Of a stretch of 64,000 nt of DNA, positions 1 to 64,000 are shown piece by piece. The stretch lies in the NCBI RefSeq assembly GCF_022026395.1, contig NZ_CP041767.1, forward strand, positions 684,001 through 748,000, written 5' to 3'. The translations under genes and the position numbers were made by a program. Each line of letters opens with the position of its first letter. Within the stretch, counting starts at the first letter, position 1. The notes below the pieces were generated by a model. It ran no database searches, had not been told where the DNA came from, and worked only from the letters and a program-made list of their open reading frames with translations. The stretch is from Brevibacillus brevis. GTDB taxonomy: Bacteria > Bacillota > Bacilli > Brevibacillales > Brevibacillaceae.

Positions 1-852
1 TTTTGTTTTCATCCGGTGGAAGGTTTGCACGAAGTGACGGGTCATTTCAAAGACAAAATGACGCTCGCCAATGAAACGGGACCAATCCGTATACATGGCA
101 TGTCTGTTATCCCGGCTGGAAAGAGGCAGGTTGTTCTCAATAGATAGATTGTGAGTGATTGATCTGGTTGCGTATTCTCTTTCCATCTGCACAAAAAGAG
201 AAGCCCAAAACTTTCGCCCAGCCAAGCTTCTATCGGTATTTACGAATAAATCGAAGGTAGAGAAACGCTCGCCCGTGAACCATTCATTCATCTTTTTTCC
301 AGCGAAACGCTTAGTCCTTGTTGCGACAGGTTGTTCTTTCCCAATGATAGCTTCGGCAAAAATGGAACGACTCGCCGATCCTGGTGGCAAATCTATATGC
401 AGCTCATCCTTATTCACGCGTACGGACATTTGGGCAGGGTTGAGCTTTGCCATTCCTGCTGCTTTAATCCGATCTGATAAATGTACACGACGAATAACTT
501 GTAATGGCTGCTTGATAATTCGGTCAGCATCCAGGGCATCGTCCTGAAGCAAGCTCTCTTTAAGCGGCGAGCGATCGGATACCACGACCAGTTCCATGGG
601 ATTGGCCATGCTGGTATCATTCCGAATCATATCCTGCAAAGAGTCTTGTAGATCAGCAGCAAATGATTTCCGGTTCGCGAGCAAATAATCCAGCATGACC
701 ATACTGGCACTTTGTCCGTAGGGAATATAGACGAAGGAATACTTGCGGGAGGGCGAGGTCGTGAAAGTTACTTTTCCGATATAGTTGCGCATAGAAGCGT
801 AGTGGTCTGCAAGTCTGAATTGATAGGCTGCTAGAGAAGAAATCCCGGTCAA
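1..852 (-). CDS. Phage-tail-locus protein of unknown function, partial (runs off left edge)
   Basis: A reading frame open from a TTG start at 852 to the window edge gives 284 codons with no stop. The TTG follows GGGAGGTG by five bases, and no ATG fits that ribosome binding site in frame. I recognise no domain. The visible protein is soluble-looking and mixed alpha/beta, with no signal peptide or membrane segment. It is the most downstream gene seen of the leftward tail operon, after two related fibre-like proteins, so a role in the tail tip, or as a fibre or its chaperone, is an inference from position only. The stop codon and C-terminus lie outside the window. Confidence 0.75.
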   Translation of the reverse strand, partial: MTGISSLAAYQFRLADHYASMRNYIGKVTFTTSPSRKYSFVYIPYGQSASMVMLDYLLANRKSFAADLQDSLQDMIRNDTSMANPMELVVVSDRSPLKESLLQDDALDADRIIKQPLQVIRRVHLSDRIKAAGMAKLNPAQMSVRVNKDELHIDLPPGSASRSIFAEAIIGKEQPVATRTKRFAGKKMNEWFTGERFSTFDLFVNTDRSLAGRKFWASLFVQMEREYATRSITHNLSIENNLPLSSRDNRHAMYTDWSRFIGERHFVFEMTRHFVQTFHRMKTK

Positions 853-871
853 ATGGTTCACCTCCCAAAAA

Positions 872-912
872 GAAGGGGGAACACCAGAGATGCGTTCTAG
901 TTTTCCCCCTTT
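872..912 (-). terminator. Possible terminator or attenuator inside tail operon
   Basis: On the minus strand AAGGGGGAA is followed about 25 bases later by TTCCCCCTT and then TTCTTTTT. The stem lies between the stop of the 362-aa tail protein and the TTG start of the next gene, so it could lower expression of the distal genes. The loop is long for a classical terminator. Confidence 0.4.
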
Positions 913-943
913 TGCTAGCTATACGGTTTTAGAGGGACTTCTT

Positions 944-2032
944 TTAGTAGCGAACTTCCTTCAGGAAAGCGACCCCCATTTTTACGTTGGCGGAGTAGTT
1001 CATGAAATTCTGTTCGGTATTATGGTCGAAATAGCGGTACACTTCCTGCTTGTGTTTCTTGGTCGTGTCGCTCGGATCGACATCAATGATCAATTCATCC
1101 AAGTGGAGAATGTTGTTTTTCGAAACGGCAATGCAGGCATCCAAGCTACCGCGGTATCCATCGTAGCCATGTACGACATAAATCGGGCTCAAATGGTAAC
1201 GGCGTGTCCAAGCAGATGCGTTAAAGCCTTGTGGTTCCAGAAGAAGACCCGTGTCCCCGAGCTTGCTATCGGAATACGCCTTGCCCGGCTGTGGAGCTTG
1301 GGTAATGAAGGCAGGATAGTGCTTTTGGAAGCGAATGCCCGATTTTGTCGCAAGCATTTGCAAGGTGTTGTTGCCAAAAGAGGTGTATTGACCATAATCG
1401 TGTGGGGCGATCGGAGCAGCAGGCTCAGTAGCGACAGCTCCAGCCGTCAGCATGATGTTTCCAACCACATCATCCATGTTGTATTTGAACGGCTTGAGTG
1501 CGCCGACATAGAGGAAGCTCTTGCGATAATCTTCAAAGTGAACAGCAGGATCGCCAACGGCAACCAGAGAAAGGCGATTGTTCATCACATTCATGTACAG
1601 GTAGACTGGTTTATCAATCGTACGATCTGTCGGTTTGCCATTCACGACGAATTTCTCGTCGGCCCATTCGAAATTGACTGGATGACCTTCTGTTGCGAAG
1701 GTTTTGGCTGTGGCATTGTAGTCTGTCAATACTTGAACCGTCAAAGAGCTGTGTTCTTTCGGGTTGGTGAAGCCTGGATTGACGAATTTCACATAAAACT
1801 CTTTGGTCTCGGTGTTAATTTTGGAGATGCCCTTTAGGACAAGCTCGGAGGTTTTGCCAGAAGCGGAATCTTTTTTGGTGAGATCGGTCATGACCGTCCA
1901 GGTCGATTTCTCCTGCGTCTCTCCAGCGGTTGCGTTATGGGGATAGTTAGTAAGTTGTTCGATTTGAGATTTAATCGTATCTAGGAGCTCTTTAGAAGTG
2001 GTGATTTTTTCAATGTATTTAAAATTGGCCAT
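944..2032 (-). CDS. Phage tail fibre-like structural protein (shorter paralogue)
   Basis: The product is 362 aa from ATG (MANFKYIEK), chosen because AAAGGAGG lies just upstream; a longer in-frame version would start inside the preceding gene. No named domain was recognised. The C-terminal 200 residues are clearly homologous to the C-terminus of the neighbouring 601-aa protein: both have a YPAFITQ segment, a W-T-x-x-Y-H-x-SPIY-x-VH block, GYRG-x-LD, and end in a FLKEV or ILKEV tail. Both lie downstream of the baseplate genes in the same operon, where receptor-binding or fibre proteins are expected. The function is inferred from position. Confidence 0.7.
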   Translation of the reverse strand: MANFKYIEKITTSKELLDTIKSQIEQLTNYPHNATAGETQEKSTWTVMTDLTKKDSASGKTSELVLKGISKINTETKEFYVKFVNPGFTNPKEHSSLTVQVLTDYNATAKTFATEGHPVNFEWADEKFVVNGKPTDRTIDKPVYLYMNVMNNRLSLVAVGDPAVHFEDYRKSFLYVGALKPFKYNMDDVVGNIMLTAGAVATEPAAPIAPHDYGQYTSFGNNTLQMLATKSGIRFQKHYPAFITQAPQPGKAYSDSKLGDTGLLLEPQGFNASAWTRRYHLSPIYVVHGYDGYRGSLDACIAVSKNNILHLDELIIDVDPSDTTKKHKQEVYRYFDHNTEQNFMNYSANVKMGVAFLKEVRY

Positions 2033-2046
2033 GTGAAAATCCTCCT

Positions 2047-3852
2047 TTAATATACTTCTTTTAAAATGGCGATGGTGCAATCGGTAGGGTTGGGGGAGTA
2101 CTTGAAGAAGTTTACAGGGGTATTGATTCGGAAGAACTTGTATACCTCTGTCCAAGTTCCGGCAGCAGGGTCCTTCGGATCTTTTGGTTCCTCTGTATCT
2201 ACGACGAGCTCGTCCTTGTTGATCAGATTATGGTCCTCAATTGCTACGACACTGTCGAGGTAGCCACGATAGCCTTCGAACTGGTGTACCAGATAGATCG
2301 GCGATGCATGATATTTCTTCGTCCATTTCGAGCTTTGGAAGCCGTTTGCTTCGAGTACCATTTTGGACAGCTCAGGAGGGATTGTGCCCACTCCATCGTA
2401 TTTGGGGAGCTGGGTAATAAAGGCAGGGTAGTACGCTTGGAAGTAAACGGAGCTACGGGTTTGCAGCATGGAGAAGGAGTACATGCCGTTGGAGGTATAG
2501 CGTCCCCAGCCCGAATAGTTAGGATTGGTGTCCTGCTTGATGTCGGCTGGAAGGAATCCTGATTTTTCCTTGGTTAAATCACCCATGCCGACTGTGATGC
2601 CAAAATTGCCTTTGTGATCATAGTCAGCAAAAGGAATCGTTTTTCCGATATAAGCAAAGCTGCTGTAGTAAGCATCCATATCAGGCGAAGGGTCGCCTTC
2701 AATTACGATTGCTACACGATCATTACTTACAGAGAGGTTGTATTCCACCCAATAGTCTGGGCGACGCTTCTTGTTTGGTACCCAAGAGACGACAGAGTCG
2801 GCGCCGTAGAAAAAGTGGGAGGAAGGGCTTTTAATTTCGACCTTGTCGTCGTAATCGAGTGCCCATGCTTCGTGAGGTGGGATGTATTTGTCGGTATCAT
2901 CAGGATTGTTCCATTTGTTGTATTGAAGTTCAGCTTGTTTTTGATCGAGGACGAGCGGGACTTTGCCGGGAATAACTGTGCTAGTATCGCAGGCAAGCTG
3001 GTACGTATCGGCAGAGTTTCCAACGGGATTTTTGCCTGTGAAGCCTTTGCCGTAGGACACATCCAGGTAGTTGTACTGCTGGATGGGATGCTTCAACATG
3101 ACGAAGTAGTCGTTAGGCGTTTGGCCTGAAGGTACGTCAGGAACGGATTTTAGGACGACAGTGTGGTCGTAGTGATGGACGGGGTTGGCAATGTATTTGA
3201 CCATTCCGAATTTGTAGAGGGTAGGACGAACATAAGTCCATTCCCAAGAGTAGTAAAATACCGACCATTGACCTTTTGAAAGAAGATCGTTCCAATCAGA
3301 GGGCATTTGTGTAATGAGTTTATACTCATCCCACTCTTTTCCAGGGGTAAATGTTACCCCATCCAACTCATACTTGCCCTGTTGTACCACATAGCATTTC
3401 TTCTTGACAGTGTTGGCAGGGTCGGTATCATCGACATTCACCACCAGTAGACCAGGAACAGGAAGGGTGATGTCGTTTCCTTCAACATTTTTATAGACAA
3501 ACTCTTTCACTTGGATTTTTTTGTTTGATTTAATATTTTCTGTATTGATCGTTTCGAAGATATAGCCATCTGCATCAACGAGAACAGTCCCTCCATTACC
3601 TCGTAACTCCCTCAAATCCGGCAAAACATAAACCGGATAAGTCTTCCCATCCGTATGCTTGTACGTCCCTTGCGTATTCGCAACAGTCGTCTTCTGATAC
3701 GTAACCCACTTATCTTCATTAACCTCAAACACCTTTTCCCAGCGGTTCTTAGTATCCGGGATTTTGGCATTGACGATTTCATCAGCCAGCTTGTTGATGA
3801 GCAAATCGGCTGTGACCTCGCCCTCGATCCAAGCTACTTGTTTACTAGGCAT
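2047..3852 (-). CDS. Phage tail fibre-like structural protein (longer paralogue)
   Basis: The product is 601 aa from ATG behind AGGAGGCG. The N-terminal 250 residues are unlike the paralogue and rich in short beta-type segments. The C-terminal half repeats the fold of the next gene: GDPSPDMDAYYSSFAYIGK matches GDPAVHFEDYRKSFLYVGA, followed by YPAFITQ, KYHASPIYLVH and GYRGYLD. No catalytic motif, signal peptide or membrane helix is seen. It sits 14 bases upstream of the paralogue in the same transcription unit, which suggests a tandem duplication of a fibre or receptor-binding gene with an exchanged N-terminus. This role is inferred; no family was recognised. Confidence 0.7.
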   Translation of the reverse strand: MPSKQVAWIEGEVTADLLINKLADEIVNAKIPDTKNRWEKVFEVNEDKWVTYQKTTVANTQGTYKHTDGKTYPVYVLPDLRELRGNGGTVLVDADGYIFETINTENIKSNKKIQVKEFVYKNVEGNDITLPVPGLLVVNVDDTDPANTVKKKCYVVQQGKYELDGVTFTPGKEWDEYKLITQMPSDWNDLLSKGQWSVFYYSWEWTYVRPTLYKFGMVKYIANPVHHYDHTVVLKSVPDVPSGQTPNDYFVMLKHPIQQYNYLDVSYGKGFTGKNPVGNSADTYQLACDTSTVIPGKVPLVLDQKQAELQYNKWNNPDDTDKYIPPHEAWALDYDDKVEIKSPSSHFFYGADSVVSWVPNKKRRPDYWVEYNLSVSNDRVAIVIEGDPSPDMDAYYSSFAYIGKTIPFADYDHKGNFGITVGMGDLTKEKSGFLPADIKQDTNPNYSGWGRYTSNGMYSFSMLQTRSSVYFQAYYPAFITQLPKYDGVGTIPPELSKMVLEANGFQSSKWTKKYHASPIYLVHQFEGYRGYLDSVVAIEDHNLINKDELVVDTEEPKDPKDPAAGTWTEVYKFFRINTPVNFFKYSPNPTDCTIAILKEVY

Positions 3853-3865
3853 CCATACGCCTCCT

Positions 3866-4285
3866 TTACAGTTTCTTGCGTAAAAATTTCACATTGTACC
3901 AAACTTTCTTTTCCGTACCTGAAATGTTGTGGAAGTCAAAGCGGACTTGCGCATTTGGCTTCAACGGATAGACGATCCCAAAGCTGTTTCCCATCGAGAC
4001 GGACTCCGGGAGCTCTTTGGTATAAATCGTTTCACAGACCTTCACGCCGTCCAAACTCAGCTCCCAGTAATCGCCGACGCAGTAATTATTGGTAGCAAAC
4101 GCCACGGATAAAAATTCTGTCGGGTAGGGAAGGGCATAGGTATCGGAAAAGACTTGCTTGGACGCAGTCACATCAATCATGCGTCCACGAATGAAGGGCT
4201 CGGTAAATTTGGAAAAGTGCGGGTAGGGGAGCTCACGTACTTTGTCGATCACGCCCCCGCCCGAATAAACAACGGAGAAGCCCAC
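3866..4285 (-). CDS. Hypothetical tail-operon protein, 139 aa
   Basis: The reading frame starts at a GTG behind GAGAGGTGAG and gives 139 aa. It begins with a glycine-rich stretch (YSGGGVIDKV) followed by beta-strand-like segments and a basic C-terminus (FLRKKL). There is no recognised domain, signal peptide or membrane helix. It is tightly packed between two other tail genes, 6 and 13 bases away, so it is co-translated with them. A small baseplate or tail-tip structural subunit is likely by position, without direct evidence. Confidence 0.65.
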   Translation of the reverse strand: MGFSVVYSGGGVIDKVRELPYPHFSKFTEPFIRGRMIDVTASKQVFSDTYALPYPTEFLSVAFATNNYCVGDYWELSLDGVKVCETIYTKELPESVSMGNSFGIVYPLKPNAQVRFDFHNISGTEKKVWYNVKFLRKKL

Positions 4286-4291
4286 TTGTAC

Positions 4292-4711
4292 TCACCTCTC
4301 TTTCTCTATACGAAGGACATCGGTGCCAGTTAAGAGGCCCCTCGTATCATAGAGTAGACGGATCAGATAAGATCCTACCGTTTTTCCGTCAGGTGCGAAG
4401 CCCGCAGCGGTAACCGAGGTCAAGCGCCAAAGAGAATAGTACTCCCAGTCTGGATGGAGCTGATCGACTTCAAGCGGGAAGGTGGTCGTGTCTGTAGAGC
4501 CAAACGTGAGGGAAATATCCAGCATGTAGCCAGACTCATAGAATAGCTTTGCACCCGTGACCTTTTCCGGATCGAGGGGATGCTCTCGGATTAGACGTAC
4601 AGAGGGTTCCTCGACGAACGGGTCTGCTGTGACTGTCGTGGTACGGTGGACTTCATCACGGATCAGATCGAGGATCGGATAAATCAAATAATCATTCGCA
4701 ATCCCAGCCAT
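4292..4711 (-). CDS. Hypothetical baseplate-associated protein, 139 aa
   Basis: I chose the ATG at 4711 (MAGIANDYLIYPILD), which overlaps the stop of the hub gene as TAATG and has GAGGGGGCG upstream. An earlier in-frame start would lie inside the hub gene. The protein is soluble and 139 aa long, with no recognised domain. The translational coupling to the hub/lysin gene argues for a stoichiometric or assembly partner in the tail tip. Its 3' part contains an exact copy of the GTCTA-N2-CTA motif (4350-4359), which may or may not be functional for the next gene. Confidence 0.65.
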   Translation of the reverse strand: MAGIANDYLIYPILDLIRDEVHRTTTVTADPFVEEPSVRLIREHPLDPEKVTGAKLFYESGYMLDISLTFGSTDTTTFPLEVDQLHPDWEYYSLWRLTSVTAAGFAPDGKTVGSYLIRLLYDTRGLLTGTDVLRIEKER

Positions 4712-7700
4712 TACACAATCGCCCCCTCGTTGTTGCTCCAAAATAAATCGAGGATTTGCATATAGCCGTTCTGCGCATCGAACATCGATCGGATTCCTTT
4801 GATGGTATACGCTTCTCGGGTGGTTGTATTAGAGTCGATAATGTAAATACGATCGAGGACATCCAAGGCAGGGTTGCCAGGGATGGAAATTTGCAGCGTA
4901 CGGCACAAGCGTTTTATATCAAAAAATGTTCGTCGCGCGGCCTGTCGCTTCAATTCGTCTGTCTTGGCAGAGGGAACGTGCCTCACGCCTGTGCGGACCT
5001 CGCCTTTTAACTCCATCAAAATCTCGGTATCTACGAAATGACCAGCCTTATTTTCTTCGTCCAAAATGACAAGATGGCTCCTGCCACGGGAAAAATCGAT
5101 CGTCTTATGAATCGTGATCAAATTATCGTGCTCCGTAAAAGTAGCCACAATCGGCCGATTCATATCAATCTCTTCCAAGCGATACGTGCCATAACGGTCA
5201 CAATAGGAACGGAATTCTGTATCTTTCATGATTTCCGCGATGGCTTCTCCGACTTTGTATTGATACGATTCGAATTTGCGTCCGGGTGGCTCAATAAAAG
5301 GATTTTTCCAACCCTTTGGGGTCAAAATGGATTCGGCATCGACTTCCACAAATTCGCCCTCTTTATCGGGCACAGCCTTGAAAACCTTGCCTGTTGCCTG
5401 CGTCACGTGGGTATAGCTTGTCTCTTGTACAATGGCATAGGGGTAGTAAATGTCTTGCGGATTGCTACGCCAGCCGTACATTCCTGCATGGGCAATCAAG
5501 TCTTGTACAATGGCGGATTTGAGGTAGGCGGCTTTGGCAGTTGGTTCAGTTGGGACAGGTGCGGTACCCTCCCATTCAGGGATCGAATCAAACTCCGTGC
5601 TGGAACGGAACTTTTGATAGATTTGCCACACGCTGTTATACCAATTCGTATCACTCGCCCATTGGTAAGCCCCCTTGTCTCCTCCTTGCCAAAAATATTT
5701 GACGTCGTCGACTGATTGGAAGCGCCAGCCTTTGCTTGCCATGGCCTCCCGATAGCGAACGGCTCCGCGGTAGAGCTGTCGCTCGATCCCTTGGTATTGC
5801 GGATCGCATTTTTCACCGGTATAGCATCCATACCCGAGAATGAAGTCTCCTGGAGGCAGACCTTTCCCCAGCGTCCCCATTTTGGTTTCGTGCTCCGCAA
5901 TGGCTAACAGAAATTTATAATCGAGCTCTGGACCCTGCTGCTTGGCCTGCTTTTTGGCCATCGAGATAATTTTGTCCCGACGAGACATCGAGGAAAAAAC
6001 ATTGGTATCATGTGCGGCAGAATGTCCGATGTCTGGGGGATATTGCTTGTCCTCAGTAATTACCTTGTTCAAAATCTTCTTGTACATATCGCGGCAGTAA
6101 ATGGTCATGGTCGATTCCTCGCCATTTAAATCGAGCTTGTCGATCAGCCCAGTAAACACGCGCATTAAATTCAGGCCATAGCCCATGTAGATCCGAACAG
6201 GAGTATTTTCGGAGAGGACACCGACATGGAATCCATTCACAAAATAAGACCAGGGGGTTTCCTTGTAGGTTTCGGGAAAGTAAAACGGATTATAGTCCGG
6301 GCTGTAGTAGCCGTTCGGGTTTGAAATCGTGATTCGTGCCTCACAGGAATCCATTTCAAACTGGTCGTCCATTTCGATGTGGGTAATATTGTCCAGAGTT
6401 AGGGTGTCAATATAGACGAACTTTCCGACCTGGAGCGATACTTTTCGCGGCTGTCCAGGCATGAAGGTGCTCGTAATTTCCCGTTCCTCAAAAAACTCCT
6501 GCTGCACCGTCGGATCGACTTTGTCTTTGTTCCCGTACAGGTCGGGGCGCCCTTGCAATTCCTTGATCTGAATGTACTGGAGGGAAAAACGATTGACTTG
6601 TTTTCCATTCCAAAACAGCTCGATACGAATTTCCATTTCGCCATTGGGAAAGGGGATATCACGAATCTCTACGTTTTCTGTCCCGGAGAATTTGTTGACC
6701 TTGATTTGCATTTTTCCATTGAAAAAAACGCGCAGCTCGCCGGCACCTTCACCGAAGTTGGTGGAGAACCCCATGCTAAAAATGCCGGGGTGAACAGAGG
6801 TCAGCTTGAGATTCATGCCAGTCGTTACGGTTGGGGAGGGGAAGACGGTCTTGTACCCTTTGGGATCAAAGGTAAAGGTGAGATTGCTATGCTCCGTCGA
6901 GCTTCTCTCGATCATGGATAGCTTTTTGGTTAGCTCGTCTACTTTGTAGACAGATTTTGAGTGCCACGTATTATTGGTAAACCGTTCCTCAAAAAGAGTT
7001 GCTCCTGGCGTTCCAACATAGGTGGCATCGGTTGTGACTCCTGCACCGTTATTGGAAGAGGCAGCAAACAGATACTTCGAACCATTCATATAAGGAAACG
7101 GATCGATAACGGCTTTTCCATTCCAGACCTCAAAGTGCAGATGAGCTCCTCTTCCTTTGGAGCGGGGGGAATTGGGATCGTCATAGGTGCCCATGTCCGT
7201 AACGCCGGCAGAGCGGACGTCTCCTGTATTGCCGCTTTTCCCGATAATAGTGCCTTGCGTGACATAATCCCCTGTTTTGACGTGGATTTCGCTCATATGG
7301 GCGTAACGGGTCCATATGCCATCCGCATGCTGAATTTCTACGCGAAAGCCAAAGCTCGTATATTTTTCAGACACAGTCACTTTTGTTACTTTGCCAGCCC
7401 AGGCAGCTTTGATAGGTGTACCGACTGGACAAGCGATATCAATCCCTTTGTGGTTGCGGTTGTCGCCCATATAGGCTGTAATATCTCGGATGCTTTTGCC
7501 CTCAACAGGAAAGACAAAGGGGATCTTGGAGAGAGCAGTTCCCCCGTCTCCTGAACCATCTTGAATGATGGTGCGGGTCAATGTTTTCTCTTCCCGCGGA
7601 TCACTCATAATGAAATCGAGTTCTTCGGTACGGCCTGGCACGAAGACGAGTCGATCTACCTCGACGCGGCACGAGGGCTTCGATAATTCTCCGAGTTTGA

Positions 7701-7746
7701 GTCTCTCGGAGAGAATTCTACGCAGCTCATTGGACATCGTTTGCAT
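4711..7746 (-). CDS. Tail hub/baseplate protein with M23 peptidase and lysozyme-like domains
   Basis: The product is 1011 aa from ATG behind AGGAGGTG. Residues about 75-225 form an M23 (LytM-type) metallopeptidase: NHKGIDI supplies the H-x-x-x-D zinc ligands and HLHFEVW the second histidine motif. Residues about 600-720 (FLLAIAEHETKMGT, then GAYQWA) look like a lysozyme or glucosaminidase-type muramidase with a candidate catalytic Glu in AEHE. The flanking segments, including the C-terminal 200 residues, resemble phage hub proteins of the gpD/gp44 type. The architecture suggests a tail-tip protein that opens peptidoglycan during penetration by cutting both peptide and glycan. The M23 call is strong, the muramidase call moderate, and the hub assignment inferred. 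Confidence 0.85.
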   Translation of the reverse strand: MQTMSNELRRILSERLKLGELSKPSCRVEVDRLVFVPGRTEELDFIMSDPREEKTLTRTIIQDGSGDGGTALSKIPFVFPVEGKSIRDITAYMGDNRNHKGIDIACPVGTPIKAAWAGKVTKVTVSEKYTSFGFRVEIQHADGIWTRYAHMSEIHVKTGDYVTQGTIIGKSGNTGDVRSAGVTDMGTYDDPNSPRSKGRGAHLHFEVWNGKAVIDPFPYMNGSKYLFAASSNNGAGVTTDATYVGTPGATLFEERFTNNTWHSKSVYKVDELTKKLSMIERSSTEHSNLTFTFDPKGYKTVFPSPTVTTGMNLKLTSVHPGIFSMGFSTNFGEGAGELRVFFNGKMQIKVNKFSGTENVEIRDIPFPNGEMEIRIELFWNGKQVNRFSLQYIQIKELQGRPDLYGNKDKVDPTVQQEFFEEREITSTFMPGQPRKVSLQVGKFVYIDTLTLDNITHIEMDDQFEMDSCEARITISNPNGYYSPDYNPFYFPETYKETPWSYFVNGFHVGVLSENTPVRIYMGYGLNLMRVFTGLIDKLDLNGEESTMTIYCRDMYKKILNKVITEDKQYPPDIGHSAAHDTNVFSSMSRRDKIISMAKKQAKQQGPELDYKFLLAIAEHETKMGTLGKGLPPGDFILGYGCYTGEKCDPQYQGIERQLYRGAVRYREAMASKGWRFQSVDDVKYFWQGGDKGAYQWASDTNWYNSVWQIYQKFRSSTEFDSIPEWEGTAPVPTEPTAKAAYLKSAIVQDLIAHAGMYGWRSNPQDIYYPYAIVQETSYTHVTQATGKVFKAVPDKEGEFVEVDAESILTPKGWKNPFIEPPGRKFESYQYKVGEAIAEIMKDTEFRSYCDRYGTYRLEEIDMNRPIVATFTEHDNLITIHKTIDFSRGRSHLVILDEENKAGHFVDTEILMELKGEVRTGVRHVPSAKTDELKRQAARRTFFDIKRLCRTLQISIPGNPALDVLDRIYIIDSNTTTREAYTIKGIRSMFDAQNGYMQILDLFWSNNEGAIV

Positions 7747-7757
7747 GAAAGCACCTC

Positions 7758-9173
7758 CTATTTAAACCGTTCCAGGGACCATTTTCGAAAGCGATTCAAA
7801 AAAGAGACGGCCTGTGCCCGGGTAAGTAGCGAGTAAGGCATAAACCATTTTTCTTTGTCTTCCGCGTTCGATGACGATACCTCGTACATATGGTTGACGA
7901 CAGCCGCTCCATCGACGAAATTGTTGATCGCAATGCCTTCGATCAAGTAATCTCCGTTGCCAAACCGCTCGTCTTCCATAGAAAGGACGGATGGTGCCCA
8001 CCAAGAAGGCTTGCTGCCAGTCATCCCACCGTTTAGCGCAATTTTTTCCCCGGTGTTGCTGTTGTACATATACTTTTCGCGCCCGACATCTTCAAAGCGG
8101 GTACTCGTCTCTTTGACGTAAAAGAAATGAACGTTTTTACCTGCCTCAAGCGGCATGTTGAACAGTACCGTATGATCATCAAATTCTTGATAATCGGAAC
8201 TGCTCACCACTTTTCCATCCACTTTGATGGCAAGTTGCTTCTTACCTGCAGGATAAGTACCGTTCAGGCGAAAAACACGTTGCCCCTCGTATGCCGTATA
8301 GGATTCATCCAACCGCTGTGTGGGAGGCTGTGAATCCGTAAAGCGTTGGTAAAAAGAACGCCGAAGCCGGTCAATGAGCAGAAAAGCCTCTGCCCGATTG
8401 ATGTAGGCATTGGGAAAGAAGCGGTCGTTTCTCCATACGCCAGGACTTTTCACCGAAAAATATCCGCCTCGCATAAACAGAGCGCCGTTTTCGTAGCTGT
8501 TGTAGATGAAGCGCACCTGTACGCCGTTTAAATTGTAAGGAAGATAAATCGTTGCACCCGGAGCGGGACTGACCATGTAGACATCTTGCTTGAGTCCGAT
8601 ATATTTTTTGGCGAGTTCTTGGGCAGGCGTCGATTTCCATTCCTCTTCTGGCACATCCATTCGCTTCAAGGAGCGACCATATGCGTACAAATACTCGTTG
8701 AATTGACGACTGAACGGATTGTAGAAATACGTGTCTCCGTTATCGAGGCGTTTGTTCGGGTAAGCAAAGGAAGAGGAGTTGGGGGGGATCGGTTTGCCAA
8801 AACGGTCCAAGGCAGGCTTGCCGAAGCTGGAAAAGGCGACAACCGAGTTGGCAGATGGTGCGTAATACAGCTCGACGTCCGTTTTGTTCGGGTCAGTTTG
8901 ATTTGGCCGAATTTCTTTGAAAAGGGTTTGCGTGCCGTCAATATAGACAAAGAGGGGGTTATCTGCACCCGGTGTCAATTTGGCTGCGAGCGTAAAAACT
9001 TTTTGTCCGGTGGAGCCCTTTTGCTCCTCATACAGGTAAGGAGCATTGCTTTCAAAGGAGCCATAAGCAATTCCTTGAATGAACGGTTCTCCGTCAGCCA
9101 TCAAGTAATTGCTGGCCTCCATTACTTCATTAAAAAACCAGTCTTTTTCATTCACATCAGCCCAGCTGATCAT
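7758..9173 (-). CDS. Tail/baseplate protein with SLH-type motifs
   Basis: The product is 471 aa from the ATG at 9173, which has AGGAGG eight bases upstream; the earlier GTG and ATG overlap that site. SLH-like segments are seen at the N-terminus (WADVNEKDWFFNEVMEASN), in the middle (FFPNAYINRAEAFLLIDRLRR) and at the C-terminus (WFMPYSLLTRAQAVSFLNRFR), each with the TRAE/NRAE-type core. Two beta-rich segments lie between them. SLH domains normally bind pyruvylated cell wall polymers. There is no signal peptide, so it is not an ordinary S-layer protein. Its place between the Dit-like protein and the hub/lysin makes it a baseplate part that could grip the target wall. Confidence 0.75.
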   Translation of the reverse strand: MISWADVNEKDWFFNEVMEASNYLMADGEPFIQGIAYGSFESNAPYLYEEQKGSTGQKVFTLAAKLTPGADNPLFVYIDGTQTLFKEIRPNQTDPNKTDVELYYAPSANSVVAFSSFGKPALDRFGKPIPPNSSSFAYPNKRLDNGDTYFYNPFSRQFNEYLYAYGRSLKRMDVPEEEWKSTPAQELAKKYIGLKQDVYMVSPAPGATIYLPYNLNGVQVRFIYNSYENGALFMRGGYFSVKSPGVWRNDRFFPNAYINRAEAFLLIDRLRRSFYQRFTDSQPPTQRLDESYTAYEGQRVFRLNGTYPAGKKQLAIKVDGKVVSSSDYQEFDDHTVLFNMPLEAGKNVHFFYVKETSTRFEDVGREKYMYNSNTGEKIALNGGMTGSKPSWWAPSVLSMEDERFGNGDYLIEGIAINNFVDGAAVVNHMYEVSSSNAEDKEKWFMPYSLLTRAQAVSFLNRFRKWSLERFK

Positions 9174-9190
9174 TTTCATCACCTCCTATA

Positions 9191-9200
9191 TAGAGTAGAC
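9191..9200 (-). promoter_or_regulatory. GTCTA-N2-CTA motif upstream of SLH tail gene
   Basis: The minus strand reads GTCTACTCTA with TTTCT just before it, 18 bases upstream of the chosen start and directly before its ribosome binding site. It is one of five intergenic copies in the tail locus and a candidate promoter element for a locus-encoded sigma factor. Confidence 0.45.
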
Positions 9201-9221
9201 AGAAACCCGGAACAGCCTCAG

Positions 9222-9836
9222 CTATTCCCGAATCATCCGCTCTACCAGCCGCCTTGTCCGATTCAAAAAAGCAATAAACTCGGCACGCGTCACGAAATCA
9301 TTGGGGCGGAAATAAATGACGGGCTTCCCATCTCGGGTAATGACCGTGATTAGCCCGAGATCGGCCATTTCCTCGATGTTTTTTTGCGCCCAATGTCCTT
9401 CAATATCTTGAAATTGAAAACGTGATTCGCGTTCGATGGAGTCTTTTTTGATGAGGATCAGATCGACGGTGGCGCTGTAGCGGCGTCCCGCCTCAAGTAC
9501 ATGGGGGGTGATGGATTCCGCGCTTCCAAGGAAAATACTTCCCTTTTCATCGTAAAACTTGTGGGTCCAGCCTGCGTAGCTCAAGTAATCGTTATACGAT
9601 TCCTTGTCTGGAAAAAGCAAGGTCAATGAACACTGGTAGCTGCTAAAACCGGAGTGGTGGATGTGAGAGGGAGCGTTGATGATTTTGATTTCGCGCAAGG
9701 AAGGCTGGGGACTTGGCGGAGAATACGGCTCGATAAGTCGGGCGTTTACTTCTATGAACTCGAACCCTGTATCGACGAACAGCTTTTTTTTGTAGCGCTG
9801 ATTGGCGGTGCCAAAGGCGTATTGTTGGGTCATCAT
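9222..9836 (-). CDS. Distal-tail-like protein with C-terminal SLH domain
   Basis: The product is 204 aa with GGAGGT upstream of a double ATG. Residues 1-135 look like a phage distal tail or baseplate protein (SSYQCSLTLLFPDKESY, HKFYDEKGSIFLGS). Residues about 140-200 form a convincing SLH domain: FQDIEGHWAQKNIEEMADLGLI, then FRPNDFVTRAEFIAFLNR. The gene follows the tape measure with a 9-base gap, the usual place for a Dit protein. SLH on a tail protein suggests attachment to secondary cell wall polymer of Brevibacillus or its relatives. The SLH domain is clearly visible; the Dit assignment is by position and weak similarity. Confidence 0.75.
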   Translation of the reverse strand: MMTQQYAFGTANQRYKKKLFVDTGFEFIEVNARLIEPYSPPSPQPSLREIKIINAPSHIHHSGFSSYQCSLTLLFPDKESYNDYLSYAGWTHKFYDEKGSIFLGSAESITPHVLEAGRRYSATVDLILIKKDSIERESRFQFQDIEGHWAQKNIEEMADLGLITVITRDGKPVIYFRPNDFVTRAEFIAFLNRTRRLVERMIRE

Positions 9837-9845
9837 TGTACCTCC

Positions 9846-12800
9846 TTACAATCTTGTGTAGCTCGAGGCGATGCCAGAGCGGACTTGTTGGCTTAATTCG
9901 GTAGAAAGGCTTGCTTGTGTATTGCGAACGGCTTCGCTGACGGTTGAGCCGAGGCGTTGAAGGTCAGCTTCCGTCCCGCTCATATTGGCGATGGTAATGT
10001 TCACATTGCTGTCGCCGCCATAGGTAAGGTCGTAGGTGCTATGTGTTGCATTTGCGGTTTGCATGCCCCAGTAGGTCAGCGGCTGCAAGCCGTCGGGCAT
10101 GTTGAAGGTTCCTTTGGTGGGCCGCTTGGACATGTGCAGAGATACGAGATTGTCGTATTTGGCTTTTTCGAGGCCTTTTTTTAAGTTCTCGATGTCTTTC
10201 TTGAATGTCTCATTCATTTGGTTCCCAGACAAAAGGCGATCCAATTCAGAACTCGTCGCATCGAAAGTCTCATTGATACTGCGTAAATATTCTTCATCAA
10301 GCTTCTTTACTACTTCAGAATTTGCGCTGTGACCTGCCAAGATTGCTTTGTTTCTGTCGATCGAGTATTGAAGTTCTTTACTTTCCAGCTCAGAGCTCAG
10401 CTTGTCCTTCACGGAATTAATTTTTGTGCCGGAGGTATGGTTGTTTTTATCGAGGTTATTTTGGGCGATAGAAGCCTTTATATCAGCGATTACTGAGTCT
10501 ACTACGTCAGAGGCATCTGAACCCTTAGGAATTTTAGCGAATACCTCTTCGAAAAAGGCTAAGTGTTCATTCCGTTTCGTATTAATACCACTGTAGTAAT
10601 CATCATAAGCTTTCAGCATTTCTGGAGAATCTTCGGATTTACCTTGATTTCTTAGAGTAGCCTGCGTTCTCTCTAATTCGGATCTTAATTTGCCTTCCTC
10701 TAGAGAGAGGCTTTCCAGATGATGACCAACCACTTCTTTGCCAAGGTCGAGTGTTTTGACCTCTTCCCATGAAGTAATTGGGGTATTGTCGAGCTTGGAG
10801 CCGCTGTCATCGATATCGATAAGCAATGAGTTCTTGTTTTTTTCTTCTTTGTTTTTGTACGCAGCGCTGTATTTATCGAATTCGAGTTGAGCTTCCTTCT
10901 CGTCCAGCTGGAGGGTATTACCTAACTCATTTTTGAGGTCTTTGCCATCATATTTGTAAGCAGCTTCGAAAGCGTTATAGTAATCGCTAAATGAAGGAGT
11001 AGTGCCACCCAGTAAGTTGATCAAACCATCTCCAAGACCTGTAAGAAATGTCGTTGCAAAAAAAGCATGTTTTAAACCAGGAGGCATTTTGTCAATACTC
11101 ACGAAGTCATCCACGAGGCCTTTTTGATTTTCCAACACTCTGCTTTGTCTCTGGGAATCGGACATAAACATAGGTTGCAACCAATCTTTGTTAAGACTAT
11201 CCACAAAATTTAGCGCCGTGATCCCAACGCCTACGAGACCTGCACCTTTTAACAATTTTCCGGCGTTTTTTAATCCTTTTCGCCATAGTGGTACTCTCTC
11301 GGGTGTATTATCGGGAGGCGTTGAATCTCGGTTTGCTCTCTCTCGCGTTTGGATTTCCCGTGTGGAGCCCGACTCATCCGTACCTTCCGCCGTTTCGTCT
11401 GATTCTTTCTTGTCGGCATTCTTTTTTCCTTTCAAGAACTTTTCTCGTATCTTCGTCTTGAAATCCCCCGAGAACTCCTCAAAAGCGAGAGCAGCAACAG
11501 GAGCGAGTCTGCTAGCAGTAGAGGATGAACTGCTTGCGGCTGGAGCTGAGGAAGCAGCCTGAGGACCTGCTGCGGCAGTCGGAGGTTTGGGTACAGCCGT
11601 CGACAGTGCTTCTGTCAAATCCTTCAAGGCTTCTCGTGTTTTCTGGAGCTGTTTTTCCTGCTGTTTTAAGTCACTGGTCATTTTCTTGATTTGCTCATCA
11701 GTAGCAACGGACGTATCAGAGAGGGCACGCAGTCTCTCATCCAGCGAAGAGACGGCAGGAATCAAGGTGGTAATCGTGTTCTGCAAACCACCAAGTGCGC
11801 GCTGGACCAAAAGGATTCGACTTGTGAGCAAATGTGCCTGACGTTCTACATCGCGCATCTTCAGCCAGAGCAGATGCAACTGTTTCAGCAGCTTTTTCTC
11901 TTCTGCAATCAGTGCTTTTAACAATCTGTCATTGTACGGATACAAATCTTGTACCTTTTTCTGTTCCAACCTGTTGCGAATCAATCGAGTGCGGGCTGCC
12001 TGATAAGAAGACAGATTTTGCAATTGCCAAGACTGGATTTCCATTGCTTCTTGTGTAAAGGGAGAAGAGGATTGACCAAACAGTGCGGTAACGCGTTCTT
12101 GTCTTCGCTGCTCACTTCCTTCATGAAGATTGCGCCGGGCTTTGACGTAGGCGGCTTTTCCGCCGTATTGATCCGCATCCGCAGCATTTTTCAACAGTCG
12201 TACAGCGAGCGATAATTGGCTCTGGCTTTCTCTCATGCGCTGAAGGAGGTGGACCAAAAGAGTGGGAAAGCTACCGGGCTGATTTTTAAACATATCGAAT
12301 GCTTCAAGGGAGGTTGCCTGCCAGATGGTTTGCATCCGGGTTTGGGGAGCAAGAGGGTCATCTGGTAACAGAGCTGCTTTCTCCCGAATATCGGCTACCG
12401 TTGCATGCGGATCATTTGATTGGCGAGAGGACGTATAGTAGGCTCTGGTTACTTCTTCAAGGCTGACGGCATGTGTTAGTGCAATATCCCGCAGGTCTTG
12501 TTTGACTCCTGATCGCAAGTATTCGCGCAAAGCAAGTGCTACTTCTTCCACTTGTTTTTGATCCGTCGTTCGTCCTGAAACGCGTGCATGCGCCAAATCC
12601 ATCATATTTGTATCTTTGAATAAAAAATTGCGCTCTGCCTTTTTTAACAGGCGGTTCAAAGATTTCGCTGACTCCCAATTTTCGATATCCATAGAGGTGA
12701 TAAGCGTGTGAAGGCCGCTGCTCATCATGTTTTGCAACACATCTACGGCAGCCTCTTCCCATGCTTGTGGATGGAGGGTGCTTCTCGTGCCGTATGCTTT

Positions 12801-13109
12801 TTCCGTTCTTTTAACGGGAGCATCAGGAACAGTAGCAAAGCGGAACGGGGAAATGGCTCCTGTGCTTACGGACAGCCGGGAAGCAGAAGCAGCATGGAAA
12901 ACTGGCTGAGACTCGTACTTACGGGAAAAGCTGAGCGGCTTCGACTCAATGTCGCGTATCATCTGGCGTAATTCATACAGTTGCTGATTGATTGCTTGAA
13001 AAAAGGGGGTTGCTTGCTCCGCTCGAAATGCGGATGCCGACGGCCCTACAGAACTCCGTGCAGCACTCGTTATGGAGCGGAGGGCATCGGTCAATCGTTG
13101 GGTTTCCAT
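9846..13109 (-). CDS. Phage tail tape measure protein
   Basis: The product is 1087 aa from ATG (METQRLTDALR), behind AGGAAGGTGAT. This is the classic make-up of a tape measure: mostly helical, a long charged coiled coil at about residues 380-510, an Ala/Ser-rich linker near 515-540, two hydrophobic stretches near 620-640 and 685-705, then more coiled coil, and a Gly/Ser/Asn-rich C-terminus. It sets tail length and may insert into the target membrane. It lies directly after the frameshifted chaperone and before the Dit-like gene, as in siphovirus tails. Its length would predict a tail of roughly 160 nm if the usual 1.5 angstrom per residue holds. Confidence 0.85.
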   Translation of the reverse strand: METQRLTDALRSITSAARSSVGPSASAFRAEQATPFFQAINQQLYELRQMIRDIESKPLSFSRKYESQPVFHAASASRLSVSTGAISPFRFATVPDAPVKRTEKAYGTRSTLHPQAWEEAAVDVLQNMMSSGLHTLITSMDIENWESAKSLNRLLKKAERNFLFKDTNMMDLAHARVSGRTTDQKQVEEVALALREYLRSGVKQDLRDIALTHAVSLEEVTRAYYTSSRQSNDPHATVADIREKAALLPDDPLAPQTRMQTIWQATSLEAFDMFKNQPGSFPTLLVHLLQRMRESQSQLSLAVRLLKNAADADQYGGKAAYVKARRNLHEGSEQRRQERVTALFGQSSSPFTQEAMEIQSWQLQNLSSYQAARTRLIRNRLEQKKVQDLYPYNDRLLKALIAEEKKLLKQLHLLWLKMRDVERQAHLLTSRILLVQRALGGLQNTITTLIPAVSSLDERLRALSDTSVATDEQIKKMTSDLKQQEKQLQKTREALKDLTEALSTAVPKPPTAAAGPQAASSAPAASSSSSTASRLAPVAALAFEEFSGDFKTKIREKFLKGKKNADKKESDETAEGTDESGSTREIQTRERANRDSTPPDNTPERVPLWRKGLKNAGKLLKGAGLVGVGITALNFVDSLNKDWLQPMFMSDSQRQSRVLENQKGLVDDFVSIDKMPPGLKHAFFATTFLTGLGDGLINLLGGTTPSFSDYYNAFEAAYKYDGKDLKNELGNTLQLDEKEAQLEFDKYSAAYKNKEEKNKNSLLIDIDDSGSKLDNTPITSWEEVKTLDLGKEVVGHHLESLSLEEGKLRSELERTQATLRNQGKSEDSPEMLKAYDDYYSGINTKRNEHLAFFEEVFAKIPKGSDASDVVDSVIADIKASIAQNNLDKNNHTSGTKINSVKDKLSSELESKELQYSIDRNKAILAGHSANSEVVKKLDEEYLRSINETFDATSSELDRLLSGNQMNETFKKDIENLKKGLEKAKYDNLVSLHMSKRPTKGTFNMPDGLQPLTYWGMQTANATHSTYDLTYGGDSNVNITIANMSGTEADLQRLGSTVSEAVRNTQASLSTELSQQVRSGIASSYTRL

Positions 13110-13149
13110 GAATATCACCTTCCTCAAAAGAAAAATCCCGTTCTGGTCT

Positions 13150-13159
13150 TAGAATAGAC
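13150..13159 (-). promoter_or_regulatory. GTCTA-N2-CTA motif upstream of tape measure gene
   Basis: The minus strand reads GTCTATTCTA preceded by CCGTTTCT, 41 bases upstream of the tape measure start and downstream of the stop of the frameshift extension. The extended sequence closely matches the copy near 9191 (GTTTCTGTCTA shared). Confidence 0.45.
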
Positions 13160-13168
13160 AGAAACGGG

Positions 13169-13902
13169 TTATAGACCACCTAACACTTTGCCAAGTACGG
13201 CAATATCGTCTTCGGAAATTTCCTGATAGTCTTGCGAACTAGATGCATGGGGAGAACTGGAAGTAGAATTCGTACCCTTTCTTCGCAAGAAAGGAAAACC
13301 CATGCGTGTTTCTACCTCAAATTGAATGTATTTGTTCACTCTCTTCATTAATTCTGCTACTTGGGGAAGGGTGTACTCCCAAATATCCCATTTCTTCAAA
13401 CCACAGTCCTTATGGAGATGAAAAAATAGGTCGCCCCAATCAAGTGGCTCACCAGATTCCGTATCGCGAATGGTGGAACTGTCACCCTCGCCACTCTCTA
13501 CTTTTTTAAGCCGTTTAGACCAATGAGAATGTTAATAAGCTTTTTGGCCGTCTCCAAATCACAATGTTCATCCAAGTACTCACGAGTAACCGTAGGGTAG
13601 TTGCGAAAGCCCAGAAGCAGGATATCGAATAAGTCTTCTTCCTTGTTTTCATACGGGAGAAAATTAAGGATAATCGCGTCGATATGAATGGTTCCTAGCT
13701 TTTTCATCAGGAGGCGGGCGTCTTTTAAGGTCACAGGCGGAATCCGGTAGGTTTTGCCGTCACGCAGCATGATTTCACTATCATCTTCAAAGAAAATAGC
13801 CTCTACCAGATCAGCCTCCTGCTGTTTTTTGATCCGCTCTACAGCTTCCTGGTTCATCATCTCTGCGTGTTTTTTTTCCAGATCTTCTTGGTGGTTTAGC
13901 AC
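13169..13902 (-). CDS. Tail assembly chaperone, long form made by -1 frameshift
   Basis: The 134-aa frame ends ...GGC TTA AAA AAG TAG. The heptamer A AAA AAG (13501-13507) is a canonical -1 slip site directly before the stop. Slipping there joins the first frame to a second that continues for 110 residues (VESGEGDSSTIRDTESGEP..., ending GKVLGGL) and gives a 244-aa fusion. A short and a long chaperone in this arrangement, directly upstream of the tape measure, are characteristic of gpG/gpGT-type pairs. The frame arithmetic is exact across the join. The second frame has only a poor TTG start of its own, which favours frameshifting over separate initiation. Confidence 0.8.
13498..13902 (-). CDS. 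Tail assembly chaperone, short form
   Basis: This is the 134-aa product when no frameshift occurs, starting at GTG 13902 nine bases after AGGAGG. It is acidic to neutral and helical, with a charged N-terminus (DLEKKHAEMMNQEAVERIKKQQ) and a central domain (MLRDGKTYRIPPVTLKDARLL) typical of gpG-like chaperones such as those of PBSX-type phages. It would bind the tape measure and recruit tail-tube subunits. It is not present in mature tails in known systems. The assignment rests on position, size and the slip site at its end. Confidence 0.8.
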   Translation of the reverse strand: MLNHQEDLEKKHAEMMNQEAVERIKKQQEADLVEAIFFEDDSEIMLRDGKTYRIPPVTLKDARLLMKKLGTIHIDAIILNFLPYENKEEDLFDILLLGFRNYPTVTREYLDEHCDLETAKKLINILIGLNGLKK

Positions 13903-14002
13903 GGAAGAATCCCTCCTTGAACAATAGTAGATTGTATTTGTTAAATATATCTACTTGCTAAAATGCGTTGTCGTTCGCTATGATTCGTTGTAAGTTATTC
14001 CC

Positions 14003-14048
14003 TTTAAAAAAAGGAAGGCAAGAGCGAAGAGCCCGGAGCTCTCCACTC
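14003..14048 (-). terminator. Weak terminator between tail tube and chaperone genes
   Basis: On the minus strand AGAGC-TCCGG-GCTCT forms a short stem, followed after a spacer by CTTCCTTTTTTT. Leaky terminators after tail-tube genes are common because the tube subunit is needed in excess. The stem is only five base pairs and the T-run is displaced, so this is tentative. Confidence 0.35.
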
Positions 14049-14070
14049 AGCCTGATTACCCTCGAAAGAG

Positions 14071-14925
14071 TTACACTTTTTTGGTCGATACGAAGCGTTT
14101 CACACTGCCTAGCTTGCCATCTGCTCGCTCTGGATCAATAACGGACAAGGAAATAGCGGAAGTACTGGCTGTGGAGCGGGCCGCATCGATCGAGAAGCTG
14201 CCTTTTGCCATGCAGGAGAACAGCTCTGTCTCAATGCCTGCATAGGTTCCATCCTTTTGCAGGAAGGAGCCGTGATGGACGACATGAACCGGGAATGGCA
14301 CTTCATCCATCAAAATGTCGACGACGTCTACGGTTTCGGTTCGCTGATAGTTGAATACCACATCTTCATTGAGCAGGGCTGGGGAGAAGATAAGACGCGT
14401 TTTATTTTCACTGCCATCCTGGAATGTATCCACCATGAATTCGTCAGCTTTTGGAGCAGCAGACGTGCTCAAGTTTACTTGCTTCAACAGGCGATTGCTA
14501 TTTTTCAGACGAACAGCAAATCCGCCACCGTTGAAGAGCTTGCCGCCAAACTCGACTTCACAAACACCAGCGTCACTACCAGCGGAAGTTGTACGATCCA
14601 GGCTGCCAGCAGTAACTGCTTTTTGCTCACCCAGTACATACACATAGTCGCTCTTTTGCTCTTGCAGCTTGGAGCCCATCATCAGTTCGAGAGCCGCCAG
14701 ATCAAATTTGGCATCCGTTGCGGTAATCTCAATGCTTTTGGATTTGACGAGAGTGTCAATGGCGAATAGCCCATCGCCGCCAAAGATATCCTCCATTTCA
14801 ACATTCATGTCAATTTTCAGGTCCTGCATATTACCAAGTGTAATGACTTCGACGCCATTTCCATCCTTGGAAGCGCGTTTGGCAAGAAATTGACCGACAC
14901 CTTTGATAATCATTTTTTTAGACAA
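14071..14925 (-). CDS. Major tail protein (tail tube-like)
   Basis: The product is 284 aa from TTG (MSKKMIIKGVGQFLAKR), behind GAAGGAGTG. The sequence is beta-rich, with a repeated pattern of short strands and Gly/Ser turns (NMQDLKIDMNVEMEDIFGGDG, KSIEITATDAKFDLAALELMMG). This is the pattern of siphovirus tail-tube proteins, and the size fits. It has its own candidate promoter upstream and is followed by a weak terminator and the chaperone pair, the normal tail order. There is no sheath gene beside it, which argues against a contractile tail. No family match can be checked here. Confidence 0.65.
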   Translation of the reverse strand: MSKKMIIKGVGQFLAKRASKDGNGVEVITLGNMQDLKIDMNVEMEDIFGGDGLFAIDTLVKSKSIEITATDAKFDLAALELMMGSKLQEQKSDYVYVLGEQKAVTAGSLDRTTSAGSDAGVCEVEFGGKLFNGGGFAVRLKNSNRLLKQVNLSTSAAPKADEFMVDTFQDGSENKTRLIFSPALLNEDVVFNYQRTETVDVVDILMDEVPFPVHVVHHGSFLQKDGTYAGIETELFSCMAKGSFSIDAARSTASTSAISLSVIDPERADGKLGSVKRFVSTKKV

Positions 14926-15004
14926 TGAAAGTCACTCCTTCTAAATAGGGGATTTGGTTGCTGTTGCTGTATCGTGTGAAAAGGGAACCGCGATCAGCTT
15001 GTCA

Positions 15005-15014
15005 TAGGATAGAC
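15005..15014 (-). promoter_or_regulatory. GTCTA-N2-CTA motif upstream of tail tube gene
   Basis: The minus strand reads GTCTATCCTATGA, 80 bases before the tail-tube start and at the end of the upstream gene. TTAGACAT lies 17-19 bases further upstream, similar to the sequence before the copy at 15523. This suggests a two-part promoter. Confidence 0.4.
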
Positions 15015-15029
15015 GGGGTTTTGAAATGT

Positions 15030-15461
15030 CTAACAAACTTGCAAAGTAAACTTCGTGATCAGTGTGAAACAGTACGCAGAGGAATGATCCGTATCGGATT
15101 CCTGCTGGGAGACAACATAGGTGTCCAAACCTTCTATTCCATTCATCGATAAGCTTTTGCCGTCTAAGAGATGGAAAAGATGGTTCGCGATTTGATGCGC
15201 CAGCTCGATATCGCCAGCCGTGATCACATCTAATCGGAAAAAGCTGGTGAGAAGGAGGGGATTATCGGTGTCGCGCTTTCCAGAGGTTGCGTAGAAGGAA
15301 AGGAGAGGCTTCGCAACATCAGATAGCGGAGCGAGTTTTCTTCGCTTGATAATCTGCTTGGACAGGGAGTCCTTGTCTTCGGAAGCAATTCCGAGTAATG
15401 CGAGCAACTGGCTATCCGTAGAAAGTAATTCATAGAGATGATGATAGAGGTCGACAACCAT
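15030..15461 (-). CDS. Putative tail terminator/completion protein
   Basis: The product is 143 aa from the ATG at 15461 (MVVDLYHHLYELLSTD), behind GGGGGTGA; a longer in-frame extension lacks a binding site. The protein starts with an amphipathic helix and ends with a beta-rich half (FRLDVITAGDIELAHQIANHLFHLLDGK) of the kind seen in tail terminator proteins, which cap the tail and stop tube growth. It is the first gene of the leftward operon, immediately before the tail tube gene. In a complete phage, head-tail connector genes would precede it; here a divergent promoter region and rightward genes do. Confidence 0.55.
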   Translation of the reverse strand: MVVDLYHHLYELLSTDSQLLALLGIASEDKDSLSKQIIKRRKLAPLSDVAKPLLSFYATSGKRDTDNPLLLTSFFRLDVITAGDIELAHQIANHLFHLLDGKSLSMNGIEGLDTYVVSQQESDTDHSSAYCFTLITKFTLQVC

Positions 15462-15522
15462 GAATGATTCACCCCCTTTTGATGGGAATTTTTTGGAACA
15501 AAATGTGCTCCTTCTACGTTCA

Positions 15523-15532
15523 TAGGTTAGAC
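15523..15532 (-). promoter_or_regulatory. GTCTA-N2-CTA motif upstream of first tail operon gene
   Basis: The minus strand reads CTGTCTAACCTATGA, 62 bases before the start of the leftward operon. AGACAT lies 17 bases upstream of GTCTA, as in the 15005 copy. This is the best candidate for the main promoter of the tail operon. Confidence 0.45.
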
Positions 15533-15595
15533 AGATGGGGAAGATGTCTCCCTTGGAATACATATTCGGTCGTAAATAGCCAGGAGGTCATAACA

Positions 15596-15850
15596 TTGAG
15601 AAGTGATAGGATACAAATCGTCATTCAACAAACGAAGGAAAAACTTTCTGCGAAGGCACTGGAAGATCATGAAGCCGTTGTCGGGATTATGGCGATGGCC
15701 AAAAACTTCATGATAAATGAAGAAAGTGTGCGTCACATTATTCACGAGGTTTTTGATGGAGATAAGGAACGGATGGCAAAGGCATTGACAGTAGCCAGCC
15801 ATTTGATAGATGAAAGTTTGATACAAAAAATCATCTCAGATGTAAAGTAA
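15596..15850 (+). CDS. Small hypothetical protein, 84 aa
   Basis: I chose the TTG at 15596 because AGGAGGTC lies six bases upstream; the open frame extends further 5' but would run into the leftward operon's promoter region. The protein is helical and charged (QQTKEKLSAKALEDHEAVVGIM, then MINEESVRHIIHEVFDGDKERMAKAL), with no membrane helix or known motif. It is the first gene of the rightward block and has its own terminator. A regulator or chaperone of the tail locus is possible, but nothing in the sequence shows it. Confidence 0.6.
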   Translation: MRSDRIQIVIQQTKEKLSAKALEDHEAVVGIMAMAKNFMINEESVRHIIHEVFDGDKERMAKALTVASHLIDESLIQKIISDVK

Positions 15851-15878
15851 GCCCGTCCACAGCGGGCTTTTTCTTTTT
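15850..15878 (+). terminator. Rho-independent terminator
   Basis: AGCCCG and CGGGCT flank a seven-base loop and are followed by TTTTTCTTTTT, directly after the stop codon of the 84-aa gene. Confidence 0.85.
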
Positions 15879-15903
15879 ATAGGGAGATAACTCATTCGAA
15901 ACT

Positions 15904-15913
15904 GTCTATTCTA
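15904..15913 (+). promoter_or_regulatory. GTCTA-N2-CTA motif upstream of rightward gene
   Basis: GTCTATTCTA preceded by GAAACT, 31 bases before the ATG of the 86-aa gene. It is the only copy on the plus strand and is oriented towards a rightward gene, so orientation agrees with the gene in every case. Confidence 0.45.
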
Positions 15914-15943
15914 TTTCAAACAAATAAGAATCGAGGGATAAGA

Positions 15944-16204
15944 ATGAGAGATTCCAAAAAAGCCGTATTGTATGTCGTAATTATTGCTGCATTAGCTGAG
16001 TTTCTACTAGGAGAGGATATCGATCGCGAAGGCTGGGAGGAGCTCAGTGACGCACTTGGCATGTTGGGAATGGATCTGAATGAGGTTTTCTCAGAAAATG
16101 ATTCCTTGCTGCTTGGACTTCAAAAAGTTTGTCAGGAATTTGGGAAGATGAATATCACAGAGGAAATGATAGAGGAATTATACGTAGAGGACCAGCTGGA
16201 ATAA
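15944..16204 (+). CDS. Small acidic hypothetical protein, 86 aa
   Basis: An ATG behind GAGGGATAAGA gives 86 aa. The N-terminal 23 residues (KKAVLYVVIIAALAEFLLG) are a hydrophobic helix, either a membrane anchor or a buried helix; the remainder is strongly acidic and helical (REGWEELSDALGML, EEMIEELYVEDQLE). No family was recognised. It carries its own GTCTA-type candidate promoter and a terminator right after the stop, so it is a single-gene unit that may be made together with the tail operon. Confidence 0.65.
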   Translation: MRDSKKAVLYVVIIAALAEFLLGEDIDREGWEELSDALGMLGMDLNEVFSENDSLLLGLQKVCQEFGKMNITEEMIEELYVEDQLE

Positions 16205-16219
16205 ACGGCTGGTTTTTTT
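16192..16219 (+). terminator. Rho-independent terminator
   Basis: CCAGC and GCTGG form a five-pair stem around an 11-base loop and are followed by seven T residues. The stem overlaps the 3' end of the 86-aa gene. Confidence 0.8.
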
Positions 16220-16293
16220 ATTTCAAAATCCGCTTAATACATCGCTAATCGCTTCGTATAGATTCGACAACAGGCAAAAGGAGGGGAGAAACC

Positions 16294-16461
16294 ATGTACT
16301 ATCAGATTAGTTTTTCGGCAGATGGAGAGCAGGTGCAGGTCATGAAATATATGTCGACCCAAGACACACCTATAGCCGTTTTGGAAGAGTTCTTTCGCGA
16401 GCATGTTCAAATGAATCCTGAGTCCTTAAAAGGAATTGGGATCGTCAGGATCGGTGGGTAG
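16294..16461 (+). CDS. Small hypothetical protein, 55 aa
   Basis: An ATG seven bases after AAAGGAGGGG opens a 55-residue frame (MYYQISFSADGEQVQVMKYM, ending GIGIVRIGG) that ends one base before the next gene's ATG region. The strong binding site and tight packing make it a real gene despite its size. It looks like a small beta-alpha-beta protein. No function was recognised; it lies at the head of the unit that continues with the cysteine-rich protein and a sigma factor. Confidence 0.6.
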   Translation: MYYQISFSADGEQVQVMKYMSTQDTPIAVLEEFFREHVQMNPESLKGIGIVRIGG

Positions 16462-16462
16462 T

Positions 16463-16711
16463 ATGGCCTGCCAGGGATGTGATTATGAAAAAGCCTGCCA
16501 AAAGAAAATGACAGTCAATGACATCGTGTTGTCAGCAAAGGAACAGGATGTCGTGCCCATGACTTGTCGTTGTGTGGTTCATGACATTTGCCGCGATTGC
16601 CAATGGTACATCAAGCGCCAGTGTGCTTCATGGAAGATTTTGAATGGAAAAGTATTCACGGCTGGTACCTTGCAAACTTGTCCGAAAAAAGTTTTAAAAA
16701 CGGGTTGCTAA
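16463..16711 (+). CDS. Cysteine-rich hypothetical protein, 82 aa
   Basis: The product is 82 aa from the ATG at 16463, two bases after the preceding stop. It contains about ten cysteines grouped as C-x2-C-x5-C at the N-terminus, then C-R-C, a C-x2-C pair, a further C, C-P and a final C, with a His-Asp nearby. This pattern suggests one or two zinc-binding sites. There is no signal peptide, so disulfide bonding outside the cell is less likely. It sits just before a sigma factor gene and might be a regulatory zinc finger, but no known family was recognised. Confidence 0.6.
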   Translation: MACQGCDYEKACQKKMTVNDIVLSAKEQDVVPMTCRCVVHDICRDCQWYIKRQCASWKILNGKVFTAGTLQTCPKKVLKTGC

Positions 16712-16775
16712 AACCTTCCTCCCATTACCTAGTGTGATAGAGCAACTGTGAATAGGAGCATGAGGAGGGAAGTAC

Positions 16776-17330
16776 ATGACAGATCAACTTCACCAGATGG
16801 ACGAGTTATTTTTTGCAGGGAAAGTCGATGATTTTTTACAGAAGGCAAAGGAAAACTGTGAAGCCAAACTGACCGGAATGACGTTTGCTGGAATGACCCA
16901 CGATGATGTCGTTCAGGAGGTTCTCTTAAAGGTGTATCGCACGATGAAGGATTACGACCAGGAAAAAGCCAGAGTGACTACCTTTGTCGATCACGTGATT
17001 ACGAATAAAATTCGCGACTGCTTGCGAAAAGCCGGCACGCAAAAAAACCTGACAAACAGTAATGCAGTTCTTGTTTCGGATGGAGATGAGAATGAAGAGG
17101 AAACGATGATCAGCCGTATTGCTGCTCCGATTGAGGAGTTTCGATATGAGGAAGTTGAGATGATGATCGACATCATGGAGTATATGAAGCTGTCCACGCG
17201 AGACAAGCTGATTCTCCAGATGAGAAGCGAAGGCTATTACCATGAGGAAATTGGCCAAAGATTCAATATCAGCAAGGAAAGAGTGTGTCAAATCATCAAG
17301 GCGATTTTAAAGCAGTACGGTGAGCTGTGA
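16776..17330 (+). CDS. Sigma-70 family RNA polymerase sigma factor (ECF-like), phage-associated
   Basis: The product is 184 aa from ATG behind GAGGAGGG. Region 2 is visible at about residues 30-85 (MTHDDVVQEVLLKVYRTMKDYDQEKARVTTFVDHVITNKIRDCLRK). Region 4 ends the protein with a helix-turn-helix (LSTRDKLILQMRSEGYYHEEIGQRFNISKERVCQII). The acidic linker between them is short, as in ECF factors. Its location opposite a tail operon recalls Xpf of the B. subtilis defective phage PBSX, which turns on late genes. Together with the second sigma factor at 18965 it is a candidate reader of the GTCTA-N2-CTA motif. Confidence 0.85.
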   Translation: MTDQLHQMDELFFAGKVDDFLQKAKENCEAKLTGMTFAGMTHDDVVQEVLLKVYRTMKDYDQEKARVTTFVDHVITNKIRDCLRKAGTQKNLTNSNAVLVSDGDENEEETMISRIAAPIEEFRYEEVEMMIDIMEYMKLSTRDKLILQMRSEGYYHEEIGQRFNISKERVCQIIKAILKQYGEL

Positions 17331-17367
17331 ACATACACAAATAATCGATGAAAAGGAATGATCCAGC

Positions 17368-17787
17368 ATGGCAGTTTTGTTGAAAAAGATGAATGAGGAA
17401 TTGACCGAGGAGCTCTCCCATCAGGTCATTGGAAAATACGTACACGTTCCGACCAATATGCATACAACGCCTACAGTCGAAGGTGGAGAGGACGAGGTAA
17501 ATATTTGGTTCGGCGGTTGCGTAGCGGGCATTGAAAAAGCAGTCATTGCCTTCGATTACGAAAAGCAGGAGTTTCGTGAGGAGCCGTTGACCTACACTAA
17601 CTTTTTGCTGACAGACGGTATGGGATACACGGTGAATCGACTCCATTCCGAGATTTATGAGATTACAAAGGAAGAATTCGAGCAAATGCTAGCGGATCAT
17701 CTGGCTACTCAGGCTGCTGAGCTTGAAGCAGAGAAAAAGCTTCGTGAAGCAGCAGAGGAAATCACGACAAATGAGGAGACGATGTAG
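17368..17787 (+). CDS. Hypothetical protein, 139 aa
   Basis: An ATG ten bases after AAAGGAATG opens 139 aa. The first 100 residues are mixed alpha/beta (HQVIGKYVHVPTNMHTTP, IWFGGCVAGIEKAVIAFDYEKQEF); the last 40 form a very charged helix (ATQAAELEAEKKLREAAEEIT). No domain, signal peptide or membrane segment was recognised. It lies between a sigma factor and the thymidylate kinase-like gene on the same strand, 4 bases before the latter, so the two are probably co-expressed. Confidence 0.6.
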   Translation: MAVLLKKMNEELTEELSHQVIGKYVHVPTNMHTTPTVEGGEDEVNIWFGGCVAGIEKAVIAFDYEKQEFREEPLTYTNFLLTDGMGYTVNRLHSEIYEITKEEFEQMLADHLATQAAELEAEKKLREAAEEITTNEETM

Positions 17788-17791
17788 TGCC

Positions 17792-18346
17792 ATGAGACAA
17801 CCCACGATTGTCGCTTTCGAAGGAATTGACGCCAACGCGAAGGAAGCCCAAGCGGCGTTACTGGAAGAAAATTTGAGATGCCTCGGATATAAGGTGAAAA
17901 GAGTATCGTTTCCGCGTTTAGATACCCCAATCGGAGCAGTCATTGGCATGTGGCTTCGCTGCGAAATTGAGCTGGATGAGAAAGCAGTAGGAAAGCTTTT
18001 TGAAGCGGATTTTTTGGACTATCAGCGAGAAATGGCGAGGATTTCGAAGGAAAACGTTGATTTTATCATCATTGATCATTACGAACTGTCCAATTATTAC
18101 TACTTCTATATAAAGGATACTCCCCTTTCCTGGTACGCCACGATGAGTGATTTGACAAAGCGACCTGATGCAACCTTTTTTCTGCGAACCGAAGTAGATG
18201 CGAATCATGCCACGCTGCTAAAGGTGCAGGAAGCCTATCTTTCCCTGGCCCATGCTTCGCGCCGATCGGTTTATACGCTGGATACGGAATCGGAGTGGAG
18301 AGAATGCAGAAAAACATTCTCCAAGCAGTCCATCAGGTACATCTGA
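17792..18346 (+). CDS. Thymidylate kinase-like protein with degenerate P-loop
   Basis: The product is 184 aa from the ATG at 17792. The N-terminus (TIVAFEGIDANAKEAQAALLEENL) aligns with the dTMP kinase start FEGIDGSGKTTQ, but the P-loop G-x4-G-K-T/S has become G-IDAN-A-K-E: the second glycine and the Thr/Ser that holds magnesium are both replaced. Later parts keep the family look (VKRVSFPRLDTPIGAVIG, ENVDFIIIDHYELSNYYY, KRPDATFFLRT). The fold is probably kept, while ATP-dependent activity is doubtful. It may be a domesticated binding or regulatory protein of the tail locus. The ribosome binding site AGGAG is 13 bases upstream, which is far. Confidence 0.7.
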   Translation: MRQPTIVAFEGIDANAKEAQAALLEENLRCLGYKVKRVSFPRLDTPIGAVIGMWLRCEIELDEKAVGKLFEADFLDYQREMARISKENVDFIIIDHYELSNYYYFYIKDTPLSWYATMSDLTKRPDATFFLRTEVDANHATLLKVQEAYLSLAHASRRSVYTLDTESEWRECRKTFSKQSIRYI

Positions 18347-18359
18347 AAAAGCGAGTTAC

Positions 18360-18941
18360 GTGCTAACAAAGTTATTCGGCATTGTTGCCGCAGTGTTCAT
18401 TCCCGTCAATGCTGTACTGCCAGCCGTAGAAAAAGGACTGTCGGAAGTTCATCCTGTGATGAAACTGGCCATGGACACAAATAGGCAGTTGCATAGAAAA
18501 AAGGAGCTTTCAACCATAATCACACAGGTTGCACCGAGACTTGATAAAGCAACAGTCGAGCTTTATACAGAAACGATTTTGGGATTATCCAATCAATACG
18601 AAATAGATCCGGTTTTGATCATGGCGATGATCTGGCAGGAAAGCCGTTTTCAGTACGACGCGATCTCCAGCAAGGGAGCAAGAGGATTATTACAAGTCAT
18701 GCCACGCACTGGAAGCTCGCTGGGAGTTCACCCTGATGACCTGTTTGATCCCGTGATCAATCTACAAACAGGTATCAAATATTTAGATCTCTTGCAAAAG
18801 AAATATGGAAATCTTCGTTTAAGTATCATCGCCTATAACCAAGGCCAGGGAAATGTCGACCGAAATCGTTATCACGACGGCTACTATACAAAAGTCATGA
18901 CCCATTACAAAAAAATGAACGGCTTATTAAGAGAATCATAG
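18360..18941 (+). CDS. Membrane-anchored lytic transglycosylase (SLT domain)
   Basis: I placed the start at GTG 18360 (MLTKLFGIVAAVFIPVNAV), giving 193 aa; a longer frame would overlap the previous gene by about 100 bases. An N-terminal hydrophobic segment (signal anchor) is followed from residue about 70 by a soluble lytic transglycosylase domain: MIWQESRFQYDAISSKGARGLLQVMP carries the catalytic Glu, and SIIAYNQGQGNVDRNRY is the usual second motif. It would cut glycan strands of peptidoglycan. In this locus it may help release particles or serve tail assembly. The start codon is uncertain. Confidence 0.8.
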   Translation: MLTKLFGIVAAVFIPVNAVLPAVEKGLSEVHPVMKLAMDTNRQLHRKKELSTIITQVAPRLDKATVELYTETILGLSNQYEIDPVLIMAMIWQESRFQYDAISSKGARGLLQVMPRTGSSLGVHPDDLFDPVINLQTGIKYLDLLQKKYGNLRLSIIAYNQGQGNVDRNRYHDGYYTKVMTHYKKMNGLLRES

Positions 18942-18964
18942 CAGGTAGGCTGGGAGGAGGTATT

Positions 18965-19771
18965 ATGAGTGAGCATGCTGTGTTCGTAAAACAGAGATTG
19001 GGCAAGAAAAAAGAACAATACTCCTTGTATAACATGGAGAATATTCGCCGCTGCAAGGAAGACAGTGAGTTTCTTGGTGACGTTATACTCGCAAATGAAG
19101 AGCTCATTTGGCATTCTGTGCACAAATATATCGGAAAGCCTGAGACATTAGTGAAGCAATATTGCTTGGAAAAAGCGGATATCTTGCAATTGGGGAGAAT
19201 GGGAATTATCAAGGCAATCAAAGCCTTTGATATCGCAAGAGGCGTGAAGTTTTCGTCCTTTGCAGTCATAACGATTGTGAGGGAGATCAACTGCTTTTTG
19301 CGAGATAGCGGAAATATTGTACGGCCGACTAGAACGGCAACAACGATTCTCCAGCACATCAGTAAAATAGAAGCAGACCTGGGATATCTCCCTACCATAG
19401 AGGAATTGTCCGTACTGTTGGGTGAAAATGTGGAGCAGATCAAAAAAGCGCTGGATGTCGGGAGACCTGTCAAGTATTTACAAGAGCCATACTTGAAGTC
19501 ATCCGCTTCGAGCCATGAAGCTGCCACCGCTATGGACGTCTTGAAGGACGAAGGAAGAGACGTGGAAGAGTACGTGCTGGACAAGCTATTTGTTACCGCT
19601 TTGCTTGCGCAACTGCAAAATCAAATCTCATCAAAAGAGTGGCAAGTCCTGCAACTAAGGATGGCAGGCTACAATCAGACGCAAACAGCAGATTTTTTAA
19701 ATGTATCCCAAATGTGTGTATCAAGAACTATGAAAAAAATACAGAATATTTCGAAAAATAAACTTTCCTAA
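18965..19771 (+). CDS. Sigma-70 family factor with regions 2, 3 and 4
   Basis: The product is 268 aa from ATG behind GGGAGGAGGT. Region 2 (DILQLGRMGIIKAIKAFDIARGVKFSSFAVITIVREI), region 3 (LGYLPTIEELSVLLG) and region 4 (LQNQISSKEWQVLQLRMAGYNQTQTADFLNVSQMCVSR) are all visible. This makes it similar in layout to the sporulation and stress sigma factors (SigF/SigB/SigG) and larger than an ECF factor. The core helix-turn-helix is intact. It ends the rightward block, and no anti-sigma gene is adjacent. It may control the tail operon alone or in a cascade with the ECF-like factor at 16776. Confidence 0.85.
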   Translation: MSEHAVFVKQRLGKKKEQYSLYNMENIRRCKEDSEFLGDVILANEELIWHSVHKYIGKPETLVKQYCLEKADILQLGRMGIIKAIKAFDIARGVKFSSFAVITIVREINCFLRDSGNIVRPTRTATTILQHISKIEADLGYLPTIEELSVLLGENVEQIKKALDVGRPVKYLQEPYLKSSASSHEAATAMDVLKDEGRDVEEYVLDKLFVTALLAQLQNQISSKEWQVLQLRMAGYNQTQTADFLNVSQMCVSRTMKKIQNISKNKLS

Positions 19772-19794
19772 TCTTATTTTTCAATCCCCACCCA

Positions 19795-19824
19795 AATAGG
19801 AGATAATGAAAGAGCACTCCTATT
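19795..19824 (+). promoter_or_regulatory. Inverted repeat before aldo/keto reductase gene
   Basis: AATAGGAG and CTCCTATT are separated by 14 bases, about 22 bases before the reductase ATG, with a GATAAT -10-like sequence inside. There is no T-run. It could be an operator or a weak terminator of the upstream gene. Confidence 0.3.
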
Positions 19825-19846
19825 ATGAAAAGAGGTCGATCACAAT

Positions 19847-20821
19847 ATGAAATACTACCGACTCGGTGACAGTGGATTGAAGGTATCGGCATTGGGATTA
19901 GGTACGAACTCATTCGGAGGGCGTGCGGATGAGCAAACGTCTGTAAGCATCATTCATACCGCAATCGAAAACGGGATTACCTTTATTGATACGGCAAATA
20001 TTTACACACAAACAGAATCGGAGCGAGTCATCGGGCTTGCGTTAGAAGGGAAGCGGCACGAGGTCGTTTTGGCGACGAAGGCTGGTTTGGTAAAAGGCGA
20101 AGGACCGAATCAGAGAGGTTCATCACGCTATCACCTAATGCTGGAACTGGAGAACAGCTTGAAGCGTTTGCGCACCGATTATGTGGACTTATATCAAATT
20201 CATACGTTTGATCCAGAGACACCTTTGGAAGAAACACTCCGCGCACTAGATGACATGGTTCGATCAGGGAAAGTGCGTTACATCGGGGCCTCCAACTATG
20301 CAGCATGGGAATTGATGAAGGCAATTGGCATCAGTCAGCGGGAAGGGCTGAATCGATACGTATCAACGCAGGTCAGCTACTCGTTGGCAGATCGGACACC
20401 GGAGCGTGAACTCGTACCGCTTTGTCTTGACCAGGGGGTGGGGATCATTCCGTACTTCCCGCTTGCTGGCGGAATTTTGACAGGCAAATATACCTCGGCA
20501 GAACAGGCCCCCGCTGGTTCGCGGGCGGACAAGGAGCCGCGCTTCGTCCGGTTGTTAAGTGAGGACAAGCTGGAGTTTGGACGCAAAATCAGTCAGGTCG
20601 CGGCGGAGCTCGGTGTATCCTCCAGTGTGCTGTCTTTGGCTTGGCTCATGCACAAGCCGGCTGTCTCTTCGGTGATCGTGGGGGCGACCAATGCAGGGCA
20701 GCTTTCGGATAATTTGCAAAGTGCAGCGTTGACACTGGATGAAGCGACCTTGGCAGAGCTGGACCGATTGAGTGACACGTATCGATACGGGGAACCATTT
20801 GCCGTATATCGTTTGCCGTAA
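19847..20821 (+). CDS. Aldo/keto reductase family oxidoreductase
   Basis: The product is 324 aa from ATG, with AGAGG eleven bases upstream. It has the (beta/alpha)8 NADPH-dependent reductase pattern: GLGTNSFGG near the N-terminus, catalytic Asp in ITFIDTANIY (about D48) with Tyr five residues on (Y53), Lys in LATKAG, His in YQIHTFD, and the cofactor-binding C-terminal SSVIVGATNAGQLSDN. This is the set of Asp, Tyr, Lys and His residues used for carbonyl reduction. It is similar to YhdN/YqkF-type general stress aldo/keto reductases. It stands alone with its own terminator and marks the return to ordinary chromosomal genes after the tail locus. The substrate is unknown. Confidence 0.9.
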   Translation: MKYYRLGDSGLKVSALGLGTNSFGGRADEQTSVSIIHTAIENGITFIDTANIYTQTESERVIGLALEGKRHEVVLATKAGLVKGEGPNQRGSSRYHLMLELENSLKRLRTDYVDLYQIHTFDPETPLEETLRALDDMVRSGKVRYIGASNYAAWELMKAIGISQREGLNRYVSTQVSYSLADRTPERELVPLCLDQGVGIIPYFPLAGGILTGKYTSAEQAPAGSRADKEPRFVRLLSEDKLEFGRKISQVAAELGVSSSVLSLAWLMHKPAVSSVIVGATNAGQLSDNLQSAALTLDEATLAELDRLSDTYRYGEPFAVYRLP

Positions 20822-20858
20822 CAATGGTGACAGTTAACGACTAACATGCCCAGTCCCA

Positions 20859-20886
20859 AAGCCTCCTTAAAATAGGGGGCTTTTTT
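20859..20886 (+). terminator. Rho-independent terminator after aldo/keto reductase
   Basis: AAGCCTCCT pairs with AGGGGGCTT across a short AT-rich loop and ends in TTTTTT. Confidence 0.8.
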
Positions 20887-20894
20887 GCGTTTCA

Positions 20895-20924
20895 GCATAG
20901 ACCCCGGAGCCATGAGGGATAGTA
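20895..20924 (+). promoter_or_regulatory. Candidate SigG promoter of germination operon
   Basis: GCATA (20895-20899), an 18-base spacer and GATAGTA (20918-20924) fit the forespore SigG pattern (GCATA-N18-CATnnTA) with two mismatches in the -10 element. gerA-type operons are SigG-dependent in Bacillus, which supports the reading. Confidence 0.45.
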
Positions 20925-20958
20925 AACATATCCCGAACTGGAAAAAGAGTGATTCGAA

Positions 20959-22470
20959 ATGATTGATACAGAAAAAAATTCTGCGCTTTTTCATTGCTCG
21001 TTGGACGAAAATCTGGAAAAGGTGAAGAAAGAGCTGGGCAACAGCACGGATCTTGTGACGCGGCAAGTGCGTCTGAAAGCAATCGATCAGGTTGTGGTAG
21101 GGATTTTGTACACCGAGGGTCTGGTCGATAAAAATATGATTAGCAGCTTCATGGAATCTCTTATGCTCCATGCAAAAAAGATGGACATCCCTGCGGAAAC
21201 CGAGTGCAAAGAAAGATCATTAATACTAATGAAGGATTTCCTGCTGACGATCGGTGGAGTGGAAGAGGTCTATGACTTTGACCACTTGTATGATGCGATA
21301 TTGACGGGGGATACCGTTATTTTGGTAGATGGATATTCCTACGGCTTTATCGCAAATACGAAGCAGTGGGAAGACCGTGGTGTTCAGGAGACTTCCGTGC
21401 AAACGGTGGTTCGGGGTTCCAGAGAAGCGTTTTCGGAAAACCTCCGAACCAATACAGCTTTGGTGCGCAGGCGGATCAATAATCGCAATCTTTGGTTGGA
21501 GACCATGCAGATTGGGGACATGACACAGACCAAAGTCGCCATGATGTATATAAAAGGAGTCGTGCAGGACAGCGTAGTGGCAGAAGTGAAAGAGCGGTTG
21601 GGGAAGATCGAGATCGACGGTATTTTGGAGAGCGGGAACATTGAAGAAATGATTCAGGATCATACCTTTACTCCGTTCCCGACCATCTACAATACAGAGC
21701 GTCCAGACTCGGTGGCAGCCGGGCTGCTGGAAGGCCGCGTTGCCATTTTGGTGGACGGTACACCGATGGTTTTGTTGGTACCAGCTGTCTTTGTCCAATT
21801 CTTCCAGTCTCCAGAGGACTATTACATGCGTGCAGATTTTGGGATCCTGCGCATTTTGCGGTTTATTTCTTTCTTTATCGCTTTGCTTGGTCCATCCATT
21901 TATGTTGCGATTACCACCTTTCATCAGGAAATGCTGCAAACCAACCTGCTCATGAGTATAGCAGCCCAGCGTGAAGGCGTACCATTCCCTGCTGCAGTCG
22001 AGGCGCTGTTGATGGAGTTTACCTTTGAAATGTTGCGAGAGGCAGGAGTGCGCATGCCGAGGGCGGTTGGATCAGCAATATCCATCGTGGGAGCACTGGT
22101 GCTGGGGGAAGCGGCTGTGCAGGCAGGACTGGTTTCACCCGCTACGGTCATCGTCGTTTCCATTACGGCAATCACCAGCTTTGTCTTCCCTTCCTTTTCC
22201 ATGTCCATTCCGATTCGACTGTTGCGGTTTGGTTTGATAGCACTTGCCGCCAGCTTTGGTTTTATCGGCATATTTGTGGGGATGATCGCCTTGTGCATTC
22301 ACCTAAGCACTTTGCGCTCGTTTGGTGTCCCGTATATGGCTCCGCTGGCCCCCGTGAATCTGGCCGATCAAAAGGATACGCTGCTTCGGATTCCGATCTG
22401 GATGATGCATACGCGTCCTCATTTTTTGCGCCAGAAAAACAGCGTCAGAGAACGAAAAAGTAAAATATAG
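20959..22470 (+). CDS. Spore germination protein, GerA family (A subunit)
   Basis: The product is 503 aa from ATG with AAAAAGAGTG before it. A hydrophilic N-terminal domain of about 240 residues is followed by the typical GerAA membrane region: FVQFFQSPEDYY, then RFISFFIALLGPSIYVAITTFHQEMLQT, and helices ending near TLRSFGVPYMAPLAP. GerA-type A subunits sit in the spore inner membrane and form a nutrient-gated ion channel together with B and C subunits. The next genes supply C, a small D-type protein and B, so this is a complete receptor operon. The nutrient recognised cannot be told from sequence. Confidence 0.93.
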   Translation: MIDTEKNSALFHCSLDENLEKVKKELGNSTDLVTRQVRLKAIDQVVVGILYTEGLVDKNMISSFMESLMLHAKKMDIPAETECKERSLILMKDFLLTIGGVEEVYDFDHLYDAILTGDTVILVDGYSYGFIANTKQWEDRGVQETSVQTVVRGSREAFSENLRTNTALVRRRINNRNLWLETMQIGDMTQTKVAMMYIKGVVQDSVVAEVKERLGKIEIDGILESGNIEEMIQDHTFTPFPTIYNTERPDSVAAGLLEGRVAILVDGTPMVLLVPAVFVQFFQSPEDYYMRADFGILRILRFISFFIALLGPSIYVAITTFHQEMLQTNLLMSIAAQREGVPFPAAVEALLMEFTFEMLREAGVRMPRAVGSAISIVGALVLGEAAVQAGLVSPATVIVVSITAITSFVFPSFSMSIPIRLLRFGLIALAASFGFIGIFVGMIALCIHLSTLRSFGVPYMAPLAPVNLADQKDTLLRIPIWMMHTRPHFLRQKNSVRERKSKI

Positions 22471-22486
22471 ACGAGGGGGAGACGGC

Positions 22487-23689
22487 ATGAAACGAAAAGG
22501 GGTGTTCCTCCTGGCTCTGACTCTTCTCGTTTTATTGACAGGCTGCTGGAACCGCAGAGAATTAAATGATTTGGCAATCGTCATGGGAACTGGTATCGAC
22601 AAGATTGACGGAGAGTACGTGATTTCCGCTCAAATCGTCAATCCGGGAGGGGTAGCGTCAAAGGAGGGCGGGGGGATGAACCAATCATCTGTTGCGACTT
22701 ACAGCATGCGGGCATCTAGCATTTTTGAGGGAATCCGGAAAATGACAACGGTAACCCCGAGAAGGCTTTACTTTTCCCATATCCAAGTGCTGGTTTTGGG
22801 GGAGCAGATAGCAAAAGAAGGGGCAAAGGAAGTGCTGGATTTGTTGTTTCGCGATCATGAGGTCCGGCCTGATTTTTATGTCATTTTGGCCAAGGACGCG
22901 ACAGCCCTGCAAATTCTCAGCATGATCGATCCACTGGAAAAAATCCCGGCGACGAAGCTCTATAAAAGCTTGGAAACAGCAGAGAGTGCCTGGGGATCGA
23001 TTGTCTCCATTCAATTGGATGAATTTATTGCGGATTTGCTACGGGACGGGATCGAGCCAGTGTTGGTAGGCGTTAATTTGAAAGGGAAGGTACATATGGG
23101 GACTTCTGGGGCCAATTCCCAAAAGGAAAGCCAGTCATCGCTGTTGAGGTATCACGAAATCGGTGTCTTCAAAGGAGACAAGCTGCGGGGTTGGTTTAAC
23201 GAAGAGGAAAGCATCGGATTCAGCTACATCACAGACAGAGTGGACAGTACCGTAGAAGAAATTCCTTGTGATAAAAACAATAAAATTGTCATTGAGATCA
23301 TCCGAAGCAAAACAACTGTCAGCGGCAAGGTGGAAAAAGGCAAACCACAGGTGGAAGTGAGTATTTCCGCAGAAGGCAATGTGGGCGAGGTAGCATGCAG
23401 CAACGATTTGTCCGATCCCAAAACCATCTACAAATTGGAAGCTGACGTAGAAAAGCAGATCAGAGACAAAACATTGCGCGCCATCCATAAAGCGCAAAAG
23501 CAATACAGATCAGATGTTTTTGGATTTGGGCAGTCGATCTACCAAAATGACCCCAAAGGGTGGGAAAAGGTGAAAGAGGATTGGGATTCTCAATTCGCCA
23601 ACCTGAAAGTGAAGATCAAAACAGATGTGAAGATCAGGCGGTCAGGAAAAGTGGGCAATTCGTTTATTCCTTTCATGAAAAAGGAGTAG
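22487..23689 (+). CDS. Spore germination lipoprotein, GerAC family (C subunit)
   Basis: The product is 400 aa from ATG behind GAGGGGGAG. It has a lipoprotein signal peptide with lipobox LLTGC (Cys about 21), then the family signature CWNRRELNDLAIVMGTGIDK, as in GerAC/GerKC proteins. The C-terminal part (SQFANLKVKIKTDVKIRRSGKVG) also fits. The protein would be lipid-anchored to the outer face of the spore inner membrane as part of the receptor. It lies 16 bases after the A subunit gene, and the order A-C-(D)-B differs from the gerA A-B-C order of B. subtilis. Confidence 0.93.
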   Translation: MKRKGVFLLALTLLVLLTGCWNRRELNDLAIVMGTGIDKIDGEYVISAQIVNPGGVASKEGGGMNQSSVATYSMRASSIFEGIRKMTTVTPRRLYFSHIQVLVLGEQIAKEGAKEVLDLLFRDHEVRPDFYVILAKDATALQILSMIDPLEKIPATKLYKSLETAESAWGSIVSIQLDEFIADLLRDGIEPVLVGVNLKGKVHMGTSGANSQKESQSSLLRYHEIGVFKGDKLRGWFNEEESIGFSYITDRVDSTVEEIPCDKNNKIVIEIIRSKTTVSGKVEKGKPQVEVSISAEGNVGEVACSNDLSDPKTIYKLEADVEKQIRDKTLRAIHKAQKQYRSDVFGFGQSIYQNDPKGWEKVKEDWDSQFANLKVKIKTDVKIRRSGKVGNSFIPFMKKE

Positions 23690-23757
23690 AGCATAACTTT
23701 TTCCATCCATGGAAATGGTAAAGGTAATCCTGCGAAAAAGTAGGTGCACGGCATAGC

Positions 23758-23991
23758 ATGTGGACCGTTATATTGATTTTGCTGATCAGCCTGCTCATTG
23801 CCCTCTTTGAGGTGCCTTATTTGAGAAGGAACGCGATGAAAAAGGAAATGCTGGTTTTCTTCATTTTGCTTGTAATTGGAACGGGACTTGGGATAGCCGA
23901 ATCGCTTAAGGCGAATATTCCGAACCCGTTGGACTGGATCACATTTGTCTATAAACCATTCAGCGACTTCATTTTGGGAACTGTCGAATGA
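23758..23991 (+). CDS. Small two-helix membrane protein, GerD-subunit-like (germinant receptor D type)
   Basis: The product is 77 aa from ATG, with two predicted membrane helices (MWTVILILLISLLIALFEV and LVFFILLVIGTGLGIAES) joined by a basic loop. Small two-helix 'D' proteins are known in some Bacillus germinant receptor operons, where they modulate receptor function; this is distinct from the lipoprotein GerD. The position between the C and B genes of the same operon supports this reading. The ribosome binding site is weak (AGGTG about 14 bases upstream), so the amount made may be low. Confidence 0.7.
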   Translation: MWTVILILLISLLIALFEVPYLRRNAMKKEMLVFFILLVIGTGLGIAESLKANIPNPLDWITFVYKPFSDFILGTVE

Positions 23992-24027
23992 AGCAGTAGC
24001 CAGCAGCGAGGCGGGGAGCGAGAGGAA

Positions 24028-25119
24028 TTGATAGACAACGGTCATATTAGCGCAAGGCAATTCATGATACTCGTGGCGCTTTTCGGGATTGGTGATGCGA
24101 TTTTGTACGTACCATCCCTTACTGCTACCGCTGCCAAACAAGATGCCTGGATCTCCGCCCTCATCGGGTGGGGGGAAGGCTTTCTTTTAACCTACTTGTA
24201 TGTTTCGCTGAGTATGCGGTATCCGAACAAGTCGATCTATCAGTACAGCGAGGAAATATTGGGGAAGTGGATGGGGAAAGCGGTGGCTGTTTTGTTCATC
24301 ACCTACTTCTTCATCGACGCTTCGCTCATGCTGATGGAGATTGGCGATTTTGTCACAACGCAGATTATGCAGGAGACCCCGATTGAAATTATTCTTGTCC
24401 TTTTTTTGGGGATCATCGTAATGGGAGTCCGCAGTGGGCCAGAAGCCTTTTCTAGGGTGGGTGAGCTGTTGTTTCCGTATTTTCTGTTGCTTTTTTTTGT
24501 CTTGATTGCATTTATCTCCCCCCAGATCAAAATTGAAAATGTGAAGCCTGTGCTTGCGCATGGAATCGCTCCTGTTATCGGGGGGAACTTCCGATACATG
24601 GGTTATTTGCTGGAAACGGTCATTCTGATTGTGATGTTTCCCTTGGTAAAACGGCCAGCGCGAGCGGCCAAAGCCTATATCTTAGGCATCCTTTTCGCAA
24701 ATTTCTGCCTGACGATGATTACTTCTGTGGCAATCTTGGTTTTAGGCGCCGATATTACTGTGCTGCTCGCCTACCCAAGCTACACACTTGCGCAAAAAAT
24801 CAGTATCGGTAATTTTTTGGAGCGAATAGAAGTGTTGATGGCCGTCATCTGGTTTATCACGCTCTTTGTCAAAATTACCGTTTGCTATTATGCGACAAGC
24901 TGTGGAATCGCGTATACAGTTGGGTTGCGAGATTACCGCCAATTGACACTGCCACTGGGGATGATCATGATTGTGGTAGCATTGGCGACGATGCCTAACC
25001 GCGCTTATTTTGATACTTTCGTTTCAGAAATTTGGATGCCGTATTCCTTGACGTACGGTTTGTTCTTGCCCGTTCTCTTGCTGAGTGTGGGGGCCCTAAG
25101 GAAAAAACCAGCCTGCTAG
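24028..25119 (+). CDS. Spore germination permease, GerAB/APC family (B subunit)
   Basis: The product is 363 aa from TTG 24028, with GCGGGGAG nine bases upstream. About ten membrane helices are visible. The N-terminal ISARQFMILVALFGIGDAILYVPS matches the start of GerAB-type proteins of the amino acid-polyamine-organocation superfamily. The B subunit binds the germinant in the receptor. It closes the operon and shares its 3' end with a bidirectional terminator. The start is the only good in-frame option. Confidence 0.92.
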   Translation: MIDNGHISARQFMILVALFGIGDAILYVPSLTATAAKQDAWISALIGWGEGFLLTYLYVSLSMRYPNKSIYQYSEEILGKWMGKAVAVLFITYFFIDASLMLMEIGDFVTTQIMQETPIEIILVLFLGIIVMGVRSGPEAFSRVGELLFPYFLLLFFVLIAFISPQIKIENVKPVLAHGIAPVIGGNFRYMGYLLETVILIVMFPLVKRPARAAKAYILGILFANFCLTMITSVAILVLGADITVLLAYPSYTLAQKISIGNFLERIEVLMAVIWFITLFVKITVCYYATSCGIAYTVGLRDYRQLTLPLGMIMIVVALATMPNRAYFDTFVSEIWMPYSLTYGLFLPVLLLSVGALRKKPAC

Positions 25120-25144
25120 CACTGTGAGCTGCAGACTGGTTTTT
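25106..25144 (+). terminator. Bidirectional terminator between ger operon and IMP dehydrogenase gene
   Basis: AACCAG and CTGGTT flank about 24 bases with further pairing; T-runs lie on both sides (GGTTTTT on plus, GGTTTTTT on minus). It serves the two convergent units. Confidence 0.75.
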
Positions 25145-25164
25145 GTGATTATGCGTCGATTATC

Positions 25165-26664
25165 TTACTCTGCAGCCATGCTGCTTTCTTTCAAGATTAC
25201 GTCATGTGCGCCGCCTTCTACCAAGCTTGTAGCAGAGATGACGGTGATCCGAGCTTTTTGCTGAAGCTCTGAGATGGAGAGCGACCCGCAATTGCACATG
25301 GTCGATTTGATTTTGCTCAAGGTACGGTCCATGTTCTCGCGCAGGCTTCCCGCGTATGGCACGTAAGAGTCTACGCCTTCTTCAAAGACGAGACTGCTTT
25401 TGCCACCAGTGTCGTAGCGTTGCCAGTTGCGAGCGCGGTTGGAGCCTTCTCCCCAGTATTCTTTCACGAAGTTGTTGCCGATCTTCACTTTTTTGGTCGG
25501 GCTTTCGTCGAAGCGGGCGAAGTAACGGCCCAGCATGACAAAGTCTGCACCCATAGCCAAAGCCAGTGTCACGTGGTAGTCGTGTACGATTCCGCCATCG
25601 GAACAGAGTGGAACGTAAATGCCTGTTTCCTTGAAGTATTCGTCGCGAGCTGCTGCCACTTCAATCAGGGAAGAGGCTTGGCCACGTCCGATTCCCTTTT
25701 GTTCGCGGGTAATGCAGATGGAGCCGCCGCCAATCCCTACTTTAATGAAATCTGCGCCAGATTCCACGAGGTAGCGGAAGCCTTCCTTATCGACGACGTT
25801 CCCTGCACCGATCGGAACATTGAAGTTTTCTTTTACATATTGAACCGTCTCACGCTGCCATTCGCTGAAGCCGTCGGAGGAGTCGATGACCAGAATATCA
25901 ACGCCTGCTTCCACCAACGCAGGGACGCGCTCTTTGTAGTCCTTTGTATTGATACCGGCACCTACGATATAGCTCTTGTTCGCGTCCAAGAGGGACAGTG
26001 GATTGTTTTTGCGGGAATCGTAGTCCTTGCGGAAAACAAGGAAGTCGAGATTTTGATTTTCGTCGACGATTGGCAAGCAGTTGAGCTTGTGCTCCCAGAT
26101 CAGGTCGTTGGCTTCGGAAAGCGTGATGCCGGATTTGCCATAGATCAGCTTCGAGAATGGTGTCATGATGTCGCTGACGAGTTTGTCCTGAGAGTCACGG
26201 CTGATGCGATAGTCGCGACCCGTTACGATTCCGAGCAGCTTGCCTTTTGCCGTACCGTCTTCCGTAATGGCAACGGTGGAGTGGCCTGTCGCCTCTTTCA
26301 ATTCCAAAATGTCTTTCAGCGTATGGCTTGGTGTCAGGTTGGAGCGGCTAACGACGAAACCAGCCTTGTAGCCCTTTGCTTTGCGAACCATGGTCGCTTG
26401 GCTCTCGATGGATTGGGAGCCAAAAATAAACGAAATACCGCCACATCTAGCCAATGCGACCGCCATATGATGGTCGGAAACTGCTTGCATGACTGCGGAT
26501 GAGAACGGTATGTTTAGTGAGATGGCAGGCTTTTCACCTTTTTTATACTTAGTAATCGGAGTGGATAAGTCTACATTATTCGGTGTGCATTCTTTTGTGG
26601 TGAGATTTGGCAACAGCAAAAACTCATTAAACGTCCGAGATGGTTCTGTGTAATAAAAAGCCAC
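25165..26664 (-). CDS. guaB: IMP dehydrogenase with tandem CBS domains
   Basis: The product is 499 aa from GTG ([15 protein letters not shown]), behind AGGAGG. It oxidises IMP to XMP, the first step to GMP. The catalytic loop [11 protein letters not shown] holds the active Cys, and the flap keeps the Arg-Tyr pair (NWQRYD). Two CBS domains lie at about residues 105-225 ([20 protein letters not shown]). Sequence details ([18 protein letters not shown], the long [12 protein letters not shown] flap, [13 protein letters not shown]-terminus) differ from the B. subtilis type and resemble a second bacterial subtype. A standard guaB probably exists elsewhere, so this may be an extra copy. It stands as a single gene. 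Confidence 0.9.
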
Positions 26665-26943
26665 GATTCTCTCCTCCTAGGTGAAGTTAGTCTCCATTTT
26701 TTGAACTGCCTCTTTATTAGAGAAATTTTTACCATGGTAACCGCGAAGTTCGACAACGTCAATAGGGAATCGTTAGCAGGAGTAATTTCTTTACTAAAAT
26801 TGTGAACACAGGCTTTCATGTCTTTGACGAAGCCTATGTAGAAATCGGGAACGATGAGATGCTCAGATTTGTCACGGTATCTTCCTGCGCTTTTATCGAA
26901 TGTCTCCTTTAGAATAGAAAAGAGAGGACAAAGCCCCCTCTTA
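26665..26943. other. Intergenic gap with no recognised gene
   Basis: About 280 bases between the IMP dehydrogenase start and the CssS-like stop. On the minus strand TTGACG near 26760 could be a -35 element for the dehydrogenase gene. No purine riboswitch signature, RNA gene or convincing small gene was found. Confidence 0.4.
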
Positions 26944-28353
26944 TCAATTCAATCTGCCTTTAAACTCAACAGGTACGATCATCGTAAAGCAAGGCCCATC
27001 TGGATCGTTGCGGGCATCAATCGTCCCTTTATGTGCTTCCAATACCGCACGGGCAATCGCGAGTCCAAGCCCATGCTTGCCCGACTTTCCTTTGCGGAAA
27101 CGCTGGAACAAATTCGGCAGCAGCGCCTCCTCAATGGGGGGGCCATCATTGGAAATCGTGACGACGACGCTTTTTCCTGCATGTCTCCCTGTGATGGTTA
27201 GTCGACTTTTGGCGTAGCGCAGTTGATTTTCCATGATATTGACTAACGCAGTGCTCAATTGCTCGCCGTCTCCCTCCACGATCAAGTCGTCTGCCAGATT
27301 TAACTCCCACTCGATTTGTGGATTGAGCACAGAGAGCCGTTGCTTCAACAGGTGCATCATCTCTGACAGGTCGACCCGGTCGACTTGCATCATTTGAGAG
27401 ACAGACTCGATCTTCGTGATATACAAGAGCTGACCGACAACCTTTTCGAGGCGCTTGCTCTCCTCCATGATGATGGAAAGCCCTTTTTCAGCCTGCGGGC
27501 CTTGAAAGACGCCTTCGATGAGTCCTTGCGTGTATCCTTGAATCGCCATGATCGGTGTTTTGAGCTCATGGGAAATATTTTGGACAAAATGCTGCTGCGA
27601 CTCGTCGTATTCCTTCAGTTGGTTTTTCATCATATCGAATGAGCGGGCGAGCTGTCCGATCTCGTCCCCGCGATCCATCGCAAGCGGGATATCAAACTGC
27701 CGACGAGCAATCTTTTTGCACAGCTCCTCCAGTGTGCGGAGCGGTCTGCTCAAATACCCGCTAAACCACACGGCCAAAAGCCAGCTTACGAGCAGCAGCA
27801 GACCAAACACCAGCAAAAACTGACGAGTCAAAATCGAATTTATCTGGTTGAGCTCCTGCTCCTTGGAGAAGAGCACCATGTAGTAGGGGAAGCCGTGGTA
27901 ATCCATTTTTTTGCTGACAAACAAATAGTTCTCGGCTCCACGGTCCAGCGAACCATGCTGGAGCTTGTTGCTTGGGTACGAGGCGGCTTGCTGGAACAAC
28001 TCCCTAGCATCCTCATACGGAATGCGGCCATTGCTTCGGCTGCCCAGCTCTCGTCCGTTCTCAGCATAGACGATCATATCAAAGGAGTACTCATAGCGCT
28101 GGAGCAAGAGCTGTAAAAAGTAAGGGGCCGCAGCCGGAACAGGCAGCAGCTCATTATGTTCATTGAAGGAGATATGCTGCGATAAGGTGTAAAACTCTTC
28201 TTCCAGGAGCGAGTAAGTGTTGGACACCAGATACTGTTTGACAGCCATCGGATACCCGATGCCAAGGCCAACCCCGAGGACGCTTGTCAGGATCATGAAC
28301 AAAATAAGGATTTGCCTGGAAATCGGCAGGTTTTTTAGCCGGAATTTGCTCAT
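26944..28353 (-). CDS. cssS: Sensor histidine kinase, CssS-like
   Basis: The product is 469 aa. The membrane layout is a helix at about residues 14-34, an external sensor loop, a second helix at 168-190, then HAMP (RPLRTLEELCKKIARRQ), the phosphoacceptor motif NISHELKTPIMAIQGYTQG (His about 261) and an ATPase domain with N box (NIMENQLRYA), NDGPPI and GKHGLGLAIARAV. It resembles CssS, which senses misfolded secreted proteins in B. subtilis; the partner regulator is the closer match. Its ATG overlaps the end of the regulator gene by four bases (ATGA), so the two are translationally coupled. Confidence 0.85.
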   Translation of the reverse strand: MSKFRLKNLPISRQILILFMILTSVLGVGLGIGYPMAVKQYLVSNTYSLLEEEFYTLSQHISFNEHNELLPVPAAAPYFLQLLLQRYEYSFDMIVYAENGRELGSRSNGRIPYEDARELFQQAASYPSNKLQHGSLDRGAENYLFVSKKMDYHGFPYYMVLFSKEQELNQINSILTRQFLLVFGLLLLVSWLLAVWFSGYLSRPLRTLEELCKKIARRQFDIPLAMDRGDEIGQLARSFDMMKNQLKEYDESQQHFVQNISHELKTPIMAIQGYTQGLIEGVFQGPQAEKGLSIIMEESKRLEKVVGQLLYITKIESVSQMMQVDRVDLSEMMHLLKQRLSVLNPQIEWELNLADDLIVEGDGEQLSTALVNIMENQLRYAKSRLTITGRHAGKSVVVTISNDGPPIEEALLPNLFQRFRKGKSGKHGLGLAIARAVLEAHKGTIDARNDPDGPCFTMIVPVEFKGRLN

Positions 28354-29051
28354 ATACGCGTCATTCGGTAGCCGAAGCCATAGACCGTCTCCAATGGAAA
28401 CTTGGGCATTTTCTTGCGGATGCGCTTCACCAAGTCATCGACAGCCCTGTCTGAGCCGATGTAGTCTTCCCCCCAGATGGAGGTTAGAATCTGCTCACGA
28501 TTCAAGGCCAGACCTTGATTGTGCAATAGGTAGATGATGAGCTCGAATTCTTTGGTGGTTAAATCAATGAGCTCGTCGCCTTCTTTTACTTGTCTGCCTT
28601 TTTCTGAGATGATATAAGGATCGACGGTTACCCAATCTTGGAAAGTTTGGGTAGAGGAAGCAGCGGCACCAGGCTTCTCATAGGTACGCTGGAGCAGCTT
28701 TTTCGCGCGGATGACCAGTTCGCGAGGGAGAAATGGCTTCGCCAAGTAGTCGTCGCTGCCTAGTTCCAGTCCGATGATTTTATCGACATCCTGATCGCGA
28801 GCGGAGATGAAGATGATGGGTACATTCGACTTTTCGCGGATAAGACGCAAGAGCTCATAGCCGTCGATGTCGGGCATCATGATGTCCAATATCCACAAAT
28901 GTGGCTGTGTTTCTTGATCAAGTAACGGCAAGACGTCCTTGCCGCTAGAAAACGCTTTCACCTGCAATCCGGCACTTTGCAAATACGACTGCAAGAGCTC
29001 CAACAGGTTCGTTTCATCGTCCACCAGATAGACGAGGTAGGGGGTATTCAT
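28350..29051 (-). CDS. cssR: OmpR-family response regulator, CssR-like
   Basis: The product is 233 aa. The receiver domain has DD at 11-12, phosphoacceptor Asp56 (HLWILDIMMPDIDGYELL) and Lys in LAKPFLPREL. A winged-helix DNA-binding domain ends the protein (LTTKEFELIIYLLHNQG, RAVDDLVKRIRKKMP, TVYGFGYRM). Segments such as FISARDQDVDKIIGLELGSDDYLAKPFLPRELVIR are close to what I recall of B. subtilis CssR, the secretion-stress regulator of htrA/htrB. No htrA-like gene lies in the window. It is the first gene of the pair; the upstream minus strand has a TACAAT -10-like element. Confidence 0.85.
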   Translation of the reverse strand: MNTPYLVYLVDDETNLLELLQSYLQSAGLQVKAFSSGKDVLPLLDQETQPHLWILDIMMPDIDGYELLRLIREKSNVPIIFISARDQDVDKIIGLELGSDDYLAKPFLPRELVIRAKKLLQRTYEKPGAAASSTQTFQDWVTVDPYIISEKGRQVKEGDELIDLTTKEFELIIYLLHNQGLALNREQILTSIWGEDYIGSDRAVDDLVKRIRKKMPKFPLETVYGFGYRMTRI

Positions 29052-29230
29052 AGCTTTCGGCCTCGCTTTGCATCTGTTTTATATCAGTATTGTAGCATAG
29101 CCCGAAAAGAGATGTGTGGCATGGACGTATGAGAATCGTGGAAAACGTGTGGAAGCAGGATTCCCCTGTATCCTTCTGGAAAAAGAAACAGGGAAAAAAA
29201 GACAACGAGAGATGGAAAGGAGCGATTCAT

Positions 29231-30286
29231 ATGAAACGAACAGTCAAATCGTCTCTCATGGTACTAGCCTTCATGCTCTTAACGACGGCTTGCGGTCAAA
29301 AGCCAGTGGACACCCAGCCTAGTCCACAGATACCTGATCCGATTGTGCAAACGCCACCGGAAACGAATCAGCCCATCGAATATGCGTATAAGGCACCGAT
29401 GACAGGACTTGGCAGTCACGAAAACCTGGGGAGCAAACGCCCGATCATGGTGATGATCAACAACGCTCCACCCGCACGTCCACAAACAGGCATCAACAAA
29501 GCAGACATGATTTATGAGGTATTGTCAGAAGGGGAAATGACCCGCTTTCTTGCGATATTCCAAAGCCAAAAACCGGAAATAATCGGACCTGTCCGTAGTA
29601 TCCGCCCTTATTTTATCCAGATCGGGACTGGTTTTGATGCGGTCCTCGTTCACGCGGGAGGCAGTCCGGATGCGCTGGAAACCTTGGCGCGAAAAGACCT
29701 CAGTCATCTGGATGAAATCCCGAACGGTCAATACTTTTGGCGAGAAAAATTCCGGAAAGCGCCACATAACCTGTACACCAAGCCAGAGCTCCTGGAAAAA
29801 GCGATGCAGGATAAAGGGATGCGTCAAACGGCAGAGGTACCTCACTTCACGTTCTTGCCGGAGAATGCCGAGATCAAGGAAGGCGAGCCTGCTACACAGG
29901 TGGATCTGACCTTCCACTCATTGAATAAAGCTGCTTTTACATATGATGCCGAGCAAAAGAAATACATGCGCTTCACGGCAGGCAAGCCGCATTTGGACTT
30001 GAGCGACAAGAAACAGTTGTCCACGACCAATCTGTTGGTCATCTCAGCCAACCACCGCGTGCTGGATAAAGAAGGGCGTCTTTCAGTCGATGTAATCGGT
30101 CCGGGGGACGGTTATTTGTTCCAGCAAGGAAAAGCGCGCAAGATCAAATGGAAGCGAAGCAATGGAGTCATCCGTGCCTATGAGGATGCGGCTTTGACGC
30201 AAGAAGTACCGCTTTTGCCCGGGAATACTTGGGTGTCCATATTGTCGAACTCACCGGGTCTGTCGAAGTCCCTCAAGTTCCAGTAA
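29231..30286 (+). CDS. yerB: DUF3048 lipoprotein (YerB-like)
   Basis: The product is 351 aa from the ATG at 29231, behind AAAGGAG. The signal peptide ends in the lipobox LTTAC (Cys about 20). The mature part shows DUF3048 features: APMTGLGSHENLGSKRPIMVMINNAPPARPQTGINKADMIYEVLSEGEMTRFLAIFQSQ and RSIRPYFIQ. The biochemical role of the family is unknown. In B. subtilis yerB precedes yerC, pcrB, pcrA and ligA, and the same order starts here. It lies divergent from the CssRS pair. Confidence 0.88.
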   Translation: MKRTVKSSLMVLAFMLLTTACGQKPVDTQPSPQIPDPIVQTPPETNQPIEYAYKAPMTGLGSHENLGSKRPIMVMINNAPPARPQTGINKADMIYEVLSEGEMTRFLAIFQSQKPEIIGPVRSIRPYFIQIGTGFDAVLVHAGGSPDALETLARKDLSHLDEIPNGQYFWREKFRKAPHNLYTKPELLEKAMQDKGMRQTAEVPHFTFLPENAEIKEGEPATQVDLTFHSLNKAAFTYDAEQKKYMRFTAGKPHLDLSDKKQLSTTNLLVISANHRVLDKEGRLSVDVIGPGDGYLFQQGKARKIKWKRSNGVIRAYEDAALTQEVPLLPGNTWVSILSNSPGLSKSLKFQ

Positions 30287-30308
30287 GGATTAGGGGTTGC
30301 GGATGAAG

Positions 30309-30371
30309 GCGGTTTCTTCTAAGATAATTGTTGAAGCTTTAGTGCTTAAAAATTGTACAGTGAGAAACCGC
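30309..30371 (+). promoter_or_regulatory. Inverted repeat flanking probable yerC promoter
   Basis: GCGGTTTCT (30309-30317) and AGAAACCGC (30363-30371) are perfect inverted copies about 45 bases apart. Between them lies TTGAAG, 17 bases and TGTACA, a weak promoter. This may be an operator pair or a hairpin. Confidence 0.3.
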
Positions 30372-30406
30372 TCGAAAAGACGGACTATATAACAGAGGTG
30401 ACAGAC

Positions 30407-30697
30407 ATGCAATTGGAAAAATTAAAAGGAAAAGGGCTCGAGCAATTGTTTGAAGCTGTTCTTTCCCTGGAAACAATGGAAGAGTGCTATCAATTTTTTG
30501 ACGATCTGTGCACAGTGAACGAAATGCAGTCGCTCGCACAGCGCCTGGAAGTGGCGAGAATGCTCCGTAAAGGCTTTACTTACAATCAAATTGAAGCAGA
30601 GACCGGCGCAAGTACGGCGACTATTTCCCGCGTCAAACGCTGTTTGAACTATGGAAATGACGGATACCAGATGGCGCTTGAGCGGATCGGAAAATAG
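30407..30697 (+). CDS. yerC: YerC/TrpR family DNA-binding protein
   Basis: The product is 96 aa from ATG 30407, behind AGAGGTGA. It has a TrpR-like helix-turn-helix (RLEVARMLRKGFTYNQIEAETGASTATISRVKRCLNYG) and lies 17 bases before pcrB, exactly as in B. subtilis. The target genes of YerC are not well established. The N-terminal helices (LEQLFEAVLSLETMEECYQFFDDLCT) serve for dimerisation in the TrpR fold. Confidence 0.92.
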   Translation: MQLEKLKGKGLEQLFEAVLSLETMEECYQFFDDLCTVNEMQSLAQRLEVARMLRKGFTYNQIEAETGASTATISRVKRCLNYGNDGYQMALERIGK

Positions 30698-30714
30698 CTA
30701 GGAGGCAGGCAACG

Positions 30715-31410
30715 TTGATTGACTATCGTGGCTGGCGCCATACATTTAAACTAGACCCGGATAAAACAATCGATGACGAGGCCTTGGAGGCAATATGCGA
30801 GTCCGGAACAGATGCGATCATTGTGGGCGGCACGTACGGTGTGACCTATGACAATACGCTCGAATTGATGTCACGATTGCGTCGTTACGCAGTACCGGCT
30901 GTCCTGGAGATTTCCTCGCTGGATGCAGTTGTGCCGGGATTTGATTCGTACTTGATCCCGCTCGTATTGAACGCTGGCGATCCAGACTGGATTTTTGCTC
31001 CACATGTATCGGGGCTTCAAGCGTTTGGCGCTTATATTCATTGGGATGAGATCATTACAGAAGGATATATCATTGCTAATCCAGACGCGGGCGTAGCACA
31101 GCTGACGAAAGCACGTCCGATTGTGGATGCCTCGCAGGCCAAAGCGTACGCGCAGGTAGCGACGAACATTTGTCGTTTGCCGATTGTCTACATGGAGTAC
31201 AGCGGTACATACGGCGATCCGGCAATCGTAAAGGCAGCCAAGGCAGGCGCGGGCGAAGCCCACCTCTTTTATGGCGGCGGGATTCGTAACCCGGAGCAAG
31301 CGGCTGAAATGGCTGCGATTGCTAATACGGTTGTTGTAGGGAATGTCGTTTATGATGATCTCGCTGCTGCGCTTTCTACTGTGAAGGCTGTAAAAGGAAC
31401 CCAAAACTAA
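30715..31410 (+). CDS. pcrB: Heptaprenylglyceryl phosphate synthase PcrB
   Basis: The product is 231 aa from TTG 30715 behind AGGAGG. It is a TIM-barrel prenyltransferase that joins heptaprenyl diphosphate to glycerol-1-phosphate, giving the ether lipid heptaprenylglyceryl phosphate. Family signatures include IIVGGTYGVTYDNTLELM, YMEYSGTYGDPAIVKAA and LFYGGGIRNPEQAAEMA, the last two being phosphate-binding loops. In B. subtilis pcrB is followed directly by pcrA; here a strong terminator and 16 kb of other genes come between. Confidence 0.93.
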   Translation: MIDYRGWRHTFKLDPDKTIDDEALEAICESGTDAIIVGGTYGVTYDNTLELMSRLRRYAVPAVLEISSLDAVVPGFDSYLIPLVLNAGDPDWIFAPHVSGLQAFGAYIHWDEIITEGYIIANPDAGVAQLTKARPIVDASQAKAYAQVATNICRLPIVYMEYSGTYGDPAIVKAAKAGAGEAHLFYGGGIRNPEQAAEMAAIANTVVVGNVVYDDLAAALSTVKAVKGTQN

Positions 31411-31412
31411 AA

Positions 31413-31468
31413 AAGACCACCACTCCCATGAGCTGTTACAGTTTCATTGGGAGTGGTGGTCTTATTTT
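31413..31468 (+). terminator. Strong bidirectional terminator after pcrB
   Basis: A perfect 16-base-pair stem (AAGACCACCACTCCCA with its complement at 31448-31463) and a 19-base loop are followed by ATTTTT. It also ends the convergent anti-sigma gene. Confidence 0.9.
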
Positions 31469-31472
31469 TGCG

Positions 31473-33182
31473 TTAGTTCTTCAGTGGAAGTGCTACGCTC
31501 CAATCCATATCTTTTGCTCCGTTCACTTGTTCCTCAATCGTAAGCGTCAGCTCTTTTGGGATGACGTCCATCTCATCTACGAGTGTACCTTTCATGATAA
31601 AATTCCCTTTTTTGTCTTTTGTTGTAGAGCCTATGAAATTAAAATCGTATTCTTTGCCCTTGTCATCAGCACCCTCCCAGGAGTCTAAAAAGATCACACC
31701 CGGTGCCAAAGTTGCCTCTAGCTGTATGGTACTACGCAGCTTTTTGTGTTTTTCAGAAGTGATTGGGTTTGTTTTCGTTATCTCTTCTGAAGCAAAGTTT
31801 GAGAAGGTTAGTGTGCTTCCTTCATGCTTTATCGTTACAGGAGTGGTTTTTAGTGTCTCAATGGACAGCTTTTGCTTAAAATTCGAAGGCAGCTGATCGT
31901 AATTATCACCGACTCTAAAGGTTAGATTTTTATCCGTTGGCAAGGAATGAAAGGTGATGAAGTAAATATTTTTGTCATCGGTTGCACGAACGAAATATTC
32001 CCTGCTTACATTTTTGAAAAATGGATTCGGCTCTTCCCCAAATTCACTCACTAGGTCCAGAGTGCTCCAAGATGCGAGTACAGCCCCCTTATCGTCCACC
32101 ACTTCATAAGTTAAGGATGGGGAACTACCGCTTCCTTCCATATTCTCGATAACGAATTCAGTTTGGCCAGGTGTCACCATCACTTGCTTCAGATTAATCA
32201 CATCGCCATTGGGAGCGGTAAAATGCTCGTTAATCGTAACAATTCTCGTTTCCTTTTTAGCTTTGGAAATATCAACAGGGATGGTCACGCTCCAATTTCC
32301 GTCAACTTTGTCCAGCTTCTTGATGCGAAGCTCGATGTTTAGTTTGTCAGGAATCTTGCTGACATCTGTAAAGTATCGGCTAATCGGTCGGCTGACCATC
32401 AAGTACTCATCTTTTTCCCCGATGCTTTCCTTCTTGTTATATTTAAGATGGTACTTATCAATTGTCTCAAGAACGTTTCCCTCTTCGTCTGTGATTTTTA
32501 TTTCATAGGTTTCGTTCAGTTTATCTTCATCCCCCACTGGCAAATTCCGGAACAACTTTTCAAGCTGCTTGCCATTCTTATCCTTGAAGCCGAAAATAAT
32601 TCGGACATCCCTCGTATCTGCCATAACTTCTTTTACTTCCAGCGTCATTCCGTTGTCGACGGCTTTCAAATCAAGCTTCTTGTTATATCCTCTTTCAAGT
32701 CCACGCTGGATGAGGGCGTCCTCGGACGCTTCTGCTGAAAACAAGCTACTCTCTGTCTGCTGCGGATCTGATTTTATGGTAGAGGCATACAAGTTATTTA
32801 CATAAGTCGCAAAGGATGGTGAAGTCAGTGTTCCAAAATAGACGACTGCTGCCATTCCTGCGACGGCGATGGTTGCTTTTTTCACGATATCCAGACTCCT
32901 TTTCTTCCAATCAATTTTCTTCTGTATGTTTTGTCTCTCTGAGCGTTTCAGAACGTGTATAGGGTAAGGGGGCAGATTCGCCATAATGGCATGGATGACA
33001 GCATGGGATGGCTCATCTGTTGCTAGCGATTCCTCTGGATCTTCCAGCTCGTTCAGCTCATACTTCAACTTCAATTGACAATGAGGGCACTCTTCCAAAT
33101 GGGCTGCTATGACCTCGGTTTCCTCTGGTTCAAGAAGATCGTATAGATACAAAGCAATTTGTCCTTTATCTAAGCATTTCAT
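31473..33182 (-). CDS. Membrane anti-sigma factor with zinc finger and DUF4179-like domain
   Basis: The product is 569 aa. The N-terminus carries an anti-sigma zinc-finger (HLEECPHC, residues about 28-35), followed by one membrane helix (ATIAVAGMAAVVYFG, about 105-125) and a large extracellular region of repeated beta domains of the DUF4179 type (LERGYNKKLDLKAVDNGMTLEVKEVMADTRDVRIIFGF). This layout fits a membrane-held inhibitor that senses an external signal and frees the sigma factor encoded just upstream, whose stop overlaps this start. The external part is unusually long (about 440 residues). Confidence 0.85.
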   Translation of the reverse strand: MKCLDKGQIALYLYDLLEPEETEVIAAHLEECPHCQLKLKYELNELEDPEESLATDEPSHAVIHAIMANLPPYPIHVLKRSERQNIQKKIDWKKRSLDIVKKATIAVAGMAAVVYFGTLTSPSFATYVNNLYASTIKSDPQQTESSLFSAEASEDALIQRGLERGYNKKLDLKAVDNGMTLEVKEVMADTRDVRIIFGFKDKNGKQLEKLFRNLPVGDEDKLNETYEIKITDEEGNVLETIDKYHLKYNKKESIGEKDEYLMVSRPISRYFTDVSKIPDKLNIELRIKKLDKVDGNWSVTIPVDISKAKKETRIVTINEHFTAPNGDVINLKQVMVTPGQTEFVIENMEGSGSSPSLTYEVVDDKGAVLASWSTLDLVSEFGEEPNPFFKNVSREYFVRATDDKNIYFITFHSLPTDKNLTFRVGDNYDQLPSNFKQKLSIETLKTTPVTIKHEGSTLTFSNFASEEITKTNPITSEKHKKLRSTIQLEATLAPGVIFLDSWEGADDKGKEYDFNFIGSTTKDKKGNFIMKGTLVDEMDVIPKELTLTIEEQVNGAKDMDWSVALPLKN

Positions 33183-33736
33183 AGATGAAAGTCCCCCCCT
33201 TGCCCTGCATGCCCGATAGCTTCCCTTAGCTTGTCCTTTCCACGAGACAGGCGCGTCCGCACAGTACTCGACGGAATCGACAGTCGATGACTGATTTCTT
33301 CACAACTCAATGATTCGAAGTAGCGCATTTCGAGGACGATCCGATACTTTTCTTCGACGGACATCATCCTTTGACGCAACAAGCGCTGCCCCTCCTTATT
33401 CAAAAAGGCAACCTCCGGCGTGTGGCTATCCACTGGCTCTATCTCTTCATTCGAGCTGAGTGTAAGCTTGCGTTTACGTTTACGCAGCTCGTCCAGACAG
33501 TGGTTGGCCGCAATCCGGTACAACCATGCAGAAAAATCGTAGTTTGTCCTATATTCTGGTAAATGGTAGTACGTCTTGATGAAAATTTCCTGCACGATAT
33601 CTTGTGCATCTGGTGTATGGCCCAACATCTTGCGAAGAATGGAACTTACTTTTCCGTGGTATCTGGAAATGATCTCGGAGTAGGCGTCTTTATTGCCTTG
33701 CAAGACCCGCCCGATGATCACTCGATCTTCCTCCAT
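33179..33736 (-). CDS. ECF-type sigma factor
   Basis: The product is 185 aa from the ATG at 33736 (MEEDRVIIGRVLQG), behind GGGGGAG; the frame is open further upstream but without a binding site. Region 2 is seen in DAQDIVQEIFIKTYYHLPEYRTNYDFSAWLYRIAANHCLDELRKRKRK and region 4 in VEEKYRIVLEMRYFESLSCEEISHRLSIPSSTVRTRLSRG, both like SigW/SigV. It overlaps the anti-sigma gene by four bases. It is divergent from the peptide-modification cassette, whose promoter lies in the shared 350-base gap, so control of that cassette by this factor is possible but unproven. Confidence 0.9.
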   Translation of the reverse strand: MEEDRVIIGRVLQGNKDAYSEIISRYHGKVSSILRKMLGHTPDAQDIVQEIFIKTYYHLPEYRTNYDFSAWLYRIAANHCLDELRKRKRKLTLSSNEEIEPVDSHTPEVAFLNKEGQRLLRQRMMSVEEKYRIVLEMRYFESLSCEEISHRLSIPSSTVRTRLSRGKDKLREAIGHAGQGGDFHL

Positions 33737-33796
33737 TTGTGCTCCCCCTAAGCAAAAAAGGCTCGCTGCGCAGCTTTTCCTTTTTTGATCAAACAA

Positions 33797-34084
33797 AAGT
33801 GATCTTGGTTAAATTTTCTTATTACATCCTAGTACTACGAATCCCAAAATGAAAGTGTCCCAAAATAAGGGGTATTTTCCAAAAAAGAATAGAGAATTCT
33901 TTCCTGAAAGAAGGAATTTTAGGATTTTTAATAGAAAATGGAAGGAAAATACTATTGCTTACGAAATAAATAGTCGAATATTACCAAAATATATAATTTT
34001 TTGCTAATATTTGTAGATTTCTGTAAATTCATGAAATATAATGAAGTTGTCTTAATTTTCAATCATAGAGAGGAGGAACTATCC
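33797..34084 (+). promoter_or_regulatory. AT-rich divergent region with candidate promoter for peptide cassette
   Basis: A very AT-rich stretch, unlike its surroundings. TTGCTA (34001-34006), a 17-base spacer and TAAATT (34024-34029) make a vegetative-type promoter; TATAAT at 34037-34042 is an alternative -10. AGGAGG at 34071-34076 serves the precursor gene. No other gene was found in the gap. Confidence 0.45.
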
Positions 34085-34141
34085 ATGAAAATCCAAGCGA
34101 AAAAAGTTGAAAGCGTTCGCACTACTGCAGTAGCAGCTTAA
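34085..34141 (+). CDS. Putative RiPP precursor peptide, 18 aa
   Basis: The peptide is MKIQAKKVESVRTTAVAA. The ATG stands eight bases after a perfect AGGAGG, followed by a stop and then a terminator hairpin, and the next genes are an E1-like adenylating enzyme and an M50 protease, both with RRE-like domains. The N-terminal half is charged and could act as a leader; the C-terminal TTAVAA is small and neutral, a likely modified core. There is no Cys and no C-terminal Asn, so it is neither a lanthipeptide nor a microcin C7 type. An upstream in-frame ATG at 34031 would add 18 residues but has no ribosome binding site. Confidence 0.6.
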   Translation: MKIQAKKVESVRTTAVAA

Positions 34142-34157
34142 TTCTCTTAAGAAGAGG

Positions 34158-34187
34158 GGGAATAGCACACGAGCTATTCCCTTTTTT
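34158..34187 (+). terminator. Terminator/attenuator between precursor and modification genes
   Basis: GGGAATAGC and GCTATTCCC form a nine-pair stem with a six-base loop, followed by six T residues. It lies 16 bases after the precursor stop and 50 bases before the E1-like gene. It would give abundant precursor transcript and less readthrough into the enzyme genes, a common RiPP layout. Confidence 0.8.
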
Positions 34188-34237
34188 CATCTAAAATGAG
34201 CCGGGTTAGCGAACCCCACTATTATGAGGTGTTTTGT

Positions 34238-35392
34238 ATGGAACGTCGTCCTTTATTTAAACCAGTGCATCCCGTTTATGAAGTAACAGAGCAGATGATC
34301 CGCTTGGGAGAGGCTCCTGGCTATACATTCGAATTGGAAGACGAGAATGGGTCCATCCGCAAGATGATCAAACTGATGGATGGCACTCGTACTATCGGTG
34401 AAATACATACATTATTGGTTGTGGATTACCCCGAAATTACGTATGAAGAAATAGTGGAAGCAGTGGAATCACTGAGTGGTTTGGGTTTCATAATGGATCA
34501 GGCGAAGGAAGAGGCTTCTGTTTTGACTTCGGAACAAAAGGAAAGATATAAAGCGAATATCCGTTATTTCTCCTTGTTTACCGATCTCAATCAAAGTCCA
34601 AGTGAGCTACAGGAACAGGTAAGTAGAAAAAAAGTGACGATCTTAGGGATGGGTGCCTTTGGCTCTACGCTACTGGTCAATCTGGTAGGCGCGGGAATCC
34701 AGCATATCAAGCTCGTGGATTTTGATAGAGTAGAGCTTAGCAATTTGAACAGGCAGATGGTCTTTAACGAAAATGATCTTGGTCGCTTGAAGGTAGAAGC
34801 GGCACGTGATTTCATCGGAAGGCTTCATTCTGAGGTAACGATTGAAACGGAGACGATGCAAATCACGTCCAGCGAAGACGTAGAGCGGGTTATTGCCTGT
34901 AGTGACCTCGTGATGCTCGCAGCCGATCAGCCCTTTTTCTTTTTGCAGAGATGGGTGAATCATGCCTGCACCAAGCTGCAAATCCCGTTTATTGCCGGGG
35001 GATTCAACCTCATCGAAGGTCAGTTCTTCATGGTAGAACCGGGCAAGACAGGCTGTATCGACTGCATGCATTTGCATCGTTCTGCGCAGATCGAGGACTA
35101 TCCGCAGTTGATTCAAAGGCTGCTCGATACCAACTTTATTTTGCCTACCGCTACCATTGCACCCAACACCATGATGATTACAGGAATGATGGCTTCCGAT
35201 GCAATCAGGTATTTGACAGGAATCGCTCCGGTACAATCAGCGGGCAAATTTATCATTTTCGACTTCAACACGTTGGAGAAGAGCGTGTTTTTTGAGTGGG
35301 AGCGAAATGAAGCCGATTGTCCGACTTGTGGAAGCGGCAGCGGAATGGAGCCGATTTTTCACATCAAGAGAAATGAAGTGCTCGCAAAGTAA
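34238..35392 (+). CDS. E1-like (ThiF/MccB family) adenylating enzyme with N-terminal RRE-like domain
   Basis: The product is 384 aa from ATG 34238, behind GAGGTG. Residues about 5-90 resemble a PqqD-type RiPP recognition element (winged helix: KLMDGTRTIGEIHTLLVVDYPEITYEEIVEAV). From about 130 the ThiF domain follows: nucleotide loop GMGAFGS (136-142), acidic VDFDRVELSNLNRQ with catalytic Arg, and paired zinc cysteines CIDC (about 271) and CPTC (about 360). Such enzymes adenylate a peptide or carrier C-terminus with ATP. The likely substrate is the 18-aa peptide upstream. No YcaO partner is present, so this is not a standard azoline cyclodehydratase. Confidence 0.85.
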   Translation: MERRPLFKPVHPVYEVTEQMIRLGEAPGYTFELEDENGSIRKMIKLMDGTRTIGEIHTLLVVDYPEITYEEIVEAVESLSGLGFIMDQAKEEASVLTSEQKERYKANIRYFSLFTDLNQSPSELQEQVSRKKVTILGMGAFGSTLLVNLVGAGIQHIKLVDFDRVELSNLNRQMVFNENDLGRLKVEAARDFIGRLHSEVTIETETMQITSSEDVERVIACSDLVMLAADQPFFFLQRWVNHACTKLQIPFIAGGFNLIEGQFFMVEPGKTGCIDCMHLHRSAQIEDYPQLIQRLLDTNFILPTATIAPNTMMITGMMASDAIRYLTGIAPVQSAGKFIIFDFNTLEKSVFFEWERNEADCPTCGSGSGMEPIFHIKRNEVLAK

Positions 35393-35428
35393 GGAATCGT
35401 TCCTGTAAGAGAGGAAGGTGTCTGTCAA

Positions 35429-36667
35429 TTGAATATCTCCGGAGATAGCATTCTCAAGATGCACCCGCTTGCGCGTCGGGCGGAAAACGAGGAAGAGATC
35501 CTCATTGGACGAACGGATATCAGCAATTTTATTGTGCTTCCGGCCATTGGTGTCGAGATTATCGATATGCTGGATGAAGGGAAGAGCATCAATGAAGTCG
35601 CGACGATCATGGAAGAACAGTTGGGCGAACCGGTGGATGTGCTTGACTTTGCGCAGGATTTAATCGCTTCCTATCAATTTGTCTACATGGCAGATGGAGA
35701 GGTTGTCAACGAGCCAGTACCGGTAGTGGATCATTTCTCCTGGATCAAGCAAGGGACGGGTCAGTTTTTCTTTAATCGTGTTGCCTTTGGATTATACGGT
35801 ATCTTATTTTTCACGGGTCTTTTCATTTGTTTGTTTACGGGCAAGTATATCCCCGTCTATTCCGATATTTTTGTTTCTTCTTCCGTGACGGTTTCGGTAG
35901 TGGTTTCTTTCGTGGCCACATGGGTTTTTCTGTTTTTCCATGAGATGGCCCACTTGATGGCGGCCCGATCATTGGGGATCGGCAGTCGTATCGGTCTGGG
36001 GCATCGACTTGTTTTTGCTGTAGCAGAGACGAATATGTCCAATATTGTTCTCGTTGAGCCACAGCGCAGATACAGGGCGTTTTTGGCGGGGATGTCCTGG
36101 GATGCGATGTTTATGGGTATCGGTGTGATTTTGTTGTTTGCCAATGATCAAGGCTGGCTGACGCTTGTGCCCTTCATGGAAGCATTCATTCGCATGCTGA
36201 ATGTCATTCTTCTCATGGCTTTGGCCTTTCAGTTTATGGTTTTCATGCAGACCGACTTGTACTACGTGTTGGCAACCAAGTTCCAATGCTCCAATTTGAT
36301 GGTGAATACACGTATGTTTTTGAAAGGGAAATTCCGTTCCTTGACGCAGGATGAGCAGGAGGAATGGGAGTACGTAGCTGACCATGAGAAAAGGGTCATC
36401 CGTTGGTATAGCTGGGTCTACTTGATTGGATCGGTGTGGGGCATCTGGTTTTTTGTCCAGTATCAGCTGCGCATGGCGGTTGATTTCATTTGGATCATCG
36501 CCGACGACATGAAAAACGCTCCGCTTCACTCGTGGGAGTTTTGGGACGGCATCCTGTTGATCCTGTTGGTTCTGGTTCCGTTTCTCATTTTGGTCTGGTC
36601 ATGGATGAGAGCGTACCGACAACGGAGAAGCGAAAGAGAGCGGACAAAATCCTTGCAGGGCGCATAA
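35429..36667 (+). CDS. M50-family membrane zinc metalloprotease with N-terminal PqqD/RRE-like domain
   Basis: The product is 412 aa from TTG 35429, eight bases after GAGGAAGGTG. The first 95 residues look like a PqqD-type domain (MHPLARRAENEEEILIGR..., IGVEIIDMLDEGKSINEV). Next come membrane helices, the zinc motif HEMAH at about 170-174, more helices, a later motif QTDLYYVLATKFQC that may give the third ligand, and two C-terminal helices. It could cleave the modified peptide in or at the membrane and release the mature product, as YydH is thought to do for the epipeptide YydF. It starts 36 bases after the E1-like gene. Confidence 0.8.
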   Translation: MNISGDSILKMHPLARRAENEEEILIGRTDISNFIVLPAIGVEIIDMLDEGKSINEVATIMEEQLGEPVDVLDFAQDLIASYQFVYMADGEVVNEPVPVVDHFSWIKQGTGQFFFNRVAFGLYGILFFTGLFICLFTGKYIPVYSDIFVSSSVTVSVVVSFVATWVFLFFHEMAHLMAARSLGIGSRIGLGHRLVFAVAETNMSNIVLVEPQRRYRAFLAGMSWDAMFMGIGVILLFANDQGWLTLVPFMEAFIRMLNVILLMALAFQFMVFMQTDLYYVLATKFQCSNLMVNTRMFLKGKFRSLTQDEQEEWEYVADHEKRVIRWYSWVYLIGSVWGIWFFVQYQLRMAVDFIWIIADDMKNAPLHSWEFWDGILLILLVLVPFLILVWSWMRAYRQRRSERERTKSLQGA

Positions 36668-36747
36668 CTAATTTGTGTCTTCACCTTGCCAAGCTGCCCT
36701 GTTACGCTAAGGGGGAAGAGAGATACCCAGGCAAAGGAAGTGCTCAC

Positions 36748-37233
36748 ATGAACCCGATGATCCAAACTATCATTCATCTGCGAAAGGAAGGGCATCTGGA
36801 CGAAGCGATCCAGCTTGTCCTTCAGCTCGTTAGTCAATCCCCGACTGATCCTGTCGCTCATTATCAGTGTGCGTGGTGCCACGATGCAGCCGGATTGGAG
36901 AAGGAAGCCGTTCCCTTTTACGAAAAAGCGATTGAGCTCGGACTGTCTGTCGAAGACGACCTGCAAGGGGCATTACTGGGTCTGGGCAGTACGTATCGCA
37001 CACTGGGACAATACGAGCAGGCAGCAGCTACGCTTGAAAAGGGGATGCAACAGTTCCCCTGCGACCGTTCCTTTCCGATTTTTCTTTCCATGGCGTATTA
37101 CAATCTCGGGAAGCATCACGAAGCCATAAATCTCCTCCTGAAAAACCTCGCAGAAACCTCAAGCGATCCTACGATTTTGGCCTATCAAAAAGCGATTCTG
37201 TTCTATGCAGATGATCTGAATAAGACGTGGTAG
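36748..37233 (+). CDS. Tetratricopeptide-repeat protein
   Basis: The product is 161 aa from ATG 36748, with AAGGAAGTG upstream; an earlier in-frame start would lie inside the M50 gene. About four TPR helical pairs are visible (LDEAIQLVLQLVSQSPTDPVAHYQCAW, EKEAVPFYEKAIELG, LGQYEQAAATLEKGMQQFPCD, LGKHHEAINLLLKNL). It is a protein-protein interaction scaffold with no signal peptide. It follows the M50 gene by 80 bases on the same strand and may belong to the peptide cassette, or just lie beside it. In B. subtilis the yer region has no such gene. Confidence 0.75.
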   Translation: MNPMIQTIIHLRKEGHLDEAIQLVLQLVSQSPTDPVAHYQCAWCHDAAGLEKEAVPFYEKAIELGLSVEDDLQGALLGLGSTYRTLGQYEQAAATLEKGMQQFPCDRSFPIFLSMAYYNLGKHHEAINLLLKNLAETSSDPTILAYQKAILFYADDLNKTW

Positions 37234-37267
37234 AACCACACCATTCCCATTGGCAGGAAAACAATCG

Positions 37268-37298
37268 CCTCCCGTTGTACAAGTACAACAGCGGGAGG
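37268..37298 (+). promoter_or_regulatory. Hairpin that can hide the ribosome binding site of the YesN-like gene
   Basis: CCTCCCGTTGTAC pairs with GTACAACAGCGGGAGG across a two-base loop with a two-base bulge. The 3' arm contains GGGAGG, the ribosome binding site of the response regulator that starts at 37304. Translation control by a protein, RNA or temperature is possible. Confidence 0.5.
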
Positions 37299-37303
37299 TG
37301 CCT

Positions 37304-38908
37304 ATGTATAAGCTGATATTGGTAGATGACGAAGAAGATGTAAGGGAAGGGGTTAGCCAAGAAATTGACTGGCATAGCCACGGATACGAGGTGGTTGCCA
37401 AAGCAGAAAACGGCAGAGAGGCATTGGAACTGGTAGAGAGGCTGCGACCGGACGTCGTCGTAACCGACATCAAGATGCCCTTTATGAACGGACTTCAGCT
37501 GGCGGAGTCCATCGGGCGCGATTACCCTGCCATTCGCATCATTATCTTGACTGGGTTTGATGAGTTCGAGTACGCGCAAAAGGCCGTGAAGCTGCAAATT
37601 GATGAATATGTGCTCAAGCCGTTTTCAGCGAGCGAGCTGATGGAAGCGCTGGACAAGGTCAAGCGACGGATGGACGAAGAGGCGGCCCATCGGGAAAACG
37701 TTCAGTTGCTGCGCGATAGCTATCGAAAAAGCTTGCCGGTGTTGCGGGAAGTTTTTTTATCATCTTTGCTGAGTCGTCAACTCGTACAGCACGATGTTTT
37801 TTCAAAAGCATGCGAATACGGGATAGAGCTCAGGAGTCCCGAATACCTCGTGACGGTCATTTGTATAGACCAGCCCAAGCGGGAGGAGCAGCAGCTGTTT
37901 CTTCTCGCTGTGAAAAATATTGCGGAAGAGCAGCTGAACGCAGGCAAACAGGCGGGCATCGTTTTTCTCCATGAAGATCAGGTAGTGCTGCTCATGCGAA
38001 CAAAAGCAGACGACACGCAGCGAATGGAAGTGCGAACACAAAATATCGCAGAAGAAATCAGGCGAACGATTGAAAAATATATGAGCATCACGGTAACAAT
38101 CGGAATCGGCAACGTCGTGACTGATGCAGCGGCACTCCCTTACTCGTATGAGAACGCTATGCAGGCACTCGATTACAAAAGCATCCTCGGCTGCAACAGG
38201 ATGATAGTGATCAATGACGTGGAAAAGCAAGCGAGTGAGCAGATACGCCTCGATGAGAGAAGGGAGCATGAATTGGTTCGGTGCATCAAAATGGGGACGA
38301 GTACGGAGCTTCGGACCGTGATTGATGAATTGTTTGCTCAAGTGGCGGGTGTACCCGTATCCATTGAGGACTACCGAATTTATTTGTTGGAGATTATGAC
38401 GACCATTTTGAAGACTGCCCATCGTGCCGAAGTCGACATGGATCAACTGTTTGGAGGCCAACGTTATCTGTTGCAGGTTATGACGACCTTTACCGGTATG
38501 GAGGATGCCCGAGAACAGATCACAGATATTTGTGAGCGCCTCATGGCGAATATCGCAAGCGGACGGCAAACGACATACAGGCGATTGATCACGCAGGCAT
38601 TGGATTACACCCACGCACATTACCATTCTCCCGACATATCCATCCATAAGGTGTGCGAGCATCTGCACATTAGCCTCGGTTATTTTAGCGGTATTTTCAA
38701 GAAAGAGACGAAAACCACCTTTGTGTCCTATCTCTTGTCGTTGCGCATGGAAAAGGCCAAGGAGCTTTTGCGGACGACCGATTTGAAGTCCTTTGAAATC
38801 GCGGAGAAAGTAGGATATACCGATCCCAATTATTTTAGTTTCAGTTTTCGCAAGTATACAGGTATGTCTGCTAAAGAGTACCGAAGTCAGAGCGAGCAGG
38901 AAGGTTAA
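37304..38908 (+). CDS. AraC-type response regulator, YesN-like
   Basis: The product is 534 aa from ATG 37304, behind GGGAGGTG. The receiver domain (DD at 8-9, phosphoacceptor Asp55 in VVVTDIKMPFMNGLQLAE, Lys in VLKPFSASEL) is followed by a long linker and a C-terminal AraC helix-turn-helix pair (VCEHLHISLGYFSGIFKKETKTTFVSYLLSLRMEKAKELL, IAEKVGYTDPNYFSFSFRKY). The family controls sugar uptake genes together with YesM kinases. The kinase gene follows four bases on, and then a sugar-binding lipoprotein and an mgl-type transporter. Confidence 0.9.
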   Translation: MYKLILVDDEEDVREGVSQEIDWHSHGYEVVAKAENGREALELVERLRPDVVVTDIKMPFMNGLQLAESIGRDYPAIRIIILTGFDEFEYAQKAVKLQIDEYVLKPFSASELMEALDKVKRRMDEEAAHRENVQLLRDSYRKSLPVLREVFLSSLLSRQLVQHDVFSKACEYGIELRSPEYLVTVICIDQPKREEQQLFLLAVKNIAEEQLNAGKQAGIVFLHEDQVVLLMRTKADDTQRMEVRTQNIAEEIRRTIEKYMSITVTIGIGNVVTDAAALPYSYENAMQALDYKSILGCNRMIVINDVEKQASEQIRLDERREHELVRCIKMGTSTELRTVIDELFAQVAGVPVSIEDYRIYLLEIMTTILKTAHRAEVDMDQLFGGQRYLLQVMTTFTGMEDAREQITDICERLMANIASGRQTTYRRLITQALDYTHAHYHSPDISIHKVCEHLHISLGYFSGIFKKETKTTFVSYLLSLRMEKAKELLRTTDLKSFEIAEKVGYTDPNYFSFSFRKYTGMSAKEYRSQSEQEG

Positions 38909-38911
38909 CCC

Positions 38912-40675
38912 ATGAAAAGATTGCTCGCGGTGATCAAGGTCAAAGGCATTCAATTTATCATTACCACTTCCTTTACACTCGTGACGGTACTCGTCATGCT
39001 GTTTGTCGGGGTGATGCTGTACGGAAAATTTGCGCAGACGGCAGAACAAAACGCCTATTTGCACACGCAGCAAATCCTGGAGCAGGTGAAATACAATCTG
39101 GACAGCTATTTGAACGGGATGACGCAAATTTTCGAACTCGTCGATGACAAGATCAGAAGAAGCAAGGGGCTCACGGCATACAAGCTGAGCGAACAGCTTG
39201 AGACCATAGTAGAAACGAGAAAGGACATCGTCTCTATCGCGGTTTTTACACGAGACGGAACGCTATTGGCCACAACTCCTTCCAAGGTACTGAGGAAAAA
39301 CACGCGTTTGACCGAACAAAGCTGGTTCCAGAAGGCGATCGAGGACCCGACGAACCTGAACTTTTCGCTCCCGCATATCCAGAACTTGTTTAAAGGGGAG
39401 TATACCTGGGTTGTCTCAATGAGTCGGGAAATTCTTCTCCACGGACCTGATGGAGAAATACCTGCCGTACTTTTGGTCGATGTGAATTTCAAGGAGATCG
39501 ATGACCTGTGCCAGAGGGTGGGCTTGGGGAAAAAGGGGTATGCCTACATCATCGATTTGGTCGGGAACATCGTCTACCATCCGCAGCAGCAGTTGATTTA
39601 CGCCGGATTGAAAAATGAAAACCGTTCCTTGCCGCTGAAGCATTCCTACGGCAGCTATGTAGAAGAGACACCGGACGAAACGCGCTTGATCACCATCAAG
39701 ACGATCGATCAGCTAGGCTGGAAAATCATTGGGGTCTCCTACATGGACGAGATTGTCACGACCAAAAAAGAAATCAGCCGCTTCATTTTTTGGCTGCTCA
39801 TCTTTGTGATTGTCATTGTGTTGCTCGTGCTGCACTATCTCTCTGCGAAAATATCACGACCGATCAAGCTGCTGGAGCAATCCATGGAAAAGGTGGAGCA
39901 GGGAGACTTTTCAGAGAGTGAACCGATCCGGGGAAGCCATGAGGTCGAACAGCTTTCCTTGCGTTTTCATCTGATGGTCGCGAAGGTCAGGGAATTGATG
40001 CACCAGATCATTCGGGAACAGGAAGCCAAACGAAAAAGCGAGCTGGAGGTGCTACAGGCACAGATCAATCCGCATTTTCTGTACAACACGTTGAACTCTG
40101 TGGTCAGAATGGTCGGCAACGGAAAAAACGAGGATGTCATCACCACGATCACTTCGTTGTCAAAGCTGTTTCGGATTAGCCTGAGCAGAGGCAAGAACAT
40201 TATCACGGTGCGCGAAGAGCTTGAGCATGTGCGTCATTATCTCATTATTCAAAAAATGAGGTACAAGCAAAAGTTTGAGTACGAGATCGTGGTCGAGGAT
40301 GAGGATGAGGTACTCAACTGTCTGACCCTGAAATTACTGCTCCAGCCGATTGTGGAAAACGCTATCTACCACGGGATTGAGCATTTGGCTGATCCGGGCC
40401 GGATTCGCATATTTGCAGCTCTCATCGACGGTAAGGTGTTACTTCAGGTAAGCGACGATGGTTTGGGTATGTCCCCTGATGTCCTTGCCCAAGTAAAAGC
40501 TGGCTTTTACAAAAGCGAAGAAGGCTCGGGGGTTGGAATTCAAAACGTGCAAGAGCGCATACGCTTGACCTTCGGTGAACAGTACGGTTTGGAAATCGAG
40601 AGCGAACAGGAAGAGGGGACCGTTGTGTCTGTATGGATTCCGCGTCAGGTTGCAGAGGGGCGAGATCGTTTATGA
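38912..40675 (+). CDS. Sensor histidine kinase, YesM-like
   Basis: The product is 587 aa. The layout is a membrane helix (about 12-35), an extracellular Cache-type sensor domain, a second helix (about 290-312), HAMP, then the LytS/YesM-type kinase motif AQINPHFLYNTLNSVVRMV (His about 388) and the ATPase N box LLLQPIVENAIYHGI. It phosphorylates the YesN-like regulator. Its stop overlaps the start of the next gene as ATGA, so the binding-protein gene is translationally coupled, which suggests that protein helps the kinase sense sugar. Confidence 0.9.
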   Translation: MKRLLAVIKVKGIQFIITTSFTLVTVLVMLFVGVMLYGKFAQTAEQNAYLHTQQILEQVKYNLDSYLNGMTQIFELVDDKIRRSKGLTAYKLSEQLETIVETRKDIVSIAVFTRDGTLLATTPSKVLRKNTRLTEQSWFQKAIEDPTNLNFSLPHIQNLFKGEYTWVVSMSREILLHGPDGEIPAVLLVDVNFKEIDDLCQRVGLGKKGYAYIIDLVGNIVYHPQQQLIYAGLKNENRSLPLKHSYGSYVEETPDETRLITIKTIDQLGWKIIGVSYMDEIVTTKKEISRFIFWLLIFVIVIVLLVLHYLSAKISRPIKLLEQSMEKVEQGDFSESEPIRGSHEVEQLSLRFHLMVAKVRELMHQIIREQEAKRKSELEVLQAQINPHFLYNTLNSVVRMVGNGKNEDVITTITSLSKLFRISLSRGKNIITVREELEHVRHYLIIQKMRYKQKFEYEIVVEDEDEVLNCLTLKLLLQPIVENAIYHGIEHLADPGRIRIFAALIDGKVLLQVSDDGLGMSPDVLAQVKAGFYKSEEGSGVGIQNVQERIRLTFGEQYGLEIESEQEEGTVVSVWIPRQVAEGRDRL

Positions 40676-41658
40676 GGACAGCAGTGGTGAAACGATTGAG
40701 CGTATACGGACTGGTCGTTTTGGCAGCGGTGACGCTTTTTTACTCGTGTAGTGCCCCGCTAACGAATGGGGAAGTAGACAAGAAAAAGACAGTGGCGTTG
40801 ATCGTCCGTATGAAGCATGGCGATTATTGGCGAACGGTCAAGCTCGGGGCGGAGATGGCTGCCAAGGAATATGAGCGCAACCTGAATTTCTACGCGCCGG
40901 ACTACGAGGAGGATGCCCAGAGGCAATTGGAGCTGGTGCAGCAGGCAATCGCAGATGGCTCCGAGACAATCGTGGTGGCACCTAGCGACGAGCAAGTTTT
41001 GCGTAAAGCCATCAAGCTGACAAGGGAGCGGGCCATCCCGATCCTTGTGCTCGACACAGTTGGAAAAGATTCAGCAGTGAAAAGCTACATTGGGACGGAT
41101 AATTACGACATGGGCATGAAGGCATTCGAAAAAATGGTGTTCTTGATTGAAAAGAAAGGACAAATCGCATTGCTCGGCACAGATAGATCAAAGGCAAATG
41201 CCAAGCAAAGAGAACAGGGCGTCCTCGACTTGCTCCCACGGGAAATAGAGATTGAATTGGTTGCCAACGAAACTGTTCCCTCGGATAAAAAGCAGATTGG
41301 TGAGTGGACGCGCGAACTGTTCCGCAAACATCCGCAGTTGAAAGGAGTGATTGCACTCGATTCCAGTACAGCGATCGGTGTGGCCGAGGAAATGGAAAGC
41401 AGTGGACTAGGGGACAAAGTCAAAATAGTCGCTATCGACAGTCCGCCGGAAGTGCTGGAGTATTTGCAGGAAGGAATCATTTCCGCGACAATCATCCAGA
41501 AGCCGCTATCGATGGGATATCTCGGGGTCAAGTACGCGGTCGAAGCGAGCAACGGAGAAGCAGTACCCAGTCTGGTCGACACCGGAACAAAAGTAATCGA
41601 TCGGGAGAATATGTTCTGGTCGGAGAATCAAAAGCTCCTCTTCCCCTTCGTTAAATAG
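40672..41658 (+). CDS. Periplasmic-binding-type sugar-sensing lipoprotein
   Basis: The product is 328 aa from the ATG at 40672. The signal peptide ends in a lipobox-like YSCS (Cys about 27). The fold is that of ribose/galactose-binding proteins (KKKTVALIVRMKHGDYWRTVKLGAEMAAKE, YIGTDNYDMGMKAFEKMV, GVIALDSSTAIGVAEEM, KPLSMGYLGVKYAV). It is encoded with the kinase rather than the transporter and lies 125 bases before mglB, so it is probably a sensor accessory that presents sugar to the YesM-like kinase, as in other three-part sugar sensing systems. The substrate is unknown. Confidence 0.85.
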   Translation: MRTAVVKRLSVYGLVVLAAVTLFYSCSAPLTNGEVDKKKTVALIVRMKHGDYWRTVKLGAEMAAKEYERNLNFYAPDYEEDAQRQLELVQQAIADGSETIVVAPSDEQVLRKAIKLTRERAIPILVLDTVGKDSAVKSYIGTDNYDMGMKAFEKMVFLIEKKGQIALLGTDRSKANAKQREQGVLDLLPREIEIELVANETVPSDKKQIGEWTRELFRKHPQLKGVIALDSSTAIGVAEEMESSGLGDKVKIVAIDSPPEVLEYLQEGIISATIIQKPLSMGYLGVKYAVEASNGEAVPSLVDTGTKVIDRENMFWSENQKLLFPFVK

Positions 41659-41721
41659 ACCACCGAAAAACAGATGAGAATTTTGATAAAAATGCGCAGG
41701 ATTTTCGATGGAACACATTCA

Positions 41722-41735
41722 GGAAAACGCTTACA
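41722..41735 (+). promoter_or_regulatory. Catabolite-responsive element (cre) before mglB
   Basis: GGAAAACGCTTACA matches the CcpA consensus TGWAANCGNTNWCA at all but the first base. It lies about 50 bases before the mglB start, among AT-rich promoter-like sequence, so repression by CcpA in glucose is likely. Confidence 0.7.
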
Positions 41736-41783
41736 TTTGGTATATATCAGATGTAAACATAGGGGATAAAGGGGGATTATCGA

Positions 41784-42830
41784 ATGAGAAAGCTGATTGC
41801 CACTACAATGGTAGCCGTTGTTACACTTTCAGTGGTTGGATGCTCACAATCGGGCGGTTCGCAGCCGGCAGCGTCGGGGGGAGGGACGGCTCCTGCGGGG
41901 AATCCCAAAGTCGGAGTCGCGATCTATAAGTTCGATGATACGTTCATGACAGGAGTGCGCAATGCGATTTCGAAAGCCGCAGAGGGCAAAGCGGAAGTAG
42001 ACATTGTAGACAGCCAAAATGCCCAGCCTACGCAAAATGACAAAGTGGATTTGTTCATTAACAAAAAGGTAAATGCCCTCGCCATCAATCCGGTGGATCG
42101 CACAGCTGCTGGCGTCCTTATCGACAAAGCGAAGCAAGCCAATATTCCTGTCGTCTTCTTCAACCGTGAGCCGATGCCAGAGGATATGCAGAAGTGGGAT
42201 AAGGTCTACTACGTGGGAGCGAAAGCGGAGGAATCCGGCACGATCTCTGGGCAGCTGATCGTCGATTACTGGAAGGCCAATCCTGAAGCAGATAAAAACA
42301 AGGATGGTGTCCTCCAATACGTCATGTTAAAAGGCGAGCCGGGGCATCAGGATGCTGAGCTGCGGACGAAGTTTTCGGTGAAGGCAATTGAAGATGCAGG
42401 GATTAAAGTAGAGAAGGTCGCGGAAGATACGGCCATGTGGGATCGTGTAAAAGGACAGGAAAAGATGGCAGCCTTCCTCGCAGCTTCCGGTGACAAGATC
42501 GAAGCTGTTCTTGCCAACAACGACGATATGGCACTGGGGGCAATCGAAGCGCTGAAGGCATCCGGCTATTTTGCGAATGGCAAGTACATGCCCGTTGTTG
42601 GCGTGGATGCCACAGCGCCCGCTCTAAAGGAGCTCGAGGCGGGTACCTTGCTCGGAACGGTCCTCAACGATGCGAATAACCAAGGAAGAGCCACTCTTAG
42701 CATCGCAGCGTCTTTGGCGAAGGGTGAAACGCCTACGAAAGACTCCACAGGCTTCGACATTACGGACGGCAAGTACGTGTGGGTGCCCTACAAAAAAATC
42801 ACCAAGGAGAACATGAACGAGGCGAAATAA
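41784..42830 (+). CDS. mglB: Galactose/glucose-type ABC transporter binding lipoprotein
   Basis: The product is 348 aa from ATG. Its signal peptide has lipobox SVVGC (Cys about 20), then a Ser/Gly-rich linker. The mature part matches MglB: VGVAIYKFDDTFMTGVRNAIS, NALAINPVDRTAAGVLIDKAK, VFFNREPMPEDMQKWDKVYYVGA, LANNDDMALGAIEAL and VVGVDATAPALKELEAG. It captures a hexose for the transporter encoded next. It is separated from mglA by a long stem-loop, which should keep the binding protein message more abundant. Galactose or glucose is likely, based on family. Confidence 0.9.
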   Translation: MRKLIATTMVAVVTLSVVGCSQSGGSQPAASGGGTAPAGNPKVGVAIYKFDDTFMTGVRNAISKAAEGKAEVDIVDSQNAQPTQNDKVDLFINKKVNALAINPVDRTAAGVLIDKAKQANIPVVFFNREPMPEDMQKWDKVYYVGAKAEESGTISGQLIVDYWKANPEADKNKDGVLQYVMLKGEPGHQDAELRTKFSVKAIEDAGIKVEKVAEDTAMWDRVKGQEKMAAFLAASGDKIEAVLANNDDMALGAIEALKASGYFANGKYMPVVGVDATAPALKELEAGTLLGTVLNDANNQGRATLSIAASLAKGETPTKDSTGFDITDGKYVWVPYKKITKENMNEAK

Positions 42831-42834
42831 AAAG

Positions 42835-42871
42835 CAGGAGAGTCGGTGAAGAGACGAATCCGACTCTCCTG
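42835..42871 (+). terminator. Intercistronic stem-loop between mglB and mglA
   Basis: CAGGAGAGTCGG pairs perfectly with CCGACTCTCCTG (12 base pairs, 13-base loop), followed only by TTT. It probably stabilises the mglB message or lowers readthrough to mglA and mglC. Confidence 0.75.
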
Positions 42872-42913
42872 TTTCGGTGATGGGGATGATTTTGCAAGAA
42901 GGAGGGCATTCAC

Positions 42914-44431
42914 ATGGGCCAGCAGGGGTTTTTGTTGGAAATGAACCACATTCATAAAGAATTTCCAGGGGTCAAGGCACTCGATGATGTCACGCTAAAA
43001 GTCCGTCCCGGAACAGTCCATGCACTGATGGGAGAGAATGGAGCGGGCAAATCGACCCTGATGAAGTGTCTCTTCGGAATTTATCGGCCAGATGCGGGAG
43101 AAATCGTCTTAAACCAGGAGCAGGTGACGATGAGCAGCTCAAAGGACGCGCTGGCACATGGCATCTCCATGATTCATCAAGAGCTGCATCCGGTGCCCTT
43201 TCGCAATGTCATGGAAAACATATGGCTGGGACGTTTTCCGGTCAAAAGAATCGGTCCTTTTCCGTTCGTGGATGAGAAAAAAATGCTTTCAGATACGGAG
43301 AAGCTGTTTGCTGATTTGGGAATGGACCTAAATCCGCACGCTGTTGTCCGTGACTTGTCTGTATCCAAGGTACAGTCGCTTGAAATTGCCAAAGCTGTCT
43401 CCTACCAATCCAAAGTGATTATTATGGACGAGCCGACGTCTTCACTGACAGGAAACGAGGTGGAGCAGCTATTTGCGATCATCCGCGAACTGAAGAGCAG
43501 AGGCGTCGCCATCATCTATATTTCACACAAGATGGAAGAAATTTTACGGATCGCGGATGACGTGACGATTATGCGTGATGGCAAGCTCATTGGAACATGG
43601 CGGGCAGTTGAGCTGACGACAGACCTGATCATCTCCAAGATGGTCGGACGGGACCTGACTCAGCGTTTCCCAAGTCGATCCAATACACCAGGGGAACCCA
43701 TTTTGAAGGTAGAGGGACTGACCTCCCCATTTTCGCAGTCCTTTCAGCATGTGTCGTTTGAATTGCGCAAAGGCGAAATTTTGGGCATAGGCGGACTCGT
43801 GGGTGCACAACGAACAGAGCTGATTGAGGCATTGTTTGGACTGCGGGCAGTGTCAGCAGGAAAAGTGTCGATCAACGATCAGGAGGTACGGATCAAATCA
43901 CCGATGGATGCGAAAAAGTACAAAATGGCGCTCTTGACGGAGGAGCGGAGAGTCACCGGCATCATTCCTGTCTTATCGATTCTGGAAAATACGGTCATTG
44001 CGAATTTGGCCAGTTATCAAACACCTTTTCTGCTCCTCAATGAGCGCAAGCGAAGAGCAGATGTCAGCCGAAGCATCGAGATGCTCCGCGTCAAGACTCC
44101 TTCGATGAAAGCACTGATCAAAAACCTGTCAGGAGGCAATCAGCAAAAGGTTCTCTTGGCGCGGTGGCTTTTGACTGATCCGGATATTTTATTGCTGGAC
44201 GAACCTACGCGTGGGGTCGATGTCGGCGCCAAATACGAAATCTACACCATCATCGCGGAGCTGGCGAGCCAGGGAAAAGGCATCATCATGATTTCCTCGG
44301 AAATGCCGGAGTTGCTTGGCATGTCAGATCGGATCATGGTTATGTGCGAGGGTAAGCTCTCCGGTTTTTTGTCAGGTACAGCGGCAACGGAAGAAGAAAT
44401 CATGCGGCTGGCTACCAAGCATCTTGCATGA
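42914..44431 (+). CDS. mglA: Sugar ABC transporter ATP-binding protein
   Basis: The product is 505 aa from ATG behind GAAGGAGGG. It has two ABC domains, as in MglA/RbsA. The first has Walker A GENGAGKST, signature-like LSVSKVQSLEIAKA and Walker B VIIMDEPTSSLT. The second has the changed Walker A typical of the family (GLVGAQRTEL), signature LSGGNQQKVLLARWL and LLLDEPTRGVDVG. It powers sugar import with the MglC permease. Gene order B-A-C is the standard mgl order. Confidence 0.93.
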   Translation: MGQQGFLLEMNHIHKEFPGVKALDDVTLKVRPGTVHALMGENGAGKSTLMKCLFGIYRPDAGEIVLNQEQVTMSSSKDALAHGISMIHQELHPVPFRNVMENIWLGRFPVKRIGPFPFVDEKKMLSDTEKLFADLGMDLNPHAVVRDLSVSKVQSLEIAKAVSYQSKVIIMDEPTSSLTGNEVEQLFAIIRELKSRGVAIIYISHKMEEILRIADDVTIMRDGKLIGTWRAVELTTDLIISKMVGRDLTQRFPSRSNTPGEPILKVEGLTSPFSQSFQHVSFELRKGEILGIGGLVGAQRTELIEALFGLRAVSAGKVSINDQEVRIKSPMDAKKYKMALLTEERRVTGIIPVLSILENTVIANLASYQTPFLLLNERKRRADVSRSIEMLRVKTPSMKALIKNLSGGNQQKVLLARWLLTDPDILLLDEPTRGVDVGAKYEIYTIIAELASQGKGIIMISSEMPELLGMSDRIMVMCEGKLSGFLSGTAATEEEIMRLATKHLA

Positions 44432-44449
44432 GAAAGGAGGGGAACGAAT

Positions 44450-45469
44450 ATGTCTCAGTTGTCTGCTAAACAGGTGCATGGCTTTGTTACGCAAAACGCC
44501 ATCTATATCGTTCTGGTTTTGTTAATAGCGGGAATAGCGATTTACGATCCCAATTTTCTTTCCATTACAACGCTTCGGGATATTTTGATCCAATCCTCAA
44601 CTCGCGCCATTATTGCTTTGGGTGCTGCGTTTGTTCTTATTACGGGCGGAACGGATCTTTCCGCGGGGCGAGTGGTCGGATTGACGGCTGTCATCTCCGC
44701 CTCGATGCTGCAAACTCAAGACTATCCGCGGAGATTTTTCCCCGATTTACCCGATTTGCCGTTGCTTATCCCTATTATCATTGCAATTGCTTCGGGTTTG
44801 CTGGTTGGCCTGATCAACGGCATCATTGTGTCCCGCTTTAGTGTGCCCCCTTTTATCGCCACGCTGGGCATGATGGTCATTGTATACGGGTTCAACTCTA
44901 TCTATTTTGATATGGAGCCCAATCAATCGCAGCCAATAGCCGGACTGCGGAGTGACTTCAATCAGCTTGGGACAGGGTACATCGGCCCGAGTGGCCCGTA
45001 TTCGATTCCGTATATCGTCATCATTGCGATCATGGTTGCGTTCATCGTCTGGGTGATCTTCAACAAAACACGGCTTGGTAAAAACATGTACGCCATCGGG
45101 GGCAACATGCAGGCCGCAACTGTTTCCGGGATCAACGTTGCTTTCAACCTCATGATCATTTATGCCATTGCTGGTGCCCTGTATGGACTCGGTGGTGTTC
45201 TGGAGGCAGCCCGGACAGGTGGCGCGACGAACAATTACGGCAACATGTATGAGCTGGATGCTATTGCAGCCTGTGTGGTAGGGGGAGTATCGACGTCTGG
45301 CGGAATTGGTACCGTTCCAGGTGTGCTTGCGGGTGTCCTTATTTTTGGTGTCATCAACTATGGTCTTACGTTTATCGGAGTCAGCCCGTATTGGCAGCTC
45401 ATCATCAAAGGACTCATCATTGTGGCAGCCGTTGCTTTTGACATTCGTAAATACTTGGCGAAAAAATAA
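44450..45469 (+). CDS. mglC: Sugar ABC transporter permease
   Basis: The product is 339 aa from ATG behind AAAGGAGGGG. Eight to ten membrane helices are visible, with family signatures ITGGTDLSAGRVVGLTAVISASML, IVSRFSVPPFIATLGMMVIVYG and LGKNMYAIGGNMQAATVSGINV, and EAARTGGATNNYGNMYELDAIAACVVGGVSTSGGIG near the C-terminus, which is strongly MglC-like. It forms the membrane channel as a dimer. It ends the mgl operon and has a terminator shared with the DUF418 gene. Confidence 0.93.
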   Translation: MSQLSAKQVHGFVTQNAIYIVLVLLIAGIAIYDPNFLSITTLRDILIQSSTRAIIALGAAFVLITGGTDLSAGRVVGLTAVISASMLQTQDYPRRFFPDLPDLPLLIPIIIAIASGLLVGLINGIIVSRFSVPPFIATLGMMVIVYGFNSIYFDMEPNQSQPIAGLRSDFNQLGTGYIGPSGPYSIPYIVIIAIMVAFIVWVIFNKTRLGKNMYAIGGNMQAATVSGINVAFNLMIIYAIAGALYGLGGVLEAARTGGATNNYGNMYELDAIAACVVGGVSTSGGIGTVPGVLAGVLIFGVINYGLTFIGVSPYWQLIIKGLIIVAAVAFDIRKYLAKK

Positions 45470-45472
45470 TAG

Positions 45473-45518
45473 AGACCCCAGTCGGCTGTCAACCAAGGCA
45501 GCTTTTCTGGGGTCTTTG
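45473..45518 (+). terminator. Bidirectional terminator after mglC
   Basis: AGACCCCAG pairs with CTGGGGTCT, followed by a short T-run. The minus strand also has an A/T-rich flank, so it can end the convergent DUF418 gene. Confidence 0.75.
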
Positions 45519-45523
45519 CTTGT

Positions 45524-46573
45524 TTATTTTCGCAACGGTGTGATTTTCATATACGTAAATAATCGCCATACCCACTCCAGTGGCCCCATGCGGAAGGCAG
45601 ATAGCCAGAGTACGCTTGATACCATTTGCACCACGTAGATACCAAGGCAGATCAATGTCGTTTGCAGGTAGCCGAGATTGCCAAACCAATCGAACAAATA
45701 GCCTCCCACAAGGATCAATACGGTTTGTCCGACGTAGTTTGTCAAAGCCATGCGACCGTAGCTGGTCAACGGAGAGAGGACGGTCTGGACGGTTTTATTT
45801 TGCAGCAGCCGAATCAAGGTCGTCGTGTAAAAGGCAGCCATGACAAGACCAGTAGAGGTCAAGGCAATCGTGTAGTTCATCAACTGCTGGAGGGCTTCTT
45901 CTGACACGGTATCGTCTACAACCAGATTAGCCCCACTCATTGCTAGATCAGTCGGAGTCAGTCGGTATTGGATAAACAAGCCGATTAACGAAAGGACGAG
46001 GGTCACGCCCTGCACTTTTTTAATCACAGGCATAAATCTCGGAATGTCCTGAAAGACTCCGTACTGCCCGACAGCAAGTCCCAAAATAAACAAGGGAAGC
46101 ACCAAAAGCGCTTTGAAGCCAATAGCGCAGACAGCGATAGACAGAATAAGGCTGATGATCAGATTGGTTCGCGCCTTCAATCGATAAAAGGGCAGTAAGA
46201 TGAAGCCGAAGATAGCGTAGATGAAAAGTGCTTCACCAGGGTGAAACATTTTATGCACAAAGCCAAGAGCGAGGAGCGCAATCAGACGCCGAATGAACAA
46301 AACAGTGCTATTGGCCCCTTTTTCTTTTGCCCGACTGATGAAAATATAGAAGCCTACGCCAAACAAGAAGGAAAAGATCACGAAGAAGCGAGATTCCACA
46401 AAGAAATTGAAAAACTGGAACAGCCAGTGGTCCACACTTCCGATCTCAGGTGTTTGCGCATACAGCAATGCCACAATGTTGACGAGGAGAATGCCCATTA
46501 AGGCAAAGCCCCGTACGGTATCTAATGTATCAATTCGTTGGTTCATGGTAGGTGCGTTTTCGCTCAATCCCAT
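45524..46573 (-). CDS. DUF418 family multi-pass membrane protein
   Basis: About 349 aa. The N-terminus TLDTVRGFALMGILLVNIVAL and the C-terminal segment YGRMALTNYVGQTVLILVGGYLFDWFGNLG, then FRMGPLEWVWRLFTYMK, are signatures of the DUF418/YeiB family. About nine membrane helices are visible. The function of the family is not settled; an acyltransferase-like membrane role has been suggested. It is a single gene, convergent with mglC. The start may instead be TTG 46567 (MSENAPTMNQRID), which sits better behind AAGGAAGTG. Confidence 0.85.
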   Translation of the reverse strand: MGLSENAPTMNQRIDTLDTVRGFALMGILLVNIVALLYAQTPEIGSVDHWLFQFFNFFVESRFFVIFSFLFGVGFYIFISRAKEKGANSTVLFIRRLIALLALGFVHKMFHPGEALFIYAIFGFILLPFYRLKARTNLIISLILSIAVCAIGFKALLVLPLFILGLAVGQYGVFQDIPRFMPVIKKVQGVTLVLSLIGLFIQYRLTPTDLAMSGANLVVDDTVSEEALQQLMNYTIALTSTGLVMAAFYTTTLIRLLQNKTVQTVLSPLTSYGRMALTNYVGQTVLILVGGYLFDWFGNLGYLQTTLICLGIYVVQMVSSVLWLSAFRMGPLEWVWRLFTYMKITPLRK

Positions 46574-46768
46574 CACTTCCTTCTCTCGTTGTTCGCCGTC
46601 CGATCGCGCACTTTTCCTATCCTAGCTCATCCGGGGATGGAGGAGAAATGGCATTTGCTTACGTCTCGCTTACAAAAGTGTAAGAAGTGAGCGGATCTCC
46701 CGTATTCGACCGCAACTTCATCCTGAATTCCTGCGTCTATTGTAATAATCAGGAAGTCGGGGTGCACA

Positions 46769-47569
46769 ATGAAACCGATCGCACGGGGGAAGTGGCGTCT
46801 GGCAGCAGGCATGACCTTTTTTCGTTGGAAAAGATATGTACAATGGACATTTGGTCGAACGAGGTTCGCTCATGAGAAAAGAAGCGAATGGTTCCGTTAT
46901 GTCCATTATTCTCATCAAACGATTTTGTTACGCCCATTGCAGAACGTGGAAATGTGGATGCAGCACAACAAAGTGATCAATTTGCGGCTGGCAATTGAAC
47001 GATTGAACGGATTGATCATCCATCCCGGGGAAACCTTTTCGTATTGGAAGCAGATTGGCAAGCCGACCCGTAGCAAAGGCTATGTAGAGGGTATGCTGCT
47101 ATCGCAGGGACGAGTCACGGCCGGAGTTGGCGGAGGGCTTTGTCAGATCTCGAATCTACTGTACTGGATGGCCTTGCATACGCCCTTGACAGTCACGGAA
47201 CGGCATCGTCATAGCTACGATGTTTTTCCCGATTCGAATCGGACACAGCCTTTTGGAAGTGGAGCCACTTGTTTCTATAATTATCTGGATTTGCAAATCG
47301 CCAACCGGACGCAACAGCCCTTTCAACTGCATGTCTACCTGACCGATACACATTTGGCAGGCGAATGGCGTTCAGACATGCCACCGACACGGACGTATGT
47401 CATTTTCGAGAAAGAACATGAGATCTATCCTTCGATTTGGGGAGGGTATGAACGGAAAAATGAATTGTATCGGGATGTTTACACGCTGGAAGGAGAATGG
47501 TTGGAACAGGAATGGCTGACGGAGAATCGGGCTTATTTGATGTATGAGCCATTGCTGCCCAAAGGATGA
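46769..47569 (+). CDS. VanW family protein
   Basis: The product is 266 aa from ATG behind GGGGTG. VanW features are clear: NLRLAIERLNGLIIHPGETFSYWKQIGKPTRSKGYVEGMLLSQGRVTAGVGGGLCQISNLLYWMALH, then RHRHSYDVFPDSNRTQPFGSGATCFYNYLDLQI. VanW occurs in some vancomycin resistance clusters but also widely in Bacillales without resistance; its function is unknown. No vanR, vanS, vanA or vanX homologue is present here, so resistance should not be inferred. It stands alone before pcrA. Confidence 0.88.
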   Translation: MKPIARGKWRLAAGMTFFRWKRYVQWTFGRTRFAHEKRSEWFRYVHYSHQTILLRPLQNVEMWMQHNKVINLRLAIERLNGLIIHPGETFSYWKQIGKPTRSKGYVEGMLLSQGRVTAGVGGGLCQISNLLYWMALHTPLTVTERHRHSYDVFPDSNRTQPFGSGATCFYNYLDLQIANRTQQPFQLHVYLTDTHLAGEWRSDMPPTRTYVIFEKEHEIYPSIWGGYERKNELYRDVYTLEGEWLEQEWLTENRAYLMYEPLLPKG

Positions 47570-47670
47570 TGTTTCCTGTTCGGGATACGAACTGGAACTC
47601 CACTGCGATCTGTGCGAAAATAGGAACATATGCTTTCGTCTAGGGAACGTGGAAAGGTGGATTTATACAT

Positions 47671-50016
47671 ATGTCTTATGCAGATCGTATCACAGCAGGC
47701 CTGAACCCTGAGCAGCGGGAAGCAGTCCTTACAACAGAAGGCCCCGTCTTGATTTTGGCCGGTGCGGGTAGTGGCAAGACCAAGGTATTGACTCAGCGTA
47801 TTGCATACCTGATCAGTGCCAAACAGGTAGCGCCTTGGAGCATTTTGGCGATCACCTTCACCAACAAAGCAGCGCGGGAGATGCAAAACCGTGTGGCGGC
47901 AATTATTGGCGGAGCGGCAGCGCAGGATGCATGGCTGTCAACGTTTCACTCCTTGTGTGTGCGGATTTTGCGCAGGGATATCGACCGACTGGGGATCAAT
48001 CGCAGCTTTTCCATTTTAGATGCGGGTGACCAGTTGTCTGTCGTCAAGCAATGTTTAAAAGAATTGAACATCGATCCGAAGCAGTATGAGCCGCGTTCGA
48101 TTTTAGCTGCGATCAGCGGAGCGAAAAACGAACTGACCGATCCAGAAACCTATACGCGTCTAGCGGGCGATCCATTTGCACAAGTGGCAGCAAAGGTTTA
48201 CACGGCTTATCAGAAAAAGCTGAGAAATAACCAGTCGCTGGACTTCGATGATCTGATCATGACGACAGTTCGTCTGTTTAAAGAAGTGCCGGAAGTATTG
48301 GAGTTTTATCAAAAGAAATTCCGTTATATACACGTTGACGAGTATCAGGATACAAACCGCGCGCAATACCTTTTGATTTCCATGCTGGCTGACAAGTATC
48401 GAAATGTATGCTGCGTGGGGGATGCTGACCAAAGTATTTATAAATGGCGCGGTGCAGATATCTCGATCATTTTAAACTTTGAAAAAGACTATCCCGAAGC
48501 CAAGCTCATCAAGCTCGAGCAAAACTATCGCTCCACCAAAACGATTTTGCAGGCGGCAAACCAGGTCATTGCCAACAACAAGCTGCGCAAGGAGAAGAAG
48601 CTCTGGACAGAGAATCCAGGCGGCGACAAGATCATGTGCTTCCAGGGTGATTCCGAGCACGACGAGGCGTATTTTATTGTCGATACGATTCGCAAGCAGA
48701 TGGCACAGTATAAGCGCTACGACAAGTTCGCAGTCTTGTATCGGACGAATGCACAGTCTCGTGTGGTCGAGGAAGTTTTCATCAAGTCGAATATGCCGTA
48801 CACCATCGTCGGCGGAACCAAGTTCTACGATCGCAAAGAGATCAAGGACATCTTGGCTTATTTGCGTCTCATCTCCAATCCGGATGACGATATCAGCTTG
48901 CAGCGCATTATCAACGTACCGAAGCGTAATATCGGGGATACGACGGTAGACAAGCTACAAGCGTATGCGAACGCAAATGGTCAGTCCCTTTTCCAAGCGA
49001 TTCAGGAGACGGCTTACATGGGGCTGCCTTCACGCACCACGAATGCAATTCTTTCCTTTAATGATCTCATCTCGAATCTGATGCAAATGACCGATTACTT
49101 GAGTGTGACTGAGCTGGTGGAAGAAGTGCTGAAGCGCTCTGGATACCGCGATTCATTAAAAGAAGAAAAGACGCTGGAAGCACAGGCTCGTCTGGAGAAT
49201 ATCGAGGAGTTCCTGTCTGTAACCCAGGAGTTCGAGCGCAAAAATGAAGACAAGAGCTTGCTTGCGTTCCTGACCGACCTCGCGCTGGTAGCAGACATCG
49301 ATTCCTTGGGAGATGATGGTGCCCAGGAGGAAGTATCGGCAGAGGGACAGGTTGTATTAATGACCTTGCACAGCGCCAAAGGGCTGGAGTTCCCTGTGGT
49401 GTTCCTGGTAGGTTGCGAGGAAGGTGTCTTCCCGCATAGCCGCTCTTTGTTTGACGATGCCGAAATGGAGGAAGAGCGCCGTCTGGCTTACGTGGGAATT
49501 ACACGGGCGGAGGAACGCCTGTACATGACATGTGCCCGTATGCGGACGCTGTTTGGACGGACCAATGTGAATGCGCCGTCTCGCTTCCTGCAAGAAATTC
49601 CGGCTGAGCTGTTGGAAGGAAATCCAGCGACAGCGGACAGAGGCTTCGGTGGTGGACGCAGCAGTGCATTTGGACAGCGTGATGGCAGTGCATTCGGACG
49701 TGATGCGGGAGCGAGACCGTTTGGAGCGTCCTCCTCACAAGCAGGCTCTGCTCCGAAATTTGGCATGGGTCAGCGAACCGCAAGCAGTACACCTGCTACA
49801 TTTACTCGTCCGGCGGGTGAAAAACTGCCTGGACACGGTCAAGGAGCAGGCGTTGATTGGAAGGTTGGCGACAGAGTGGCGCATGGCAAATGGGGCAACG
49901 GTACGGTCGTCAAAGTAAAAGGAACGGGCGACGACATGGAGCTCGACATTGCTTTCCCAAGCCCGACTGGCATTAAAAAGCTGTTAGCGAAGTTCGCTCC
50001 TATTCAAAAAGGATAA
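47671..50016 (+). CDS. pcrA: ATP-dependent DNA helicase PcrA (UvrD family)
   Basis: The product is 781 aa. It is an essential 3'-5' helicase in DNA repair and rolling-circle replication. Motifs seen are Q-motif LNPEQREAV, Walker [14 protein letters not shown], Walker [41 protein letters not shown] and [14 protein letters not shown]. The C-terminal Gly/Ser/Ala-rich linker and basic tail ([20 protein letters not shown]) form the tudor-like RNA polymerase-binding segment. It is followed 40 bases on by ligA, as in B. subtilis. Confidence 0.96.
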
Positions 50017-50052
50017 TATGCAAATGCAAATACAGGCCAATCGCAAAAGTAA

Positions 50053-52080
<2,028 letters not shown>

Positions 52081-52127
52081 AAAAACGGTGGCGACAACGG
52101 ATGAGTAAGGGAAGGGACGTGAAGAGC

Positions 52128-53030
52128 ATGAATAGCTTCCTGAAATGGGGAATCGGTGTAATAGCCATGCTGCAATTGGTTGGCTGTGGAAGTAACAGCA
52201 GTACTGGCAGTGGTAAACAAATCAATACGACTCCTCCAACAGTCACAGCTGCTGCTCTACAAGGGAACTTGACCTATCAGGACGTATTGGAATTGGGAGC
52301 AACCATTCACAATCTGATGATGACCGATGATGCTCGTCAAATATGGGTTGGTACGAATGCTGGGTTGTATAGCTCAGCTGGCGGTGGAACGTGGGGATCT
52401 CTCTCGACAGATTTAGAGCAGTATGCGATCGAAGGTTGGTTTGTGGACCCGGATGATCCGAAGCAAATATTTGTCGGCGGGATTGATGGGGTTCTTCATT
52501 CAACAGATGGTGGTAAAAAGTGGACTTCTGTCAACAAGGGGTTGCCAGAGCCAGCGAATATCAGCAGCTTTGTAGGGAATCGCCAAGGAGACGAAGTGCG
52601 TCTGTTTGCCTTTGTCTCGGGTGAAGGCATCTATCAGTCGAGGGACGGGGCCCAATCATGGAGTTTGTGGCAGCCGATGGATCAGGAAGTATTTGCCATG
52701 GACTTTGATCCCGAACAAGACCGACTCTATGTAGCGGCCCAATTCAGCTTGCTCTATAATGAAGAGGGGCAGTGGAAGACAGAGGAGATTCCCGGAGCAC
52801 AGCAGATCTATTCGCTAGCCATTAACAGACGAACTGGCACTCTGGCTGTCGCAACCGAAAAAGGTATCTACGAGAAAATCAAGGGCGAATGGCGTTTGCT
52901 TGATGCTCGCTCACCGGAAAAGCTGATTGTCATTGCTTCAGGTGGCGAGGATACAAAATGGGTGGGAATTGGCGAATCGGCATTGATCTACAAGCTCGAA
53001 GACAATCGATGGGTCAAGTGGAACGAATGA
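52128..53030 (+). CDS. Lipoprotein with beta-propeller (sialidase/Ycf48-type) repeats
   Basis: The product is 300 aa from ATG 52128 (MNSFLKWGIGVIAMLQLVGC), behind GTGAAGAG. The lipobox LVGC is at residues 17-20, followed by a Ser/Gly/Thr-rich linker. The rest contains BNR-type blades: QIWVGTNAGLYSSAGGGTWGSLS, FVGGIDGVLHSTDGGKKWTSV, FVSGEGIYQSRDGAQSWSLWQ and LAVATEKGIYEKIKGEWRLL. It is a surface protein held on the outer membrane face; the ligand is unknown. It lies between ligA and camS and is probably co-transcribed with camS. Confidence 0.85.
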   Translation: MNSFLKWGIGVIAMLQLVGCGSNSSTGSGKQINTTPPTVTAAALQGNLTYQDVLELGATIHNLMMTDDARQIWVGTNAGLYSSAGGGTWGSLSTDLEQYAIEGWFVDPDDPKQIFVGGIDGVLHSTDGGKKWTSVNKGLPEPANISSFVGNRQGDEVRLFAFVSGEGIYQSRDGAQSWSLWQPMDQEVFAMDFDPEQDRLYVAAQFSLLYNEEGQWKTEEIPGAQQIYSLAINRRTGTLAVATEKGIYEKIKGEWRLLDARSPEKLIVIASGGEDTKWVGIGESALIYKLEDNRWVKWNE

Positions 53031-53071
53031 TTTGTACATCGCCCACCTTTGGATACGAAAAGGAGTAATCT

Positions 53072-54139
53072 ATGAAAGTGAAGTTTTTGACAGGATGCAG
53101 GTTCTTGACAGCTGTACTTCTTGTGATGGCATTGACTGGCTGCTCGTTGATACCTGGGGGCAAGGACAAAGCTCCTGAGCCTACTACACCGTCCTTGTCG
53201 GAGGTAGTGGAAGTATCCGAGGATTACTACGGCAGCATTACCCCGTACCAGCCAAACCAGACACGAGGAATGCTTGCTGATACGAAATATCGCGTCGATT
53301 TCAGTCACCTTGAATTAGGCTTGATGGAGTTTGCTCGGGAGACATACCCGACGTCCGATTATTATTTCCAAGAAGGTCAAGTGGTCAAAAAAGAGCAAGT
53401 TACCCAGTGGATCGCACAGGAAAAGACGGCTGGGGCCAACGGGAAAAAGAAAAACGGAATTCTCGTGCACGTATTGGAGCATGATTACCTGAGCAAGAAG
53501 GATAAGAGCCTGGCTGGCATGGTGTTAGGCTTGTCGCTTTCGCCAAACTATCAGGATGCAACCGGTCAGGACAAGGTGTACACGACACAAGAACTGCAAG
53601 CAAAAGGTCAACAGCTTGCAGCTCGTATCGTGCAGTCTGTACGTGCAACTAGTCCGGAAGTTCCGATCCTGGTTTTGATGTATCAAGTACCGGAGGCGAA
53701 TTCTACTCTGGTGCCGGGGCACTTCATCATGTCAGGAACAGTAGGGGCGAATGAAGCAACGATATCCAAGTGGCTGCCGATCGATGAGGAATATTTCCTG
53801 TTCCCGAGTCCAGAGGTCGAGCAGAAATACCCAGAGCAGTCGTTGCAGTACGACAAGCTGATGCGCCAATCCAAGGGTTATTTCCCTGAATATATCGGGA
53901 TGACTGGTCTGGGACGTTTCATGGACGGCAAGCTCACGGAAATTACGATTACAGCCACGGCAGAGTATGACTCCAGAACAGAGGTTTTGCAGTTTACGCA
54001 ATTTGCAGCAGGAAGCATTAATCAGCTCTTCGACAAAAGCGTTCACGTCAACCTGTACGTCCAGTCGATGAATAAACCATTGTCGCTCTACATTCGGCCG
54101 ACAAGTGGAGAGCCGTATATGCATATTTACAGACAATAA
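53072..54139 (+). CDS. camS: CamS family lipoprotein (sex pheromone precursor-like)
   Basis: The product is 355 aa from ATG behind AAAGGAG. The lipoprotein signal peptide ends LTGC (Cys about 24). The mature region (YYGSITPYQPNQTRGMLADTKYRVDFSHLELGLMEFARE, HFIMSGTVGANEATISKW, HVNLYVQSMNKPLSLYIRPTSGEPYMHIYRQ) matches the CamS/YerH family. In staphylococci and enterococci the cut signal peptide gives rise to conjugation pheromones; in Bacillus no such role is known. In B. subtilis yerH follows ligA, as here apart from one extra gene. Confidence 0.9.
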   Translation: MKVKFLTGCRFLTAVLLVMALTGCSLIPGGKDKAPEPTTPSLSEVVEVSEDYYGSITPYQPNQTRGMLADTKYRVDFSHLELGLMEFARETYPTSDYYFQEGQVVKKEQVTQWIAQEKTAGANGKKKNGILVHVLEHDYLSKKDKSLAGMVLGLSLSPNYQDATGQDKVYTTQELQAKGQQLAARIVQSVRATSPEVPILVLMYQVPEANSTLVPGHFIMSGTVGANEATISKWLPIDEEYFLFPSPEVEQKYPEQSLQYDKLMRQSKGYFPEYIGMTGLGRFMDGKLTEITITATAEYDSRTEVLQFTQFAAGSINQLFDKSVHVNLYVQSMNKPLSLYIRPTSGEPYMHIYRQ

Positions 54140-54150
54140 GGAAAAGCATA

Positions 54151-54199
54151 AAACACCCGAATGATCACCTAAGAAGGTGAGGAGATCGGGTGTTTTTTT
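54151..54199 (+). terminator. Rho-independent terminator after camS
   Basis: AAACACCCGA pairs with TCGGGTGTTT around a loop that has its own small stem (CACCT/AGGTG), followed by a T-run. Confidence 0.9.
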
Positions 54200-54298
54200 G
54201 TACACAAAAGAAAGTGAATTGAACAAATGTGTGAAATGTTGAACGGTGTGTGTACAAAAGTGTTCGGGATACTTCTTGAATCTTGTCGGTGATTTTTC

Positions 54299-54310
54299 TG
54301 CAAAAATGCA
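54299..54310 (+). promoter_or_regulatory. Possible upstream activator site before rocA
   Basis: TGCAAAAATGCA is a palindrome (TGCA-N4-TGCA) about 45 bases upstream of the -24 element. It could be an enhancer site for a RocR-like activator. This is only a suggestion. Confidence 0.3.
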
Positions 54311-54343
54311 AACACTAATAGAGTCGAGCCTTTAATGGTTTTG

Positions 54344-54360
54344 TTGGTATGATCCTTGCA
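54344..54360 (+). promoter_or_regulatory. Sigma-54 (SigL) -24/-12 promoter of rocA
   Basis: TTGGTATGATCCTTGCA has GG and GC exactly ten bases apart, the strict spacing of sigma-54 promoters, with the expected TTGG and TTGCA flanks. B. subtilis roc operons are SigL-dependent, which agrees with the gene downstream. Confidence 0.8.
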
Positions 54361-54413
54361 TATGTTTTATGAGTGATCCGAACATGGAAGATATCGATAA
54401 GGAGGCGTCACAG

Positions 54414-55961
54414 ATGCAAGTGGAATTCAAAAACGAGGCGTTTACCAATTTTAGTCTGCCAGAAAATAAAAAGGCATTTGAAGAAGCGCTCGCTAAGGTA
54501 GAAAGTGAGCTTGGCCGTGAGTATCCGCTTATCATCGGCGGAGAACGCATCACAACTGAGAAGAAATCCAACTCCTTCAACCCTTCTAATAAAGAACAAG
54601 TAGTGGGCGTTGTTTCCCAGGCTGACCAAGCACTGGCTGAAAAAGCGATCCAAACAGCTGCTAGCACATTCGAAACATGGAAAAAGGTTCCTGCACAAGC
54701 ACGTTCCCGCTATCTGTATAAAGCAGCAGCAATCCTGCGTCGCCGTAAGCATGAGTTCTCTGCTTGGCTTGTAAAAGAAGCAGGAAAAAGCTGGGCAGAA
54801 GCTGACGCTGACACAGCAGAAGCAATCGACTTCATGGAATACTATGGCCGTCAAATGGATAAGCTGTCCCAGCGCCATGATCTGCCTCGTATCCCTGATG
54901 AGGACAACGAATTGTACTACGTTCCACTTGGTGTAGGTATCGTTATCCCACCTTGGAACTTCCCTCTTGCGATCATGGTTGGTATGACGACAGCAGCTCT
55001 TGTAGCGGGTAACACCGTTGTGTTGAAGCCTGCTTCTACCACTCCAGTAATCGCTGCGAAATTCATGGAGATTCTCGAAGACGCTGGCGTACCAGCTGGT
55101 GTTGTAAACTTCGTACCAGGTTCCGGTAGCCAAATCGGGGATTACCTCGTAGAGCACAACCTGACTCGTTTCATCAGCTTCACAGGTTCCCGTGACGTAG
55201 GTCTGCGCATCAACGAACTGGCTGCGAAACATCGTCCAGGTCAAAAATGGATGAAGCGTCTGGTTGCTGAAATGGGCGGTAAAGACTCCATCGTTGTAGA
55301 CAACGACTGCGATATCGAGTTGGCTGCACAGTCCATCGTGGCTTCTGCTTTTGGCTTCTCCGGTCAAAAATGTTCTGCTTGCTCCCGTGCAATCGTTCAC
55401 CAAGACGTGTACGACCAAGTACTGGGCCGCGTAGTAGAACTGACAAAACAACTGACTGTGGGCGACATCAGAACCAACGATTTCTACACAGGTCCTGTGG
55501 TTGACGAGAAAGCATACAACAAAATCCTCGAGTACATCGAGATTGGTAAAACAGAAGGCAAACTGGTTGCAGGTGGCGAAAAAGGTCCAGAATCCGGCTA
55601 CTTCATCATGCCAACTGTATTTGCAGATGTAGATCCACAAGCTCGCATCATGCAAGAAGAGATCTTTGGCCCAGTGGTAGCGTTCTGCAAAGCCAACGAT
55701 TTTGATCATGCAATGGAAATCGCGAACAACACTGAGTACGGCTTGACTGGCGCTGTCATCAGCCGCAACCGTGAGAACCTGGAGCGCGCTCGCGAAGAGT
55801 TCCACGTAGGTAACCTGTACTTCAACCGCAAGTGCACAGGCGCTTTGGTGGGTGTACATCCATTCGGAGGCTTCAACATGTCCGGTACAGACTCCAAAGC
55901 GGGTGGACCAGACTACCTCCTGCTCTTCACACAAGCAAAAATGGTATCCGAAAAACTGTAA
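54414..55961 (+). CDS. rocA: 1-pyrroline-5-carboxylate dehydrogenase (L-glutamate gamma-semialdehyde dehydrogenase)
   Basis: The product is 515 aa from ATG 54414, behind AAGGAGGCG. It oxidises glutamate semialdehyde to glutamate with NAD, in arginine, ornithine and proline catabolism. Signatures are [40 protein letters not shown] (catalytic Glu about 285) and [14 protein letters not shown] (catalytic Cys about 320). Length and sequence fit RocA/PutC. Codon choice is noticeably biased (many GTA, CGT, ATC, AAC), suggesting high expression. It stands alone between a terminator and a sigma-54 promoter upstream and a terminator downstream; an arginine- or proline-responsive activator encoded elsewhere is expected. 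Confidence 0.95.
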
Positions 55962-55972
55962 GCTACGCAATA

Positions 55973-56010
55973 AAAAAGGCTGCCTCTTTTACAGAGGCGG
56001 CTTTTTTGTT
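55973..56010 (+). terminator. Rho-independent terminator after rocA
   Basis: GGCTGCCTCT pairs with AGAGGCGGC with one bulge, flanked by A-runs and followed by TTTTTT. Confidence 0.9.
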
Positions 56011-56077
56011 TCTATTTTGTCCACACTAAAGACAAAATGAAGGGCAAAGCAGGTGAGGGTAGCTGTTTACTTATATC

Positions 56078-57022
56078 GTGTCAGGACTCTCCTCGTTTTT
56101 TGTTGTGTATTTGTTGATGCCAGTAGCAAATTGGCTGGCTTGGAAAACAAAGCTGCTGGATATGCCAAAGGGGAGAAAGGGACATAGCAGGCCGATCCCA
56201 TTATCTGGTGGTTTGGCGATGTTCGTCGGTCTCTTGTTAGTGTCAACTTTTTTTGCAGGGGCGCAAAAATCCGTTGCAGTTTTGGCAGTTGGAGGGGCCG
56301 TGTTAGTGGCCATTGGATGGGTAGACGATACGTTTAAGTCGCAAAAAAAAGAATTTCCGGCACTGCCGAAGCTGATGGTGCAGTTACTGGTCGCGATGAT
56401 GACCTTTCTCATGGATATTCGCTTTCGGGGAATCAATTTGATGTGGCTGGGGGGAGAGGATGGGACGTATATGTCATTTCCAATCCTTGTTTCCCTGCTG
56501 ATGACCGTGCTGTGGATCGTCGGTTTGATCAATATGGTGAATTTTTTGGATGGAGTCGACGGGCTTGCTGCCGGTGCTACCGCAATCTCAGCAGTGACCT
56601 TGTTCTTTTTGTCGATGCTCAAAGGTCAAGAATTAACGGCATTATTGGCAGTTGCACTGGCAGGTGCTGCACTCGCTTTTCTACGCTTTAATTTTTATCC
56701 GGCGAAAATTTTTATGGGTGATGCAGGTTCGATGTTTTTGGGATTCGCTCTCGGCGTGATCTCATTGGAAGGAACGATGAAAGGGGCTACAATCATTTCA
56801 TTAGTCGTGACGGTACTGGCAGTAGGCTTGCCCGTCATAGACACTGTACAGGTCATCATCAGTCGGCTTTTGGCGGGTTCCCCCATGTACCAAGCGGATC
56901 GCCGACATGTTCATCATCGGCTCATGTCCCGGGGGTTGTCTACGAAGCAGACGGTTATCATTCTGTATGTGGTGAGCTTGCTGTTTTCCGTCTTGGCCGT
57001 GTTTTTGTTTTACAGCCAATAA
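56078..57022 (+). CDS. tagO: Undecaprenyl-phosphate sugar-1-phosphate transferase (TagO/WecA family)
   Basis: About 314 aa. It moves a UDP-linked amino sugar phosphate to undecaprenyl phosphate, starting wall teichoic acid or another secondary wall polymer. It has ten to eleven membrane helices and family motifs RKGHSRPIPLSGG, IGWVDDTF, NMVNFLDGVDGLAAG, FMGDAGSMFLG and the HHRL histidine loop. The start is unclear: GTG 56078 is 18 bases from GGTGAGGG, while an in-frame CTG at 56063 (giving LFTYIVSGL) is five bases from it and gives the fuller first helix. It is a single gene after rocA. Confidence 0.88.
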   Translation: MSGLSSFFVVYLLMPVANWLAWKTKLLDMPKGRKGHSRPIPLSGGLAMFVGLLLVSTFFAGAQKSVAVLAVGGAVLVAIGWVDDTFKSQKKEFPALPKLMVQLLVAMMTFLMDIRFRGINLMWLGGEDGTYMSFPILVSLLMTVLWIVGLINMVNFLDGVDGLAAGATAISAVTLFFLSMLKGQELTALLAVALAGAALAFLRFNFYPAKIFMGDAGSMFLGFALGVISLEGTMKGATIISLVVTVLAVGLPVIDTVQVIISRLLAGSPMYQADRRHVHHRLMSRGLSTKQTVIILYVVSLLFSVLAVFLFYSQ

Positions 57023-57943
57023 TCAAATAGGGTTAAAGAAAGAGAAACGATTCCGCCCTGTCTTTTTGGCCTGATAAAGTGCTTTGTCTGCATTGCTCAG
57101 CAGTTGTTCGGCTTCGCTTGCAGATGCCGGATAGAGGGCAATGCCTATGCTTGTCGAAAACGGTATGGTCCGGTCCTCGATCATCCATGGCTCTTGCGTT
57201 GCAAGCAGGATACGGCTCGCAATTTTTTCAACCTGACGTTCGGAGTGAATGCCGGTCAGGACGATGACAAACTCATCTCCACCCAGACGTGCGACGATAT
57301 CTCCATCCCGAACAGATGACTTGAGGCGAGTAGCCAGCATTTGCAAAAACAGATCGCCTGTGTCATGACCCCATGTGTCGTTGATTTCTTTAAAGCGGTC
57401 ACAGTCCAGATAGAGGGCAGCGACTATTTCCTCTTTTGATTGGGCAGCACGTAGAGCTTGCTGGAGTTTTTCGGAGAGGAGCCGCCTGTTTGGCAATCCC
57501 GTGAGCACATCATGATACGCCATGTAGGCTAGCTGTGACTCCAGGTTTGTTCGTTCGGTAACATCGCGGGTAATGGAAAAGACATGCGTGCATACGCCAT
57601 GGCTATCGTAGACAGGAGATAGAATGGATTCGCCAATGATGTCACCATTCGCAGTAAAATGGATCGGACTCCCGCTTTTTACTGCTTGTGTGTACATGTG
57701 CTGTAATAAGCTGGCTTTTTCATGAGGATAGACGTCCTCAAACTTTTTTCCGTATGCTTCCTCGCTCAATTGGGCGACGTGCATCGCCGATGGATTCATC
57801 AATACATAGCGAAACTGATACTCCCCGTCCACATCTTGTTCGACAGCCATGAGAAAGAACATGTCCGACATATGATCGAATAGACTGGTTAGGATATCAC
57901 CATGCTGACTGATAAGTGTAGTAATATCGAGTTTCTTCACCAT
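57023..57943 (-). CDS. PAS-GGDEF diguanylate cyclase
   Basis: The product is 306 aa. A PAS sensor domain (about 15-135: FDHMSDMFFLMAVEQDVDGEYQFRYVLMNPSAM, VFSITRDVTERTNLE) is followed by a GGDEF domain (YHDVLTGLPNRRLL, YLDCDRFKEINDTWGHDTGDLFLQ, ARLGGDEFVIVL at about 215-226). The GGDEF signature is intact, so it can make cyclic di-GMP; no EAL domain or membrane helix is present. It lies alone between two rightward genes, and its stop abuts the tagO stop. Confidence 0.93.
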   Translation of the reverse strand: MVKKLDITTLISQHGDILTSLFDHMSDMFFLMAVEQDVDGEYQFRYVLMNPSAMHVAQLSEEAYGKKFEDVYPHEKASLLQHMYTQAVKSGSPIHFTANGDIIGESILSPVYDSHGVCTHVFSITRDVTERTNLESQLAYMAYHDVLTGLPNRRLLSEKLQQALRAAQSKEEIVAALYLDCDRFKEINDTWGHDTGDLFLQMLATRLKSSVRDGDIVARLGGDEFVIVLTGIHSERQVEKIASRILLATQEPWMIEDRTIPFSTSIGIALYPASASEAEQLLSNADKALYQAKKTGRNRFSFFNPI

Positions 57944-58099
57944 AACCGATATCTCCTGATAAGTGGCTTCTTAGAATGATTATAGTATAGCAAGACTGTC
58001 GAAGAAAATGATGAACCTCTGGTAATAGTGCGGGGTTTACTGGCTGTTAGCAGAAGTGGTAAAGTAAGGGTATTGTTGTTTTACGAAGGAGCATTTCTT

Positions 58100-58945
58100 A
58101 TGGGCAAAAAGCTGCTCCCAGGTCTCATCCATCGCTTGCCACAAAACGCGATGTCCCGGACTATGGGCAAAATTACCGCTACTCCCTTTAGTCGATTAGC
58201 CATTCAACGATACATAAAGCACTATCAAATTGATACGTCGATCATAGAAAAGCCAGCGTCAGAATACCGCACGCTGAAGGAGTTCTTTTCCCGACGCCTG
58301 AAGCCCGCAGCGAGACCGATTGCACCTGGGCCAGACACTATCGTGAGCCCGGTGGATGGAACTGTTTCGCAGTTGGGTGATATTTGCGAGGGCACCTTGA
58401 TTCAAGCAAAGGGAAAAGATTTCAGTGTAAGTGAGTTGTTGGGCGGTTCGGAGGAAGAGGCCAAGCGTTATTATGGTGGTAAATTTATCACCATTTATTT
58501 GAGTCCAAGGGACTACCACCGGATTCATATGCCAGTAACAGGCGATTTGAGCAGTTACTGCTATATGCCAGGCAGACTCTATCCCGTCAACAAGCTCGGG
58601 ATTGAAAATGTAGACCGTTTGTTTGCTCGGAATGAACGCTTGGTAACTCACATCAAAACAGATAGCCTGGGCGATATGGCTTTGGTTAAAGTAGGAGCCT
58701 TGTTTGTAGGCAGCGTGAAGGTCTGCTACAACACAGCGACGACGAATATCAAGCACGGTCGACAAACCCACGAGAAGATTGCTGGGACACCTCGTTATGA
58801 AAAAGGCTCGGAGCTGGGCTGGTTCGAATTTGGTTCGACCGTCATTTTGCTGTTGGAGTCCAACGAGCTCGAATGGGCAACAGGCGTTGAAAAAGGGAAG
58901 TCTCTCTTGATGGGGCAGGCGCTCGCGACAAAGAAGGCGGAATAA
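58100..58945 (+). CDS. psd: Phosphatidylserine decarboxylase
   Basis: The product is 281 aa from the ATG at 58100, behind GAAGGAG. It makes phosphatidylethanolamine from phosphatidylserine. The self-cleavage motif GST (FEFGSTVILLLE, Ser about 247) gives the pyruvoyl group; SPVDGTVSQLG, IYLSPRDYHRIHMPVTG and MALVKVGALFVGSV are typical. The zymogen would be cut into a large beta and a small alpha chain. No pssA is adjacent. It has its own terminator. Confidence 0.95.
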   Translation: MGKKLLPGLIHRLPQNAMSRTMGKITATPFSRLAIQRYIKHYQIDTSIIEKPASEYRTLKEFFSRRLKPAARPIAPGPDTIVSPVDGTVSQLGDICEGTLIQAKGKDFSVSELLGGSEEEAKRYYGGKFITIYLSPRDYHRIHMPVTGDLSSYCYMPGRLYPVNKLGIENVDRLFARNERLVTHIKTDSLGDMALVKVGALFVGSVKVCYNTATTNIKHGRQTHEKIAGTPRYEKGSELGWFEFGSTVILLLESNELEWATGVEKGKSLLMGQALATKKAE

Positions 58946-58966
58946 CGAACGACTGAAGAGATCACG

Positions 58967-58997
58967 GTCCAGGGCAAATGCCTTGGACTTGTTTTTT
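58967..58997 (+). terminator. Rho-independent terminator after psd
   Basis: GTCCAGGGC pairs with GCCTTGGAC with one mismatch pair over a four-base loop, followed by TTG and TTTTTT. Confidence 0.8.
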
Positions 58998-59029
58998 CTT
59001 AGTCTTCTAATGGATGTGGTTGCGGTGGG

Positions 59030-59225
59030 GAGAAGAATATTTCCAGTCTAGGCTCCAGGCTCCGTCCCGTTGAGGGTTGAGACTGTCCGCTCCGAAGGGC
59101 TTAGCGGGGAAACGCAAAAGTGGTAGCCGCTTCGTAGCTCGGGCACGTTGCGTTTCTACTTCCCGCTAATCCCTTCTGCGCTGGGTAGGACTCCACAAGT
59201 CGCTACGTCTGGAAATATTCTTCTC
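59030..59225. repeat. Large imperfect palindrome, unit 1 (196 bases)
   Basis: The ends GAGAAGAATATTTCCAG (59030-59046) and CTGGAAATATTCTTCTC (59209-59225) are perfect inverted copies. Further nested pairs follow: AAGGG/CCCTT (59095/59171), TTAGCGGG/CCCGCTAA (59101/59162) and AAACGCAA/TTGCGTTT (59110/59148). There is no reading frame of note. It could be a MITE-like element or a structured RNA. Confidence 0.75.
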
Positions 59226-59293
59226 TGTCGTAACTGATTACTTTCTTCCATCTATTACGGCATTAAAAAGTCGAATCAAACTGATAGCTCGTA

Positions 59294-59497
59294 GAGGAAA
59301 CAGGAGAAATAAGCGAAGATCTTAGGGACACCGACCGAGGCGCAATGAAAAAAAGAGAAACAAGCCCTTAGCGTCCACCCCTGAGACACCCCCTGAAAGG
59401 ACGACTTTGGACGCGGGTTTCGCTTTTTTTCATGGAGCCGGGCAGTCAATCTCACAGCGGGTGGACCTAGAAGCTGAGCGTATTCTCCTGTTTCCTC
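59294..59497. repeat. Large imperfect palindrome, unit 2 (204 bases)
   Basis: The ends GAGGAAACAGGAGAA (59294-59308) and TTCTCCTGTTTCCTC (59483-59497) are perfect inverted copies. Inside, an A-rich arm AAAAAAAGAGAAAC with GCCC faces GGGTTTCGCTTTTTTT (59415-59430), and GCGTCCA (59371) faces TGGACGC (59408). The centre coincides with that of the outer arms, as expected of one long hairpin. Its length is almost the same as unit 1, but the arms differ. Confidence 0.75.
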
Positions 59498-59600
59498 CCC
59501 ACCACAACAGCCGGACAGAGTGTTTTTACTGGTTAATAATCGATCAATATTTTTTTACCGAAAACATTATTTGTTTTCCCCGTCGAAATCCTTGTGAAAA

Positions 59601-59630
59601 TTGACTGAACCTGCTCTTTTCAAGTAAGAT
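59601..59630 (+). promoter_or_regulatory. Candidate vegetative promoter of gatCAB
   Basis: TTGACT (59601-59606), an 18-base spacer and TAAGAT (59625-59630) make a good SigA promoter about 35 bases before the gatC start. Confidence 0.65.
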
Positions 59631-59664
59631 CAAAGTTATGTGATACGATTCGGAGGTGGAAAGA

Positions 59665-59955
59665 ATGAGTGCCATTACTCGCAAAGAAGTGGAACATGTA
59701 GCTAATTTGGCCCGTTTGCAGCTCACTGAGGAAGAAGCGGAGCGGTACACAAAAGACCTGAATGCGATTCTTGATTTTGCAGCCAAACTCAATGAGCTCG
59801 ATACATCCAATATTGAGCCAACCAGTCATGCTACAGACGTGAAAAACGTCATGCGCGAAGACGTAAACAGACCGTCCCTGCCACGTGAAGACGTGCTGAA
59901 AAACGCACCAGATCACGAAGACGGGCAGTTTAAAGTACCGGCTGTATTCGAATAA
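59665..59955 (+). CDS. gatC: Asp-tRNA(Asn)/Glu-tRNA(Gln) amidotransferase subunit C
   Basis: The product is 96 aa from ATG 59665, behind CGGAGGTGG. It is the small subunit that wraps around GatA and GatB and stabilises the complex. Typical parts are [33 protein letters not shown] and the C-terminal [34 protein letters not shown]. It is the first gene of gatCAB. In Firmicutes lacking glutaminyl-tRNA synthetase this complex makes Gln-tRNA(Gln). Confidence 0.96.
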
Positions 59956-59987
59956 CCTATTGGATAACGAGAAGGGAGGAACCCACT

Positions 59988-61460
59988 GTGTCGCTGTTTG
60001 ACAAGCGATTGTCTGAGATACATAGCGCGCTGCGCGCAAAAGAGATTTCGGTAACGGATCTGGTGCAGGCTTCCATCGCTAGCATCAAGGAGCATGACGA
60101 AGAAATCAAATCCGTCCTGCATGTAGATGAAGAGGGAGCCTTGGCTCATGCCCGCCAATTGGACGAGCGTCTGGTCAAGGGAAATGAGGAGCTGGGTCTT
60201 CTCTACGGCTTGCCTGCCGGATTAAAGGACAACCTGGTTACAAAAGACGTTCGCACGACTTGCGCGAGCAAATTTTTGGCGAACTACGATCCTGTCCATG
60301 ACGGGACTGTTTCCAAAAAGGTGAAGGAAGCCGATGCAGTCATCGTCGCGAAGCTGAACATGGACGAGTTTGCGATGGGCGGCTCCAACGAAAATTCCGG
60401 CTTTTTCCCAGCGAAAAACCCATGGAACACCGACTACGTTCCGGGCGGCTCCTCCGGTGGCTCAGCGGCGGCAATGGCTGCGCGTCATTTTTATTTCACC
60501 CTTGGTTCTGATACAGGCGGTTCCATCCGTCAGCCTGCTGCTTTTTGTGGCGTTGTTGGCTTGAAGCCTACGTATGGACGCGTATCCCGTTTCGGGCTGG
60601 TTGCCTTCGCGTCCTCGCTGGATCAAATCGGGCCTGTGACGAAAAACGTTGAGGATTCCGCCTATGTGCTGCAAGCGATTGCGGGACATGATGAATACGA
60701 CTCTACCTCTGCCAATGTGGACGTACCGGATTACTTGTCTGCATTGACTGGAGATGTAAAAGGACTGCGTATCGGGGTACCGAAAGAGTTGATCGGAGAC
60801 GGGATTGACCCTGAGGTTCGCGATGCGGTTCTGGCAGCATTGAAGCAGTTGGAGAGCATGGGTGCTACATGGAGCGAGGTTTCCATGCCGCACACAGAAT
60901 ATGCAGTGCCAGCTTACTACCTCTTGTCTTCGTCTGAAGCTTCGTCCAACCTGGCTCGTTTTGACGGCGTTCGCTATGGTGTGCGTGCAGATAATGCGGC
61001 AAACCTGATCGAGCTGTACAAGGAATCTCGCAGCCAAGGCTTTGGCCCAGAAGTGAAGCGCCGCATCATGCTCGGAACCTACGCGCTCTCGTCTGGTTAT
61101 TACGATGCTTACTACAAAAAGGCGCAGCAGGTGCGTACCTTGATCATCCAGGACTTCAACAACATTTTTGCTGACTACGATGTCATCCTGCATCCAACCA
61201 CGCCTTCTACGGCTTTCAAAGTAGGCGAAAACGTAGATGATCCGGTGAAAATGTATCTGGAGGATATTTGTACCGTTCCTGTAAACCTGGCTGGTCTGCC
61301 AGCAATCAGTGTGCCGTGCGGATTCTCCAAAAACGGTCTGCCGATCGGTTTGCAGATCGTAGGTCGTGCATTTGACGAATCCACCGTATTGCGCGTAGCC
61401 CATGCGTATGAGCAAACAGCAGGCTTCTACGGTCGCAAACCGGAATGGGTGAGGGGGTAA
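59988..61460 (+). CDS. gatA: Asp-tRNA(Asn)/Glu-tRNA(Gln) amidotransferase subunit A
   Basis: The product is 490 aa from GTG 59988, behind GGGAGGAA. It is an amidase-signature enzyme that frees ammonia from glutamine for transfer to Glu-tRNA or Asp-tRNA on GatB. The Ser-cisSer-Lys triad is seen: Lys80 in [10 protein letters not shown], a Ser in the [13 protein letters not shown] loop and the nucleophile Ser in [10 protein letters not shown]. It lies 32 bases after gatC and 4 bases before gatB. Confidence 0.97.
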
Positions 61461-61464
61461 GAGC

Positions 61465-62901
61465 ATGAGCAAGTACGAAACCGTCATCGGCTTGGAGGTT
61501 CACGCCGAGCTATCGACCAACAGTAAAATCTTTTGCGGCTGCCCGACTGAATTTGGTGCACCGCCGAATACACATACATGCCCGATCTGCTTGGGACATC
61601 CAGGTGTACTGCCTGTAACGAACAAGCAAGCGGTAGAGTTCGCGATGAAAGCAGCGCTCGCCCTCAACTGCGAGATTTCCCGCGAGACCAAGTTCGACCG
61701 CAAGAACTACTTTTATCCAGACTCGCCAAAAGCGTACCAAATCTCGCAGTTTGACCAACCGATCGGCTACAATGGCTGGATCGACATCGAAGTAAACGGT
61801 GAGACGAAGCGCATTGGGATCACTCGTCTGCATTTGGAAGAGGATGCGGGCAAGCTGACGCACAGCGATTTTGGCGGAGAGTCTCTGGTAGACTTCAACC
61901 GTGTCGGGGTACCGCTCGTCGAGATTGTTTCCGAGCCGGACATCCGCACACCGGAGGAAGCACGTGCGTATCTGGAAAAGCTGAAAGCGATCATCCAGTA
62001 CACCGAAGTATCTGACGTTCGCATGGAACAAGGCTCCCTGCGTTGCGATGCCAACGTTTCCATCCGCCCGTATGGTCAAGAAGAATTCGGAACCAAGGCT
62101 GAGTTGAAAAACATGAACTCCTTCCGCAACGTGCAAATGGGCTTGGAGTACGAGGTGCAGCGTCAAACGGAGGTAGTTTCTTCCGGTGGCAAGGTCGTTC
62201 AGGAAACGCGCCGTTGGGATGAAGCAAACAAGAAGACGTTGACGATGCGTTCCAAAGAGGAAGCGCACGACTATCGTTACTTCCCAGACCCGGATCTGGT
62301 TCGCATGCAGATTTCCGAGGAGTGGATTGAAGCGGTTCGCGCAACCATTCCAGAGCTGCCAGATGCTCGTCAGGCTCGCTATGTGAACGAGTTTGGCTTG
62401 TCTAAGGATGATGCCGGAGTCATTACGATCTCCAAAGAGACGGCTGATTTCTTTGATGAGACTGTGAAAACAGGAGCAGAGCCGAAGTCAGTAGCAAACT
62501 GGCTGATGGTTGACCTGTTGGCACACCTCAACGCCAACAACCTGGTGTTTGCTGATGTAAAAATGACACCAAAAGGCTTGGGTGAGATGATCAAGCTGAT
62601 CGAGGACGGAACCATTTCCTCCAAAATCGCCAAAACCGTCTTCAAAGAGATGGTCGAGACCGGCAAAGAGCCGAAGCAGATCGTCGAAGAAAAAGGACTC
62701 GTCCAAATCAGTGATGAAGGCGCTCTGCGTCAAATCGTCGTTGATGCGGTCAATTCCAACCCGCAAGCCGTGGCAGACTTCAAGTCCGGAAACGAAAAAG
62801 CAGCTGCTTTCTTTGTAGGCCAAGTCATGAAGCAAACCAAAGGTAAGGCAAACCCTGGAATGGTAAACAAGTTGATTCAGGAAGTATTGAACAGCTTGTA
62901 G
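61465..62901 (+). CDS. gatB: Asp-tRNA(Asn)/Glu-tRNA(Gln) amidotransferase subunit B
   Basis: The product is 478 aa from ATG. It phosphorylates the mischarged tRNA's Glu or Asp side chain and completes the amide. Signatures are [23 protein letters not shown] with [15 protein letters not shown] (zinc cysteines), [26 protein letters not shown] and the C-terminal YqeY-like helical tail ([23 protein letters not shown]) that binds the tRNA. It ends the gat operon. Confidence 0.97.
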
Positions 62902-62914
62902 GGCAAAACATATG

Positions 62915-62952
62915 ACAGCACTTTCTCTGTAAAGGGAAAGTGCTGTTTTTTT
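62915..62952 (+). terminator. Rho-independent terminator after gatB
   Basis: ACAGCACTTTC pairs perfectly with GAAAGTGCTGT over a ten-base loop, followed by seven T residues. Confidence 0.92.
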
Positions 62953-63034
62953 GTGCGGGGATCTATGCTAAATAGTGGGAAAAAAGTAAGATAGAATGCA
63001 TAGCTATCATCATAATTGATTAGGAGAAATGTTC

Positions 63035-64000
63035 ATGACACCAAATTGGAAAAGTGCGACGGCTGCTTTTGCAGTGACAACCATGCTGCTGGGAACGGGT
63101 GCCCAAGCATTTGCTGCAAGTCCGGAATTGATTTTGAAAAATGCTGAAAACCCATCCAAAGAACAAGTCAAGCTGCCTGCTCGTGCACTAGAGATTGTCG
63201 CTGCGCTGGAGAAGCTGGAGCCTGCCTTAAAAGCTCTGACGTTCCGAGAGGTCGTTATTTCTGATTACGATGAAAATCAAGTGGATTTGTATATGAGCCA
63301 TCCTGACGATACTGAAATGAGTGCATATCTGCTTTTTGATCGCCATAGCGGTGAATTACTTGGTTACGAGGCTTCCCCATTCATTTGGGAAGAGAATGAA
63401 AAAGTAACAGACGAAGCCATCGTGCAAAAGGCTGAGAAAGCTGTGAAAGAGTTGTTCGGAGAAAAGAAGCGAAAAATGACAGATGCGCCTCAATTGTCGA
63501 AAACGGTATACGGTGAAGAAGAGTTGTTTATATACCCGAATGTGTACTTTCCGATTCTGCTAAATGGTCTGGAAATAGACGAAACGCGCTTTGGTATCGA
63601 TGTGGAAATGGATTCAGGCGGGCATTTGTTAAGCCTATCTTTTCAACCGCTCGATTTGACGGGGATACAGGTTGCTGATCCGAAAAAAGCTGTGGCAAAA
63701 GAAGAGATCCAGAAGCAAATATTTACGCCCGAACGCCTTCGTTATGGCTATGTATGGGAAGGAATGGATGGGAAACCCGGTATTGAATACACCATGAGGA
63801 TGTCACCAATATTTGATGCATTGACGGGAAAGCAGATCGAAATGGAATGGGGAGCAGACGAAGGGGATGGAAATCTCCATGCATCTGATATCAAGGACAT
63901 CTCTTTGAAACCCCAAGGAAAGCCATTCATTGCAAAAGGCGCAACGGATCAGCAAATTTTAGAGAACTTGTTCGGGGTTGATACCAAGAAGCTGTATACA
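63035..64000 (+). CDS. Secreted YcdB/YcdC-type (PepSY-like) protein, partial
   Basis: The frame is open from ATG 63035, behind TAGGAGAAA, to the window edge (322 codons). A Sec signal peptide is clear (ATAAFAVTTMLLGTGAQAFA, cut after AFA). The mature part has two alpha/beta repeats of the YcdB/YcdC type: ISDYDENQVDLYMSHPD, LLFDRHSGELLGYE and VTDEAIVQKAEKAVKELFG. Such proteins are exported, sometimes surface-bound through C-terminal SLH domains, and their function is unknown. The 3' end is outside the window, so a C-terminal SLH region cannot be checked. Confidence 0.8.
   Translation, partial: MTPNWKSATAAFAVTTMLLGTGAQAFAASPELILKNAENPSKEQVKLPARALEIVAALEKLEPALKALTFREVVISDYDENQVDLYMSHPDDTEMSAYLLFDRHSGELLGYEASPFIWEENEKVTDEAIVQKAEKAVKELFGEKKRKMTDAPQLSKTVYGEEELFIYPNVYFPILLNGLEIDETRFGIDVEMDSGGHLLSLSFQPLDLTGIQVADPKKAVAKEEIQKQIFTPERLRYGYVWEGMDGKPGIEYTMRMSPIFDALTGKQIEMEWGADEGDGNLHASDIKDISLKPQGKPFIAKGATDQQILENLFGVDTKKLYT

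Follow-up and report, generated by a model that had tools for sequence, protein, structure and literature searches.

A short peptide gene, an E1-like adenylating enzyme and a membrane M50-type metalloprotease in Brevibacillus brevis most likely form a minimal RRE-ThiF RiPP pathway, for which the chemistry and function given below are predictions; we place the probability of this reading at roughly 0.77. The three genes lie one after another in a 64,000-nucleotide stretch of contig NZ_CP041767.1 (hereafter the window). The cluster is a relative of the ThiF-type RiPP systems and a variant within that known group rather than a new category. The interpretation offered in the first-pass annotation of this DNA, a compact RiPP system that also took in a TPR protein and an ECF sigma/anti-sigma pair, is partly supported as a whole.

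The precursor gene (34085..34141, plus strand) runs for 18 codons from an ATG at 34085 to a TAA stop at 34139-34141 and encodes MKIQAKKVESVRTTAVAA, which consists of a leader (residues 1-14, ending with Thr14) and the tail AVAA. A probable sigma-A-type promoter is found upstream (34014..34042, plus strand; a -35-like TAGATT, 17 nt and TATAAT), and the Shine-Dalgarno sequence AGGAGG (34071..34076, plus strand) stands 8 nt before the ATG; most relatives' precursors are likewise preceded by Shine-Dalgarno-like sites. The initial call of an 18-codon gene with AGGAGG was borne out by the sequence and by the peptide itself, which was identical in 10/10 Brevibacillus genomes found with the enzyme. 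The most diverged member of the genus (G018), whose E1 is 77% identical to that of the window, showed four synonymous and no amino-acid changes across codons 1-14. Among wider relatives, residues 1-14 (MKIQAKKVExVxxT) are conserved and the tail of 4-9 residues is variable, a leader/core-like pattern. Judged from these sequences, the precursor appears to be under protein-level selection with a leader/core split. Thr14 is invariant in all 15 close-type precursors and is present in five of eight distant ones, being missing in the other three. The tails AVAA and AAAGIAAV contain no side-chain nucleophile. The window peptide has no Cys and ends in Ala, confirming the earlier remark that Cys and a terminal Asn are lacking; a C-terminal Asn is missing from all 15 close-type precursors, and two precursors of the relative L041 end in Cys. 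Inspection of the 23 listed precursors revealed neither Trp nor Glu-Glu-Asn, and an NCBIfam scan of eight relatives' precursors matched no family.

A hairpin with a T-run (34151..34188, plus strand) follows the precursor stop. The inverted repeat GGGAATAGC-ACACGA-GCTATTCCC and a subsequent TTTTTT span 34158-34187, and the calculated folding energy of this stretch is -23.8 kcal/mol (z -5.3; 0/200 shuffles were as stable). The repeat was present in 11 of 12 aligned rows, L038 being the exception; in L014 it includes, by reading, a G-U pair. The hairpin described previously thus stood, but its designation as a terminator is only inferred, because in the computed fold the T-run is base-paired to the 5' side and a consensus terminator scan listed the repeat as terminator-like on the minus strand only. 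As a probable partial terminator located 3' of the precursor stop, it would probably keep precursor mRNA more abundant than enzyme mRNA.

The second gene (34238..35392, plus strand) encodes a 384-residue RRE-ThiF/E1-like enzyme, and its previous assignment as a ThiF/MccB-type adenylating enzyme was upheld by the Pfam ThiF match (E=2.3e-53) and by invariant active-site residues. G137, G139, D161, D163, N169, R172, Q173, K185 and D230 were invariant in 19/19 E1 sequences, as were four cysteines that correspond to zinc residues; the enzyme is thus, at the sequence level, equipped with the full set of expected nucleotide-site and zinc residues. The best match among solved structures was PaaA (5ff5; query residues 4-351 including the RRE, 1e-30), and MccB matched at 4e-28. 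A profile built from 16 E1 N-termini matched PaaA at 2.7e-12; Pfam PqqD was detected in 6/16 of these N-termini (best 1e-4), with only 0.075 for the window E1. No model reached its cut-off among the 25 of 33 NCBIfam models listed for E1 that were covered.

Immediately downstream, a TTG-initiated gene (35429..36667, plus strand) encodes a membrane M50-type metalloprotease of 412 residues with a PqqD-like N-terminus. The motif HEMAH at 171-175 (H171, E172, H175) and D276 were invariant in 19/19 sequences, four of them from M50s without E1, and five hydrophobic stretches were recognized. The initial designation as an M50 membrane protease therefore held on the basis of HExxH, the distal Asp and the hydrophobic stretches; in Pfam, neither M50 (E=0.043) nor PqqD (E=0.026) reached the gathering threshold, and the two NCBIfam models listed for it stayed below cut-off. 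PqqD was found in 10/15 M50 N-termini (3/15 from M50s without E1), with a best value of 2.4e-5. The window M50 N-terminus is weakly PqqD-like (E=0.002-0.026), TbiB1 gave E=0.055, and hhalign with the E1 N-terminus gave 86%. PqqD-like N-termini had been proposed for both enzymes; an RRE-like domain is strongly indicated on E1 and only tentatively, from weaker matches, on the M50. RiPP-maturing M50 proteases on record include TglG, TmoG and EpeP (PMC10885120).

Looking for short peptides upstream of enzyme homologues, which the first-pass annotation had suggested, yielded candidates directly upstream of 13 of 19 E1s, two of them (L042 and L043) divergent. Three more E1s have in-trans precursors and none was seen for the other three: L044 and L128 showed no precursor within 1.5 kb of E1, and L134 offered only 101 nt of upstream sequence for inspection. 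In G027, one E1 is preceded by eight precursors and another E1 by a single one, with tails differing between copies. In G028-G030, precursor arrays are located far from the enzyme and none adjoins E1. The leader pattern occurred in 16 of 38 genomes of the order, exactly the 16 with the enzyme, and was absent from the 22 enzyme-negative genomes, counts that are inflated by kinship among the genomes; the same pattern read backwards, used as a control, matched 2/38. The pattern was drawn up after the precursors next to E1s had been seen, so the independent evidence for co-occurrence comes from the 22 enzyme-negative genomes, where it is absent, and from G028-G030, where it is present. A chance ORF was rejected because the peptide is identical in 10/10 genomes and the leader pattern is confined to enzyme-bearing genomes of the order. 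The M50 gene clusters with E1 for 9/9 E1s in the window's tree clade, and 12 of 17 further M50 loci examined showed no E1 match. A phage collection gave no match; two viral contigs matched, of which the one inspected (L143) has other neighbours. Looking over the ORF lists by eye revealed no conspicuous exporter or receptor gene that is conserved beside the cluster.

The TPR protein (36748..37233) and the divergent ECF/anti-sigma pair beside the cluster are local neighbours only. That they are working parts of a larger cluster is very unlikely: the TPR position is kept in 4/4 and the ECF/anti-sigma pair in 3/4 of the close relatives L092-L095, but no TPR match was found in 14 loci (13 relatives and the window genome's MoeB locus) or in 17 further loci, and ECF-like matches had just 26-34% identity and were restricted to L042, L133 and L138. 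L095 (G013), L032 (G018) and L033 have no adjoining ECF/anti-sigma genes, yet retain the promoter block. Both were thus rejected as pathway parts, and neither the earlier assignment of the TPR protein to the system nor the suggested control by the ECF/anti-sigma pair held.

Several characterized systems resemble the cluster in part. Enterofaecin/WWIII (EnfA/EnfB) is reported to combine a precursor of about 20 residues with an RRE-E1, and the active-site spacing of the window E1 equals that of EnfB R167/K180/D225; the AVAA tail, however, has no WWxxI, and EnfB clusters are described with transporter genes whereas the window E1 is adjoined by an M50 protease. A WWIII-like relative with the precursor MKKVTVRRATKVEATTWWIII was observed on a Niallia plasmid, its E1 falling outside the window's tree clade. 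The indolylamide system of S. pneumoniae (IndA/IndF/IndP) shares the minimal set of precursor, RRE-ThiF enzyme and protease, Thr-Thr before the tail and the spacing of IndF Q167/K179, but it uses a Trp nucleophile, an M16 protease and a transporter, in contrast to the Trp-free peptide and M50 of the window. Pantocin A (PaaP/PaaA) has the enzyme that best matches the window E1 among solved structures; the window precursors lack its Glu-Glu-Asn core, and an M50 rather than the oxygenase PaaB follows. The E1 domain is also related to that of microcin C (MccA/MccB), whose peptide has 7 residues instead of 18 and a C-terminal Asn not present here. In the GRC thiolactone system (GrcA/GrcB), an RRE-ThiF enzyme makes a C-terminal macrocycle according to a review, acting with a precursor Cys and two radical SAM enzymes; the window peptide contains no Cys, and Pfam found neither radical SAM nor PEARL (LanB-like ligase) among the five window proteins scanned. 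EpeP and TglG/TmoG are likewise membrane M50 proteases that mature RiPPs, as reported with other modifying enzymes. Among the papers listed by literature searches, none was recognizable by its title or the start of its abstract as describing this cluster, and a paper search with five leader/tail strings found none; a paper reporting 27,400 RRE-ThiF candidates may already include the window clade.

In the proposed pathway, the RRE of E1 would bind the leader MKIQAKKVExVxxT and E1 would adenylate the tail at its free C-terminal carboxylate; capture of the activated carboxylate by a nucleophile would then leave the C-terminus cyclized or capped. The M50, through its own RRE-like domain, would cut near Thr14 and free a product of 4-9 residues at or across the membrane, derived from (TT)AVAA in the window species and most plausibly serving as a peptide signal or competition factor. 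Because none of the side chains in AVAA is nucleophilic, the leading single candidate for the nucleophile is a threonine hydroxyl, that of Thr14 or Thr13, which would give a macrolactone. Thr-Thr is likewise found just before the tail of IndA (EDTTNWYFI, Trp nucleophile) and of the WWIII-type Niallia precursor, so it may be a recognition or cut site. We do not accept Thr14 as a proven nucleophile, since TT precedes Trp-type cores as well and Thr14 is missing in 3/8 distant precursors. Attack by a backbone amide N or an external amine, yielding a macrocyclic imide or a C-terminal amide, is a serious though minority possibility; it suits tails such as AVAA and AAAGIAAV, agrees with the TT ahead of the core common to Trp-type systems and has a precedent in EnfB as reviewed, but this putative route alone leaves the strict retention of Thr14 in close-type precursors unexplained. 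More tentatively, the cluster might represent a new class of macrolactone RiPPs of very small size, in which an ester between the carboxylate and Thr14 closes rings of 5-10 residues, an RRE-guided M50 cuts and releases the product, and, in some genomes, unlinked arrays feed one enzyme pair.

Other roles for the peptide fit less well. An improbable pearlin-like scheme would have it act as a reusable carrier on which a small C-terminal group is built, with the M50 releasing only the end piece, as TglG and TmoG are reported to release a modified C-terminal residue (PMC10885120); invariance of the peptide within the genus agrees with this, but a constant scaffold is at odds with the differing tails of the G027 copies. 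We consider it highly improbable that the peptide is a regulatory upstream ORF (an attenuation leader) of the E1-M50 operon and no enzyme substrate. A short ORF and then a hairpin do precede the operon, but conservation is at the amino-acid rather than the codon level, the enzyme bears an RRE, and copies are multiple with differing tails, those of G028-G030 far from the operon. Membership of E1 in the ThiF/MoeB superfamily would be in line with a peptide C-terminal thiocarboxylate, formed as ThiF/MoeB do on ThiS/MoaD. This too is most unlikely: no C-terminal Gly occurs in any of the 15 close-type peptides, and the Cys in the PTCDTAG segment of the window genome's MoeB-like protein, which we take to be the acyl-persulfide cysteine, has no counterpart in the eight RRE-E1 sequences displayed for the region.

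The RRE-ThiF pathway inferred here would be a compact addition to this group of RiPPs, its two clades in Bacilli being supported by trees. Its protease may recognize the leader that the modifying enzyme also reads, and some relatives provide natural cases in which one enzyme pair apparently serves unlinked precursor arrays. If the macrolactone assignment is true, the ring in the window species would comprise five residues, the ring size also found in staphylococcal autoinducing peptides, and two enzymes would cover the roles of modifying enzyme, leader protease and exporter. The AVAA tail, devoid of side-chain nucleophiles, poses a sharp chemical question, namely what captures the activated carboxylate, and the combination of two enzymes and a substrate of 18 residues is highly tractable for studying how E1-type enzymes activate peptides.

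The adenylating enzyme of the cluster (E1) matched the pantocin A enzyme PaaA (5ff5) over residues 4-351 with an E value of 1e-30 and the microcin C enzyme MccB with an E value of 4e-28. In Pfam, the E1 N-terminus matched only PqqD, at 0.075; an N-terminal profile built from 16 sequences matched the PaaA N-terminus at 2.7e-12. The nucleotide-site residues and four cysteines were invariant across 19 aligned E1s. No equivalent of the presumed acyl-persulfide cysteine of the MoeB-like protein of the same genome was found in the eight RRE-E1 alignment rows compared. In the aligned E1s these residues have the same spacing as R167, K180 and D225 of the enterofaecin enzyme EnfB (accessible text of PMC12250964) and as Q167 and K179 of the indolylamide enzyme IndF (accessible text of PMC12150305).

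The M50 membrane metalloprotease contains HEMAH at residues 171-175 and Asp276, both invariant in 19/19 aligned sequences, a set that takes in four M50s without an E1; the window protein has five hydrophobic stretches. Of 15 M50 N-termini, 10 matched PqqD (2.4e-5 at best; 0.002 for the window protein); the M50 N-terminus also matched the lasso peptide RRE TbiB1 at 0.055 and the E1 N-terminus with an hhalign probability of 86%. From these profile similarities, the domain is a probable, rather than a proven, RRE. According to the accessible text of PMC10885120, pearlins and epipeptides are matured by M50 proteases, and EpeP is thought to both cut and export.

The enzyme was present in 16 of 39 genomes of the order. 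A degenerate leader pattern was found in 16 of 38, and these were the same 16 genomes; the enzyme-negative G033 was counted among the 39 and lay outside the 38. The pattern was missing from all 22 enzyme-negative genomes of the order searched with it, and a reversed control pattern had matches in 2 of the 38. The chance probability of such a coincidence, 1/C(38,16)=4.5e-11, overstates the evidence because the pattern was post hoc, having been designed from precursors observed adjoining most of these enzymes. Independent evidence is therefore limited to two observations: none of the 22 enzyme-negative genomes has the pattern, and three genomes that carry E1 and M50 without an adjacent precursor, G028-G030, do have it. 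The precursors of these three genomes (MKIQAKKMEKVAPTLANTCV and relatives) are located away from E1; in G029, E1 is at 2.54 Mb and the precursors are near 3.80 Mb and 2.72 Mb. Single extra pattern matches in G007, G028 and G030 look like chance.

By analogy with RRE-ThiF RiPPs, as far as the accessible text of PMC12150305 and PMC12250964 describes them, the leader would be bound by E1, the peptide carboxylate would then be adenylated, and the activated carboxylate would be captured by a nucleophile. The same leader would also draw the M50 protease, if the latter carries an RRE. Neither the window tail AVAA nor the tail AAAGIAAV of the G027 precursor has a side-chain nucleophile, so the capturing group would have to be an external amine, a backbone amide or a leader residue, either Thr13/Thr14 or a different one. 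Among the precursors most like the window peptide, Thr14 never varies, which suggests a macrolactone product. Thr-Thr likewise stands before the core in IndA (accessible text of PMC12150305) and in the WWIII-type precursor of Niallia, with Trp following in both. Since Thr-Thr also precedes these Trp-type cores, Thr14 may instead be a residue for recognition or cleavage.

Relatives of the M50 protease also occur without E1. About 23 kb past the window end, the window genome encodes another M50 of this family, a distant one, with a 731-aa TPR protein after it (L126, 8107-11568). At four further loci without E1 (L135, L136, L139 and L140), M50 precedes an ORF that looks similar and is about 730-756 aa long; among these large ORFs, the domain scan covered the L126 protein. 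At seven loci in other Bacilli (L127, L129, L130, L131, L133, L141 and L142), a related M50 gene lies downstream of one that encodes a ~400-aa membrane protein, identified as MASE12-HD in L127, the one scanned of the seven. No E1 match was found near M50 at any of these seven loci, where the M50 family is put to a different use.

Several other ThiF/E1 loci were observed. The Niallia taxi megaplasmid (L145, 1007-8016) has a WWIII-type cluster with precursor MKKVTVRRATKVEATTWWIII and a ThiF enzyme; by ORF reading, its neighbours are transporter-like ORFs and, in divergent orientation, a two-component-like pair made up of a response regulator and a protein resembling a membrane sensor, and the PLSDB table contained no features in this interval. 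A Sporosarcina plasmid (L147, 1493-6107) encodes a ThiF enzyme, an M3 metallopeptidase and an ABC transporter, with a candidate precursor, MKIRKLSNKQVSKTAVEPR, at 3367. G034 holds a decayed copy of the cluster (L037, about 6970-9342) with precursor MKIKAKKVESVRTTVFTSNV, an E1 interrupted by an internal stop and an M50 in fragments, adjoining an apparent oligopeptide permease operon in the ORF reading. Three loci (L042, L043 and L146) form a third E1 clade (support 100/99) and have short upstream peptides of other kinds (MKLKIRKADRKEVAYATDLGDVG, MMIKVEKGASLAGVVVALPG and MSLKMETIKNKAALLGGVPG). M50 was not seen in the vicinity of these E1s, and the Macrococcus locus of the clade has an MFS transporter in its place.

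No report recognisable as this cluster was found in the accessible literature, and we file the cluster with the RRE-ThiF RiPPs, as a new variant. Inspection of the neighbourhood ORF lists by eye revealed no conserved neighbouring receptor, immunity gene or exporter. The peptide is uniform inside the genus and variable beyond it. Quorum sensing has been suggested for the WWIII-type, EnfB-like clusters (accessible text of PMC12250964); for the peptide described here, use in signalling or competition is the most plausible role.
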